Below, piece by piece: positions 1 to 43,187 of a stretch of 43,187 nucleotides of DNA. Made by a program: the position numbers and the translations under genes. The stretch lies in assembly GCA_946623785.1 (NCBI GenBank), contig CAMORM010000005.1, positions 1-43,187 on the forward strand, read 5' to 3'. Under the pieces are notes generated by a model. It searched no databases. It saw only the letters and a list, made by a program, of their open reading frames with translations, and was not told where the DNA came from. Source of the stretch: an uncultured Verrucomicrobiota bacterium. GTDB lineage: Bacteria > Verrucomicrobiota > Kiritimatiellia > RFP12 > UBA1067. How positions within the stretch are numbered: the stretch's first letter is position 1; every line of letters begins with the position of its first letter.

Positions 1-11
1 CGCCCGCCGAG

Positions 12-1637
12 GTGGCGAGAGAAAAGCACTATCCCGAGCGGTACTGCGCGGACACCAGCACCCCAGAGGCACGCCAGGCGCTCATCGCGGAGCTGTGGAG
101 GCACGATCCTGCCGCTGACACAAGGCTCTGGCCGGAGGGGAAGGTCCCAATGAAGGCGAACGACCGTCCCATCAAGAATCTTGAGCACGAACTCTGGCAG
201 CGCAACCTTGTGGTCACCGACATAAACGACCCGTTCTTCACCTTCTTCCCGGCCGGCGGGGAGGGCGCGAAGCCCGTGGTGGTGATCCTTCCCGGGGGCG
301 GCTATTCGCAGCTCGGGTGGAACAAGGAGGGCACGGAAATTGCAGACTGGCTCAACACCATCGGCTTCTCGGCCGCCGTTCTCCTCTACCGCGCGCCAAA
401 CCAGCGCGACGCCGCTCTCTGCGACGTGCAGCGCGCCATCGGGATTCTCCGCCGCGATGCGGCCAAGTATTCGATCGACCCGGGGAGGGTAGGCGTGATC
501 GGCTTCTCCGCAGGCGCGAACCTCGCGATCAGGGCCGCAACCAACTGGCGCAAGCGCCTGTACGAGCGCGTCGACGACGCGGACGACTTCTCATGCCGCC
601 CCGACTTCCAGCTCCCGATCTATCCGTGGGACATCCGCACGCGCATCGACCCGGCTTCTCCGTCGAAGAGGTGGAAGGGCATGGACATCCGCCCCGAGTA
701 TCCGGTCGACGGTGAGACTCCGCCGGCGTTCATCGCGCAGTCGCTCGACGACTTCTGCGAAATCGAGACGACCGTTGCGTACGACATGCGCCTGCGCGCG
801 GCGGGCGTAAGCTCCACGGCGAGGATATACGCGAAGGGAGGGCACGGATACGGACTGCGCAGGCTTGGGAACCCCACCGACACGTGGCCCGAGGATGCCT
901 CCGCCTGGCTCGCCAAGTTCGCTAGGCCTTCGAAGAAGGTCCTCTTCCTCGGCGACTCGATAACCGACAAGTGCCATGTCGGCTGCAAGAAGAACTACTG
1001 GGGGTTCCTCGCAGACCGCTATGGGTTCAACCCTCTCGTCTACGGAATCAACGGGCAGAAGTTTTTGCACATCCCCGCGCAGGCGCAGGCGTACGTGAAG
1101 GACCATCCTGGCGAGTGCCCAGACGTTGTGTTCGTGTTCGCAGGCACAAACGACTTCAACGGGAACGTCCCGCTCGGCGAGTGGTATTCCCTCTCCGAGG
1201 AGAAGGTGAACAAGAACGGGCGCGAGGTCGCGCTCAAGAAGCGGGAGCTCTCGTTCGACCGCGGCACGTTCCGCGGCCGCATCAACATCGCCATGTCAAG
1301 GCTCCGCGAGCTTTTCCCGACGTCCCGCCTCGTGCTTCTCACGCCGGTCCACCGCGGTTTTGCAGCATTCTCGGAGAAGAACGTTCAGCCCGACGAGTCG
1401 TACTCGAATGAGCTCGGGCTCTTCATCGACGACTACGTTGCCGTCGTGAAGGAGGCGGGGAACGTGTGGTCCGCGAAGGTTGTGGACGCAAATGCGGACG
1501 CCGGGCTCTATCCCAACTCCCGCGCGCACGACGCGTTTTTCCACAACGCCGAGAGTGACCGCCTGCATCCGTCTTCAGCCGGCCACGAGCGCATAGCGGA
1601 GGCGATTGCGCTGGCCGTCGGCGGCCTGCTTGAGTAG
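12..1637 (+). CDS. Two-domain esterase: alpha/beta hydrolase plus SGNH/GDSL hydrolase (5' end probably outside window)
   Basis: The first half is an alpha/beta hydrolase of the carbohydrate-esterase/BD-FAE type: an oxyanion-type LPGGGY segment, the nucleophile motif G-F-S-A-G around Ser166 and a late GGHGYG histidine. The second half, from about residue 308, is an SGNH hydrolase: block I LGDSITD with Ser316, block III GTNDF, and block V with Asp516 and His519. Both catalytic sets look intact, so the protein could remove two different ester groups, most plausibly acetyl groups from plant polysaccharide; the substrate is inference. Numbering is from a GTG at position 12, but the frame stays open to the window edge and no signal peptide is visible, so the true start, with an export signal, is probably upstream. 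It lies 31 bases before cstA on the same strand. Confidence 0.85.
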   Translation: MAREKHYPERYCADTSTPEARQALIAELWRHDPAADTRLWPEGKVPMKANDRPIKNLEHELWQRNLVVTDINDPFFTFFPAGGEGAKPVVVILPGGGYSQLGWNKEGTEIADWLNTIGFSAAVLLYRAPNQRDAALCDVQRAIGILRRDAAKYSIDPGRVGVIGFSAGANLAIRAATNWRKRLYERVDDADDFSCRPDFQLPIYPWDIRTRIDPASPSKRWKGMDIRPEYPVDGETPPAFIAQSLDDFCEIETTVAYDMRLRAAGVSSTARIYAKGGHGYGLRRLGNPTDTWPEDASAWLAKFARPSKKVLFLGDSITDKCHVGCKKNYWGFLADRYGFNPLVYGINGQKFLHIPAQAQAYVKDHPGECPDVVFVFAGTNDFNGNVPLGEWYSLSEEKVNKNGREVALKKRELSFDRGTFRGRINIAMSRLRELFPTSRLVLLTPVHRGFAAFSEKNVQPDESYSNELGLFIDDYVAVVKEAGNVWSAKVVDANADAGLYPNSRAHDAFFHNAESDRLHPSSAGHERIAEAIALAVGGLLE

Positions 1638-1668
1638 TCTGTATGTCTGTCACTGAAAGGATAATGCA

Positions 1669-3336
1669 ATGAATGGTGCGGTATTGCTGCTGATTGCCTG
1701 CTCTGTCTTCCTCTGCGGGTATTTTCTCTATTCGCGTCTGATAGGCAAGGTGCTCGGAACCGACCCCTCGCGCCCGACGCCTGCAGTCACAAAGCAGGAC
1801 GGCGTGGACTACGTTCCCGCCCATCCTACGGTCCTCTTCGGGCACCACTTTGCCGCAATCGCGGGCGCGGGACCGATTGTCGGCCCGATTCTTGCGGCCG
1901 AGTTCGGCTGGCTCTCCGTGACGCTTTGGATCGTTCTCGGGTGCGTGTTCATCGGCGCGGCGCACGACATGATCTCGCTGTTCCTCTCCGTGCGCCACGA
2001 AGGCGAGTCAATCGGCTCGGTGATCGGGACGATCCTCGGCAGGCCCGGCAAGATAATGTTCCTTCTATTCAGCTGGTCCGCGCTTGTGCTCGTCGTCGCC
2101 GAGTTCAACCGCCAGATTGCCGGCACGTTCATCGCCGATCCTGCGATCGCGACGGCGTCTATCCTCTTCATAGCCGAGGCCGTGCTCTTCGGTCTCTGCG
2201 TCTACAAGTGGAAGATGTCGGTCCTCTGGGCGTCGCTTGTCTTCGTGCCGCTCATGTTCGCGTTCGTGTGGGTCGGCAACGCGTTCCCGCTTGATCTCGT
2301 GAAGCTCTTCGGCATGTCGAAGGAGGCAACTGCCACGCTGTGGACGCTCGTGCTGATAGGCTATTGCTTCTTCGCCTCCACCTGCCCCGTGCAGTACCTT
2401 CTCCAGCCGCGCGACTACCTCAACGCATACCTCCTCTACGCCATGATGATACTCGGCTTCCTCGGCGTGTTCGTGGCTCACCCGCCGCTCAACACGGACG
2501 CATTCGCCGGATTCGTGGTGCAGGGCAGCGCAGGGACGGACATGCTCTTCCCGTTCCTCTTCGTGACAGTCGCGTGCGGGGCGTGCTCCGGCTTCCATGC
2601 GCTCGTCGCCTCGGGCACCAGCTCGAAGCAGATCTCGAGCGAGAAGTCGATCCGTCCGATAGCCTACGGCGGCATGCTCCTCGAGGGCGTGCTCGCGATG
2701 ATCGCACTCATCGGCGTAGCCGGAACGTACGCCAGCCAGGGCGAGTACGTCGAGACCATCAGGGGCATGGTCCCCGTCCAGATGTTCGCCTCCACGATCG
2801 CCGGCTTCTGCGTGAAGGTCGGCATCCCGCAGCGCGCCGCCGAGAGCTTCATGCTCCTGTCCGTTGCCGCGTTTCTCATGACGACCGTCGACGCCGGCAC
2901 GCGCCTTGCTCGCTTCTCCTGGCAGGAGCTTATGCCGAAGAAGTCCGTGGCGCACAACATGTATGTGGGGACATTCATCGTGTGCGCGCTCGCCGCCGGT
3001 CTGCTCCTCGGGAACCCCGAGGCCGCGAAGCAGCTCTGGACGCTCTTCGCCTCCGCGAACCAGCTCCTCGCCTCGCTCACGCTCCTCACCGCCACGCTCT
3101 GGTTCTTCATGAACCGCAGGGGCCGCTGGAGCTGGATTACCGGCGTTCCGATGGTGTTCATGTTCTCCGTGTCATCTTGGGCGCTCGGCGCGATCCTGGT
3201 GAAGTCGTGGAAGAACGGGCAGATGATCCAGCTCGTGTCGTCTGGCTTCCTGCTCACGCTCGCGGCCGCCCTCGTCGTAATAACCGCGCGGCGCGTCCTT
3301 GGCGGGAAGGTCTCCGCACCGGTCGAGGTTAAGTGA
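1669..3336 (+). CDS. cstA: CstA-family carbon starvation protein (peptide/pyruvate uptake)
   Basis: This is an integral membrane protein of 555 residues with many hydrophobic helices. The family signature is clear at residues 48-75: a PAHPTVLFGHHFAAI block followed by AGAGPIVGPILA. Members of the CstA family, including E. coli CstA and BtsT, import peptides or pyruvate, usually when carbon is limiting. The length is shorter than E. coli CstA (about 700) but usual for the compact CstA branch. The ATG at 1669 is preceded by GAAAGGA. No separate promoter is visible in the short gap after the esterase, so the two are probably co-transcribed. The stop codon is one base from the start of the phosphohexomutase gene, suggesting a carbon-handling operon. 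Confidence 0.9.
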   Translation: MNGAVLLLIACSVFLCGYFLYSRLIGKVLGTDPSRPTPAVTKQDGVDYVPAHPTVLFGHHFAAIAGAGPIVGPILAAEFGWLSVTLWIVLGCVFIGAAHDMISLFLSVRHEGESIGSVIGTILGRPGKIMFLLFSWSALVLVVAEFNRQIAGTFIADPAIATASILFIAEAVLFGLCVYKWKMSVLWASLVFVPLMFAFVWVGNAFPLDLVKLFGMSKEATATLWTLVLIGYCFFASTCPVQYLLQPRDYLNAYLLYAMMILGFLGVFVAHPPLNTDAFAGFVVQGSAGTDMLFPFLFVTVACGACSGFHALVASGTSSKQISSEKSIRPIAYGGMLLEGVLAMIALIGVAGTYASQGEYVETIRGMVPVQMFASTIAGFCVKVGIPQRAAESFMLLSVAAFLMTTVDAGTRLARFSWQELMPKKSVAHNMYVGTFIVCALAAGLLLGNPEAAKQLWTLFASANQLLASLTLLTATLWFFMNRRGRWSWITGVPMVFMFSVSSWALGAILVKSWKNGQMIQLVSSGFLLTLAAALVVITARRVLGGKVSAPVEVK

Positions 3337-3337
3337 C

Positions 3338-4774
3338 ATGTCGTTCTTCAAGGCGTACGACATGCGCGGCACGTTCGGGGTCGACTTCGGCCTCGACACG
3401 GTCTACAAGGTGGGGCTCGCGCTTCCGAAGGTCGTGAAGGGGAGGCGCTGGCTCGTGGGGCGCGACTGCCGCACGACTTCCGGCGCAGTCCGCGACGCGC
3501 TGGTGAAGGGCCTCTCCGAGGCAGGCGCAGAGGTCTGCGACCTCGGGCTCTGCACCACGCCGATGGTCTACTACTTCACGGCGGCAGACAACTTCGACGG
3601 CTCCGTGATGATAACGGCGTCGCACAACCCGCCGACAGACAACGGGCTCAAAGTCTCGAAGGCTACAGCGCTCCCCGTGGGCTACGCGGACGGCTTGAAC
3701 GAGGTCGAGCGGCTGGTCTCCGGTTCCGGATGTCGAGTGTCGGGGGTTGAATGTCGGGTTCCGGATGGGACAGTCGACGATCGACAGCCGACAACCGGGG
3801 CGACTTGCGGCATTTCGACTTCCGACCCCGCCTCTTCGCCGCTTTCGCGCTACGTCGATTGGCAGCTCAAACACTCAAACACCCAAACACTCAAGAACTT
3901 GTCCTTCGCCGTCGACTGCTCGAACGGAATGTCAAGCATTCTGGCAAAGGAGATGTTCCCTGGCGCTGTTCTGCTCAACGACACGCCCGATGGATCCTTT
4001 CCCGCCCATTCCCCCAATCCGCTCAAGGCGGAGGCTCGCGAGCAGATCGCCAAAGTCGTGCGCGAGAAGCGGCTCGACTGCGGCGTGGTCTTTGACGGCG
4101 ACGCAGACCGTGCGATGTTCGTCGACGAACGCGGCGAGTTCGTCCAGCCCGACTACCTCATCCCCGTTGTCGCCAGGGCCACGAGGGAAAGTTTGAAGTT
4201 TGAAGTCGAAAGTTCAAAGTCGCAGGCGGGCAAGGCAAAGGTCATTCACGATGTCAGGACTAGCCGCGGAGCGATAGAGACTCTGCGGGAGGACGGCTTC
4301 GAGCCGGTGATGGTTCCCGTGGGGCATGCGTTCGCGAAGCCCATCATACGCAGCGAAAAGGCGCTGTGCGGCGGAGAGCTTGCGGGGCACTACTACTTTT
4401 CGGAGTTCTTCGGGTGCGATTCCGGCGTGCTTGCCGCAACGCGCATCCTCTCCGAGATCGCGAAGGCCAAGGCCGAGGGCAAGACGTTCTCCGAGATGAT
4501 GCGCCCGATCATGTCGCGCTATGCGAACTCCGGCGAGGTCAACTTCAAGGTCGAGGACAAGGACGCGGCGATTGCGCGCGTGCTCGAGACGGCGAAGACG
4601 CTCGGCAAGGAGGCGTCGCGTTCGGAGATCGACGGAGTGCGCCTCGAATACGCCGAAGGGTGGATCTCGATACGCAAGTCGAACACCGAGCCGTATCTGC
4701 GCCTCATCGTCGAATGCGACGCACGCGACCGCCTTGACGCCTGGCTCTCCGCGCTCAAGCGCGCGATAGGTTGA
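3338..4774 (+). CDS. Phosphomannomutase/phosphoglucomutase carrying repeat-derived insertions
   Basis: A 478-residue alpha-D-phosphohexomutase that interconverts hexose 1- and 6-phosphates for envelope sugar synthesis. All four family loops are present: phosphoserine loop TASHNP with Ser95, metal loop D253-G-D-A-D-R, sugar loop GGELAGH, and phosphate loop SNTEP near the C-terminus. ATG 3338 (MSFFKAYDMRG) is the natural start, one base after cstA. The spacing from Ser95 to Asp253 is about 24 residues longer than in Pseudomonas PMM/PGM. The excess coincides with residues 129-163, encoded wholly by fifteen heptamers, and with a nearby octamer array; a third array encodes about residues 285-296. 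All keep the frame, and the motifs downstream are intact, so the enzyme is probably functional with surface-loop insertions. Confidence 0.88.
   Translation: MSFFKAYDMRGTFGVDFGLDTVYKVGLALPKVVKGRRWLVGRDCRTTSGAVRDALVKGLSEAGAEVCDLGLCTTPMVYYFTAADNFDGSVMITASHNPPTDNGLKVSKATALPVGYADGLNEVERLVSGSGCRVSGVECRVPDGTVDDRQPTTGATCGISTSDPASSPLSRYVDWQLKHSNTQTLKNLSFAVDCSNGMSSILAKEMFPGAVLLNDTPDGSFPAHSPNPLKAEAREQIAKVVREKRLDCGVVFDGDADRAMFVDERGEFVQPDYLIPVVARATRESLKFEVESSKSQAGKAKVIHDVRTSRGAIETLREDGFEPVMVPVGHAFAKPIIRSEKALCGGELAGHYYFSEFFGCDSGVLAATRILSEIAKAKAEGKTFSEMMRPIMSRYANSGEVNFKVEDKDAAIARVLETAKTLGKEASRSEIDGVRLEYAEGWISIRKSNTEPYLRLIVECDARDRLDAWLSALKRAIG
3722..3826 (+). repeat. Degenerate heptamer array inside the phosphohexomutase gene (15 units, 105 bp)
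   Basis: The bases split cleanly into fifteen 7-mers, for example GGTTCCG, GATGTCG, AGTGTCG, AATGTCG, GGTTCCG, then CAGTCGA, CGATCGA, CAGCCGA and TTTCGAC, TTCCGAC. The early units carry TGTCG and the later ones its complement-like CGACA/TCGA, so the array switches strand sense near 3764. It starts and ends on codon boundaries and adds exactly 35 codons. Confidence 0.8.
3866..3897 (+). repeat. Octamer array inside the phosphohexomutase gene (4 units)
   Basis: Four consecutive 8-mers are seen: CTCAAACA, CTCAAACA, CCCAAACA, CTCAAGAA. They encode the Ser/Thr/Asn/Gln-rich stretch HSNTQTLKN just before the next conserved strand of the enzyme. The array lies 39 bases after the larger heptamer array and seems to be part of the same loop expansion. 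Confidence 0.75.
4191..4225 (+). repeat. Heptamer array inside the phosphohexomutase gene (5 units)
   Basis: Five 7-mers are seen: GTTTGAA, GTTTGAA, GTCGAAA, GTTCAAA, GTCGCAG. The array encodes SLKFEVESSKSQ at about residues 285-296, between the metal loop and the sugar loop. The GTTTGAA unit recurs in the intergenic array at 4802..4836 and resembles the complement of units in the 7290..7380 array. Confidence 0.78.
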
Positions 4775-4801
4775 GGCTTGCCGCCTTCTGCGGTAGGGCG
4801 C

Positions 4802-4836
4802 TTTCGCCGTTTGAACTCTGAACTTTGAACTTTCCG
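4802..4836 (+). repeat. Intergenic heptamer array (5 units)
   Basis: Seven-base units TTTCGCC, GTTTGAA, CTCTGAA, CTTTGAA, CTTTCCG lie in the 132-base gap between the phosphohexomutase gene and hisS. The array starts 27 bases after the stop codon and ends 26 bases before the GC block of the hisS promoter. Confidence 0.72.
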
Positions 4837-4862
4837 AAGCCACATTGGGTAATGGCGGCGGA

Positions 4863-4881
4863 GGCGGTTTTTTGATATAAT
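4863..4881 (+). promoter_or_regulatory. hisS promoter (GC block, T-tract, extended -10)
   Basis: GGCGG is followed by six T, then TGA and TATAAT at 4876..4881. TATAAT preceded by TGn is an extended -10. No good -35 is seen at the usual distance. The predicted start site near 4888 gives a leader of about 19 bases, with AGGAGA before the hisS ATG. Confidence 0.7.
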
Positions 4882-4906
4882 CCCCCGCGTTCAGGAGAAA
4901 AGACAG

Positions 4907-6154
4907 ATGGACAAGCAGATATCATTCGATCCGCCGCGTGGAATGCGCGACTTCTACCCGGCCGACATGGTGTGGCGCAACAAAGTCTTCGGCGCATTCC
5001 GCGAGGCTGGAGAGGCTGCCGGTTTCGAACAGTACGACGCGTGCGTCGTCGAGAGCTACGACCTTCTCGCCCGCAAGAGCGGCGAGGAGGTGGGTGACCA
5101 GATATACCACTTCTTCGACAAGAGCGAGCGCCACATCGCGCTCCGTCCAGAGATGACGCCAACGCTCGCGCGCATGGTCGCGGCGCGTCAGAAGCAGCTT
5201 TCGTTTCCGATCAAGTGGACGACCGTGGCGCAGTGCTTCCGCTACGAGCGCATGACGAAGGGACGCAAGCGCGAGCACTACCAGTGGAACCTCGACATCA
5301 TCGGCGAGGAGTCCGTGATGGCGGAGGTGGAGGTCATCGGCACGGCGTGCGCGGCGCTTCGCAGGATGGGGCTCTCCCCCGAAGACTTCAAGGTGCACGT
5401 GTCGAGCCGCGCGCTCCTCGGCGAGCTTCTCGGCGCCTCCGGGATCCCGGCGGAGAAGCACGCCGCCGTGTTCCTTGCGCTAGACAAGCGCGGCAAGATA
5501 CCGGACGAGGAGATCAAGTACATCCTCTCGCAGGGCGGGCTCGACGAGGCCGGCATCGCGAAGGTGTTCGAGATGTTCGCTGTGAAGGGGCTAGACGAAC
5601 TCCCCGACTCGCCCGCCGTGGCGAATCTCCGCGAGCTCTTCCGCCTTGCGGAGATCGCAGGCTTCGCGGACTGCCTGCAGTTCGACATCTCGGTCATACG
5701 CGGGCTCAGCTACTACACCGGCATCGTGTTCGAGGCCTTCGACACGAAGGGCGAGTTCCGCGCCATCTTCGGCGGAGGCCGCTACGACTCCCTGCTCACC
5801 ACGATCGGCGGCGACCCTACCCCGGCAGTGGGACTCGGATTCGGCGACGTCGTCGTCACCGAGCTTCTCAAGGCTCGCCTCGGCGAGAACGCCGCGGCCG
5901 AGAAGCGCGGGATTGCCGTGGGGTTCATGTTCCCCGAGCAGCGCGACGCCGCGCTCGCGCTCGCCGCGAGGCTGCGCGCGAAGGGCGAGTACGTGAACCT
6001 CTCGCTGCGCAACCAGAAGCCCAAGCAGTTCTTCGCGCGCGCATCGGAGTCGACGTGCGCCAAGGCCGTGTTCATCGGGCCGGACGACGTGGCGAGCGGC
6101 AAGGCCAAGATGAAGGACCTTGCGACGCGCGAGCAGTCCGAGTTCGACCTGTAG
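4907..6154 (+). CDS. hisS: Histidyl-tRNA synthetase
   Basis: A class II aminoacyl-tRNA synthetase of 415 residues that charges tRNA-His. Visible motifs are the N-terminal PPRGMRDF with the motif-1 region, motif 2 FRYERMTKGRKREHYQWN (around residues 111-128), the histidine-specific RGLSYYTG at Arg265, and GGGRYDSL near residue 291 leading into motif 3. The last 90 residues fit the HisRS anticodon-binding domain (AVGFMFPEQRDAAL onwards). The anticodon domain and full active-site motifs argue against the HisZ paralogue. The ATG follows AGGAGA at good spacing and sits under its own strong promoter. The SEL1 gene starts 20 bases downstream. Confidence 0.93.
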   Translation: MDKQISFDPPRGMRDFYPADMVWRNKVFGAFREAGEAAGFEQYDACVVESYDLLARKSGEEVGDQIYHFFDKSERHIALRPEMTPTLARMVAARQKQLSFPIKWTTVAQCFRYERMTKGRKREHYQWNLDIIGEESVMAEVEVIGTACAALRRMGLSPEDFKVHVSSRALLGELLGASGIPAEKHAAVFLALDKRGKIPDEEIKYILSQGGLDEAGIAKVFEMFAVKGLDELPDSPAVANLRELFRLAEIAGFADCLQFDISVIRGLSYYTGIVFEAFDTKGEFRAIFGGGRYDSLLTTIGGDPTPAVGLGFGDVVVTELLKARLGENAAAEKRGIAVGFMFPEQRDAALALAARLRAKGEYVNLSLRNQKPKQFFARASESTCAKAVFIGPDDVASGKAKMKDLATREQSEFDL

Positions 6155-6174
6155 GGCGTGCGGGAGGTGGGCGC

Positions 6175-7293
6175 ATGAAGGGTATCGCTCTAGCGGCGGC
6201 TGTCATTGCGGCGACTGCGGCCTTCGCGGCGAAGAAGGCCGAGGAGCCCGTTGGACGCCCGGAGGCGGTCGTCGCGATGCTCAACTCAAGCGTCTCGGGA
6301 GCGCCAAAGGCGTATTCGAAGGCAGTGGCCGCGGTCGTGGAGGACGCCGCGGCGGGATGCACGCTCCAGAAGTTCGTAGTCGCGCTTTTCAACGGCGAGA
6401 AGTCCATGCCCGCCACGCTGAAGGTCCCCGAGTCCGTCCGGGCGGAGTACTACGAGACGGGGCGCAAGCGGATGGAGGAGCTGGCGGCGCAGTCAAACCC
6501 GCTCGCGCTGTACCTGCTTGCAATAGACACGGGCGACACGAACACGCTCCGCCGCGCTGCGGAAGGTGGAAACGTGCAGGCCGCGAACGCGTGGGGCATG
6601 GCGCTGATGTCGGAGGTGGACGGCCCGCTGCCGGACGAGTCCGCGAAGGGCACGATGAAGAGGGCGTTTGGCTTCTTCCGCGACGCCGCCTCGCTGGGCG
6701 ACGCCAACGGGCTGTACAACATGGGCACGTGCTATGCGCGCGGGCTCGGGACTGACAAGGACGACAAGCGCGCGTACCAGTGCTTCAGGTCTGCTGCTGA
6801 CAAGGGCCATCCGCAGGCCATAAACAATCTCGGCTGGTGCTACCTTAAGGGGATGGGCGTCAAGGAGGACCACGCTGAGGCGGCCAAGTGCTTCGCGAAG
6901 TCCGCGGACTACGGCAACGCGGAAGGGCAGCTCAACTACGCTCTTGCGCTCATTTCCGGAGACGGCGTGGCGGTCAACTACAGGACGGCCGCTTCGCTGC
7001 TGCTGGACTCGGCGCGGCAGGACAATCTTGACGCGATCAACGCGTACGCCGTGTGCATTTCCAAGGGCCGCGGCGTGAAATGCGACCCCGCGCTTGCGGC
7101 GAAGTGGTTCCGCGCCGCGGCGGAAAGGGGGCATCCGCCAGCGATGGACAACCTTGCGGCTTGCTACGAGCTTGGCGAGGGCGTCGAGAAGTCGGAGAAG
7201 CTTTCGGTCTACTGGCACATGCGCTCCCTGGCTGCGCGCGGCGACGCCTACGCGGTCCAATGGCTGAAGGACCATCCAGATGGAAATTTGTAA
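6175..7293 (+). CDS. Exported SEL1-repeat (TPR-like) protein
   Basis: A 372-residue protein with a signal peptide (MKGIALAAAVIAATAAFA) and about five SEL1-type helical repeats between residues 175 and 365. The repeats are recognisable by alternating LGxxYxxGxGVxxD and AxxWFxxAAxxGxxxA patterns, such as NNLGWCYLKGMGVKED. SEL1 repeats are protein-interaction solenoids; the partner cannot be told from sequence. ATG 6175 has GGGAGGTG upstream and gives a clean signal peptide, so it is preferred over longer in-frame readings that overlap hisS. Its TAA stop at 7291..7293 lies inside the first unit of a heptamer array. It is likely co-transcribed with hisS. Confidence 0.82.
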   Translation: MKGIALAAAVIAATAAFAAKKAEEPVGRPEAVVAMLNSSVSGAPKAYSKAVAAVVEDAAAGCTLQKFVVALFNGEKSMPATLKVPESVRAEYYETGRKRMEELAAQSNPLALYLLAIDTGDTNTLRRAAEGGNVQAANAWGMALMSEVDGPLPDESAKGTMKRAFGFFRDAASLGDANGLYNMGTCYARGLGTDKDDKRAYQCFRSAADKGHPQAINNLGWCYLKGMGVKEDHAEAAKCFAKSADYGNAEGQLNYALALISGDGVAVNYRTAASLLLDSARQDNLDAINAYAVCISKGRGVKCDPALAAKWFRAAAERGHPPAMDNLAACYELGEGVEKSEKLSVYWHMRSLAARGDAYAVQWLKDHPDGNL

Positions 7294-7380
7294 GTTGTGA
7301 GTTATAAGTTGTAAGTGACTTCAAACTTCAAACATCAAACTTTAAACTTTGAACTTTGAACTTTAAACATCAAACTCAAC
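7290..7380 (+). repeat. Intergenic heptamer array (13 units, 91 bp)
   Basis: The whole gap splits in register into thirteen 7-mers: GTAAGTT, GTGAGTT, ATAAGTT, GTAAGTG, then ACTTCAA twice, ACATCAA, ACTTTAA, ACTTTGA twice, ACTTTAA, ACATCAA, ACTCAAC. The first four units are complement-like to the rest, so the array switches sense near 7318. Its first unit supplies the stop codon of the SEL1 gene, and it ends 14 bases before the next start codon. Confidence 0.85.
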
Positions 7381-7394
7381 CCATGGAGAACCAA

Positions 7395-8519
7395 ATGAAC
7401 ACCAAATCCGCCATCGCGGCCACGATGATCGCAGGCGCGGCTGCCGGGCTTTCCGGATGCGCCAGCACGTCTTCCGAGGTCATTTGCTATGCAGGCTCGA
7501 ACGCAGGGTCAAAGCTTCCGCTCGAGGAGCGCGAAGGCTTCCGCACGCTTGCCGTCAACACAGAAACGGGAGCGTTCCGCGAGCTGGCGATCGAGAAGGG
7601 CGTGGAGGGAACCACGTATTTCGCGCTGAACCGCGCCAACACGCTGCTCTACACGATCCGCAAGGGCGACGCCCCTGCAGGGGCGTCTGGCGTGCTGATG
7701 TGCTACCGCATCGCAGGCGACAAGGTCGAGAAGGACTGGGAGCTGGGCCTTCCATGCGAGGCGCCGTGCCACATCTCGCTGTCCCCCGACGAGACGAAGG
7801 TCGCCTTCGCGGCGTACGTAAGCGCCACGGCCGGCATAGTTGACGTTGCGACGAAGAAGGTCGCAAGCGTAGTCCACGAAGGCAAGGGGCCGAGAGCCGA
7901 CCGCCAGGATAAGGCCCATGCGCACTGTGCGTTCTTTACGCCCGCGGGAGACCGCGTTGGGGTCGTAGACCTGGGCATCGACCAGGTCCGCTTCTACGAC
8001 CTCGACATGAAGCCGGACGCGGCGATGACGATCACCGTTGAGCCGGGGCTCGGGCCGAGGCACGTGGTATTCTCGCCCGACGGCAAGCTGATGTTCATCG
8101 TGCACGAGCTGGGCAACGCCGTGTCGTCGTACCGTTTCGACGGGAAGCGCTTCGAGTTCGTCGAGACGAAGTCCATGCTCCCCGCCGGCTTCGACGGCAA
8201 GACGAAGGCCGCGGCGATCAAGCTCACGGCCGACGGAAGCATACTGATGGCGTCCAACCGCGGGCACGACTCCATCGCGTTCTATGCGGTGGACGCAGCT
8301 ACGGGCAGGATGGAGCTCAGGAACATAGCGAAGCTCACCGGTGCGTTCCCGCGCGACTTCGAGCTCGTGCCGGGCGAGAAGTTCATGATCGTCGGGCACA
8401 AGATGAGCGACGAAATCCAGATGTACGCGTTCGACCGCGCGAAGTGCACGCTCACGCCAGTAGGCGCGCCGATGAAGGCGTTTCGTCCGCTCTGCTTCAA
8501 GTTCGGCGCGCGGCGCTGA
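7395..8519 (+). CDS. Lactonase-like seven-bladed beta-propeller lipoprotein
   Basis: A 374-residue exported protein with a lipobox (LSGC, lipidated Cys22) and a beta-propeller resembling the 6-phosphogluconolactonase/YbhE lactonase family. Blade signatures include HISLSPDETKVAFA, GPRHVVFSPDGKLMFIVHEL, AIKLTADGSILMASNRGHDSIA and PRDFELVPGEKFMIVGHKMSD. Cytoplasmic members hydrolyse 6-phosphogluconolactone, but a lipoprotein would act in the envelope on another sugar lactone or only bind, so the substrate is unknown. ATG 7395 is chosen because GGAGA lies 5 bases upstream; the in-frame ATG at 7383 has no Shine-Dalgarno. The heptamer array forms nearly the whole upstream gap. Confidence 0.75.
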   Translation: MNTKSAIAATMIAGAAAGLSGCASTSSEVICYAGSNAGSKLPLEEREGFRTLAVNTETGAFRELAIEKGVEGTTYFALNRANTLLYTIRKGDAPAGASGVLMCYRIAGDKVEKDWELGLPCEAPCHISLSPDETKVAFAAYVSATAGIVDVATKKVASVVHEGKGPRADRQDKAHAHCAFFTPAGDRVGVVDLGIDQVRFYDLDMKPDAAMTITVEPGLGPRHVVFSPDGKLMFIVHELGNAVSSYRFDGKRFEFVETKSMLPAGFDGKTKAAAIKLTADGSILMASNRGHDSIAFYAVDAATGRMELRNIAKLTGAFPRDFELVPGEKFMIVGHKMSDEIQMYAFDRAKCTLTPVGAPMKAFRPLCFKFGARR

Positions 8520-8535
8520 CGCGCCGCGGCGCCGG

Positions 8536-8562
8536 AGCGCGAAATTTCTTTCATTTCGCGCT
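8536..8562 (+). terminator. Perfect 10-bp inverted repeat after the lactonase gene
   Basis: AGCGCGAAAT and ATTTCGCGCT form a perfect 10-bp stem with a 7-base loop, 16 bases after the stop. The nearest T-run starts 13 bases later and belongs to the tRNA promoter. It may be a terminator or an RNA-stabilising hairpin. Confidence 0.5.
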
Positions 8563-8571
8563 TGCACCGTC

Positions 8572-8590
8572 GGGGTTTTTTTGGCATACT
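8572..8590 (+). promoter_or_regulatory. Promoter of tRNA-Ala
   Basis: GGGG, a run of seven T, then TGG and CATACT at 8585..8590. This matches the GC block, T-tract and extended -10 layout seen at other promoters here. The predicted start near 8597 lies about 12 bases before the mature tRNA. Confidence 0.6.
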
Positions 8591-8608
8591 ACACCGCGTT
8601 TCCACCAC

Positions 8609-8684
<76 letters not shown>

Positions 8685-8690
8685 TCAGAA

Positions 8691-8724
8691 CGAGGACTGG
8701 CCGCCAGCCCTCGTTTTTCGTTTT
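8691..8724 (+). terminator. Intrinsic terminator of tRNA-Ala
   Basis: CGAGGACTGG pairs with CCAGCCCTCG (one A-C mismatch) around a 3-base loop, followed at once by TTTTTCGTTTT. It begins 6 bases after the tRNA CCA end. Confidence 0.85.
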
Positions 8725-8757
8725 CGCATATCGGCGGAAGGCACTGGGAGTCGAAGC

Positions 8758-9900
8758 ATGTTGAGAAGGGCTGCAGAGACGCTGGCGTTTGCGGCCGGCG
8801 CGCTTTTCGCGGTGGCGGAATGCTGCGCCGCGGGCCATGCGCTCGCCGTTGGGCCGGACGCCACGAACGCGCTCGCGCTTGCGATGACGGCTGAGTATTC
8901 CTTCGCCAGCAACGGATGCGGCGGGATTGCGTATTCCGGGAGGGGCGGACGGTTCTTCGTGCTGCAGGACCATGCCGGCGACGGCTTTGCACGGGTCCAT
9001 CCCCTTTCCCTCGAGATCGACCCTGACACTGGCGCGATTCTCTCGCAGTCGCTCGGGCCGTCGTTCGTTCCGGCGCGGCTTCGCAACTCCGAGGGCATTG
9101 CGTACGATCCGCGCATGGGCACGCTGTGGATATGCGACGAGGGAACGCCTCCTTCGATCGCAGAGTTCCGCGTCGACGGCAAGGCCACGGGCCGGACCGC
9201 GCCCATATCCGCATTGCAGCGCGGCAAGCCGCGCTACAACCTTTCGCTCGAGTCGCTGACCATCTCCCCGGACGGGCTCACGATGTGGACGGCGAACGAG
9301 CAGGCGCTCAAGTGCGACGGCGGCTCCTCGAGCGGCAACACGAACGTGAACACCGTGGTGCGGCTGACGCGCTACAGGCGCGGGGCCGCGAAAGCCGGCT
9401 GGTCCGCGGCGGGCGAGTGGGCCTACTCGTGCGACAAGTGCGCGGGGACGGCATGCGCGCAGAGCGGGCTTTCGGGGTTGTGCGCGCTGCCTGACGGTTC
9501 GCTGCTGGCGCTCGAACGCGAGGTCAGCATAGAGACATGCGGAAGGTGCCGCATCTACCGCATCACCACGGGAGCGCTTGCGGCCGCCACGGAGGTTTCT
9601 GGCATCCCGGCGCTTACAAACGCCACTTATGCGGCTGTTGCGAAGGGCGATCCGCTCGTAAGCTTCACCGGTCCGCGCCCGAGCGGCATACTCGGGCCGT
9701 ACGAGCTGATCGTGTACGAGGGCATCGCGCTCGGACCCAGGCTGAACGACGGCTCGTATTCCGTGTACCTTGTTTCCGACGGCGGCGAGTCCGTGTCGAA
9801 GAAAGTGGGCCCGTTTACCGTCACGGCCACGGCGGCGAGCCGCATCTGCGCGTTGAGGCTGTCGGGCCTCCCGACGGCTTCCACCCCCAAAGCCAAATAA
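8758..9900 (+). CDS. Exported esterase-like / phytase-like beta-propeller protein
   Basis: A 380-residue protein with an N-terminal signal peptide (MLRRAAETLAFAAGALFAVAECCAAG) and the fold signatures of the esterase-like activity of phytase family (recalled as PF13449): SNGCGGIAY, RFFVLQDH, RNSEGIAYDPRMGTLWICDEG, SLESLTISPDGLTMWTANEQAL, LPDGSLLALERE. Members are exported propellers with proposed phosphoesterase activity, and the substrate is unproven. Its cysteines are abundant for an exported protein, including a CDKCAGTAC cluster and CGRC, so disulfides are plausible. GGGAG lies 7 bases before the ATG. No distinct promoter is visible after the tRNA terminator, so it may rely on read-through or a weak start. 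Confidence 0.75.
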   Translation: MLRRAAETLAFAAGALFAVAECCAAGHALAVGPDATNALALAMTAEYSFASNGCGGIAYSGRGGRFFVLQDHAGDGFARVHPLSLEIDPDTGAILSQSLGPSFVPARLRNSEGIAYDPRMGTLWICDEGTPPSIAEFRVDGKATGRTAPISALQRGKPRYNLSLESLTISPDGLTMWTANEQALKCDGGSSSGNTNVNTVVRLTRYRRGAAKAGWSAAGEWAYSCDKCAGTACAQSGLSGLCALPDGSLLALEREVSIETCGRCRIYRITTGALAAATEVSGIPALTNATYAAVAKGDPLVSFTGPRPSGILGPYELIVYEGIALGPRLNDGSYSVYLVSDGGESVSKKVGPFTVTATAASRICALRLSGLPTASTPKAK

Positions 9901-9913
9901 TTCACACGGGCGG

Positions 9914-9932
9914 GGCGGGTTTTTGGTATAAT
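9914..9932 (+). promoter_or_regulatory. coaC-fabD operon promoter
   Basis: GGCGGG, five T, then GG and TATAAT at 9927..9932, read as TGG-TATAAT, an extended -10. It lies 14 bases after the preceding stop codon. The start site would be near 9939. Confidence 0.75.
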
Positions 9933-9980
9933 CAAAGCCAACCGGCGGGAATGCCGTGGCTGAAAGGAATGCGTACGGAG

Positions 9981-10517
9981 ATGGCAAGGAAGGTTGTGAT
10001 CGGAGTGACCGGCTCGATAGCGGCGTACAAGGCCTGCGAGCTGGTGCGCCTTTTCGTGAAGGCAGGATGGGACGTGCAGGTCGCGATGACCGCGCACGCC
10101 AGGGAGTTCGTCACGCCGCTCACGTTCCGCACGCTTTCCAGGAACCCGGTTCAGTGCGACATGTTCGAGGACCCGCTTGCGTGGAAGCCGGAGCACATAT
10201 CGCTCGCCGACGCTGCGGACGTTCTTGTGGTCGCCCCCGCAACCGCGAACGTGATCGCGAAGATGGCGCACGGCATTGCGGACGACCTGCTCACCTCCGT
10301 GGCGCTCGCCACGAAGGCGCTGGTCTGGGTTGCGCCGGCGATGAACGCCGGCATGTGGGAAAACCCCGCAACGCAGGGGAACGTCGCCGCGCTCAAGTCG
10401 CGCGGGGTCCGCTTCGTGCAGCCGGGCGAAGGCGAGCTCGCGTGCGGCACGTCAGGCCCGGGGCGCATGGCGGAGCCGGAGGAGATTTTCAGGGCCGTGT
10501 CTGGCTCTATGTCTTAA
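9981..10517 (+). CDS. coaC: Phosphopantothenoylcysteine decarboxylase (CoaC-type flavoprotein)
   Basis: A 178-residue HFCD-family flavoprotein that decarboxylates 4'-phosphopantothenoylcysteine in coenzyme A synthesis. Visible are the N-terminal FMN-binding GVTGSIAAYKA, catalytic His72 in KPEHISLA, the APATANVIAKMAHGIADDLL segment, the substrate-recognition motif PAMNAGMW with Asn122, and catalytic Cys155 in ELACGTSGPGRM. It lacks the CoaB synthetase domain, which must be encoded elsewhere. ATG 9981 matches the usual N-terminus; in-frame ATGs at 9951 and 9969 are alternatives, and GGCGGGA precedes 9951, so ten extra residues are possible. fabD follows after 23 bases. Confidence 0.88.
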   Translation: MARKVVIGVTGSIAAYKACELVRLFVKAGWDVQVAMTAHAREFVTPLTFRTLSRNPVQCDMFEDPLAWKPEHISLADAADVLVVAPATANVIAKMAHGIADDLLTSVALATKALVWVAPAMNAGMWENPATQGNVAALKSRGVRFVQPGEGELACGTSGPGRMAEPEEIFRAVSGSMS

Positions 10518-10540
10518 TGCACAACAGGAGGTAATGAACG

Positions 10541-11461
10541 ATGGACATTTGCATATTCGCAGGACAGGGCGCGCAGGTCCCCGGAATGGGGCGCGACTTC
10601 GCCGAGGCGGACGCCGAGCTGATGGCGCTCTTCGACAAGGCGAACGCCGTGCTCGGGTTCGACCTGAAGAAGACGTGCTTCGAGGGGCCGGCCGAGGAGC
10701 TCACGAAGTCGAACGTCTGCCAGCCCGCGATTTTCGTGACGAGCTACGCGGCCTACCTGGCGCTGCAGAAGAGGCGCCCAACGTCCTTCGCCGCTGCGGC
10801 GGGCCTTTCGCTGGGCGAATGGGGGGCGCTCTGCGCGGCCGGGGTTCTCGACTTCGACTCCACGCTCAAGGTCCTTGAGGCCCGCGGGCGCTTCATGCAG
10901 GAGGCGTGCGAGGCTGCGCCGAGCGGGATGATCGCGATAGTCGGCGCAACGCAAGGGCAGCTCGAGCAGGTGTGCGCGACGAGCGGCTGCACCGTTGCGA
11001 ACATCAACTCGTCCGCGCAGCAGGTGCTCAGCGGGTCGAAGGACGCCATCGCGGCCGCTGCGGCCATTGCGAAGGAGATCGGCATCAAGCGCGCGATCCC
11101 GCTTGCCACGGCAGGCGCGTTCCACTCGCCGTTCATGGCCCCCGCGAGGGAGAAGCTCGCTCCGGTCCTCGACGCTATCGAGTTTTCCGCGCCGAAGTTC
11201 CCCGTGCTCTCGAACGTCACGGGCAAGCCGCATTCGTCCGACCCCGGGGCGATCAAGGCCATGATGCTCGAGCAGGTCACGGGCACGACGAACTGGGCGG
11301 CGGACGTGGAGTCCGCCAAGGCGCTCGGAGGCACGCGCTTCGTGGAGTTCGGGCCGGGCAAGGTGCTCTCGGGGCTCGTGAAGAAGATCGACGCCTCGCT
11401 CGAGACGTTCAACGTCGGCGACCTTGCGTCGCTGGAGGCAACCGCGGCGGCGCTTGGCTGA
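10541..11461 (+). CDS. fabD: Malonyl-CoA:ACP transacylase
   Basis: A 306-residue FabD that transfers malonyl groups from CoA to acyl carrier protein for fatty-acid synthesis. It begins with the oxyanion motif FAGQGAQ and has nucleophile Ser90 in GLSLGE and catalytic His195 in GAFHSPFM, plus the late EFGPGKVLSGL. The usual bacterial nucleophile elbow is GHSLGE; leucine replaces the histidine at residue 89, as in plastid-type enzymes. A near-perfect AGGAGGT precedes the ATG. It follows coaC, which links CoA supply to malonyl-CoA use, but other fab genes are absent from the window. Confidence 0.92.
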   Translation: MDICIFAGQGAQVPGMGRDFAEADAELMALFDKANAVLGFDLKKTCFEGPAEELTKSNVCQPAIFVTSYAAYLALQKRRPTSFAAAAGLSLGEWGALCAAGVLDFDSTLKVLEARGRFMQEACEAAPSGMIAIVGATQGQLEQVCATSGCTVANINSSAQQVLSGSKDAIAAAAAIAKEIGIKRAIPLATAGAFHSPFMAPAREKLAPVLDAIEFSAPKFPVLSNVTGKPHSSDPGAIKAMMLEQVTGTTNWAADVESAKALGGTRFVEFGPGKVLSGLVKKIDASLETFNVGDLASLEATAAALG

Positions 11462-11480
11462 GACGCCGGAGGGAGCCGCC

Positions 11481-12257
11481 ATGCAGAAGCTCATCGAGGC
11501 AGTCAGGGGCGCGCGGCACGTTGTTGCGATGACCGGCGCCGGCGTGTCGACGCTCTGCGGGATACCCGACTTCCGCGGTCCGCAGGGGCTCTACAAGCAG
11601 CCCGACGCCGAGCGCATCTTCGACATCGACTGGTTCGACCGCGACCCCTCGATCTACTACCGCGGCGCATTCGACATCGTCTACGCGCTTGCGGACTACA
11701 CGCCGGGGCCGGTGCATGTCGCGCTCAAGCGCCTCGAGGACGCCGGGAAGCTTGACGGCATCATCACGCAGAACATCGACATGCTCCACCAGAAGGCAGG
11801 GTCTTCCCATGTGTACGAAGTCCACGGGTCGGGGATCCTCCACCACTGCAGGCGCTGCGGCGCCGAGGCGACTTTCGGCGAAATCGTCGCGATGCTGAAG
11901 AAGGGCGGCAGGCCGGAGGGGAGCGCGGGCGTGTTCGTGCCGCGCTGCAAGTGCGGCGGACCGTACAAGCCGGACATCACCTTCTTCGGCGAGGCGCTTC
12001 CGGAGGAGGCGTTCCTGAAGGCGCAGGAGCTTTCCATTTCGGCGGACGTGATGCTCGTGCTTGGGACTTCGCTCACTGTGTTCCCCGCGGCGGGGCTTCC
12101 GCGACTCACGCTGCAGCGCGGCGGGAACGTGTTTGTAGTCAATGCGCAGCCTACGCCGATAGACGATTTCTGCGCGGGGCGGTACGAAGACCTGTCGGAG
12201 TTCGCGGACGCGGTTCTCGCCGCGTTCCCCGCCCCCGCCGGGGAAAAGGAGTCCTGA
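11481..12257 (+). CDS. Sirtuin (NAD-dependent protein deacylase)
   Basis: A 258-residue Sir2-family enzyme that removes acyl groups from lysine using NAD. The NAD-binding GAGVST (Gly19-Ala-Gly) and GIPDFRG motifs, TQNIDMLHQKAG, catalytic His115 in EVHGSG, and the zinc set Cys123, Cys126, Cys156, Cys158 are all present. The second zinc pair is spaced C-x-C instead of the usual C-x2-C. No Tyr/Arg pair typical of desuccinylases is evident from the motif order, so acyl preference is left open. ATG 11481 has GGAGGGA upstream, 19 bases after fabD. It probably shares the coaC promoter. Confidence 0.88.
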   Translation: MQKLIEAVRGARHVVAMTGAGVSTLCGIPDFRGPQGLYKQPDAERIFDIDWFDRDPSIYYRGAFDIVYALADYTPGPVHVALKRLEDAGKLDGIITQNIDMLHQKAGSSHVYEVHGSGILHHCRRCGAEATFGEIVAMLKKGGRPEGSAGVFVPRCKCGGPYKPDITFFGEALPEEAFLKAQELSISADVMLVLGTSLTVFPAAGLPRLTLQRGGNVFVVNAQPTPIDDFCAGRYEDLSEFADAVLAAFPAPAGEKES

Positions 12258-12267
12258 GGTCGCCGCG

Positions 12268-12753
12268 GTGAAGAGGCCCTGGTACGTCCTGCATGTGAAG
12301 CCGAGGACGGAGAAGAAGGTCGAGTCCTTTCTCCGGATATACGGCTGCTTCCGCTATCTGCCGTGCTGGAAGAAGGTCGTCAGGGTTCAGCGCAGGAAGG
12401 TCGTCACGGAACTCCCGCTGTTCCCGGGGTATGTGTTCACACGCCTCTCGCCCGACGAGCGGGCGAAGATGCTGCGCACGAATCTGCTCGTGAGGGCGAT
12501 TCCGGTGGACGATTCCCGCCTCATGGTGCACCAGCTTAGGCAGGTGGCGCGTGCGCTGGCGGGCGAGCGTCCCGTGAAGGTGGTGCACTCTTTCAAGGCG
12601 GGCGACTTGGTGCGCGTGAAGTACGGCCCGTTCCGCGGTGCAGAGGGATACATCAAGCGAGAGGGCGCAAAGGCCTCGCTCGTGATGAACGTGGAGATAC
12701 TTGGACAGGCCGTCGAGACGTCGGTCTTCCCGGAAGACCTGGAGAAGGCCTGA
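12268..12753 (+). CDS. NusG-family transcription elongation factor (specialised paralogue)
   Basis: A 161-residue protein with an N-terminal NGN domain (WYVLHVKPRTEKKVESFL, then PLFPGYVFTRL, residues about 5-60) and a C-terminal KOW domain (FKAGDLVRVKYGPFRGAEGYI, from about residue 110). NusG proteins bind RNA polymerase and control pausing, termination and coupling. It does not lie beside secE or ribosomal protein genes and has the compact RfaH/UpxY-like form, so a specialised paralogue acting on selected operons is more likely than housekeeping NusG; this is inference. It starts with GTG 10 bases after the sirtuin. Its stop codon is one base from the 3' end of the convergent tRNA-Leu. Confidence 0.82.
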   Translation: MKRPWYVLHVKPRTEKKVESFLRIYGCFRYLPCWKKVVRVQRRKVVTELPLFPGYVFTRLSPDERAKMLRTNLLVRAIPVDDSRLMVHQLRQVARALAGERPVKVVHSFKAGDLVRVKYGPFRGAEGYIKREGAKASLVMNVEILGQAVETSVFPEDLEKA

Positions 12754-12754
12754 A

Positions 12755-12839
12755 TGCCAGAGACGGGACTCGAACCCGTACACCCATCACTGAGTAGCGG
12801 ATTTTAAGTCCGCTGCGGCTGCCATTACGCCACTCTGGC
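12755..12839 (-). tRNA. tRNA-Leu (anticodon TAA)
   Basis: On the minus strand acceptor GCCAGAG pairs with CTCTGGC, the anticodon stem GCGGA/TCCGC holds loop CTTAAAA (anticodon TAA), a long class II variable arm follows, and the T arm ACGGG/CCCGT has loop TTCGAGT. The 3' CCA is not encoded, unlike the tRNA-Ala. The 3' end lies one base from the stop of the convergent NusG-like gene, and no T-run terminator follows. Confidence 0.96.
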
Positions 12840-12849
12840 CCATGCGCGT

Positions 12850-12860
12850 ATGATACCATA
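12850..12860 (-). promoter_or_regulatory. Promoter of tRNA-Leu
   Basis: On the minus strand ATATGG precedes TATCAT (plus-strand 12850..12855), giving the extended form TGG-TATCAT. The expected start site is near 12843, a few bases before the mature 5' end. Confidence 0.6.
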
Positions 12861-12877
12861 TTTTGTCCTTCGGCGCT

Positions 12878-12905
12878 ACCAACGCCGCCGAAACTTTGCT
12901 ATAAT
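12878..12905 (+). promoter_or_regulatory. Promoter of the thioredoxin-like/lpxC pair
   Basis: GCTACC, a GCCGCCG block and AAACTTTGC precede TATAAT at 12900..12905, so the -10 is extended (TGC-TATAAT). No consensus -35 is seen. The leader to the ATG at 12978 is about 65 bases. Confidence 0.6.
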
Positions 12906-12977
12906 ACAACCAATGCCTTCGGCCCGCCGCATGGCGCGGCTCTGGCTCGGGGGCATGGTTTTACGCAAGGAGTGGAA

Positions 12978-13622
12978 ATGAAGAGAATTGTCATGACTGT
13001 TGCCGTGGCGGTCGCGATGGCTGCCGGAACCCTGCTTGCGGACGCACCAGCGGCGCCTGCGGCCAAGGATGAGAAGGACGCAAAGGCGGGCGAGGCCCCG
13101 GTGAAGAAGGGCAAGCCGAAGCCGAAGAAGGCGATGTACACGAAGCTCAAGGCGGCCAAGGAGGCGGCGGCCGAGTGGGAACAGCCGATTCTCGCGTTCA
13201 TCTGCAAGCAGAACGACGAAGAGTCCACCAACCTCAAGCGCAAGGTGATGAACCGCAAGGAGCTCAAGACGTTCTTCACCACGAACTGCGTCGTGATGTT
13301 CGTCGAGATACCCGTCGACCGCAAGAACAAGTTCGACCTCACGAAGCTCGGCAAGGACGAGTCCAAGCTGTACGAAGACGCGAAGTCGGCCATCACCGGA
13401 ATCGAGCTTCCCGCGTCGATCATCGTCGACGACAAGGGGACGCCGAAGGGACAGGTCGGCAAGTACGTTATAGACGTCGGCGCTGGAACGTGGCTTTCGA
13501 TGCTCGACGCCGCGCTGAAGACGTCGGGATATGGCGGGGCGAAGATGACAAAGGAAGCCCAGAAGCTGATCGACGACAACAAGCCGGACGGCAAGACGAA
13601 GGTCCAGAAGGACAAGAAATAG
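12978..13622 (+). CDS. Exported thioredoxin-fold-like protein of unknown function
   Basis: A 214-residue protein with a clear signal peptide (MKRIVMTVAVAVAMAAGTLLA), an Ala/Lys/Pro-rich linker to about residue 50, and a domain that looks thioredoxin-like: EWEQPILAFICKQND (strand and helix start), FFTTNCVVMFVEIPVD, and GIELPASIIVDDKGTPKG, where the Pro is placed like the cis-proline. There is no CxxC pair, only the single Cys of AFICKQND, so disulfide exchange by the usual mechanism is not supported. ATG 12978 has AAGGAG five bases upstream. It is three bases from lpxC, so the two are probably co-transcribed and perhaps both envelope-related. Confidence 0.6.
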   Translation: MKRIVMTVAVAVAMAAGTLLADAPAAPAAKDEKDAKAGEAPVKKGKPKPKKAMYTKLKAAKEAAAEWEQPILAFICKQNDEESTNLKRKVMNRKELKTFFTTNCVVMFVEIPVDRKNKFDLTKLGKDESKLYEDAKSAITGIELPASIIVDDKGTPKGQVGKYVIDVGAGTWLSMLDAALKTSGYGGAKMTKEAQKLIDDNKPDGKTKVQKDKK

Positions 13623-13625
13623 CGA

Positions 13626-14657
13626 ATGACAGCGAACTTCAACTATTCCATCCCCGAGCGAGTCGTCGGCAGCGTAGAGGCGTTCAAGCGCGCCATCGAG
13701 CGCTTCCACTCGCAGCCCGTGGACCTGGTGGACCTGGCGGAGGGGGACGCGGGCTATTCGCCGAAGCTCACGACCATAGTCGAGCGTGCGTCCGTCGAGG
13801 GCGTCGGCACGTTTCGCGGCAAGGAAAGGCGGACCATCACGTTCGCGCCGTCGAAGAAGCCGGGCTGGTGGATACGCCGCACCGACCAGCCGGAGCAGCT
13901 TGACACCGCGGTGGACATAGCGAACCTCTGGACGAGCGCGCGCAACCTCGTGCTTCGCAGCGGATCGCCGCACAACTACCTGCGCATGGTGGAGCACATC
14001 ATCGCGCTGAAGTCCGGCCTCGGCGTGGACAACATAGTGATCGAGACGAACAGCGGCGACCCGCCGCTCTTCGACGACAGTTCTCTGCCGCTCGTGAAGG
14101 CGATGAAGCGCGCGCGCATCGTCGACACTCAGGAGGACGCACACTATGTGGCCGTCAAGGAGCCCGTCGCTTTCCCGGGGCCGCGCGGTGACTTCCTGCT
14201 GTTCCTCCCGCCCGAAGATGGCCGCAGGACCGTGCGCCTTGACGTCGCAATCGACTGGCGTACGATCATCGGCAAGCAGCGGATCGTGTTCGACGTCACT
14301 CCGCGCACGTTCGAACACGGCTCGTACGCGCGAACGAACGCGACGCACCGCCAGTATCAGCTGGCGAAGACGATAGGCTGGCTTTTCGCCGATACGCGCA
14401 ACCTCGGCTACGACAAGAACAACATCCTGATCCACGGCCGGAAGCGCTGGTACGGCGAGCCGCGATTCCCGCTCGAGGGCACGCAGAAGTATCTGGAGCC
14501 TGTGTGGCACCGCGCCACGCTCGACCTGCTCGCTGCGCTCTCCCTCACTGGCGGCGACCGCTTCGCAGGCACGGTAGTCAGCTACCGCAGCGGCCACACG
14601 CAGGACTGCGATGCCATCCGTCACCTCTACCGCAACGACCTTCTTGTCCGCATCTGA
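13626..14657 (+). CDS. lpxC: Divergent LpxC-like UDP-3-O-acyl-GlcNAc deacetylase
   Basis: A 343-residue protein matching LpxC, the zinc deacetylase that commits to lipid A synthesis. After a ~45-residue extension come TTIVERASVEGVGTFRGK and ITFAPS (domain 1), MVEHIIALKSGLGVDN with zinc-ligand His124, and PLFDDSSLPLV. Domain 2 has PRTFEHGSYAR, EPVWHRATLD with His295, and SYRSGHTQD with the catalytic-type His. In E. coli the second zinc pair is His-x3-Asp (H238, D242); here His295 and Asp300 are separated by four residues, with Arg at the position four before Asp. E. coli LpxC has 305 residues. It is either an active variant or a diverged paralogue. Confidence 0.78.
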   Translation: MTANFNYSIPERVVGSVEAFKRAIERFHSQPVDLVDLAEGDAGYSPKLTTIVERASVEGVGTFRGKERRTITFAPSKKPGWWIRRTDQPEQLDTAVDIANLWTSARNLVLRSGSPHNYLRMVEHIIALKSGLGVDNIVIETNSGDPPLFDDSSLPLVKAMKRARIVDTQEDAHYVAVKEPVAFPGPRGDFLLFLPPEDGRRTVRLDVAIDWRTIIGKQRIVFDVTPRTFEHGSYARTNATHRQYQLAKTIGWLFADTRNLGYDKNNILIHGRKRWYGEPRFPLEGTQKYLEPVWHRATLDLLAALSLTGGDRFAGTVVSYRSGHTQDCDAIRHLYRNDLLVRI

Positions 14658-14840
14658 CACGGTCGAAAACATTCGCATTTTCGCGAGCTTTCGCATGATT
14701 GCAAAGAAATCGGGCTGGTTTGCGTCTTTCGGAGGTGCTTTCATTTCGACGTCTTGCGTCGCGGTATGTCATTGTTTTACCTTTTAGGCGTGAAAAACCC
14801 GAAATTATGCGGCTGTTTTTGCAAATTCTCATTTTCTCCC

Positions 14841-14870
14841 TTGATGGATTGGCATGCGGTTTGCTATAAT
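14841..14870 (+). promoter_or_regulatory. Pilin gene promoter
   Basis: TTGATG at 14841..14846 is 18 bases before TATAAT at 14865..14870, which also has an upstream TGC (extended -10) and a GCGGTTT block. The 269-base gap 14658..14926 is A+T-richer than its surroundings; apart from this promoter and the AAGGAGC ribosome site no gene or stable terminator was seen in it. Confidence 0.72.
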
Positions 14871-14926
14871 ATCAACAGCGGTTGGCATGGTGCTGGCCGC
14901 ATAAAACAAAAAAAAGGAGCACAACC

Positions 14927-15295
14927 ATGAAACTAAAGAAGAAGGGTTTTACCCTCGTCGAAATCATGATCGTGGTCGCCATCATCGCCATTTTGGCAGC
15001 TGTTGCGATCCCGAACTTCGTCCGCTATCGTAAGACGTCTCAGATGAACGCCTGCATCAGCAACCTGAAGCAGCTCGTTACCGCTTCCGAGCAGTGGAAG
15101 ATGAACAACGCCGGAATTCCTGACATGGCTGACCTTGTCGGAGCAGACAAGTACATCAAGGTCACCCCGACCTGCCCTGCCAAGGGCACGTATACGAAGC
15201 CGGCGACTGATACCGACGACTGGACCTGCTCGGTGACTACTGAGGCGGAGTACGCGCACATCCTGACCAAGACGACGACGTCGACTGGTGACTAA
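14927..15295 (+). CDS. Type IV pilin / type II secretion pseudopilin-like protein
   Basis: A 122-residue protein with a class III signal: positively charged leader MKLKKKG, cleavage before Phe in G-FTLVEI, the conserved Glu at mature position 5, and the hydrophobic helix IMIVVAIIAILAAVAIPNFVRYR. The C-terminal half has two cysteines (TPTCPAKGTY and DWTCSV) that could form the D-loop disulfide, as in pilins of Verrucomicrobia and Planctomycetes. It is assembled by a prepilin peptidase and pilus or T2S machinery not present here. A strong promoter and a long A-rich AAGGAGC leader suggest high expression. The next gene starts 28 bases downstream. Confidence 0.9.
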   Translation: MKLKKKGFTLVEIMIVVAIIAILAAVAIPNFVRYRKTSQMNACISNLKQLVTASEQWKMNNAGIPDMADLVGADKYIKVTPTCPAKGTYTKPATDTDDWTCSVTTEAEYAHILTKTTTSTGD

Positions 15296-15323
15296 TTCGT
15301 GCGTGGCGGAAGATTGGCTGAAC

Positions 15324-17390
15324 ATGTTGAGGCTAGTCACAAGGGGAGGGCGGCAGTTTGCCGCCCTCCTTGTTTCTCTGGCGGTGATCCAGATAGCCGG
15401 TTACTGGTTTGCCGGCGCTATGGTGAACGGCTCTGGCCCGCTTGCGATACCGCAGCCTGATTCGCTTTTGTATCTTCAGGCGGCGCGGCGGATTGCGGAA
15501 GGACATCCCTTTTCCTTCACTATCGACGCCGCCCCCTGTACGGGGACTACGTCCGTCCTTCATCCGTTTGTACTGGCCGTGTTTTACTTCCTTGGCGCAA
15601 AGGGCGGCGCCTTGGTTGCGGCGGGGTTTGCCCTCAATGCGATTTTCTACCTCATTTTCGTTGGCGGCTGGGGATATGCGGTCTGGCGGCGAATAGAAGA
15701 CCCTGTTGCAAGGCTGCTCGCGGGCGTCGGGCTTGTGTTGTTTGGGCAGACTGCATATTCTGCGTTTGCGCAGAGCGACATCGGCATGTGGCTTGCCGTC
15801 TCCGCGCTCTTGGCTGCTGGGCTTGCCTCTGGGAAGCGGCCGCTGTTTGCCGCCATGCTGATTCTCGGTCCCTGGGTGCGTCCGGAGGGCATGGTCTGCG
15901 TGATTGCCTTTGCGATGGTCCTGGCGGCGCATTTTGCCTGGAACCGCATTGTCCCCGCCGGCGGTGAAGAGGGTAAGGCCGACGGCGGATTTGGCGGCCG
16001 CGCGGACTGGTGCATCGCCATGGCGGCCATTGCTTCCATGGCCGGCGTTTTCCTGCTCAACTGGCTGCTTACTGGCCATGCGCAGTTTGCAAGCGTGGCG
16101 AACAAGGGGTATTTCACGCATCATTCGTTTCCAACTGCATTCCACATTGCCGCCAGCGACTTCATCAACATGGTTCGCTCCCTTGCGTTTGGCGTTTCGC
16201 TTACGTCGCCTAGGCAGTTCTACTTCATACCTGTCATAGGGTGTGCTTTCCTGTGGCTCGGCGTGTTTGCGCATTCCTGGCGCCGTGAGACTTTCTGGCG
16301 TGAGTCGATATACCTCCTTGCAGTCGCAGGCGGCGTTTGGACCGTTGCGTCCAGCGGGTGGCAGAATACGAATGTCGACAGGTACATCGCATGGGTGATG
16401 CCGCCTATAGTCGTGTTCTCGGCCGAGGGGGCGGCTTTCCTTTTCGGCAAGCTCCGCGACAGGCCGGTGGCCGTCATTGTGCCGATCGCGCAGATTGCGT
16501 TTGCTGGATGCGTGTCGGTGTGGTTCTGGGCGCTTTTCCACTCCTCGTCCTTCGAGACCGACCTCATCATGAAGTTTGGGCGCGAGTTCGAGCGGCGGCT
16601 GCCGGATGGGGCGTCGGTCGGGCTTACCGGCTACAGCGGGCTCGCGTATACGCTGGTTAACCACAAGGTGGTGTCGGTCAATGGAATATATTCGCCGGAG
16701 CTTTTCTCGAAGAGGCGGATGGGCGCCATGGAGACGCTGAAGAACAAACCCTCCACGCGGTTCGACTACTGGCTTTTCGCGGGCGACGACAAGTTCCCGC
16801 AGGACTTCGTGGAAATGCAGGGGCCGGAGTTCATGAACGGGCCCGAAGGAATCTCGGTGCGCGCGGCGGACTGGTCTGCATTCGACCATGCTGCGGCAGT
16901 GCCCGATGCAGTCGGGAAAAAGCTGGTATGGCGCGTCGACGTTGGGTATGAGCCGGAAGAGGACCGTTCCGGGTATGAAGTGGAGACGCGGTATGGCATG
17001 CTCGACCCGGAGCTCGTCGAGCGGGTCTACGACCTTGGCGGGAAAAAGGCGTTCGACTGCGGACGCGTCATATACGGCGGCGACTCCATGTACGTCCCGC
17101 TCCTGCCGGGGAGGGACTGCAGGGTTGTGCTGCGGACGACAAGGGAGGAGACCGCGTTCATGCCCAACCGCCTTGGCTCGCATGTCGCGCGCAAGTTCGA
17201 GTTTGTCTCTCCGCTCAAGCTGAATGTCGCGATTGACGGTGAAGTGAAGCTGACCGCTTCCGTGGAAGTCGCCGAGAAGGGCTTTTCCGACGTTGCCATA
17301 GACATCCCCGGATCGGCCATAACCAATTCGCCGTGCAAAGTGTCGTTTCTCGGAGACCATGCTGCGTTCGCATACTGGTTCTTCCAGTGA
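15324..17390 (+). CDS. Polytopic membrane protein, GT-C glycosyltransferase-like
   Basis: A 688-residue protein whose first ~420 residues form about ten membrane helices, followed by a soluble C-terminal region. The first periplasmic loop has PQPDSLLYLQAARRIAEGHPF (shown here in part: Asp46 in PDSLLY) and then CTGTTSVLHPFVLA. A loop Asp followed by G-T-T-x-x-x-H-P is the layout of GT-C enzymes using lipid-linked sugars (PMT/ArnT-like), so a glycosyltransferase role is inferred, not shown. ATG 15324 is preferred because it starts just before the first membrane helix with GGAAG upstream; a GTG at 15288 overlaps the pilin. Its place directly after the pilin hints at pilin or surface glycosylation. 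Confidence 0.5.
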   Translation: MLRLVTRGGRQFAALLVSLAVIQIAGYWFAGAMVNGSGPLAIPQPDSLLYLQAARRIAEGHPFSFTIDAAPCTGTTSVLHPFVLAVFYFLGAKGGALVAAGFALNAIFYLIFVGGWGYAVWRRIEDPVARLLAGVGLVLFGQTAYSAFAQSDIGMWLAVSALLAAGLASGKRPLFAAMLILGPWVRPEGMVCVIAFAMVLAAHFAWNRIVPAGGEEGKADGGFGGRADWCIAMAAIASMAGVFLLNWLLTGHAQFASVANKGYFTHHSFPTAFHIAASDFINMVRSLAFGVSLTSPRQFYFIPVIGCAFLWLGVFAHSWRRETFWRESIYLLAVAGGVWTVASSGWQNTNVDRYIAWVMPPIVVFSAEGAAFLFGKLRDRPVAVIVPIAQIAFAGCVSVWFWALFHSSSFETDLIMKFGREFERRLPDGASVGLTGYSGLAYTLVNHKVVSVNGIYSPELFSKRRMGAMETLKNKPSTRFDYWLFAGDDKFPQDFVEMQGPEFMNGPEGISVRAADWSAFDHAAAVPDAVGKKLVWRVDVGYEPEEDRSGYEVETRYGMLDPELVERVYDLGGKKAFDCGRVIYGGDSMYVPLLPGRDCRVVLRTTREETAFMPNRLGSHVARKFEFVSPLKLNVAIDGEVKLTASVEVAEKGFSDVAIDIPGSAITNSPCKVSFLGDHAAFAYWFFQ

Positions 17391-17460
17391 CGGTGCCCCT
17401 GAGCCGCGGACCTTTGGCGAAGGCGTTCAAAATTGCCAGATTTTCGCATTGAAACGGCGT

Positions 17461-17477
17461 GGCGGTTTTGGTATCAT
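17461..17477 (+). promoter_or_regulatory. Promoter of the small basic protein gene
   Basis: GGCGG, TTTT, GG and TATCAT at 17472..17477, giving the extended -10 TGG-TATCAT. The leader of about 31 bases ends in GGAAAGGATAG before the ATG. Confidence 0.72.
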
Positions 17478-17514
17478 ACGCGCCAACCATTTCAGCAGGA
17501 AAGGATAGAACATC

Positions 17515-17670
17515 ATGAGTCAGCATCGTAGTCTCCGCGGTTCGGGGAAGATAACAGTCAAGCGCAACGTCCTCAAGCGCTTCGAGCGCGTAAGCCTTAT
17601 GCAGAAGCGCGGCGAGTGGAAGGAAGACAGCCGCGGGCTGGGCCTCAAGAAGACGAAGCCGGAGGCGTAA
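17515..17670 (+). CDS. Small basic protein, Verrucomicrobia/Chlamydiae type
   Basis: A 51-residue Lys/Arg-rich protein beginning MSQHRSLRGSG and containing RNVLKRFERV, KRGEWKEDSR and a final GLGLKKTKPEA. This pattern (MS-x-H-x-SL, N/S-VLKR-x-ER, W-KE, GLPK-like end) matches, from memory, the small basic protein family shared by Chlamydiae and Verrucomicrobia (TIGR04137), whose members are presumed ribosome- or RNA-associated. It has its own strong promoter and a good ribosome site (AAAGGA), as expected for an abundant protein. It is the best single phylogenetic marker in the window. It is convergent with the glycosyltransferase gene. Confidence 0.85.
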   Translation: MSQHRSLRGSGKITVKRNVLKRFERVSLMQKRGEWKEDSRGLGLKKTKPEA

Positions 17671-17676
17671 CAGCCA

Positions 17677-17691
17677 GGGGCGATCAGCCCC
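17677..17691. terminator. Short GC hairpin between convergent genes
   Basis: GGGGC and GCCCC form a 5-bp stem with a 5-base loop, over the stop codon of the minus-strand glycosyltransferase gene and 6 bases after the stop of the small basic protein. No T-run follows on either strand, so termination is uncertain. Confidence 0.3.
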
Positions 17692-18547
17692 ATGTGAAAA
17701 AGCTCTTCTCGAACAGTTTTCTGTAGAGGTTGAGCAGTTTGGCCGCCACAAGCGGCCATTCGTATTTTCTGGCCAGATCCAGCCCGGCCGCGATCGCGCC
17801 TTCGCGCCACCGCACCGAGATCTGCGCCGAGTTCAGCGCGCGCGCCCATTCGATTGCGTCGCGCGGATGCACGAGCTTCGCGGCGGAGCCGAACAGCTTC
17901 CGCGACACGTTCGTAGCCGCGGCTACGACAGGCACTCCGCACGCCATGGCCTCCACGATTCCCTGGCGCGCCGCAGACCCAAGCCCCGGGTCCAGGTAGA
18001 GCGCCGCCGAGGCGAACAGCGCGGGGCGCTCCTCCTCCGAGACGTCGTCGATCGCGAAAAGGCAGTCGTCCATCTTCCGCCTCTCCACCTCGCGCCTGAC
18101 AGCGCTCTTCGCCTGGAGCCCCGGAATCACCAGCGGGAGAGTGGCCGTCGAGTCCATTCTGCGCATTGCCGAGACGACCGTCATCAGGTTGCGTACCGGT
18201 ATGTCCGGGCCGCACATCAGCAGGTAGTGCTCGGGCAGGTGGTGGCGCCGCCTGAAGTCGGCCTTCGCCTCCGGCTCAAGCGGACGGTACAGAGCAGTGT
18301 CTACGCCCGGCAAGACGAACGTCCGCGGACGATGCAGGCCAAGCCGCTTGATGACGCCGTTCCTGTGTACGATGTCGGGATGGTATGCAAGGCGCTTCTT
18401 GAACCTCGTGAACCAGCTCGAGTCGGGCGGAAGCGTCTTTATGCTCTCGCCTTTCGCCAAAAGGCCGCGCATCTCCTGCACGAGCGTGCCAAACGCAAAA
18501 AGCTCGTGCGGCTGAAGGTCGTCGCCGTATTCGAAGAGGACCTTCAT
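17684..18547 (-). CDS. Family 4-like glycosyltransferase, short N-terminal domain
   Basis: A 287-residue GT-B glycosyltransferase. The C-terminal nucleotide-sugar domain is clear: YLLMCGPDIPVRNLMTVVSAMRR, then PALFASAALYLDPGLGSAARQGIVEAMACGVPVVAA, the hallmark E-x7-E-like segment of GT1/GT4 families. The N-terminal acceptor domain is only about 95 residues (VDTALYRPL ends it) against about 170 in typical GT4 members, so the N-terminal half is reduced. Donor and acceptor are unknown; a role in surface polysaccharide is likely. Its ATG overlaps the holA stop by four bases (ATGA), so translation is coupled and both use the holA promoter. Confidence 0.75.
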   Translation of the reverse strand: MKVLFEYGDDLQPHELFAFGTLVQEMRGLLAKGESIKTLPPDSSWFTRFKKRLAYHPDIVHRNGVIKRLGLHRPRTFVLPGVDTALYRPLEPEAKADFRRRHHLPEHYLLMCGPDIPVRNLMTVVSAMRRMDSTATLPLVIPGLQAKSAVRREVERRKMDDCLFAIDDVSEEERPALFASAALYLDPGLGSAARQGIVEAMACGVPVVAAATNVSRKLFGSAAKLVHPRDAIEWARALNSAQISVRWREGAIAAGLDLARKYEWPLVAAKLLNLYRKLFEKSFFTWG

Positions 18548-19605
18548 CGCACGGCTCTCCTAGGCTTCGCCAGTGCGCGCACAAGCTCCTTCTCGAAGAG
18601 CGAGCGCCAGCTGGCGTCGCCCGAAGAAACGACCCGTTCGCGCACCGCGAGGAAACGGTATCTCGCGGCGCGGAGTTCCGCCGGCGAGTAGTTGCGCGCC
18701 GCTGCGTACGCCTTGCGCAGCGCGAAGGGCGCCATTGCCACTCCCGCAGCCGCGAGGGTCTCCTGCTTCTGCACGCCGCGCGCCTGCGCGTCCTTCACCA
18801 CGGCGAGCTGGCGGAAGTACCTCTCCACCGCGTTGGTGAGGCGGATTCCGTTTCCCGTGTCGTCTTCGTAGCGCGACAGCACGGCGATCGCCTTCGCCAC
18901 GTCGCGCGAGCCGATGGCGTCCGTAAGGTCCCACGGCTCGGGTTCCTCGCCGCCTGGCGACGCAACCGCGTCCACCGCTTCGCGCGTGATCTTCCTCTCG
19001 CCGGGGTTCAGGTACGCCTTGAGCTTCTCGAGCTCGGAGAAAAGGGCCCGCGACTCCACGCCGGACTTCGCCACGAGCGCGTTCGCCGTGTCGGCGTCTA
19101 TCTCCACGCCGACCTCCCCGGCGAACTCCAGCACGTTCGCCGCGGCCGCCGCGGCCCTGTCCTTAGCGTACTTGGGCGCGGCGAACTCGACGATCTCCGC
19201 CACGGGCCTGAGCGTCTTCACGAACGACGACGATGCGGCGCCCTGGATGGTGACCACGAGGTGCTGGTTTTCGGGGAACGAGTCGGACGCGGCGCTTTTC
19301 GCGAACGACTCCAGGCGTTTCTTTACGGCCTCCGCCGGGCCGCGCTTTCCTGGCACTGGCAGGAACGAGACTCCCTGCCACCATGTGACCTTGAAGGGTT
19401 CCAGGAAGGGCGGGGTCTGGACGGACGCCTCGCACTCCGCGACCGACCTTGTCTGCGTCTCCTCGTTGCTGCAGTCGCCGTCTATCTTCTCGACTAGCGC
19501 GTCGCCGCGCAAGTCCGCCGGGACTACCCTCTCGATGATCGCGCGAGCCGCGCGGTCGGTCATGAATTCGTCCGGTCCCGTGATGATGTGTATGTTCTGT
19601 GCCAC
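18544..19605 (-). CDS. holA: DNA polymerase III subunit delta
   Basis: A 353-residue HolA, the clamp-loader subunit that opens the beta clamp. It follows the family plan: an N-terminal AAA-like domain starting IITGPDEFMTDRAARAIIERV, a middle segment with DLTDAIGSRDVAKAIAVLSRYED (the DLxDAIGxRD-type family signature), and a helical collar domain with LTNAVERYFRQLAVVKDA. No Walker A is expected in delta. The start is GTG, and its first base lies only six bases after a TAAAAT -10, so the transcript appears leaderless. It heads a two-gene minus-strand operon with the glycosyltransferase and is divergent from the HTH-EIIA gene. Confidence 0.85.
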   Translation of the reverse strand: MAQNIHIITGPDEFMTDRAARAIIERVVPADLRGDALVEKIDGDCSNEETQTRSVAECEASVQTPPFLEPFKVTWWQGVSFLPVPGKRGPAEAVKKRLESFAKSAASDSFPENQHLVVTIQGAASSSFVKTLRPVAEIVEFAAPKYAKDRAAAAAANVLEFAGEVGVEIDADTANALVAKSGVESRALFSELEKLKAYLNPGERKITREAVDAVASPGGEEPEPWDLTDAIGSRDVAKAIAVLSRYEDDTGNGIRLTNAVERYFRQLAVVKDAQARGVQKQETLAAAGVAMAPFALRKAYAAARNYSPAELRAARYRFLAVRERVVSSGDASWRSLFEKELVRALAKPRRAVR

Positions 19606-19611
19606 GCGAGT

Positions 19612-19632
19612 ATTTTACCAAAAAACCGCCCG
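19612..19632 (-). promoter_or_regulatory. Leaderless promoter of holA
   Basis: On the minus strand GGGCGG, six T, GG and TAAAAT (plus-strand 19612..19617), followed by six bases and the GTG start codon. The expected start of transcription falls on or next to the start codon. Confidence 0.72.
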
Positions 19633-19637
19633 CGCGT

Positions 19638-19657
19638 GCGCCGATTTTTGGTAGAAT
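19638..19657 (+). promoter_or_regulatory. Leaderless promoter of the HTH-EIIA gene
   Basis: GCGCCGA, five T, GG and TAGAAT at 19652..19657, then seven bases to the ATG. It mirrors the holA promoter back to back, the two -10 elements being 34 bases apart. Confidence 0.72.
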
Positions 19658-19664
19658 ACGCGCC

Positions 19665-20384
19665 ATGAGCTATGAGACACTCAGCCTGAAGGCCGCCGCC
19701 GCCCATCTGCACATGGACGAGCGCGAGCTTCTGCACGCCGCCCAGCGCGGCGAGGTCGCAGCGGAGAAGCGCGGCGACGAGTGGGTTTTCGAGCATCGCC
19801 TGCTCGACGAATGGGCGCAGCGGCGCGTGCTTGGGCTGGCAAGGAAGCCGCTTGTCAGCGTACATGCGGAGGAGACGCGCGAGGCGCGCGGGGCCGACGG
19901 CTCGGACATGGTCGTGTCCAATCTACTGGCGAACGGGACGATAGTCGTTGACCTGCCGTCGAAGACGAAGGGCGGAGTCCTGCGGGACATCGCGGACATC
20001 GCCGACAAGACGGGATACGTGTACGATCCCGACGAGTACTACCGCGAGCTCGTGGCCCGCGAAGAGGCCGCGCCGACCGCGCTCCGCGGCGGCTTCGCGT
20101 TCCCGCACGCGCGCTTCCACGACCCCTACCACGCATCCGACTCGTTCATGATCTTCGTGAGGACTCGTCAGCCCGTGTTCTTCGGGGCGCCGGACGACGA
20201 GCCGACGGACCTTTTCTTCCTGGTGTGCTGCACCACGCACGAACGCCACCTCCACGCGCTCACGCGCCTCGCGATGATGGCGCTGCACACGGACCTGCCG
20301 GAGAAGCTCCGCGCCGCAGCATCGGAGGAGGAAGTGCGCGATGCGATATTCGCGGCGGAGAAGGAAGTGGAGAAGTCGGTATGA
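19665..20384 (+). CDS. PTS EIIA (fructose/nitrogen type) fused to an N-terminal helix-turn-helix
   Basis: A 239-residue fusion. Residues 1-58 resemble an excisionase/MerR-type helix-turn-helix (LSLKAAAAHLHMDERELLHAA, then EVAAEKRGDEWVFEHRLLDEW). Residues about 83-239 form an EIIA domain of the fructose/mannitol type, with phosphorylatable His148 in FAFPHARF, FMIFVRTRQPVFFGA and LFFLVCCTTHERHLHALTRLA. EIIA domains carry phosphate from HPr, so the protein may be a phosphorylation-responsive DNA-binding regulator. No EIIB, EIIC, HPr or EI gene is nearby. ATG 19665 lies seven bases after the -10, so the mRNA looks leaderless. It overlaps rimO by four bases (ATGA). Confidence 0.8.
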   Translation: MSYETLSLKAAAAHLHMDERELLHAAQRGEVAAEKRGDEWVFEHRLLDEWAQRRVLGLARKPLVSVHAEETREARGADGSDMVVSNLLANGTIVVDLPSKTKGGVLRDIADIADKTGYVYDPDEYYRELVAREEAAPTALRGGFAFPHARFHDPYHASDSFMIFVRTRQPVFFGAPDDEPTDLFFLVCCTTHERHLHALTRLAMMALHTDLPEKLRAAASEEEVRDAIFAAEKEVEKSV

Positions 20385-21712
20385 CGGTCGGTCTCGTAAG
20401 CCTCGGCTGCGCGAAGAACGCAGTGGACCTCCAGGTGATGGCCGGGCACCTCGTGAAGGCCGGGCACTCGCTTGCGCCCGACCCGGACTGCGCCGACGCC
20501 GTTCTCGTCAACACTTGCGCTTTCATCGGCCCCGCGCGCGAGGAGGCCGCCTCGGAGATCCTGCGCGCGTGCGAGCTCAAGCGGGCCGGCGCGGTGAAGG
20601 TCGTGGCCGTTTCCGGGTGTTTCCCGCAGCGCTACCCGGACAAGTGCGCGGAGCTTTTCCCCGATGTCGACGTCTTTCTCGGCATCGACACGATAGACCG
20701 CATAGTCGCCGCTCTCGAAAAGGCGATGGAGGGGAGGCGCGCGCGCTTCTCGTGCCGCCCCGACCCGCACCGCGTGTTCGACCCGCCCGTGCCGGGGCTG
20801 CGGCTCACCGGCAAGGCGTTCGCCTACCTGAAGATCGCGGAGGGCTGCGCGCACAAGTGCGCGTACTGCGCCATACCGGGGATCCGCGGCAAGTACCGCT
20901 CGCGCTCGCCGAAGGCGCTGCTCGCAGAGGCGGAGTCGCTGCTTGCGAGCGGCGTGAGGGAGCTCAACGTAATCGCGCAGGACCCGATGCTCTACGGCGT
21001 GGACTTCCCGAGGCGAGGAGGAAAGCGGAAGGACCTCGTGTGGCTCCTGAGGCAGCTCGACTCGCTTGAAGGGGACTTCTGGGTGCGCGTCCTGTATTCG
21101 TACCCGAGCGAGATCACCGACGAGTTCCTCGACTGGATGCGCACTTCGCCGCATGCCGTAAGATACGTGGACGTTCCGGTTCAGCACACCGACCCGGCGG
21201 TCCTAAAGGCGATGGCGCGCGGAAGCGCCGTGAAGGCGACCCTCGAGGCTTCGGAGCGGATACGCGCAGCGGTGCCGGGCGTTACGCTCCGAACAACGGT
21301 GATGACGGGCTTCCCGGGCGAGACGGAAAGGCGCTTCGAGCGGCTGCTCGCCGACCTGAGGCGCATGCGCTTCGACCACCTCGGCGCGTTCGCGTTCTCG
21401 CCGGAGGAGGGCACTCCCGCGGCGAAGATGCGAGGACGCCCCTCGGCGGAGGTCGCCGCAGAGCGCGAGCGCAGGGTGATGCGCGCGCAGCGCGCCATCT
21501 GGAACTCCAAGGCGAAGTCGATGGTTGGCAGGACGTTCCGCGCGCTCGTTGTGGCCCCCGGGGTGGCGCGCATGGAGTCGCAGGCGCCGGACGTCGACGG
21601 AGTGACGCGCTTCACGGTTCCGCGCGGACGCGCCGCTCCCGCGCCGGGCGAGTTCACGACGCTGCGGATCGTCCGGCCCGACGGCTACGACTTCGAGGGG
21701 ACGGTGGCCTGA
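20381..21712 (+). CDS. rimO: Ribosomal protein S12 methylthiotransferase
   Basis: A 443-residue radical-SAM methylthiotransferase that modifies an Asp of ribosomal protein S12. The N-terminal UPF0004 domain has Cys10 in SLGCAKN, Cys46 in NTCAFI and Cys80 in VSGCFPQ for the auxiliary cluster; the radical-SAM triad is Cys156, Cys160 and Cys163. HTDPAVLKAMARGS and TTVMTGFPGET follow, and the last ~65 residues fit a TRAM domain. SLGCAKN in place of SLGCPKN and RimO-like spacing favour RimO over MiaB. It overlaps the upstream gene by four bases and is two bases from the antiporter gene, so the run is one operon. Confidence 0.9.
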   Translation: MTVGLVSLGCAKNAVDLQVMAGHLVKAGHSLAPDPDCADAVLVNTCAFIGPAREEAASEILRACELKRAGAVKVVAVSGCFPQRYPDKCAELFPDVDVFLGIDTIDRIVAALEKAMEGRRARFSCRPDPHRVFDPPVPGLRLTGKAFAYLKIAEGCAHKCAYCAIPGIRGKYRSRSPKALLAEAESLLASGVRELNVIAQDPMLYGVDFPRRGGKRKDLVWLLRQLDSLEGDFWVRVLYSYPSEITDEFLDWMRTSPHAVRYVDVPVQHTDPAVLKAMARGSAVKATLEASERIRAAVPGVTLRTTVMTGFPGETERRFERLLADLRRMRFDHLGAFAFSPEEGTPAAKMRGRPSAEVAAERERRVMRAQRAIWNSKAKSMVGRTFRALVVAPGVARMESQAPDVDGVTRFTVPRGRAAPAPGEFTTLRIVRPDGYDFEGTVA

Positions 21713-21714
21713 CG

Positions 21715-23736
21715 ATGAACGAGAGCACATTCTTCCAGGACCTTGCGGTACTCATGGCGGTGGCTGGAATCGTCACCGTTGTGTTCTCGCGCCTGAAGTG
21801 GCCGAAGGTGATCGGCTACCTGCTGGCGGGGATACTGATGAGCAAGAACACCTTCGGGGGGAGCTTCCTCGTGAACGAGCAGTCCATCTACACGATAGGG
21901 CAGCTCGGGATAGTGTTCCTCATGCTCACGCTGGGGCTCGAGTTCAGCGCGTCCGACATGAAGCGCTCGCGCCGCGTGGCGTTCCCGACGGCTCTCTTCG
22001 ACACGGTGATGATGGTGTGGCTAGGGTACACTGTGGGGCGAGACATTCTGGGGTGGGGCAACGTGCCCTCGCTGTTCCTGGGCGCCGCGATATGCGACTC
22101 CGCCACGACCCTGCTTGCGAAGACGATCGACGAGATGAAGTGGTCGCACCGTCCGTTCGTGCGCTACATATTCGGCACGACGATCTGCGAGGACATCCTC
22201 TGCGTGGGCGTGATCGCGCTCATAACCGGAGTCGCCCACGGGCGCGGCATGAGCGCGGTGTCCGTTGGGGTGTCGCTTGGCGGGCTCGGGCTTTTCTTCG
22301 CGGGCGTGCTCGTGTTCGGGCTCCTCGCGGTTCCGCGCATCCTCAACTACGCGGCGAAGTCACAGGACGACGAGACTCTTCTGCTCGCGCTGCTCGGCTG
22401 CTGCTTCCTCGTTTCGTGGGTTGCGTTCCGGCTCGAGTACTCGCTTGCGCTTGGCGCGTTCCTGATGGGCGTGCTCGGCGCGTGCTCGGATGTGCGGATG
22501 CGGCTCCACCGGCTCGCGGAGCCGCTGAGGTCGATGTTCTCCGCCGTGTTCTTCGTGACGATCGGGCTTCTCGTGGACCCACTTGCGCTTGCCGCGAACT
22601 GGGGCGCCGTGCTGCTGCTCGCCGGAGTCGTGGTGGGCGGGAAGTTCCTCAACTGCTTCGCGATGTCGATACTCGCGGGGCAGTCGGTGAAGAACGCCGT
22701 GCAGACCGGCATGGGGCTCGCGCAGATAGGGGAGTTCGCGTACATGGTGGCGCTGCTGTACGTCACGGAGACGGGCGACAGCGTGAGCCCGATGTACCAG
22801 ATTGTCGTCGGCGTGTCTCTCGTGACAACGTGCCTCAATCCGGCGATGCTGCGTCTCTCCGACCCGTTCGGGGACTGGTGCGAGCGGCACACGCCCGCGT
22901 TCGTGCGCGGCTGGCTGTCGGCATACTGCAGCTGGCAGGACCGCTTCCGCGAGCGCTTTGCCGCGTCGGGGCTCCGCGAAAGCATCCGCTCCCACCTTGC
23001 GATCATGGGCTCGATAATGGTGCTCGAGGTCGCAGTTGCGATCGGCGCCTCGATGCTGCCGATGCGCGTGTTCAGGATGCTCGGGGAATTCTTCGTGGAG
23101 CACAAGGGCGTGTTCCTCTGCGCGGTCGTGAACCTTTGCTGCGTGATAATGTTCGCCACCTACATGGGGGTGTCGCGCATCCTCGCGAAGGAGGTTGCGG
23201 AGGTCATCACGCGCCATTCGGAGAAGGGCGGGCGCTGGCGTGCCGAGGCCGCGCGCTTCGTCCGCTTCGCCGTGCGCAGCGCGGCGTTCGTGATCGGGTT
23301 CGCGGAGATCCTGATGATCAACGTGAACTGGCTCCCGCAGGAGAAGTCGGTGCGCATAGTCATAGGACTCGTGCTTGCGGCCGTGGCGCTCGTCTTCTGG
23401 AAGCGCATGAGGGAGGCGGGAAGGCACGCGGGCCGCGAGCTCAAGGCGGCGCTGGATTCCGAGCGGCGCGCGCCTTCCGGCGGCGATGCGCCGGCGCTTT
23501 CCGTCCCAGGTGACTTCTACGAGTACCTAACGGTCGCCGCCGGGTCGAACGCGGTGGGGAAGGACATCCGCTCGCTCGACATACGGGCGAAGACGGGCGC
23601 TTCTGTCGTCGGGGTGGAAAGGAACGGCGAGAAGAGCCGCAATCCGGGCCCCACGTGGATTTTCGCGGAGGGGGATGTCGTGGCGGCGATCGGAGAGCCG
23701 GCGCAGCTCGACGCTTTCAGGGAGTTGATGAAATGA
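21715..23736 (+). CDS. KefB-type cation:proton antiporter (CPA2) with RCK_C domain
   Basis: A 673-residue membrane protein. Residues 1-400 are the CPA2 exchanger: WPKVIGYLLAGILM, IYTIGQLGIVFLMLTLGLEFS and the RSMFSAVFFVTIGLLVDP segment. About four more hydrophobic helices follow between residues 430 and 570, which standard KefB lacks. The last 75 residues (FYEYLTVAAGSNAVGKDIRSLDI to GDVVAAIGE) resemble an RCK_C/TrkA_C ligand domain, without an RCK_N Rossmann domain. It probably exports K+ or Na+ in exchange for protons, gated through the C-terminal domain; the ion is not determined. ATG 21715 is two bases after rimO, and its end overlaps the lipoprotein start by four bases. Confidence 0.85.
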   Translation: MNESTFFQDLAVLMAVAGIVTVVFSRLKWPKVIGYLLAGILMSKNTFGGSFLVNEQSIYTIGQLGIVFLMLTLGLEFSASDMKRSRRVAFPTALFDTVMMVWLGYTVGRDILGWGNVPSLFLGAAICDSATTLLAKTIDEMKWSHRPFVRYIFGTTICEDILCVGVIALITGVAHGRGMSAVSVGVSLGGLGLFFAGVLVFGLLAVPRILNYAAKSQDDETLLLALLGCCFLVSWVAFRLEYSLALGAFLMGVLGACSDVRMRLHRLAEPLRSMFSAVFFVTIGLLVDPLALAANWGAVLLLAGVVVGGKFLNCFAMSILAGQSVKNAVQTGMGLAQIGEFAYMVALLYVTETGDSVSPMYQIVVGVSLVTTCLNPAMLRLSDPFGDWCERHTPAFVRGWLSAYCSWQDRFRERFAASGLRESIRSHLAIMGSIMVLEVAVAIGASMLPMRVFRMLGEFFVEHKGVFLCAVVNLCCVIMFATYMGVSRILAKEVAEVITRHSEKGGRWRAEAARFVRFAVRSAAFVIGFAEILMINVNWLPQEKSVRIVIGLVLAAVALVFWKRMREAGRHAGRELKAALDSERRAPSGGDAPALSVPGDFYEYLTVAAGSNAVGKDIRSLDIRAKTGASVVGVERNGEKSRNPGPTWIFAEGDVVAAIGEPAQLDAFRELMK

Positions 23737-24266
23737 GGTTTTCTGCAGTGGCTGCGGCAATGTCCGCGGCAGCGCTCGCGGCGGCTTCGCTCGTGTCGGG
23801 CTGCGTGGTTACGGGAGACGACGCAGTCGGCGTGATGGGGTGGACCGTCGACCCGACGAACAAGGTGACCGTGACGAGGTGGGTGTTCCCTGTCTACCAG
23901 TGGAAGAGGAGCGGACGCAGCGCGAATGCGTCGAAGACGCATGTGCTCGCCGGCATCGGTGGGTGGAGGGTGAACCGCTTCGGCGAACTTGCGGAGACGT
24001 GGCTCCATCCGCTGTGGTACCGCGACTGCCGTTCGATAGAGTCGTCGAGCTCAGACACGATAACGCGCACGACAACGGTGTCCGCGCTTCCGCTTGTCTT
24101 CACGGAGAACGTGAAGACGATGCGCGTGGAGGATCCGTGGGACGCGAGGCCGCTCTCGGACCGGACGTCCGTGAAGGTGCTGCCCGTCTTCAGCTATTCG
24201 CGCATGGACGACGAGCCTGCGGACGTGAAGATCCTGATGGGGCTTTTTGAGTACAAGGTGAAGTGA
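23733..24266 (+). CDS. Lipoprotein of unknown function
   Basis: A 177-residue protein with a type II signal peptide (MRFSAVAAAMSAAALAAASLVSGC, lipobox VSGC, Cys24). The mature part is beta-rich with many aromatic residues (RWVFPVYQW, GIGGWRVNRFGELAETWLHPLWYRD) and repeated short strands ending in LMGLFEYKVK, suggestive of an outer-membrane-associated beta structure. I do not recognise the family. Its ATG overlaps the antiporter stop (ATGA), so it is translated as the last gene of the HTH-EIIA/rimO/antiporter operon. It ends ten bases from the convergent rlmB gene. Confidence 0.7.
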   Translation: MRFSAVAAAMSAAALAAASLVSGCVVTGDDAVGVMGWTVDPTNKVTVTRWVFPVYQWKRSGRSANASKTHVLAGIGGWRVNRFGELAETWLHPLWYRDCRSIESSSSDTITRTTTVSALPLVFTENVKTMRVEDPWDARPLSDRTSVKVLPVFSYSRMDDEPADVKILMGLFEYKVK

Positions 24267-24276
24267 GCGCCGCAAG

Positions 24277-25059
24277 TCAGCCGCGCTGGCGCAGCATTTC
24301 GTAGAGGCACACAGCCGCCGCAACGCCGGCGTTGAGCGACTCGAACCCGCCGGGCATCGGAAGCTCCGCTATGAAGTCGCAGTTCTCGCGCACGAGCCGC
24401 GAGATGCCCGGTCCTTCTGCGCCGACAACGAGGCCGCACCTTCCCTTGAAGTCTATGTCGGTGTACTTCTTGGCGTCCTTCCCCCAGTCGAGCCCGGTGA
24501 ACCACGCGCCGGCGTCCTTGACCGCCTGCATCGCGCGCACTACGTTCACCACGCGCGCCACCTTGAGGTGCTCCGCGGCGCCTGCCGACGCGCGTACGGC
24601 CGCGGGCGTTATGCCCGACGCCCTATCCTCGGGGATTATCACGCCTTTCGCGCCCACGGCGCAGGCGGTGCGGAGGATCGAGCCTACGTTCTGCGGGTCT
24701 TCGAGATGGTCCAGCACCACGACGATCGCGTTTTCGTCTTCCTCGACGTCGCGCACGATTTCGTCGAGCCCGCAATACGGATACGGCGAGACCTTAAGGG
24801 CCACGCCCTGGTGGTGTCCGCCGCGAGTTATCTGGTCGAGGCGCTTGAAGTCCTCGTGGCGGCACACTATCCCGCGCGCCTGCGCCGTCGCGCGGAGCTG
24901 CGCTATCTCGTCCGACTCGCGCTGGTCGAAAGGCGGCAGCACCATTTCGCTCACCGTCCTGCGTCCGGCCCTGAGGCATTCGATCGCGGGATTGCGTCCG
25001 TATATCCACTCTCCGCCGGAGCACTGCTCGCGCGGACCTTTCCTGTGAAAGTCTTTCAT
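24277..25059 (-). CDS. rlmB: 23S rRNA 2'-O-methyltransferase, RlmB/TrmH (SpoU) family
   Basis: A 260-residue SPOUT-class RNA methyltransferase. The N-terminal substrate domain starts WIYGRNPAIECLRAG. The catalytic domain has motif 1 LEDPQNVGSILRTACAVGA, motif 2 VVGAEGPGISRLV and motif 3 PGGFESLNAGVAAAVCLYE, the knot that binds SAM. The two-domain layout fits RlmB (G2251 of 23S rRNA), although other TrmH-type RNA targets are possible. The start is ATG at plus-strand 25057..25059 (MKDFHRKG); a longer in-frame reading would begin inside the promoter. The ATG is seven bases after a TACAAT -10, so the mRNA looks leaderless. Confidence 0.85.
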   Translation of the reverse strand: MKDFHRKGPREQCSGGEWIYGRNPAIECLRAGRRTVSEMVLPPFDQRESDEIAQLRATAQARGIVCRHEDFKRLDQITRGGHHQGVALKVSPYPYCGLDEIVRDVEEDENAIVVVLDHLEDPQNVGSILRTACAVGAKGVIIPEDRASGITPAAVRASAGAAEHLKVARVVNVVRAMQAVKDAGAWFTGLDWGKDAKKYTDIDFKGRCGLVVGAEGPGISRLVRENCDFIAELPMPGGFESLNAGVAAAVCLYEMLRQRG

Positions 25060-25066
25060 GGGCACT

Positions 25067-25087
25067 ATTGTACCGAATCGCGCGCGC
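25067..25087 (-). promoter_or_regulatory. Leaderless promoter of rlmB
   Basis: On the minus strand GCGCGCGATTCGG precedes TACAAT (plus-strand 25067..25072), seven bases before the ATG. It keeps the GG before the -10 but has lost most of the T-tract. Confidence 0.6.
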
Positions 25088-25139
25088 TCGCGCAAGCGGG
25101 CTGCGGGAGATTCTGATGCATTACTCCGTCAGGCTGGTG

Positions 25140-25167
25140 CCCCATATCGTCCCACACTTTGCCCCAC
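25140..25167 (-). promoter_or_regulatory. Upstream, inverted set of MraZ-like boxes
   Basis: On the minus strand TGGGG, TGGGA and TGGGG start 12 then 10 bases apart (plus-strand CCCCA 25162..25166, TCCCA 25150..25154, CCCCA 25140..25144). The 13-mer GTGGGGCAAAGTG occurs here on the minus strand and again in the mraZ promoter on the plus strand. Confidence 0.6.
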
Positions 25168-25341
25168 ATGACGGGTGCATGGCTGGAAACGCGCGATTTT
25201 TTCGGGGTTATTTCGCTGTAATAGCCTGGCTTCATTGTTAGAAAAAAACACCTCCCCCCATGGCGAGGCTGCGACAGAAACAGCGCAGAAGACCGATAAA
25301 CGCCTTTTTTTATTTTTTTTCAACTTTTTTCCGTTTCCCCC

Positions 25342-25388
25342 TTGACGCCGGTGGGGCAAAGTGGTAAAGTTTGGGGCGAAGTGTGGGA
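25342..25388 (+). promoter_or_regulatory. mraZ (dcw) promoter overlapped by MraZ boxes
   Basis: TTGACG at 25342..25347 is 17 bases from TAAAGT at 25365..25370. Across the -10 run boxes TGGGG (25352), TGGTA (25362), TGGGG (25372) and TGGGA (25384), with start-to-start spacing of 10, 10 and 12. MraZ is known to bind TGGGN repeats of period 10 at its own promoter, so autorepression of the cluster is expected. Confidence 0.8.
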
Positions 25389-25424
25389 GAGTTGTAACAA
25401 GCACCCCTGAGTTTTTGAGACTAA

Positions 25425-25922
25425 ATGTCAAGGAATCAGACAGAATCAATCGAAAAGGACAAGATAGCGACTGGTGGACCCACCGGTAGGAGCTATCATG
25501 TCCTTGACGACAAGTATCGTCTTACGATTCCTAGCGGCTGGCGCAGGGCCTGGGGGGATCCAGAGTTCGTCTATGTCTACACGGATCTTACGCGCGACTG
25601 TCTCATCATGGTTCCGCCCGCGGAGATGGACAAGCTGAGGGAGAAGCTGGATTCTGAGTCGATTCTCGATTCGGAGGCGCTTGCGGTGTGGAGCGACTTT
25701 TTCGACTGCACGCAGCAGATCGCGGTAGACAGCGCTGGCCGCGTGCGCATAAACAACGACCTGATGGAGTTCGCGGGGATAAAGTCGAAGGTGACGATGC
25801 GCGGCTCGCTGCGCAACATCGAGATATGGGCGGGCGAGAAGCTGCCCGAGCCACAGCCCGGCAAGAGGCTCGACGTGGGCAAGGCGCGCGAGGCCATGCG
25901 CAAGATCATGGCGATGAAGTGA
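25425..25922 (+). CDS. mraZ: MraZ transcriptional regulator of the division and cell-wall cluster
   Basis: A 165-residue MraZ with two AbrB-like DNA-binding repeats: HVLDDKYRLTIPSGWR (first D-x3-R) and QIAVDSAGRVRINNDL (second). MraZ forms ring oligomers that bind TGGGN repeats and repress the dcw operon. It carries a polar N-terminal extension of about 22 residues before the first repeat, and a C-terminal tail, so it is longer than the typical 143-152. No later start codon fits, so ATG 25425 is used, although its ribosome site is weak. Boxes matching its expected operator overlap the promoter. It leads a tight run of rsmH, ftsL, ftsI and murE. Confidence 0.92.
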   Translation: MSRNQTESIEKDKIATGGPTGRSYHVLDDKYRLTIPSGWRRAWGDPEFVYVYTDLTRDCLIMVPPAEMDKLREKLDSESILDSEALAVWSDFFDCTQQIAVDSAGRVRINNDLMEFAGIKSKVTMRGSLRNIEIWAGEKLPEPQPGKRLDVGKAREAMRKIMAMK

Positions 25923-25942
25923 AGAACGGAGTTTTTGAGGAA

Positions 25943-26914
25943 ATGACCGAAACGCACAAGCCAGTGATGTTGGAAGAGACGGTGGACGCCCTTGACGTCA
26001 GGGCGGGCGGCGTCTATGTAGACGGCACGCTTGGCCGCGCGGGGCACACTCTCGAGATTCTCCGCCGCGGCGGGAAGGTGCTGGGGATCGACAGGGACGG
26101 GCAGGCGCTCGAGGAGTCGGCGCGCCGCGTGAGCGAAGCGGGCTTCAGGGTGTCCGGTTGCGCAGGCGCGCAGGACGGCGAGTGGGACCTCAAGGTCGTC
26201 CACGGGCGGCACGGGGAGCTTAAGGAAACGGTTTTAAAGGAAGGTCTGGGTGACGTTGATGGCATTTTGCTTGATTTGGGTGTTTCGAGTCCTCAGCTCG
26301 ACGAGGCCGCACGCGGGTTCAGCTTCCGGCAGGAAGGTCCCCTTGATATGCGGATGGACAGGTCGCGCGGGGTGACTGCAGGTGATTTGGTGGCATCGCT
26401 GGGCGAGACGGAGCTGGCAAGCCTGCTCCGCGAGTTCGGCGAAGAACCGGCCGCACGGCGCATCGCGAAAGCGATTGTGTCGGAGCGTGGAAAGCGCGCA
26501 ATCTCGACCACGGTTGACCTAGCAGCCGTGATCGAGAGGACGGTGGGGCGGACTGGTCCGCACCATCCGGCCACGCGCGCCTTCCAGGCTCTGCGGATGG
26601 CGGTTAACGGCGAGGCAGACGATTTGCGTTCGGCCCTCGCAGGAGGGTTGGACGTCTTGAAAGCAGGCGGCCGGTTCGTCATCATTACGTTCGAGAGCAT
26701 CACCGACAGGATCGTGAAGCGGTTCTTCGCCGCGCACGCCGGGAGGATGGTGTCTCTCCAGCAGGGAGGAGAGAGGTGGGAGGGCGAGACTCCCAGGGTA
26801 AGGCTGGTGTGGAGACGCGCGGTGACGGCTTCCGAAGGCGAGCTGTCGCGCAACCCGCGCGCAAGAAGCGCCAAGCTAAGGGCGGCAGAGCTACTGGCAG
26901 GAGGTGCGGAATGA
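25943..26914 (+). CDS. rsmH: 16S rRNA (cytosine1402-N4)-methyltransferase
   Basis: A 323-residue RsmH (MraW). It begins HKPVMLEETVDAL, with SAM-binding GTLGRAGHTLEIL, then LLDLGVSSPQLDEAARGFSF and GPLDMRMD, HPATRAFQALRMAVNGE, and FESITDRIVKRFF, all in family order. It methylates C1402 of 16S rRNA. The start ATG 25943 is 20 bases after mraZ with GAGG just upstream. Its stop overlaps the ftsL ATG (ATGA). This is the standard second gene of the dcw cluster. FESITDR differs from the usual SFHSLEDR, the only notable motif change. Confidence 0.94.
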   Translation: MTETHKPVMLEETVDALDVRAGGVYVDGTLGRAGHTLEILRRGGKVLGIDRDGQALEESARRVSEAGFRVSGCAGAQDGEWDLKVVHGRHGELKETVLKEGLGDVDGILLDLGVSSPQLDEAARGFSFRQEGPLDMRMDRSRGVTAGDLVASLGETELASLLREFGEEPAARRIAKAIVSERGKRAISTTVDLAAVIERTVGRTGPHHPATRAFQALRMAVNGEADDLRSALAGGLDVLKAGGRFVIITFESITDRIVKRFFAAHAGRMVSLQQGGERWEGETPRVRLVWRRAVTASEGELSRNPRARSAKLRAAELLAGGAE

Positions 26915-27342
26915 GGCGTAACAGAAGACTCACCAAGCGCTGTTCTTCGCTGTACACTTACACGGCGTGCGCCGCCGGGTTCCTCATGACGCTTCTCGTC
27001 GTGACGATGATCTACTACTTCGTGGACTCGAAGTGCAACCAGCTCTCGCAGTCCATAGGCCGCGAGAAGGCGAGGCTCGCCACGCTCGAGAAGGAGCGCA
27101 AGCGCGAGCAGGCGCGCTGGGAGCAGATGAAGACGCCGGGGCTCGACGAGGCCCTCCGCCGCCACGGGCTTGCGATGGACATCGCCCGTCCCGAGCAGGT
27201 CGTCAGGATATCGGCCGACGGCAAGGTCGTGCCGGGGCAGATTTCAGTGGCAACGATCATGCAGAAGAGGACGGCCGCGGCGCGCGTCGCGGCAGCGAAC
27301 AACAAGCCCAAGCGAACGGGCGCGGCAACGCGAAGGCGTTGA
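26911..27342 (+). CDS. ftsL: FtsL-like division protein
   Basis: A 143-residue bitopic membrane protein: short basic cytoplasmic start (MRRNRRLTKR), one membrane helix at about residues 18-40 (FLMTLLVVTMIYYFV), then a coiled coil (QSIGREKARLATLEKERKR) and a basic C-terminal tail. FtsL sequences diverge strongly, so the call rests on this topology and on the position between rsmH and ftsI. FtsL links FtsQ/FtsB to the FtsWI synthase. The Lys/Arg/Ala-rich tail from about residue 118 is unusual. AGGAGGT precedes the ATG, which overlaps the rsmH stop. Confidence 0.75.
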   Translation: MRRNRRLTKRCSSLYTYTACAAGFLMTLLVVTMIYYFVDSKCNQLSQSIGREKARLATLEKERKREQARWEQMKTPGLDEALRRHGLAMDIARPEQVVRISADGKVVPGQISVATIMQKRTAAARVAAANNKPKRTGAATRRR

Positions 27343-27360
27343 CGGCTGGAGGGACGAACC

Positions 27361-29124
27361 ATGATAGGCATCACCCGCCAGAACGCATTGGGAAGGAGCT
27401 CGAAGCTGTGGTTCGTCGTGGTGCTGATCGCGGCGGCGGCTGTGGTTGTCTGCTGCAAGCTCGTGCGGCTTCACCTGTTCACCGAAGTCCAGGAGCCCAA
27501 GGGGTACAGCCTTTCCAAGGTGATCCCCGCGGCGCGCGGCGCGATCTACGACGCCAACGGGGACAGCTGCCCGCTCGCCGTGTCGATCCCGGTGTGGGAG
27601 TACCGCATAGACCCCAAGGCGATCAACGCGCAGCGCAAGCACACCCCGGAGACGGTGTCCTCCAACGTTGCGGCGGCGCTTAAGCTCCCGTACGACGAGG
27701 TCCTCGCGAAGTTCCTCCGCACCGACTCGCGCTACATCCCGCTCGCCGTGTCGTACGACGACGAGGCACACTCCGTCATCGGCGACCCGAAGCTGGTGTC
27801 CGGCGTCTCGATAGAGGAGCGCCAGGTGCGCCGCTATCCGCAGGGCAGGCGCATGTCCCACGTGGTCGGGTTCGTCAACGCGCTCTCCATAGGCTGCGCC
27901 GGGATCGAGCTTGCGCAGGACAAGACGCTCACCGGAATCCCAGGCACGGTGGAAGGCGTTCGCGACGCCAGGAACAACGAGATATACGACAGGCGCAAGC
28001 TCTCCACCGAGCCGATACCGGGCGCGGACGTCTACCTGACGCTCGACCACAACATCCAGCGCGAGGCCGAGATCGCGATATGCGACCAGGTGTCGCGCCT
28101 CAGCGCGAACGCCGGCTGGGTGATAGTCCAGCGCGTGAAGGACGGTGCGATAGTGGCGATGGCCAGCTGCCCCGACTTCGACCCGATGCACTACAACGAC
28201 CCTGGCGCGGAGAACCGCACGGCCGAGGAGTGCTGGAAGAACCGCGCGGTGTCGTTCAACTACGAGCCCGGGTCGATGATGAAGTCGCTTACGGTGGCCG
28301 CGGCGCTCAACGAGAGGATCGTCACGCCGGACACCGTGTTCGACGCGTACATGGGGAGCTGGGAGTACGCGGGCCGCATTATCCACGACCACCCGACGGG
28401 GAAGCTCACCGTGCGCGAGGCGCTCGTGAAGTCCTCGAACATCGTCACCGCGAAGATCGGTCTACTCCTCACGCCGATGAAGCTCTACACGTACCTCAGG
28501 GCGTTCGGCCTCGGCGGACGCACCGGGATCGACCTCCCGGGCGAGGAGAGCGGAATCCTGAGGAACTGGAAGAACTGGGACAACGTCACCTGCTCGCGCG
28601 TGCCGTTCGGCCAGGGCGTAACGGTGACCGCTATCCAGATGTGCAACGCGTACACCATGATCGCAAACGACGGCGTCCTGCTCAAGCCGTTCGTGATCTC
28701 CAAGATCGTCGACTCGAAGGGCGAGGTCATCCGCAGCCAGGGACGCGAGGTTGTCGGGCGTCCGATCCGCGTGGAGGTCGCGCGCCAGATGCGCGAGATG
28801 CTCTCGGGAGTCACGCGCCGCGGCGGCACGGCCACGCGCGCCCAGGTCAAGGGCTACACCGTTGCCGGCAAGACCGGCACCGCCCAGAAGACGATCAACG
28901 GCAAGGTGTCCTCCACGGACTACTACGCCTCCTTCTGCGGCATGATCCCAGCGTCCCGTCCCGAGTTCGTCATTCTTGTAACCCTCGACGCCCCCGAATT
29001 CAAGGGCCCACACACCGGAGGAAACGCCGCGGCGCCTGTTTTCCAGATAGTCGCCGACTACCTCATGCGCTATTACGAAATCCTTCCGGACGTGCCCGCC
29101 GAATTCGAGGAGCGGAGGAGATGA
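27361..29124 (+). CDS. ftsI: FtsI-type peptidoglycan transpeptidase (class B penicillin-binding protein)
   Basis: A 587-residue class B PBP that crosslinks septal peptidoglycan. A short cytoplasmic start and membrane anchor (about residues 14-36) are followed by the PBP dimerisation domain (PAARGAIYDANG, GFVNALSIGCAGIEL) and the transpeptidase domain with Ser305-x-x-Lys308 (EPGSMMKS), S358-S-N360 and K504-T-G-T. There is no C-terminal PASTA domain. GGAGGG precedes the ATG. Its place in dcw between ftsL and murE supports FtsI over other class B PBPs. Its stop overlaps the murE ATG by four bases. Confidence 0.92.
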   Translation: MIGITRQNALGRSSKLWFVVVLIAAAAVVVCCKLVRLHLFTEVQEPKGYSLSKVIPAARGAIYDANGDSCPLAVSIPVWEYRIDPKAINAQRKHTPETVSSNVAAALKLPYDEVLAKFLRTDSRYIPLAVSYDDEAHSVIGDPKLVSGVSIEERQVRRYPQGRRMSHVVGFVNALSIGCAGIELAQDKTLTGIPGTVEGVRDARNNEIYDRRKLSTEPIPGADVYLTLDHNIQREAEIAICDQVSRLSANAGWVIVQRVKDGAIVAMASCPDFDPMHYNDPGAENRTAEECWKNRAVSFNYEPGSMMKSLTVAAALNERIVTPDTVFDAYMGSWEYAGRIIHDHPTGKLTVREALVKSSNIVTAKIGLLLTPMKLYTYLRAFGLGGRTGIDLPGEESGILRNWKNWDNVTCSRVPFGQGVTVTAIQMCNAYTMIANDGVLLKPFVISKIVDSKGEVIRSQGREVVGRPIRVEVARQMREMLSGVTRRGGTATRAQVKGYTVAGKTGTAQKTINGKVSSTDYYASFCGMIPASRPEFVILVTLDAPEFKGPHTGGNAAAPVFQIVADYLMRYYEILPDVPAEFEERRR

Positions 29125-30308
29125 GGGTATACGGCATCACAGGGACCAACGGAAAGACCACGACTACGTGGATAATCGGGCGTTTCCTCGAGGAGGCCTC
29201 TCGCCGCAGCGGAAAGAAGTCGAAGACGGGACTCGTAACGACCGTCCTCGTGGAAACAGGCTCGCGCCGTTTTTCGTCCGGCTACACGACCCCGCCGCTC
29301 AAGGCGCTGAAGGCGATATTCGCCGAGATGCGCCGCAACCGGCTCGCGAACTGCGCGATGGAGGTCTCAAGCCACGCGATCCACCAGCGCCGCACGGGCG
29401 ACACGCGCTTCGCGGGGGCCGGATTCACGAACCTCACGCAGGACCACCTCGACTACCACAAGACGATGGAGCGGTACTTCCAGGTGAAGGCCGACTTCTT
29501 CCGGCGTCTCGCGAAGTCTACCCCCGGCGCGCCAGCGGCGGTCTGCACGGACGGCGAATACGGAAAGCGCCTCGCGCGCATCTGCCGCAGGCTTCCGCTT
29601 AGGCTGATAGAATGCGGCTTCGGCGAAAAGGCGGATGTCCGCGCCTCGCGTCCCGAGGTCTCGCAGGACGGCTCCGAGTTCGACTTGTCGATTGCCGGCA
29701 AGACCCGCCGCGTGAAATGCCCGCTAGCCGGAGCGTACAACGTCGAGAACGTCCTTGTCGCGGCGGCGCTTGCGTTCGGCGCCGGCGTTCCGCCTGATGT
29801 GATATTCAGGACGATTCCGAAGCTGAAGCCGCGCTGGGGACGGCTTGAGCGAGTGAAGTGCGGCTCCAAGGCGGCTGTGTTCGTGGACTACGCGCATACC
29901 GACGACGCGCTCGCAAACGTCCTTTCGACCGTTCGTTCGTTCACGCCCGGCAAGGTGTGGGCCGTGTTCGGCGCTGGAGGTGACCGCGACCGCACGAAGC
30001 GCCCGAAGATGGGACGCGCCGCGGCGGCGAACGCCGACAGGATCGTCGTGACGTCGGACAACCCGCGCAGCGAGGATCCATTGGCGATAATCCGCGACAT
30101 CCTCGCAGGCGTTCCGAAGGGGGCGCGCAGGAAGGTGCTTCCAGACCGCGCGGAGGCGATATCGTGGGCGCTCGCCCACGCGAAGAAGGGCGACAGCGTG
30201 GTAATCTGCGGCAAGGGCCACGAAAAGACTCAGACGATCGGCCCGAAGAAGATTCCCTTCGACGACCGCAAGGTTGCCGCCGCATTCGGGAAGATGCAGG
30301 CAACGTGA
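29121..30308 (+). CDS. murE: MurE-like Mur ligase lacking the N-terminal UDP-binding domain
   Basis: A 395-residue Mur ligase that would add meso-diaminopimelate to UDP-MurNAc-L-Ala-D-Glu. The P-loop GTNGKTT is already at residues 8-14; in E. coli MurE (495 residues) it lies near 115. The ~100-residue domain 1, which binds the uridine part of the substrate, is therefore missing. The rest is normal: TNLTQDHLDYH, carbamylated-type Lys123 in QVKADFF, RWGRLERV, FVDYAHTDDAL, the DAP motif D313-N-P-R316 and GKGHEKTQ. ATG 29121 has GGAGGAG upstream and overlaps the ftsI stop, so no longer in-frame start is credible. Confidence 0.85.
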   Translation: MRVYGITGTNGKTTTTWIIGRFLEEASRRSGKKSKTGLVTTVLVETGSRRFSSGYTTPPLKALKAIFAEMRRNRLANCAMEVSSHAIHQRRTGDTRFAGAGFTNLTQDHLDYHKTMERYFQVKADFFRRLAKSTPGAPAAVCTDGEYGKRLARICRRLPLRLIECGFGEKADVRASRPEVSQDGSEFDLSIAGKTRRVKCPLAGAYNVENVLVAAALAFGAGVPPDVIFRTIPKLKPRWGRLERVKCGSKAAVFVDYAHTDDALANVLSTVRSFTPGKVWAVFGAGGDRDRTKRPKMGRAAAANADRIVVTSDNPRSEDPLAIIRDILAGVPKGARRKVLPDRAEAISWALAHAKKGDSVVICGKGHEKTQTIGPKKIPFDDRKVAAAFGKMQAT

Positions 30309-30322
30309 CAGAGGGAGGCAAA

Positions 30323-30394
30323 GTGAAGCCACGGTCTGGATATGACGGGATGAGGTTTGGGCAAAGAGTGCTTGTCTTGAACGGCGGCATTTGA
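30323..30394 (+). pseudogene. 23-codon ORF after murE, possible remnant of the next dcw gene
   Basis: A GTG at 30323 with a strong GGGAGG four bases upstream opens a 23-residue frame (MKPRSGYDGMRF... LVLNGGI) that ends at TGA 30392..30394, inside the promoter of the giant secreted gene. The ribosome site is as good as those of true dcw genes, suggesting that a full gene such as murF once began here and was cut at the junction. The peptide is too short to identify, and a genuine small ORF is possible. Confidence 0.35.
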
Positions 30395-30401
30395 GTATAA
30401 T
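30372..30401 (+). promoter_or_regulatory. Leaderless promoter of the giant secreted hydrolase
   Basis: TTGTCT at 30372..30377 is 18 bases from TATAAT at 30396..30401, which also follows a GGCGGCATTTGAG block. The ATG is six bases after the -10, so transcription should start at or next to it. Confidence 0.65.
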
Positions 30402-30407
30402 GTCGAC

Positions 30408-33400
30408 ATGCAAATGGATGTGTGGACTATAGCATGGACTCTAGTGGCGGTAGTAGCTTTGACCGTCGCCGCTGTGCTGCTGTTTGCGATGCGGACGGAG
30501 AAATGCCACGCCGGAAGCAGTTTGCGCCGTGCTTTGTCGGCCGTCCCCCCCAACGCGCGTATGTCGCTCGCCGTCCTCTCCATTGCCTGCGCTGTCCTTG
30601 CGCAGAAGGGGACGAATGAGCCCCCCCGCGGAGTGTCTGCGCCGTATTCCAAAAATTTCGATTCAGGCCGGGACACTCGTCCGCGCTCAGGCGGCGACAC
30701 GCCCGTGCAAACGCTGACAACCGCCGACTATGAGGCGGGATTCGTGCTTGCCGAGGCGCGCTATGGCGATCACCACGATTTCTCGCCTGCCGAGGGGGCG
30801 GAGATATGCGGAGACTGGCGCGCATTCGGAGCTGCGTGCGACTGGTTCAAGACAGACATGGGCGGCTTCTCTTTCCCGCTCGGCACCAACGTGATCAGCT
30901 CGCTCATGATATACTCCTTCGGTGAGGCGCGTGCGGCTCCCCGCGATTTTTCGCGCTGCATCGCGCCTTTCCGCGCACCGATGGAGATAGCGCCCGAGTC
31001 AAACTGGCCGCAGCTGACCAATTCGCAAAGCCTCTTCTGGCAGAAGGCCACTCCGACGAACACATATCTGATGACATGGCTGAACGTCTCTCTTGACGGT
31101 TCCCCTGATCATCTTGTCAGCTTCCAGGCGGAGCTATATGCAGATGGATGCGTGGAGTTCCGCTACGATCTTGCTCTCGCAGGGTGCGATGTCGTGACGA
31201 ACGCGGAAGCCGCGCTTCTTTCCGGCTCCGGCGGGTTTTGCACCAATGGGATTCCGGCTGGACTCACCACTCTCAGGTTCCAGCGGCTGGACCCAGCAGG
31301 TGCGTCAGACCCCGATCCTGACGGCGACGGTATATCCACTGACGACGAAGTGTTCGTATACCGCACCAACCCGTATTGCGCCGATACGGACTATGACGGC
31401 CTGTCTGACTACGAGGAGATATTTGTCTACAACAACGATCCGCGCGACCCGCATTCGCTTGGTTCAATCTATTGCGATGGCCTTGCCCTGAAGCTTGGCG
31501 AGCTTGATCCGTTCTCTTGTCCCGAAGGCTCCACGAACACAGTCCTCGAACATATATTCTACTCCGGCACGACGAATGGTGCGTTCGCCTATCCGCAGTC
31601 GTCTGCAGAAACTGGGGTGCTCCGTGTTATGGTGACGGGAACCGGCGTGGGCGAGATGATTGTCGGCGACGAGGTGGTGCCCCTTGTCGCGCCCCCGCCG
31701 AAGCGAAGCGGAACAGTCACGAACATCCTCCTCAAGACAATAGGCAAAGGCGTCCGAAAGGAGGTCTGGTTCCGCAAGCCGGAAGGACTGGACGTGGCGA
31801 TAGATGCCGACGACATGCTCATAGGCGAGATGCCGACCTTATATTGGGCGCATGGATGGCTTGCGTTTCCGCACACTGAGGCGACGGTGCCATGCATACA
31901 CGATCTGCATGCAAAGGAGAAACTTCTTACGCTCGTGCATGGGGAGGAGTTTCCCGGACTGACTGCGACATGGACAAATTTGGAAAACGGTGTTACGATC
32001 GAGGCGCAGCCGCCAGTTTCCGCGAAGGTCACGGCAAACTTTTCCCCGTCAGCCACACGCGAAATTTCTTATACGGTCAATCACCCGAAGAAGCTGAACA
32101 GCCCGCCAACTGCATTCGCCCAGACTCTTCGCTTCTGCCCGCCGCTCTCGGATGAAGAGATGGAGGACTTGTTCGCCACTGGCTGTGATGACGAGAACGA
32201 GTGGGGTCATCCGGATGACGAGCAGGAAGGACCGGATACGACAAGCGAGGACGAAGCCCGTACGGCATACACGAACGCATGCGCAGCGGTTGGCATGTCC
32301 GGGGTGCTTCAACTCTATGGCAGCGACGGCCGGACGCTGCCGGTCCATCTTGAAGTTCCTGATGGAGCGCTGGTCCGTTGCTGTCCGTGCCCGGAGCATT
32401 GGGGGTCGAACCATGTGGCGGTCGCCTATCTTTCGCCACGACTTTCTGTGAAAAAGCAGAATGGCGACAACTTTACGTCATCCGTCGTTCCATGCACTGT
32501 CATGATTCACGGGTTGAGCCCCAGCGTGGATGCGGGAGGGGACAAGGCGCATTTCGCTACGAATGGTGCGACTAGCGTGACGGTCTCCTGCACGGTTCTT
32601 GGCGTGAATATCGAGAATGTGGATGGTGTAGGCCTTTCGCGGTACAATGAGCTGTCTCCGTCGTTCGGCTTTCCCGTCACGTTGAACACCAATCTTTCGC
32701 ATGCTGCAAGACTGAGGATAAAGACCGATGTCTGCATCGAGGGAGGGGTTTATCGCGTGGGAATCGACGATTCCACTTGCGACGGGTTCGAGATATGGCT
32801 GCCGGAGAAGGTCCATTACAGCTACGACGGCGAGGACCTCCAGATCACGGTGTTCCCCGCCGAGAGACTTGTCGGCGGCGACGGTCCAAGTGAACGCTAT
32901 TTCACTGCGCGCCAGTGGCATGCGATGCTTTCGCGATATAGTGATGAGTGGAGGGGTTTGGATGTAATGGTGCTTGCCGCTTCGACCGGACGATGCGACC
33001 TGGCGGTTTCGTATGCAAAGCTGGAGCAGTCCGGCAAAATAGTCTCGTCGGCTCGCCAGCGCTTGACGGCGGTCGCTCCTCCGCTTCTCCCCGACTACAA
33101 CGGCGACGGTTCGATAGACAGCAGTGACACTTCGTGCTACATGCAAACGCGGAGGTTTCTGTTCTGGTCCAACAAGGAAACGACGAAGGGAAGGTATGTC
33201 GGAGACGTGCTGTTCCCGCTTGCGACTACCAATTCCGCAAATGATACGGTTGACGGGGATTACGACATGCTCAACTTTTTCCCGCTGGCCTTGGACTTGC
33301 GGGCGTTCCCGCTCGCCTGGAGAAACCGGCTCTCTTTCAGGCTGGTTGCGCCAGGTTGGAACGACGCGTCGTTCAACTACTGCCTCTGGCCTGGCGAATG

Positions 33401-34886
33401 GATGTCTGCTGGGGAAATGTACACAAACGATGTGCAGCTTGCCGACGGGCCGCTCAGTTCGGCGCATGTGTCGCCGGTCGGATGGGATGGCGCCGAATTG
33501 TCGATGTCGGCAATCGGCGGTTTCCCGGACGAGTGCGGCATTGTGGTCGCGGAGGCCAGGAGAGACGGAGGTCGTTTGTGCCTTGTTGTCAAAGACCAGG
33601 ATGAGCGAGCGCTCTTTTCGTTTGCGCTTCCGATGCAGATCGCCGATGTGGGGCAGCTGTATCGCTGGGCGAATCTGCGCTGGGTCTGCGGCGATGGTTC
33701 TGGCGAGCCGTCGATGCTGGAGGAGCCGCTTTGGAACCCCGATTCGGAGAGCGACGGGCGGCACTTCGTGTTCGTGCATGGCTACAACGTCAACGCGGAG
33801 GCCGCTCGCGTCTGGGCGAACCAGATGTTCAAGCGCCTGTGGGTGGCGGGCTCGCGTTCCATGTTCACGGCCGTGGACTGGTGCGGCGACTCGTCGCAGT
33901 ACTTCTCGCTCATTTACATGGACACGGTATCGCCCGACTACTACGCGAATGTCATGCATGCGTTTGCGACCGCCTCGAATCTTGTCGACACGGTCGCGTC
34001 TCTTCCCGGCACGAACAAGGTGATGCTCGCGCACTCTCTCGGCAACATGCTCGTCTCTTCTGCCGCCGTTGACCATGGCCTCCAGTACGACCGCTACTAC
34101 ATGCTCAACGCCGCCGTGCCGATGGAGGCGTACACGACTAACGTTGTGTCGGCAAGTGCTATGGTTGATTCGGCGTGGAGCGACGCTCCACCGAACTATT
34201 GGGCATCAGGTTGGCACGGCCTATTTGAAACGAACGATTTCCGTTCGATATTGTCATGGCGAGGGCGCTTCGCTGGCATCGCAAACGCCGTTAACTGCTA
34301 TTCGCCAACTGAGGATGTGCTTCAAAATGCGACAGAACATGATTATGGCGGCTCTTGGTCGAAACAGGAGTTGCTGAAAGGGACGTCGGTCTGGCACGGG
34401 TTGAATACAGTCCTGTTCTTTAACGATGACGTTTCGTGTGAGGGCGGTTGGGGTGTTAATACATACTATGCAGCAAATCCGACATATTACGTCCCTCTTG
34501 TTGGATTCGATGCTTCTGTGTCAAACCTAACCCGTGACGCTGTGATTGAGCATCCTCTTTTTACCCCATTTAGAGTTGAGGCCGGCTCGATGCGATCGAC
34601 TAATCTGTTCACGATAGCGGATGCGAACTATCGTGCAGAGCTTCGCGCAAAGTTTCTCGCCGATGCGATACCGGCGACGTCTTTTGCGGCAGGGGCAAAT
34701 GCGATTCCGTCAAGTGCGGTATGTGGAAACATCAATTATAGAACATGCGAGGTAGACGGGTGGCCGCGAAACAACGGGCAGTGGCGACACTCTGACATTA
34801 AAAATGTTGCGTATCGCTACAACTGGATGTTATATCGCAAAATCATTAACAATGAAGGAGGGACGGACAATGGGAATCTGCCATAA
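30408..34886 (+). CDS. Giant secreted multidomain protein with calcium loops and C-terminal alpha/beta hydrolase
   Basis: A 1492-residue protein of no family I can name as a whole. Two hydrophobic helices (about residues 5-27 and 49-66) form a long export or anchor region. Residues ~100-300 resemble a NIDO-like beta domain (LVSFQAELYADGCVEFRYDL). TSP3-like calcium loops follow at ~300-345 (DPDGDGISTDDE, DTDYDGLSDYEE). A dockerin/EF-hand-like loop DYNGDGSIDSSD lies near 897-908. From ~1115 comes an alpha/beta hydrolase: HGYN at His1124, nucleophile elbow A-H-S-L-G-N with Ser1210, candidate Asp1303 and His1330. It probably acts outside the cytoplasm; the substrate is unknown. From about 34150 onward the DNA is visibly A+T-richer. 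Its end overlaps the next gene by 17 bases. Confidence 0.7.
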   Translation: MQMDVWTIAWTLVAVVALTVAAVLLFAMRTEKCHAGSSLRRALSAVPPNARMSLAVLSIACAVLAQKGTNEPPRGVSAPYSKNFDSGRDTRPRSGGDTPVQTLTTADYEAGFVLAEARYGDHHDFSPAEGAEICGDWRAFGAACDWFKTDMGGFSFPLGTNVISSLMIYSFGEARAAPRDFSRCIAPFRAPMEIAPESNWPQLTNSQSLFWQKATPTNTYLMTWLNVSLDGSPDHLVSFQAELYADGCVEFRYDLALAGCDVVTNAEAALLSGSGGFCTNGIPAGLTTLRFQRLDPAGASDPDPDGDGISTDDEVFVYRTNPYCADTDYDGLSDYEEIFVYNNDPRDPHSLGSIYCDGLALKLGELDPFSCPEGSTNTVLEHIFYSGTTNGAFAYPQSSAETGVLRVMVTGTGVGEMIVGDEVVPLVAPPPKRSGTVTNILLKTIGKGVRKEVWFRKPEGLDVAIDADDMLIGEMPTLYWAHGWLAFPHTEATVPCIHDLHAKEKLLTLVHGEEFPGLTATWTNLENGVTIEAQPPVSAKVTANFSPSATREISYTVNHPKKLNSPPTAFAQTLRFCPPLSDEEMEDLFATGCDDENEWGHPDDEQEGPDTTSEDEARTAYTNACAAVGMSGVLQLYGSDGRTLPVHLEVPDGALVRCCPCPEHWGSNHVAVAYLSPRLSVKKQNGDNFTSSVVPCTVMIHGLSPSVDAGGDKAHFATNGATSVTVSCTVLGVNIENVDGVGLSRYNELSPSFGFPVTLNTNLSHAARLRIKTDVCIEGGVYRVGIDDSTCDGFEIWLPEKVHYSYDGEDLQITVFPAERLVGGDGPSERYFTARQWHAMLSRYSDEWRGLDVMVLAASTGRCDLAVSYAKLEQSGKIVSSARQRLTAVAPPLLPDYNGDGSIDSSDTSCYMQTRRFLFWSNKETTKGRYVGDVLFPLATTNSANDTVDGDYDMLNFFPLALDLRAFPLAWRNRLSFRLVAPGWNDASFNYCLWPGEWMSAGEMYTNDVQLADGPLSSAHVSPVGWDGAELSMSAIGGFPDECGIVVAEARRDGGRLCLVVKDQDERALFSFALPMQIADVGQLYRWANLRWVCGDGSGEPSMLEEPLWNPDSESDGRHFVFVHGYNVNAEAARVWANQMFKRLWVAGSRSMFTAVDWCGDSSQYFSLIYMDTVSPDYYANVMHAFATASNLVDTVASLPGTNKVMLAHSLGNMLVSSAAVDHGLQYDRYYMLNAAVPMEAYTTNVVSASAMVDSAWSDAPPNYWASGWHGLFETNDFRSILSWRGRFAGIANAVNCYSPTEDVLQNATEHDYGGSWSKQELLKGTSVWHGLNTVLFFNDDVSCEGGWGVNTYYAANPTYYVPLVGFDASVSNLTRDAVIEHPLFTPFRVEAGSMRSTNLFTIADANYRAELRAKFLADAIPATSFAAGANAIPSSAVCGNINYRTCEVDGWPRNNGQWRHSDIKNVAYRYNWMLYRKIINNEGGTDNGNLP

Positions 34887-35955
34887 AATTAATGGCCTAT
34901 TGTTGGCAATTGTAGCCGGGTGTTTTATCGAGATGCCGTTAAGTGCAGCAACCGCAAAGTTTGGAGTTCAGTTGATTGACGCAGACACTTTGGCCCCGAT
35001 TGAAGGAGCTAAGGTTGTTGGATACTTTGAAAATAATAACGGTTGGAAGGCTTGGACCGAGGCTGCGCCAGAGTACACGGACGAGCAGCGCACCGACAAA
35101 GAAGGGTTGTGCTGGCTAAAAGGCGAGACAAACAATGGCGATGTCGGATTCCACGTGCGCACCCCCCCGGTTGGTTATTATCCGAACAATGGCATTGGCT
35201 ATCAGTTTGCTCAGAAACCATTGTTGCCTCTTATGCATTGGCGGCCAACTGATCTTGTTATAACGGCAGTGCTGTGCAAGGTTGAACGCCCTATTCCGCT
35301 TTTCGTGAAACGCGCGTCTTTCCTCCCTGGCGTGGATGAGATTGCGCGCAATGGCGACAAGGTCCTGTACGATTTGATAAAGGGCGATTGCCTTCCCCCG
35401 TTTGGCAAGGGCGAGGTGCCAGACATTGAATTCACAGTGCTTCCACAAGAGGCGATGGAAGCAGGAAAGAATGTCTTCTATACGCAAGACAGGAAGAAAA
35501 ACATTGTAAGAATGTCGTTTGTCGGCGACATCGACAATGGGTTGGTGGTGACAAGGCCACGTGGAGATGCGTATCTAAGGGTTCGGTCTGCGCCGCTTAG
35601 TGGATATGGCAAAGATTTTTTGTTCAGCGAATGGTATGCGTACAATCTTGAGCAGAAAGAGGGGCATGACCAGAGCCGATGCTTTTCGTTTAGGATACGG
35701 GTGAAAAGGAATCTGCAAGGTGAGGTTGAGAGTGCCATATACGGGAAGATATATGGAGATGCGAGGTTCTTGTATCGTGGCGATGACTATGCAGCGGATA
35801 GGTGGAGTCGCAAAGTCGACGGGTTATCTTTCCTCTACTACCTCAACCCTACTCCGAACGACCGCAACCTTGAATGGGACAGGAAGAACAACTTCTGCGA
35901 CCAGCCAGGAAATTTAAAAATGGATACAACCCATATACCATCCTTTTTGCCTTAA
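34870..35955 (+). CDS. Exported protein with transthyretin-like N-terminal domain, unknown function
   Basis: A 361-residue protein with a signal peptide ending about at LSAATA (residue 28). Residues 30-105 read as a carboxypeptidase-regulatory or transthyretin-like beta domain (FGVQLIDADTLAPIEGAKVVGYF, then TDKEGLCWLKGE). The remainder is beta-rich with many aromatic and charged residues, and I do not recognise it. ATG 34870 has AAGGAGG eight bases upstream; longer in-frame starts lack this. The gene is clearly A+T-richer than its neighbours and uses TTT, AAT, TTA and ACA freely, which suggests recent transfer. It overlaps the end of the giant hydrolase gene, so the two are probably translated together and may function together. 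Confidence 0.6.
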   Translation: MGICHKINGLLLAIVAGCFIEMPLSAATAKFGVQLIDADTLAPIEGAKVVGYFENNNGWKAWTEAAPEYTDEQRTDKEGLCWLKGETNNGDVGFHVRTPPVGYYPNNGIGYQFAQKPLLPLMHWRPTDLVITAVLCKVERPIPLFVKRASFLPGVDEIARNGDKVLYDLIKGDCLPPFGKGEVPDIEFTVLPQEAMEAGKNVFYTQDRKKNIVRMSFVGDIDNGLVVTRPRGDAYLRVRSAPLSGYGKDFLFSEWYAYNLEQKEGHDQSRCFSFRIRVKRNLQGEVESAIYGKIYGDARFLYRGDDYAADRWSRKVDGLSFLYYLNPTPNDRNLEWDRKNNFCDQPGNLKMDTTHIPSFLP

Positions 35956-35967
35956 GGAGCTCCAACG

Positions 35968-36651
35968 ATGAAATCTTGGAATGAGATACGGAAGGCGGCG
36001 ACGGCGTTCTCGAAGCGCTGGAAGGACGCATACGACGAGAAGTCGCAGGCGCAGAGCTTCCTGAAGCGAAGACTGCTCTTTGTTGCCGTTTGTCTGGCTG
36101 CCGTCAATGTCTGCATCGCGGCGGGAGTCACTGCGCCGAGGCTGCCCGAGCCGGTGTCGGTTGGCACGGAGGTCTCGACGAACATCGCCTTCGCGTCGAC
36201 ACGCAGCGATTTGCGTTCGCTGGAGATCGGGATGGAGTTTTCGGGGACTGCCTCGAACTGCGTTCAGATGGCGTTTGGACGCGATGCCGACGGCGATGGC
36301 GTACTTGCGCCGGAAGAGACTTCGCTTGCGCTTGGATGGCGGGGCGGGCGTTACTTCATCGAGGATGCAGAAACGGGCGTCCGGCTTTGCGAAGATGCCG
36401 CGCCGCAGTCGGGGGCCAGCCGTTCTCTTGTTCTGCACGTCTCATACGGCGGTGATTCCGAAGTGAAGTCCGCCACTTTCCGGGATGAGTCGAACAATGC
36501 ACTCTTTGCCGCCGCGCTTGTCGCGCGCCCGGAGTGGCTTCTAGGAACGGATTGGGATCTGTGCCGCGTAACCCGTCGCGGCGTTGACTCCACGTCCGAA
36601 CTATGCTATGTTTCGCGCGGCTATGGATACTTTCATGTGTTTTTGAAATAA
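35968..36651 (+). CDS. Small exported EF-hand-like protein with a methyltransferase-like N-terminus
   Basis: A 227-residue protein. Residues 1-33 (SWNEIRKAATAFSKRWKDAY... SQAQSFL) look like the first residues of class I/type IIG (MmeI-like) DNA methyltransferases, not like a signal sequence. They run directly into a membrane or signal helix (RRLLFVAVCLAAVNVCIAAG, residues 34-53). The exported part has an EF-hand-like loop DADGDGVLAPEE near residue 110 and a beta-rich end. No methyltransferase catalytic motif is present. ATG 35968 has AAGGAG eight bases upstream, 12 bases after the preceding gene. It is probably part of the giant-hydrolase unit; function unknown. The methyltransferase resemblance is from memory of the family. 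Confidence 0.55.
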   Translation: MKSWNEIRKAATAFSKRWKDAYDEKSQAQSFLKRRLLFVAVCLAAVNVCIAAGVTAPRLPEPVSVGTEVSTNIAFASTRSDLRSLEIGMEFSGTASNCVQMAFGRDADGDGVLAPEETSLALGWRGGRYFIEDAETGVRLCEDAAPQSGASRSLVLHVSYGGDSEVKSATFRDESNNALFAAALVARPEWLLGTDWDLCRVTRRGVDSTSELCYVSRGYGYFHVFLK

Positions 36652-36663
36652 GGAGTGGTTGTA

Positions 36664-37233
36664 ATGAAACTGGTTAGATTGGCGGCGGTGGCTGTCGCGG
36701 TTGCGGCGGCTGGGTGCGAGACGCTAGAGAAGGAGTTCCTCGACCCGTTTCGCGACAGGATCACATGGGGGCTGCCCAAGGTCTCGACGCCTTTGCCGGC
36801 CGACGCCACAATCTACATAGAGCGCCCGATGGGCGCCGCGTCGAAGGGCGTGTACGCGCGCAACGGAATGTCGCTCGTCAAGGCCTTCGAGAACGAGTTC
36901 AAGAGCCGCGGCGCGAAGCCGGTGGTTGGCGAGAAGGCGATCGAGGACTTCTACAAGACCATGGAGAACGCGCAGAAGGCGCAGTGCAAGTACGCGCTGC
37001 TGATAGACATAGTGCGGTGGGAGTATTCCGACGCCGGCTGGTCCGGCGCCGGAAACCGCGATGACGTGCTCTTCGACGTGATGCTTGTAAACGCCGAAAG
37101 GCGCAGGGTGATGTCCAGGGCCCAGGTGGAGGTGACCAACGGAGTGCTGCGAAGCTCCCCCGGCGGCGCCGATACGGACGAGGCCGTGGCGCCTGTCATA
37201 AAACGCTACGTCAACAAGCTCTACAACCCGTAA
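36664..37233 (+). CDS. Lipoprotein, DUF4823-like
   Basis: A 189-residue lipoprotein: signal peptide MKLVRLAAVAVAVAAAGC with Cys18 after a small-residue lipobox. The mature part has ATIYIERPMGAASKGVYARNG, then ALLIDIVRWEYSDAGWSGAGNRDDVLFDVMLV (given in part) and a final VIKRYVNKLYNP. The layout resembles the DUF4823 lipoprotein family (PF16105, from memory), which has no established function. AAGGAG lies eight bases before ATG 36664; it is 12 bases after the preceding gene. Base composition returns to the G+C-rich norm here, marking the end of the A+T-richer block. Confidence 0.65.
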   Translation: MKLVRLAAVAVAVAAAGCETLEKEFLDPFRDRITWGLPKVSTPLPADATIYIERPMGAASKGVYARNGMSLVKAFENEFKSRGAKPVVGEKAIEDFYKTMENAQKAQCKYALLIDIVRWEYSDAGWSGAGNRDDVLFDVMLVNAERRRVMSRAQVEVTNGVLRSSPGGADTDEAVAPVIKRYVNKLYNP

Positions 37234-37255
37234 CGCATTTACGCGGCAAACACAA

Positions 37256-37277
37256 TGCGCCGAAGCCGCGCGGCGCA
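37256..37277 (+). other. Hairpin in the leader of the alpha-2-macroglobulin gene
   Basis: TGCGCCG and CGGCGCA form a 7-bp stem with an 8-base loop, 15 bases before the ATG and just ahead of the AGAGG ribosome site. No T-run follows. It may tune translation or RNA stability; no stronger claim is supported. Confidence 0.35.
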
Positions 37278-37292
37278 GAAAAGAGGCAAACA

Positions 37293-40200
37293 ATGAAGAA
37301 ACCCGGAACACTGGCCTGGCTGGCGATGGTCCTGCCGGCCTCAATCGCAGTTTCGTACTGGTGCGGGAGGTGCAGTAGCTCCCGGCCATGTGCCACGGAG
37401 GGGCTAGCGGCGCCCGCCGCCGAGCAGCCTGCCGAGAAACGGGCGAAGACGAATCTCGTCGAGGCGGTTGCGGACCAGCGCAGGACATATACGGTCAAGG
37501 ATGATGACGACCTGTATAATGTTGCGATAGCCAACGGCGTGAGTGCGTCCGACCTGAAGGCGGCCAACAACCTCACGGACGACACGTTGACTCCCGGACA
37601 GGAGCTGGTCATCCCGTCTGACGAGGAACCGGCCGAGCCGCACGCTGCGGCGAAGGCAGCTCCGGCGGCTGCGACCGCGCGGGGAAACCATCCGCCGAAG
37701 GAAAAGACCGAACCTGCCCCAGCAGTCGAGCGCATCAGCTGGGACGCATGGGATGGCGAAGCACAGGTGGACTTCAACTTCAGGCCCGACCTCGCGAAGG
37801 CCCGCGACTTCATCCGCTTCGAGCCTGCAGCCAAGGACTTCTCCGTGCGGGGCGTGTACTGGGACGAGACCAGGATGGTCGTGGCGATCAACGACGACTC
37901 GCTTCGCGGCACGAACATTGTCCTTACGATCAAGGCCGGAATGCCTGATGTCAAGGGACGGACGCTTGGCAGGGACTACAGGCGGGAGTTTCATTTCAAC
38001 GACGCCATGCCAAGGGTTTCCTTTGCCTCCGGCGGACGGTATCTTGCGCCGCTCGGCGCCTGTTCCGTCGGAGTGGAGTGCATGAACGTGAAGGAGGTCG
38101 AGTATTCTCTTTCGCGCGTTCCAGCGCACAACATAGTGCAGCTGCTCGCCCGCGAGGAGTGCAACTACGGCAGCTGGTACGGTTCCGTGGATGATGACGA
38201 CACTCTAGAGCTTGCCCAGAAGGCCGTTGCCGGCAAACTTGCGGTGAACTCCAGCCACAACGAAAAGAAGTTCGTTCCCGTGCCGATCCGCGACGCGGAG
38301 GGCAAGGTGATCTGCGGTACGTATCTGCTTTCCGTGAAGGTGGCGGACAAGCTTCCGGAGGACGCCAGCTGGCAGGAACGGGACAGCCGTAACCCAGCCT
38401 ACAGGCTCGTCTGCACGACCGACATCGGCGTTTCCGCGCGTAACGCCGACGGATGGATATACGCGTGGACGACTTCGCTTGCAACGGGCTATCCCGAAAG
38501 CGGCATAAAGGTCGAGGTGTTCGCCTCCAACGGCGACGTCATCGCCTCCGACGTTTCCGGCGCGGACGGCCTTGCGGCCTGCGAGCTGCCCAAGGAGAGC
38601 GAGCCCTTTGCGGTCGTTGCGTCGCGCGAAGACGGGTCCGACTGCGCCTTCCTCGCGCTGTCCAATAAGATGCTCATAGACGAGACCGTGGCAGGCCCCG
38701 GCGGCGAACGTGCCTTCGTGGACGCCGACAAAAACGAGGCGTACGTCTGGACCGACCGCGGCATATACCGCCACGGAGAGCCGATAATGGTTCAGGCGAT
38801 CGTCCGCAACGGCGCCGGCAATGCGCCGAAGCCTTTCCCGCTCACGCTCCGGCTGAAGGATCCAAAGCGGCGCGTATATGCGAAGGCAACCGGGATCATC
38901 GACGAATTCGGCAGGTTCACACATGACGCGTTCTCGGTGCCTGAGAGCATGATGTCCGGCACATGGTGGATCGAGGCCACCGTTCCGGGTGGGAAGGATG
39001 GCGAGGACATCGAACTTGGGTGGACGAGCGTGAAGATCGAGGAGTTCGTGCCGCCGAAAGTGCGTGTCGCCATTGCCGAAATGCCGGAGAGCGGCGTCCT
39101 TGCGATGAAGTGCGACGGCAACAACTGCGCCACCGCCGAACCCATGGCCTTCAAAGTGAAGGTTTCCGGCGAGCATCTCTTCGGCGGTCCTGCGGCAGGC
39201 CTGTTTGCGGACGTCGCCTATTCGTTCGAGGACGCGCCGTTCGCGCCTGAGGGATGGAAGGGATGGAACTTCGGCGACTCGTCGCGCAAGGTCGCGCCAA
39301 ACTTCGACAAGGTGGACGGCGTTCAGCTCGACGAAAACGGAGTCGCCGAATTCGCCATACAGCCCGACTGCGTCCTGACGCCTTCCGCCGCGGTGAAGCT
39401 CACCGTGCAGGGCAGCGTGCGCGAAAGCGGAGGGCGTCCCGCAACGGCCCGCAGGAGCGCCGTCCTGCACGTTCGCCAGTTCTACATCGGGAGCACTCTC
39501 GGCGAGAGCGTGGCGCAGACGAACGGAGGCGCGAAGCGCAAGGTCGCGCTTGTGCGCTTCGACGGCACCCGCTTCGCCGAGAGGAAGAAGCTCGACGTAA
39601 AGTTCGAAAGGGTCGAGAACAACTATACGTGCGTGAGGACGGAAGAAGGCTTCTACACGTGGAAGTGCGAGAGGCTCCAGTATCCGCTTTCGAAGTCGAG
39701 CGTTGAGACAGACGAAAACGGCGAGGCCGAGATTGTGTGCCCCGCGGACGGCTGGGGCGAAATCGCCGCGACGGTTTCCGATCCGGCGACGGGCGCTTCC
39801 TTCGGCACGACGTACTGGGTCGAATGGGCGTCCGGCGGAGACGACGTACTCCGCGCTCCGATGCGCGACCCGACCGCGCTTACCGTCGTTCCAGACAGGA
39901 AGGTGTACCGTCCCGGCGACAAGCCCGTCCTCACGGTGAAGTCTCCCTTCGCCGGACGTGCGTGGATAACCGGCATGCGCAAGGGCGTGATAGTCAACAA
40001 GGTGGTCGCGCTCACGAACCTGACGTCCGTTGTCGAGCTCGGCGCGGTCGAGGAGGACTGGGCTCCTGGAGCCGATGTCGCGGTAACCGTGGTGCAGGCG
40101 GTGAAGTCCGGGGCGAAGCACCGCGCCTCCCGCGCCCGCGGAATCGCGCGGCTCAAGATCACTCCCGCCGATAGGATACTCGACGTCAAGGTGGCTTCCA

Positions 40201-42440
40201 CTTCCGGGTACGTACCCGGCGCAGGCTCGAAGCTCAAGGCCGAGATAACCGTTGTCGGAGAAGTGGAGCCCGGAGCCGTTGCCACGGTGACTGCCGTCGA
40301 CGAAGGGATAAACATCTTTACGGACCAAAAGGTCCCCGACCCCGCCGGATGGTTTGCGGAGACCCGCTTTGCGTACCACCCGCTCTACGACATCTACAAC
40401 AGGCTTCTGCCGGTCTTGGACGATCCGCTCAGGGCGAACGGCGCGAAGACCGGCGGCGGAGCGGACGCGGGAATGTTCGGACGCGTTAGCCCGGTGCCTA
40501 CGCGCCGCTTCAAGCCGCTTTCGAAGTGGCAGCGCGACGTGAAGCTCGTGGACGGAAAGGCGAGCGTGGAGTTCGACCTCGGAGAGTTCACGGGGGAGAT
40601 ACGCGTAACTGCTGTTGCCGCGAACAAGACGGGAACCGGCGCAGGCGCTGCGCAGCAGAAGGTCTCGCCGAAGCTCGTAGCCCAGCCCGATGCTCCGCGC
40701 TTTGCGGCGCCTGGCGACACGGTGACCCTCACGTACACCCTCAACAACAGGGGCGGGGAAGCATGCACCGCCGAATACTCGATTTCCGCCGCCGGAACCA
40801 ATCTGACCGGAAAGGTCGAGCTTGCAAAGGATGCATCCAAGACGCTCGAGTTCCCCGTGAAGATCGGCAACGCAGTTGGCGAGGAGAAGATATCGTACGT
40901 GGTGAAGGCGTTTGGCGAAGAGCACGCGGAGGAGATACTTCTCCCCGTGCGCCCTGCAGTCGCGTGGGAGAAGACTGGCGAGACGGTCATCCTCAACCCC
41001 GGCGAGGAGCGCGTGTTCGAGCTGCCGCAGAACGATCTGTTCCGCGACATCGCGGAGCGCACGTTCACCGTCTCTGGATCGCCGCTTTCGGAGCTCGTCT
41101 CTGCGTTTTCGTACCTGGCGCACTATCCGTACGGCTGCCTGGAGCAGACTACTTCGCAGGTGTTCCCGCTTGTCGCAGCGGGAGGCATTCTCAACAAGCT
41201 TGACGTCGAGCGCACTACGATAGCGAATGATGCCGAGGAAGCCGTAAGGAACGGAATCGCAAGGGTTGTTTCGATGATCCGCTACGACGGTTTCGCCATG
41301 TGGCCGGATTCGAACGTGGAGGCATGGAACGACGACGTTCCGGTATACGCATCGCTGTTCCTGGCGGAAGCCGCTAAGGCCGGATTCGAAGTGCCTAGGG
41401 ACGCGCTCGAATCCGTGAAGAGGTTCTGCCGCGACTGGGTTCACGATGGCCCTGCTCGTGCCAACAGCATTGGATCTGCTCTTGTCCTTGCCGTCTGCGG
41501 CACGCCCGACAAGGCTACGATGTACGACTGGCTTGATTCGCGCGACAAGATGGCCGACACCGCGAGATGTCGGCTTGCACGCGCGTTCGTGCTTGCTGGA
41601 GACCGTGTCGCTGCGGCAAAGCTCCTTGCGGACGTAAAGCCCGCCGGCGGCGCAACGCAGCTTTCCGAGGCGATCATGGCGCTGTGCGAGCTTGATTCGT
41701 CCGATCCGCGCCTGCCTGGGTTTGTCGCGGCGCTTCTGCGCAAGCGGGATCCCAAGCGCGGACACTGGCTCACGACTGGCGAGAACGCGCGCTCCCTCAT
41801 GGCGCTAGGCACGTACTACCGCATCACTGGAATCGGCGGCGGCAAGCCCGAGGCGGTTCTTCTTTGCGGCGGCAAGGAACTGAAGCTCGAGGACGGCAAG
41901 CGGAAGTCCGTGAAGGGCGGCGAGACGGTGAAGGTTGCGAACAGGGGAACTGGCCCCGTCTATCTCGCATTCGAGACGAGGCGCCTCCCCGACCAGTCGA
42001 ACGCGTCTGCCTATTCGAACGGCATGACCATAGCGCTTGAGACTCGCCGCCTCGTCGGAAAGCAGGAACCGGTCGATCCCTCCACGCTCAAGCGCGGGGA
42101 CAACGCGCTCATTGCGGTAAAGTTGACGGTCGCCGGCGCGCGGTCCATGGCGGACTACGTGATAGACATGCCTCTCCCGGCGTGCTTCGAGCCCGCCGAC
42201 GCGAGCAACTTCACGCAGGCGAGCAGGGAGTACGAGTTGAGGCGCGAGGCGCGGGACGACCGCGTGGTGATCTTCACCCGGCCCTACGATGCGAAGGCCG
42301 GCGAGACGCTCGAGTTCCTCGTTCCGGTTTCGGTTGTCACTTCCGGCGAGTTCGCCTTCCCGGGAGCCACGGCTGAGGCTATGTACATTCCTGAAGTCAA
42401 CGCGCGCAGCGCGTCCGCAAGGATTGCCATCGTGAAATGA
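37293..42440 (+). CDS. Bacterial alpha-2-macroglobulin with N-terminal LysM domain
   Basis: A 1715-residue protease-trapping envelope protein. After an N-terminal hydrophobic segment a LysM domain spans about residues 64-109 (YTVKDDDDLYNVAIANGVS... LTPGQELVIPS), then a Pro/Ala-rich linker and the macroglobulin domains (e.g. AYVWTDRGIYRHGEPIMVQA near residue 487). The thioester motif is intact: Cys1282-L-E-Q1285 in PYGCLEQT. This motif traps attacking proteases covalently. E. coli-type homologues are anchored as lipoproteins; here LysM suggests peptidoglycan binding instead. Its stop overlaps the PBP1C start by four bases (ATGA), the known pairing in which PBP1C repairs the wall and the macroglobulin guards the periplasm. 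Confidence 0.92.
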   Translation: MKKPGTLAWLAMVLPASIAVSYWCGRCSSSRPCATEGLAAPAAEQPAEKRAKTNLVEAVADQRRTYTVKDDDDLYNVAIANGVSASDLKAANNLTDDTLTPGQELVIPSDEEPAEPHAAAKAAPAAATARGNHPPKEKTEPAPAVERISWDAWDGEAQVDFNFRPDLAKARDFIRFEPAAKDFSVRGVYWDETRMVVAINDDSLRGTNIVLTIKAGMPDVKGRTLGRDYRREFHFNDAMPRVSFASGGRYLAPLGACSVGVECMNVKEVEYSLSRVPAHNIVQLLAREECNYGSWYGSVDDDDTLELAQKAVAGKLAVNSSHNEKKFVPVPIRDAEGKVICGTYLLSVKVADKLPEDASWQERDSRNPAYRLVCTTDIGVSARNADGWIYAWTTSLATGYPESGIKVEVFASNGDVIASDVSGADGLAACELPKESEPFAVVASREDGSDCAFLALSNKMLIDETVAGPGGERAFVDADKNEAYVWTDRGIYRHGEPIMVQAIVRNGAGNAPKPFPLTLRLKDPKRRVYAKATGIIDEFGRFTHDAFSVPESMMSGTWWIEATVPGGKDGEDIELGWTSVKIEEFVPPKVRVAIAEMPESGVLAMKCDGNNCATAEPMAFKVKVSGEHLFGGPAAGLFADVAYSFEDAPFAPEGWKGWNFGDSSRKVAPNFDKVDGVQLDENGVAEFAIQPDCVLTPSAAVKLTVQGSVRESGGRPATARRSAVLHVRQFYIGSTLGESVAQTNGGAKRKVALVRFDGTRFAERKKLDVKFERVENNYTCVRTEEGFYTWKCERLQYPLSKSSVETDENGEAEIVCPADGWGEIAATVSDPATGASFGTTYWVEWASGGDDVLRAPMRDPTALTVVPDRKVYRPGDKPVLTVKSPFAGRAWITGMRKGVIVNKVVALTNLTSVVELGAVEEDWAPGADVAVTVVQAVKSGAKHRASRARGIARLKITPADRILDVKVASTSGYVPGAGSKLKAEITVVGEVEPGAVATVTAVDEGINIFTDQKVPDPAGWFAETRFAYHPLYDIYNRLLPVLDDPLRANGAKTGGGADAGMFGRVSPVPTRRFKPLSKWQRDVKLVDGKASVEFDLGEFTGEIRVTAVAANKTGTGAGAAQQKVSPKLVAQPDAPRFAAPGDTVTLTYTLNNRGGEACTAEYSISAAGTNLTGKVELAKDASKTLEFPVKIGNAVGEEKISYVVKAFGEEHAEEILLPVRPAVAWEKTGETVILNPGEERVFELPQNDLFRDIAERTFTVSGSPLSELVSAFSYLAHYPYGCLEQTTSQVFPLVAAGGILNKLDVERTTIANDAEEAVRNGIARVVSMIRYDGFAMWPDSNVEAWNDDVPVYASLFLAEAAKAGFEVPRDALESVKRFCRDWVHDGPARANSIGSALVLAVCGTPDKATMYDWLDSRDKMADTARCRLARAFVLAGDRVAAAKLLADVKPAGGATQLSEAIMALCELDSSDPRLPGFVAALLRKRDPKRGHWLTTGENARSLMALGTYYRITGIGGGKPEAVLLCGGKELKLEDGKRKSVKGGETVKVANRGTGPVYLAFETRRLPDQSNASAYSNGMTIALETRRLVGKQEPVDPSTLKRGDNALIAVKLTVAGARSMADYVIDMPLPACFEPADASNFTQASREYELRREARDDRVVIFTRPYDAKAGETLEFLVPVSVVTSGEFAFPGATAEAMYIPEVNARSASARIAIVK

Positions 42441-43187
42441 TTTCCGTGGGGGTCATCAGTCGTTACGCGCGGCGGCTTGCGAAAGTCGCCGCGTGGGCGC
42501 TCGCGATTTGCGCCGTCGCGTTTGCCGTGTCGTGGATGTTCATCGATCCCGTGGACGAATCGACCGCCGGGGAGTATCCGGGAGGCGTCGTGCTGAGGGA
42601 CGCCGGCGGCAAGGTGCTGCGCGTGTCTCTCGGCAAGGACGACACTGACTGCCGTCCATACTACTCGGCGCGTGAGGACGACTGGATCGTGAAGGCGCTT
42701 GTCGCTTCGGAGGACCGCCTCTACTGGCATCATCCCGGCGTCAACCCGTGGAGCGTTGCGCGCGCGTTGAGGCTAAACGTGTTCGGCGGGCGGCGCATTT
42801 CCGGCGCGTCCACGATAACCATGCAGGCTGTGCGCCTCATCTCGCCTCATCCGAAGAGCTACTGGTGGAAGTACCTCGAGGCGTTCAAGGCGCTGAAGCT
42901 CGAGCGCGACCACGACAAGCTCTGGATCGTCACGCAGTACCTGAACCGCGCGCCGTTCGGGTCGAACCTGATCGGAATCGAAGCGGCGTCGAACGGCTGG
43001 TTCGGGAAGGGGGCGCACGACCTCTCGATAGGCGAGGCCGCGCTGCTCGCGGGAATCGTGCAGCGCCCCACGAGGTTCCGTCCCGACCGCCATCTCGACG
43101 ACGCCCTGAAGCGCCGCGAGTACGTGCTCGGGCGGATGCTCGAGCTTGGCTACATAACCGAGGAGCAGCTGAGGTGCGCCACGGCCG
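42437..43187 (+). CDS. pbpC: Penicillin-binding protein 1C, N-terminal part (cut by window end)
   Basis: The first 250 codons of a class A-type PBP. A membrane anchor (about residues 15-36) is followed by the GT51 glycosyltransferase domain: SEDRLYWHHPGV with the catalytic Glu, GASTITMQAVRLI, LERDHDKLWIVTQYLNRAPFG and LSIGEAALLAGIVQRP. PGVNPWSVARALRLN and TMQAVRL instead of TQQLVKN are typical of PBP1C. The start overlaps the macroglobulin stop, so they are co-translated. The transpeptidase and C-terminal domains lie beyond the window. Confidence 0.92.
   Translation, partial: MISVGVISRYARRLAKVAAWALAICAVAFAVSWMFIDPVDESTAGEYPGGVVLRDAGGKVLRVSLGKDDTDCRPYYSAREDDWIVKALVASEDRLYWHHPGVNPWSVARALRLNVFGGRRISGASTITMQAVRLISPHPKSYWWKYLEAFKALKLERDHDKLWIVTQYLNRAPFGSNLIGIEAASNGWFGKGAHDLSIGEAALLAGIVQRPTRFRPDRHLDDALKRREYVLGRMLELGYITEEQLRCATA

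Follow-up and report, generated by a model that had tools for sequence, protein, structure and literature searches.

Degenerate 7- and 8-bp tandem arrays in a Kiritimatiellae phosphohexomutase gene as probable members of dispersed repeat families

The phosphohexomutase gene studied here, contained in a stretch of 43,187 nts from an uncultured gut bacterium of the Verrucomicrobiota (hereafter the window), carries between its domains I and II a degenerate heptamer array, which is best read as a local member of the dispersed degenerate 7/8-bp tandem repeats that are abundant between Kiritimatiellae genes. Such arrays are rare in genes; those found there lie mostly in loops that are flexible and vary in length, in frame and devoid of stop codons, and close species hold different arrays in orthologous linkers. 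We consider it probable that dispersed arrays, similar to the short tandemly repeated repetitive sequences (STRR) of cyanobacteria, enter genes, persist only where a flexible linker stays in frame and free of stops, and go on turning over there.

Arrays of the phosphohexomutase gene

The host gene was matched in 95 of 95 relatives. By its four domains and active-site motifs the product belongs to the PGM/PMM family: the Pfam domains PGM_PMM I–IV all score above cut-off, and the TASHNP phosphoserine loop (93–98), the DGDADR metal loop (253–258), the GEL sugar loop (346–348) and the SNTEP phosphate loop (448–452) are all present, with T93–P98, D253–D255, D257–R258 and T450–E451 invariant across 48 homologs. 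Its best solved relatives are the phosphoglucomutases 5kl0, 6nn2 and 5bmn. With an open frame of 478 aa and with domains and catalytic motifs complete, the host is, as originally predicted, a conserved metabolic gene, apparently intact.

Table 1. Repeat arrays and host genes in the window and in other loci (unprefixed positions refer to the window; G000 is the window's genome)
Feature	Position	Strand	Remarks
Phosphohexomutase (PGM/PMM family) gene, 478 aa	3338-4774	+	ATG start at 3338; hosts three arrays
Degenerate heptamer array	3713-3826 (original prediction: 3722-3826)	+	Codons 126/129-163; linker between domains I and II
TGTCG-type arm (CGGATGTCGAGTGTCGGGGGTTGAATGTCG)	3727-3756	+	Array units; inverted arms I1/I2
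CGACA-type arm (CAGTCGACGATCGACAGCCGACAACCG)	3771-3797	+	Ortholog arrays; match to L254
Octamer array CTCAAACA	3866-3899	+	Codons 177-188; Tandem Repeats Finder
Heptamer array AAGTTTG	4189-4220	+	Codons 284-295; linker between domains II and III; Tandem Repeats Finder
Intergenic heptamer array TTTGAAC	4812-4833	.	Downstream of the gene; Tandem Repeats Finder
Intergenic heptamer array, GTAAGTT then AACTTCA orientation	7285-7375	.	Strongest in the window; Tandem Repeats Finder
Y-family polymerase, palindromic GGGGAAC/GTTCCCC array	G000:C25:18500-19816 and L223		About 23 codons
Glycosyltransferase linker between LPNGVDCRLF and LLCVARIDRQKNQM	G000:C48:14385-15158; loci L272-L277		

Between positions 3722 and 3826, 50 of 98 comparisons match at a lag of 7, against 26.1 ± 4.5 (sd) in 5000 dinucleotide shuffles, none of which reaches 50; the best of lags 4–14 in any shuffle is likewise below the observed lag-7 level. 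The 7-bp signal proposed from the letters thus stands above shuffled controls, and the heptamer units match those first listed. The array is real; its description as 15 × 7 bp starting on a codon boundary is not robust, since likelihood segmentation sets the borders at 3713–3826 and both the start and the unit number vary with the cut. Being degenerate, the array is missed by Tandem Repeats Finder at score 30. The reported switch from TGTCG- to CGACA-type units is found near 3764–3771, while the palindromy attached to it is modest, the best inverted arms being just 74–81% complementary. A hairpin of RNA or DNA was considered as the main feature of the array and rejected: folding with the flanks is unremarkable (z = −0.31, non-significant), and the array by itself shows a mild effect (z = −2.2). 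As to the CGACA arm, the nearest orthologs have its first 9 bases in their array, and 17 bases (3780–3796) are identical to the array of locus L254, in a genome of another family.

The gene contains two more arrays that the original prediction had not reported, one of 8-bp and one of 7-bp period. In an AlphaFold model built from 48 homologs (mean pLDDT 92.4), residues 130–167 lack secondary structure (pLDDT 48–72) between helices 120–129 and 168–178, and the third array (residues 284–295) falls in a confidence dip (pLDDT 62–80). Both heptamer arrays are therefore read as occupying inter-domain linkers of low confidence, predicted to be disordered. The octamer segment (177–188) is well ordered in the model (pLDDT 94–96) and equals in length the non-repeat sequence of the orthologs, so that 15 codons are replaced and the length is unchanged. 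This combination fits overwriting better than insertion and suggests that overwriting also occurs. Outside the gene, the array at 7285–7375 lies at a gene junction, and the orientation of its units changes from AAGTT to AACTT.

Dispersed families and further host genes

The genome of the window is a fragmented assembly (257 contigs, 78% complete), of which 1.44 of 2.79 Mb were read, as stretches. This sample contains 57 clusters at lag 7 and 28 at lag 8, compared with 2–9 at the control lags 5, 10, 11, 13 and 17. Under a stricter threshold, 40 of 48 strong lag-7 arrays lie outside genes and 8 inside, in DNA whose coding share is 91% (non-coding about 9%) according to a simple ORF caller of our own. 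Array types recur at unrelated sites of the genome (TTTGAAC, TTAGTCG, GGGAATT, GGGGAAC, GGTGGTTA and CTCAAACA). The octamer array of the phosphohexomutase gene recurs exactly at G000:C73:11246, and copies matching at 26 of 27 bases lie at C19:5668 and C121:3566; at no more than 3 mismatches the octamer occurs in just 8 of 95 genomes, among them G000 and G047, the two with the octamer in their phosphohexomutase gene.

A search for NNTGTCG arrays of three units, allowing one mismatch, was positive in 51 of the 95 genomes of the order and reached 128–230 hits in five; reversed-pattern controls gave mostly 0–9, a few genomes being higher. In the relatives these arrays consist of runs of TGTCG/CGACA words, partly as inverted pairs. 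This dispersal, together with the 17-base identity to L254, bears out the view that the focal array is of an intergenic type. Within its own genome its nearest kin match at just 21 of 27 bases, so direct copying is not demonstrated for this array. G010, G024, G033, G034, G040 and G070 are each rich in one vocabulary (TGTCG, CTCAAACA or NTTCCCC), which suggests lineage-specific bursts. Counts for AGTTTGAAGTTTGAAGTT were discarded because reversing it gives almost the same repeat, which makes the control invalid, and a preference of inverted arms for the order GT-to-AC (8 vs 2) was set aside as resting on too few cases. Neither target-site duplication nor mobility enzyme was found for the arrays. 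RAYT-type (Y1_Tnp) transposases were rejected as mobiliser, and with them the REP/RAYT class, since the number of arrays does not track that of Y1_Tnp (Spearman −0.09, 57 family genomes).

Within the same genome, arrays are also found in the genes for alanyl-tRNA synthetase (AlaRS), a Y-family DNA polymerase, an amidohydrolase, an FAD oxidoreductase and a group 1 glycosyltransferase; AlaRS, the polymerase and the glycosyltransferase were compared with relatives. The polymerase insert of about 69 bp is absent in 14 relatives, and G033 has an NTTCCCC array there (L223). Its length also speaks against divisibility of 15 × 7 by 3 as the reason why frames survive: in-gene inserts that are not multiples of 7 stay in frame through ragged ends. 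In the AlaRS loop, L215 and L219 have a 7-bp period and L209 an 8-bp period, and L214 and L218 show none. In the glycosyltransferase linker the period is 8 bp in L273–L275, 7 bp in L276 and 9 bp in L272, and L277 has no array; the array differs in most relatives and the flanks are nearly invariant. In the window's own genome the period of this linker is non-significant by the shuffle test; its sequence consists of TGTCG/CGACA words, with good folding (z = −3.35). The vocabulary of in-gene arrays follows the genome's own pool. Indeed, G033, with 178 NTTCCCC hits the highest among 22 genomes tested, carries NTTCCCC arrays in both its polymerase and its glycosyltransferase (L276).

Several inverted in-gene arrays, the glycosyltransferase linker just mentioned among them, fold better than shuffles (z = −5.9 for the polymerase insert, −5.1 for L151, −3.5 for L273 and −3.5 for L209); for the unidirectional ones folding is no better than for shuffles. 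The consensus unit is open on the coding strand in 16 of 16 strong in-gene arrays, a test that is partly circular because an array within an open gene must lack stops. One further candidate host gene, G000:C41:986-3967, in which a TPR-like protein is joined to an RlmL-like C-terminus via an ATGGATA heptamer array ahead of the RlmL motif, was left unused as a possible fusion or assembly chimera because relatives match just 39 of its residues.

Orthologous linkers and the origin of in-gene arrays

The nearest known genomes are those of rumen and gut Kiritimatiellae. The best orthologs are 77–80% identical and, in linker I–II, have 24–29 codons where the window has 45. The clean insertion of 35 codons that had been proposed does not survive this alignment of loop lengths, because orthologs already hold codons at the site and the net gain is 16–21 codons. 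Nor does a single invasion event describe the gene, which holds three arrays and whose linkers are independently filled in relatives with other 7-, 8- and 9-bp arrays. Linker II–III contains octamers of the CAACCACC type in L003, L128 and L130, the octamer ACTCAAAC in L007, and a 9-bp array in L010. L005 and L006, whose proteins are otherwise near-identical to that of L007, have in place of its octamer array a short element coding for PAYAEATAGKQ, which looks like a separate small repeat family; a search of open-licence papers gave no match to the peptide AEATAGK. In L151, linker I–II is occupied by an independent inverted heptamer array (GAGAGTT ... AACTCTC) that can form a long hairpin. On a tree of 49 proteins built without the linker sequences, the array type changed at least five times in linker I–II and at least seven times in linker II–III; these are minimum numbers of events and not species counts, since many species share ancestry.

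Members of the genomic pool of dispersed arrays would be copied into genes or reach them by ectopic recombination, or arrays would grow in genes from short seeds. Shared vocabularies support copying from the pool, with no single donor–recipient event caught among the arrays examined. Arrays that disrupt the frame, bring in a stop or fall in a structured part would be purged by selection, and within a tolerated linker arrays may still expand, contract and be replaced. An alternative that we hold to be unlikely is that Kiritimatiellae have a dedicated, so far undescribed process that writes 7- and 8-bp arrays, often enough to rewrite the inter-domain linkers of core enzymes between species. Such a process, for instance a template-switching or fold-back polymerase, would account for a period that is held as the sequence turns over, for inverted arms, and for overwriting as well as insertion.

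In-place growth and shrinkage are supported by two comparisons. Linker I–II of L126, L127, L132 and L157 has a significant three-unit heptamer array that begins with CAGTCGACG, as the window does at 3771, and the step from this array to the 45 codons of the window is 63 bp, or nine units; in linker II–III, L160 has the same heptamer array as the window, longer by 21 bp (three units, one 21-bp cycle). Both differences are also what one would expect of pure local slippage, by which linkers would drift to low complexity and 7- and 8-bp periods would arise in place with no dispersed family. As the whole explanation slippage seems to us quite unlikely, because the same vocabularies are found at many unlinked sites, with the in-gene vocabulary tracking the genome pool, and because in-frame slippage should favour multiples of 3, whereas the periods concentrate on 7, 8 and 9. 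Among 71 orthologs, lag 7 is significant in 9 for linker I–II and in 6 for linker II–III, where lag 8 is significant in 4; lags 5, 6 and 11 are never significant in either linker, and lags 4 and 10 give three cases altogether, in about 1700 tests, among which chance alone should give a few such hits.

Selection at the protein level for a Ser/Thr/Pro-rich or charged linker, with the DNA repeat as a by-product, agrees with the confinement of arrays to linkers and with a length that varies within limits (22–45 residues in linker I–II). This reading is very improbable, given that a period of 7 bp does not correspond to codons and that the peptides encoded in one linker share nothing: linker I–II yields CRVSGVECRVPDG, STADGRRP, EKEELRVEKEERR and STRTPQPSTRTP, and linker II–III yields SLKFEVESSK, HPATQPPNHLTTQ and TTQTLNNSNTQ. 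Since the peptides of a given linker are unrelated from one species to the next, a function of the encoded peptide appears unlikely, and it may have no specific role beyond spacing. Chance or artefact, be it the choice of limits in coding DNA rich in GC or a metagenome assembly chimera, might be suspected from the partly arbitrary borders and the fragmented, incomplete assembly, but its probability is close to nil in view of the shuffle test, the intact frame and the homologous arrays in the independently assembled L126, L127, L132, L157 and L160, orthologs that already refute it.

Our preferred reading thus remains that of dispersed arrays entering genes, being filtered and turning over. Few systems are known in which repeats lie inside essential bacterial enzymes, the Rickettsia palindromic elements (RPE) above all. 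As closely related genomes refill the same linkers with different repeats, tolerance, turnover rate and array origin become measurable. The arrays also point to natural insertion sites in these enzymes, and they warn that the linker sequences of these genomes tell little about protein function.

Comparison with known systems

No paper joining Kiritimatiellota with tandem or heptamer repeats was found in the open-licence literature; comparison is made with repeats of other bacteria. The STRR of heterocystous cyanobacteria have 7-bp units. The present arrays resemble them in being short tandem repeats with a 7-bp period above chance and with copies dispersed in the genome, mainly between genes. 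A precedent for a place inside a functional gene is the STRR in the RNase P RNA gene of heterocystous cyanobacteria (Vioque 1997, as cited in PMC2858038). In contrast to STRR, the arrays described here belong to another phylum, have many unit types as well as octamers, and are hosted by protein-coding enzyme genes. STRR in the strict sense are excluded by the host, whose close relatives are recorded as Kiritimatiellae/Verrucomicrobia; the distinction is by host group and not by consensus units.

The TAACTGA heptamer arrays of Beggiatoaceae are likewise mostly intergenic with some copies in ORFs, mainly at protein ends or in hypothetical proteins, and stop codons bar one orientation from genes (PMC4679880). 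However, they have a single fixed unit, whereas our arrays lie inside conserved enzymes and have units such as NNTGTCG, AAGTTTG and CTCAAACA. The RU/ERIC elements of enterobacteria are also small intergenic repeats recruited into ORFs (PMC2759123), but these are MITE-like, with terminal inverted repeats and TA target duplications.

RPE are inserted in frame within conserved genes, in solvent-exposed regions (PMC3767692; Ogata 2000, as cited in PMC2759123). The two heptamer arrays of the phosphohexomutase are in frame and predicted to be disordered, and the octamer segment is ordered. A likeness lies in the inverted arrays, such as those of the polymerase insert and L151. On the other hand, RPE are palindromes of 100–150 bp with conserved family sequences, and no such conserved element was found among our arrays, which differ in unit and length and are degenerate, of 7/8 bp and mostly unidirectional. 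STRR, TAACTGA repeats and RPE each share some features with the arrays of Kiritimatiellae, and none shares all of them. The closest parallel to the refilled linkers is offered by RPE, for which the element group at a given ortholog site may vary with the species (PMC3767692).

Follow-up and report, generated by a model that had tools for sequence, protein, structure and literature searches.

A heptamer array that supplies a stop codon in an uncultured Verrucomicrobiota bacterium is probably one copy of a dispersed repeat pool

In the window, by which we mean the whole stretch of 43,187 nucleotides from an uncultured Verrucomicrobiota bacterium that was analysed, the 91-base spacer between two genes (7290-7380) is a string of heptamers when the sequence is read directly. 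The spacer opens with the units GTAAGTT, GTGAGTT, ATAAGTT and GTAAGTG, which are followed by ACTTCAA, ACTTCAA, ACATCAA, ACTTTAA, ACTTTGA, ACTTTGA, ACTTTAA, ACATCAA and ACTCAAC. The elements of the locus are listed here.

7286 to 7317, plus strand: G-sense tract of about four divergent GTAAGTT-type heptamers with the core AAGTT, overlapping the end of the SEL1 gene (Tandem Repeats Finder, 7288-7316, period 7, score 44)
7291 to 7293, plus strand: TAA stop of the Sel1-repeat gene (Pfam match for the gene, PF08238), within the first heptamer
7318 to 7377, plus strand: C-sense tract of eight ACWTYRA heptamers, the main word of the genome, and a partial unit (Tandem Repeats Finder, 7318-7376, period 7, score 62)
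7386 to 7397, plus strand: GGAG resembling a ribosome-binding site (7386-7389) and the ATG (7395) that starts the lactonase gene, directly past the array

The array is genuine and lies well above chance. At a lag of seven bases its best 42-base stretch gave 37 matches, while the maximum in 200 random sequences of two kb, matched to the array in dinucleotide make-up, averaged 22.7 and never exceeded 29. Tandem Repeats Finder reported two separate tracts, and 12 of the 13 units were good ones, arranged head to head as four GTAAGTT-type units and then eight ACWTYRA units. In the preliminary description the spacer was split into thirteen heptamers in one register without a stray base. The split can be made as stated, but the thirteenth unit, ACTCAAC, fits poorly, and where the two senses meet the register is a choice rather than a fact. 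The first four units had also been described as opposite in sense to the last nine. The opposite sense was confirmed, but the tracts are not simple reverse complements: on the other strand the G-sense units read AACTTAC, AACTCAC, AACTTAT and CACTTAC, and have only the AACTT core in common with the C-sense tract.

Both flanking genes are backed by Pfam (Sel1-repeat PF08238, lactonase PF10282). It was correctly recognised before that GTAAGTT provides the TAA of the SEL1 gene and that the array ends, at 7380, 14 bases before the lactonase ATG. The GGAG lies between them, and an alternative in-frame ATG of the lactonase at 7383 is possible. Conservation of the array together with its flanking genes was rejected, as relatives have lactonase homologues (39-42% identical) with different neighbours and no array.

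Tracts of opposite sense with an AAGTT and an AACTT core might be thought to fold into an RNA hairpin, which would serve as a terminator or barrier between the cistrons, and inverted array pairs resembling that of the window were found elsewhere (L081, L091). The fold of the sense strand, however, equalled that of shuffled sequences (z 0.06), the antisense strand reached a z of only -1.74, and a terminator-like site was absent. Furthermore, many of the 64 sampled arrays described below are solitary, with no inverted partner. We therefore hold a hairpin function to be most improbable. A REP-like palindrome was rejected on the same folding values. RNA-structure, promoter and terminator scans showed no sign of a cis function at the window array.

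A tandem-repeat search over the genome, which had been suggested as a check, showed that similar arrays are abundant. The pattern AACTTYRAACWTYRAAC had 298 matches in the 2.79-Mb genome, compared with 26 for the pattern read backwards; without mismatches the counts were 177 and 3, 177 being the highest count in a sample of 288 genomes of the phylum. In 435 kb of the genome 24 arrays of period 7 were detected and none in Markov shuffles. The sampled stretches, 796 kb in total, held 64 arrays of period 7 or 8, among them 31 of the main word, and 54 of the 64 were intergenic; some stretches (in G000 and G018) were picked for known matches, so that the array densities are upper estimates. The heptamer words ACWTYRA, CTAGTCG, GTCTNRC and AATTCCC and the octamers CTCAAACA and CAACCACC coexist in the genome. 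The window itself holds a further short array of the main word.

4812 to 4833, plus strand: short C-sense main-word array between the phosphomannomutase and HisS genes (repeat scan)

In another genome of the same phylum, G289, homogeneous AACTTCAAACTTCAAAC arrays were seen with 37 of 41 matches on one strand and an equal count for the reversed control, unlike in G000.

The main-word arrays draw on a restricted alphabet. Four units, ACTTTGA (57), ACTTTAA (41), ACTTCAA (37) and ACATCAA (25), made up 84% of the 190 units in the 31 arrays, and most arrays mixed two to four of them. CG at the variable YR pair was nearly missing from the 190 units (3 observed, 26 expected), and an A at unit position 3 was paired almost only with CA. 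Identical unit pairs within arrays stood at 0.266, compared with 0.189 in pooled shuffles, with a peak of 0.320 at lag 2 (14 bases). We concluded that local duplication in 7- and 14-base steps takes place too. Strand slippage would duplicate or remove units in such steps, and loops of 7 bases are usually beyond the range of MutS-dependent mismatch repair. Loss of mismatch repair as the cause was rejected, since MutS1 and MutL were present in 9 of 9 genomes tested (the MutL match in G044 is partial and below the cut-off).

Relatives in the family carry the same type of array with other words or unit alphabets: CACTGAA and GTTCGAT in G018, TTAGTCG-type units in G001, and AGTTCAG together with octamers in G012. 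Variation over a short evolutionary distance was followed between G012 and G044, which are close species of another genus in the family (88-95% identical in the compared region), so that the variation described here is between species. One pair of orthologous gaps (L099/L090) differed by one heptamer and nine bases, a whole-unit length change as in slippage-type repeats. At L097/L132 G012 lacked one array of about 45 bases as well as about 80 bases made of a different word; at L081/L133 an inverted pair of about 130 bases had shrunk to about one unit; and in the L085/L084 gap about 100 bases of AAAGGAC and CTCTGTC words were extra.

Two loci of G044, L085 (contig C145) and L110 (C468), have inverted pairs of the AAAGGAC/CTCTGTC type around short loops that would form long hairpins; the pair at L085 is absent in G012. 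A uvrA-like gene, judged by eye, contains an array in G044 (L093, contig C199) with a length that, relative to L131 on C71 of G012, is not divisible by three. Beside this array about 45 bases differ at many third codon positions, and the flanks are about 99% identical.

Arrays are also found inside a coding sequence. The phosphomannomutase gene of the window has three in-frame low-complexity inserts of different words (3729-3800, 3866-3899 and 4189-4220), which most homologues do not have. Two of them are arrays of the kinds described above.

3866 to 3899, plus strand: array of the octamer CTCAAACA, in frame, in the phosphomannomutase gene
4189 to 4220, plus strand: main word in G-sense, read as codons in frame within a phosphomannomutase linker

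In most relatives the second linker is 11-14 residues long. The heptamer word occupies it here; in G044 the octamer CAACCACC does so, in G046 the octamer CTCAAACA and in G055 a repeat resembling CCCTCTCA, and a palindromic insert takes the place of the heptamer or octamer array in G043 (L055) and G052 (L056). This short insert reads AYAEATAGKQ and resembles a small dispersed repeat. Both linker octamers, the two words tested, were also found at other places in their respective genomes, and the controls gave zero matches. The word of an array appears to follow the genome and not the site, which favours copying from a genome-wide pool over growth from a local seed.

The same observations bear on whether local slippage alone could be sufficient, every array having grown in place from a chance seed with no copying between sites. 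The indels in unit steps between close species, the within-array likeness above the pool with its 14-base step, and mismatch-repair genes that are present, yet belong to a system in which MutS is generally known to see 7-base loops poorly, are all consistent with this. Chance seeds, however, should have given many unrelated words, whereas few words recur at many sites; one linker carries different words in different genomes; and the units mixed within arrays recur genome-wide. We thus consider slippage alone quite unlikely. A unit pool shared among sites would require copying between arrays beyond slippage.

Our preferred reading is that the window array is probably one copy of a dispersed pool resembling the short tandemly repeated repetitive (STRR) elements of cyanobacteria, kept by slippage and copying between arrays, with its placement at gene edges filtered by selection. 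Units and whole tracts would pass from one site to another by copying, for which template switching driven by microhomology, or annealing between arrays, is the most plausible process. We regard this as the simplest route because it would account for the exchange of whole units, for inverted tracts and for mosaics of words. Such copying could give rise to the common four-unit alphabet here and to a different alphabet in each relative. The arrays would settle where they do least harm, in intergenic gaps, at stop codons and in surface linkers of proteins, and the window array may be a neutral or near-neutral intercistronic spacer that came to supply a stop codon. Some counterpoints should be mentioned. 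Independent slippage combined with strong selection on unit sequence may have acted in place of copying; the four-unit alphabet is tighter than would be expected from drift alone and could point to a binding site; and with regard to the pool origin, no second array of the window's four G-sense unit form was found in 796 kb of the genome.

The exact 24-base pattern of the main word was found in at least 116 stretches in GTDB genomes of many phyla, with Bacteroidota, Acidobacteria, Verrucomicrobia, Chlorobi, Cyanobacteria, CPR and Proteobacteria among the matches listed. Alphabets differed among these listed matches, for example ACTTTGA with ACCCTGA in Aequorivita and ACTTTGA with ACCTTGA in a Burkholderiales MAG. 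Many of the cross-phylum stretches are only three or four units long and may have originated independently. Words common to several phyla, dispersal and presence/absence polymorphism would all be expected if the arrays were moved in trans by a mobile element, as REP and MITE sequences are by transposases, or by a templated polymerase. In the alignments of the G012/G044 gaps, however, neither fixed ends, fixed length nor target duplication was noticed, and we consider this explanation very unlikely.

The orientation of the arrays at stop codons was biased. Among the arrays of the family set within 15 bases of a stop codon, the G-richer strand was the mRNA strand in 38 of 46 (p 9e-6); G-sense was found in 23 of 28 arrays overlapping the stop and in 21 of 27 lying just after it. 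The rule was first noticed on loci of G044, G012 and this genome, and the gene calls came from simple scripts and not from curated annotation; the independent cross-phylum loci, which are the fair test, gave G-sense at stops in 21 of 27. Before starts the cross-phylum loci had the G-rich strand in antisense by 13 to 2, but the family arrays were unbiased (26 to 22). A symmetric rule, with G pointing outward at both gene edges, thus held in the cross-phylum set and not in the family set, and only the stop-side rule is claimed. Quadruplex formation by the array units was rejected as well, as the main units contain no GG runs and hence none of the G runs that quadruplexes need; since the stop-side rule is present in such units, quadruplexes are unlikely as its general cause.

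That the arrays sit at gene ends and follow a sense rule, and that their unit alphabet is restricted, could be explained if they were functional 5' and 3' mRNA elements offering repeated sites to an RNA-binding protein that controls translation or mRNA ends. A role of this kind was proposed for the TAACTGA repeats of Beggiatoaceae (PMC4679880). Arrays at the same gene are nevertheless gained and lost between close species, some lie inside coding sequence (phosphomannomutase), and the flanking genes seem unrelated when judged by eye. Overall we find this explanation rather unlikely. Under the preferred reading of a dispersed pool, selection on mRNA would sort which array sense survives near a stop codon. 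A more far-reaching idea is a general, so far unrecognised bacterial process that would write short arrays of heptamers and octamers at the edges of genes, the G-rich strand being in mRNA sense after stops, and would favour the same word across phyla, for which dedicated machinery of templated synthesis or copying may exist; we regard this as an improbable speculation.

We infer from these results that a genome-wide pool, and not local seeds, stands behind the species-specific words of the linker. Repeats of this kind are widespread, change fast and are poorly understood; dispersed heptamer arrays have been reported piecemeal over decades and, to our knowledge, have no accepted mechanism. They are of practical concern too, as such arrays add spurious peptides to proteins and displace gene ends in annotation. 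The close pair G012/G044, with its gained and lost arrays, is a place where insertion junctions can be read.

The STRR elements of cyanobacteria are tandem degenerate heptamers, dispersed and mostly intergenic, with several words per genome. The analogy drawn to them in the preliminary description holds in form, since arrays of the window type are likewise tandem, degenerate, dispersed and mostly intergenic heptamers present in many copies and with several words per genome. The words seem to differ from those of the STRR elements, and here a four-unit alphabet is found in a non-cyanobacterial host. In agreement with the earlier remark that no described family with these units is known in the PVC group, the literature searched did not yield any description from this group. 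Long simple sequence repeats of prokaryotes have a dominant heptanucleotide period, and slippage was proposed for them (Mrazek et al. 2007, as cited in PMC4679880). As far as they are described there, they are alike in period and slippage, but slippage alone fails to explain pooled units and the replacement of words at one orthologous site. The TAACTGA direct repeats of marine Beggiatoaceae, cyanobacteria and Bacteroidetes (MacGregor 2015, PMC4679880) are also heptamers in gaps, some over stops; they occur sporadically across phyla, are intermixed with further heptamers in certain genomes and show 7-base indels between strains. They differ in being one exact unit, with related heptamers rare in the main genome, compared with ACWTYRA here, and in lying mostly directly upstream of starts. 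The GGGNATC quadruplex heptamers of Xanthomonas and Nostoc have the G-rich strand in sense after stops and antisense before starts (Rehm et al. 2015, PMC4692102). Like the present arrays they lie beside genes and vary in length between close species; they too are G-sense after stops, a rule that covers repeats overlapping the stop. The units here, however, have no GGG and form no quadruplexes, and the start-side bias is absent in the family set. The stop-side sense rule, first reported for quadruplex heptamers, extends to units without G runs.
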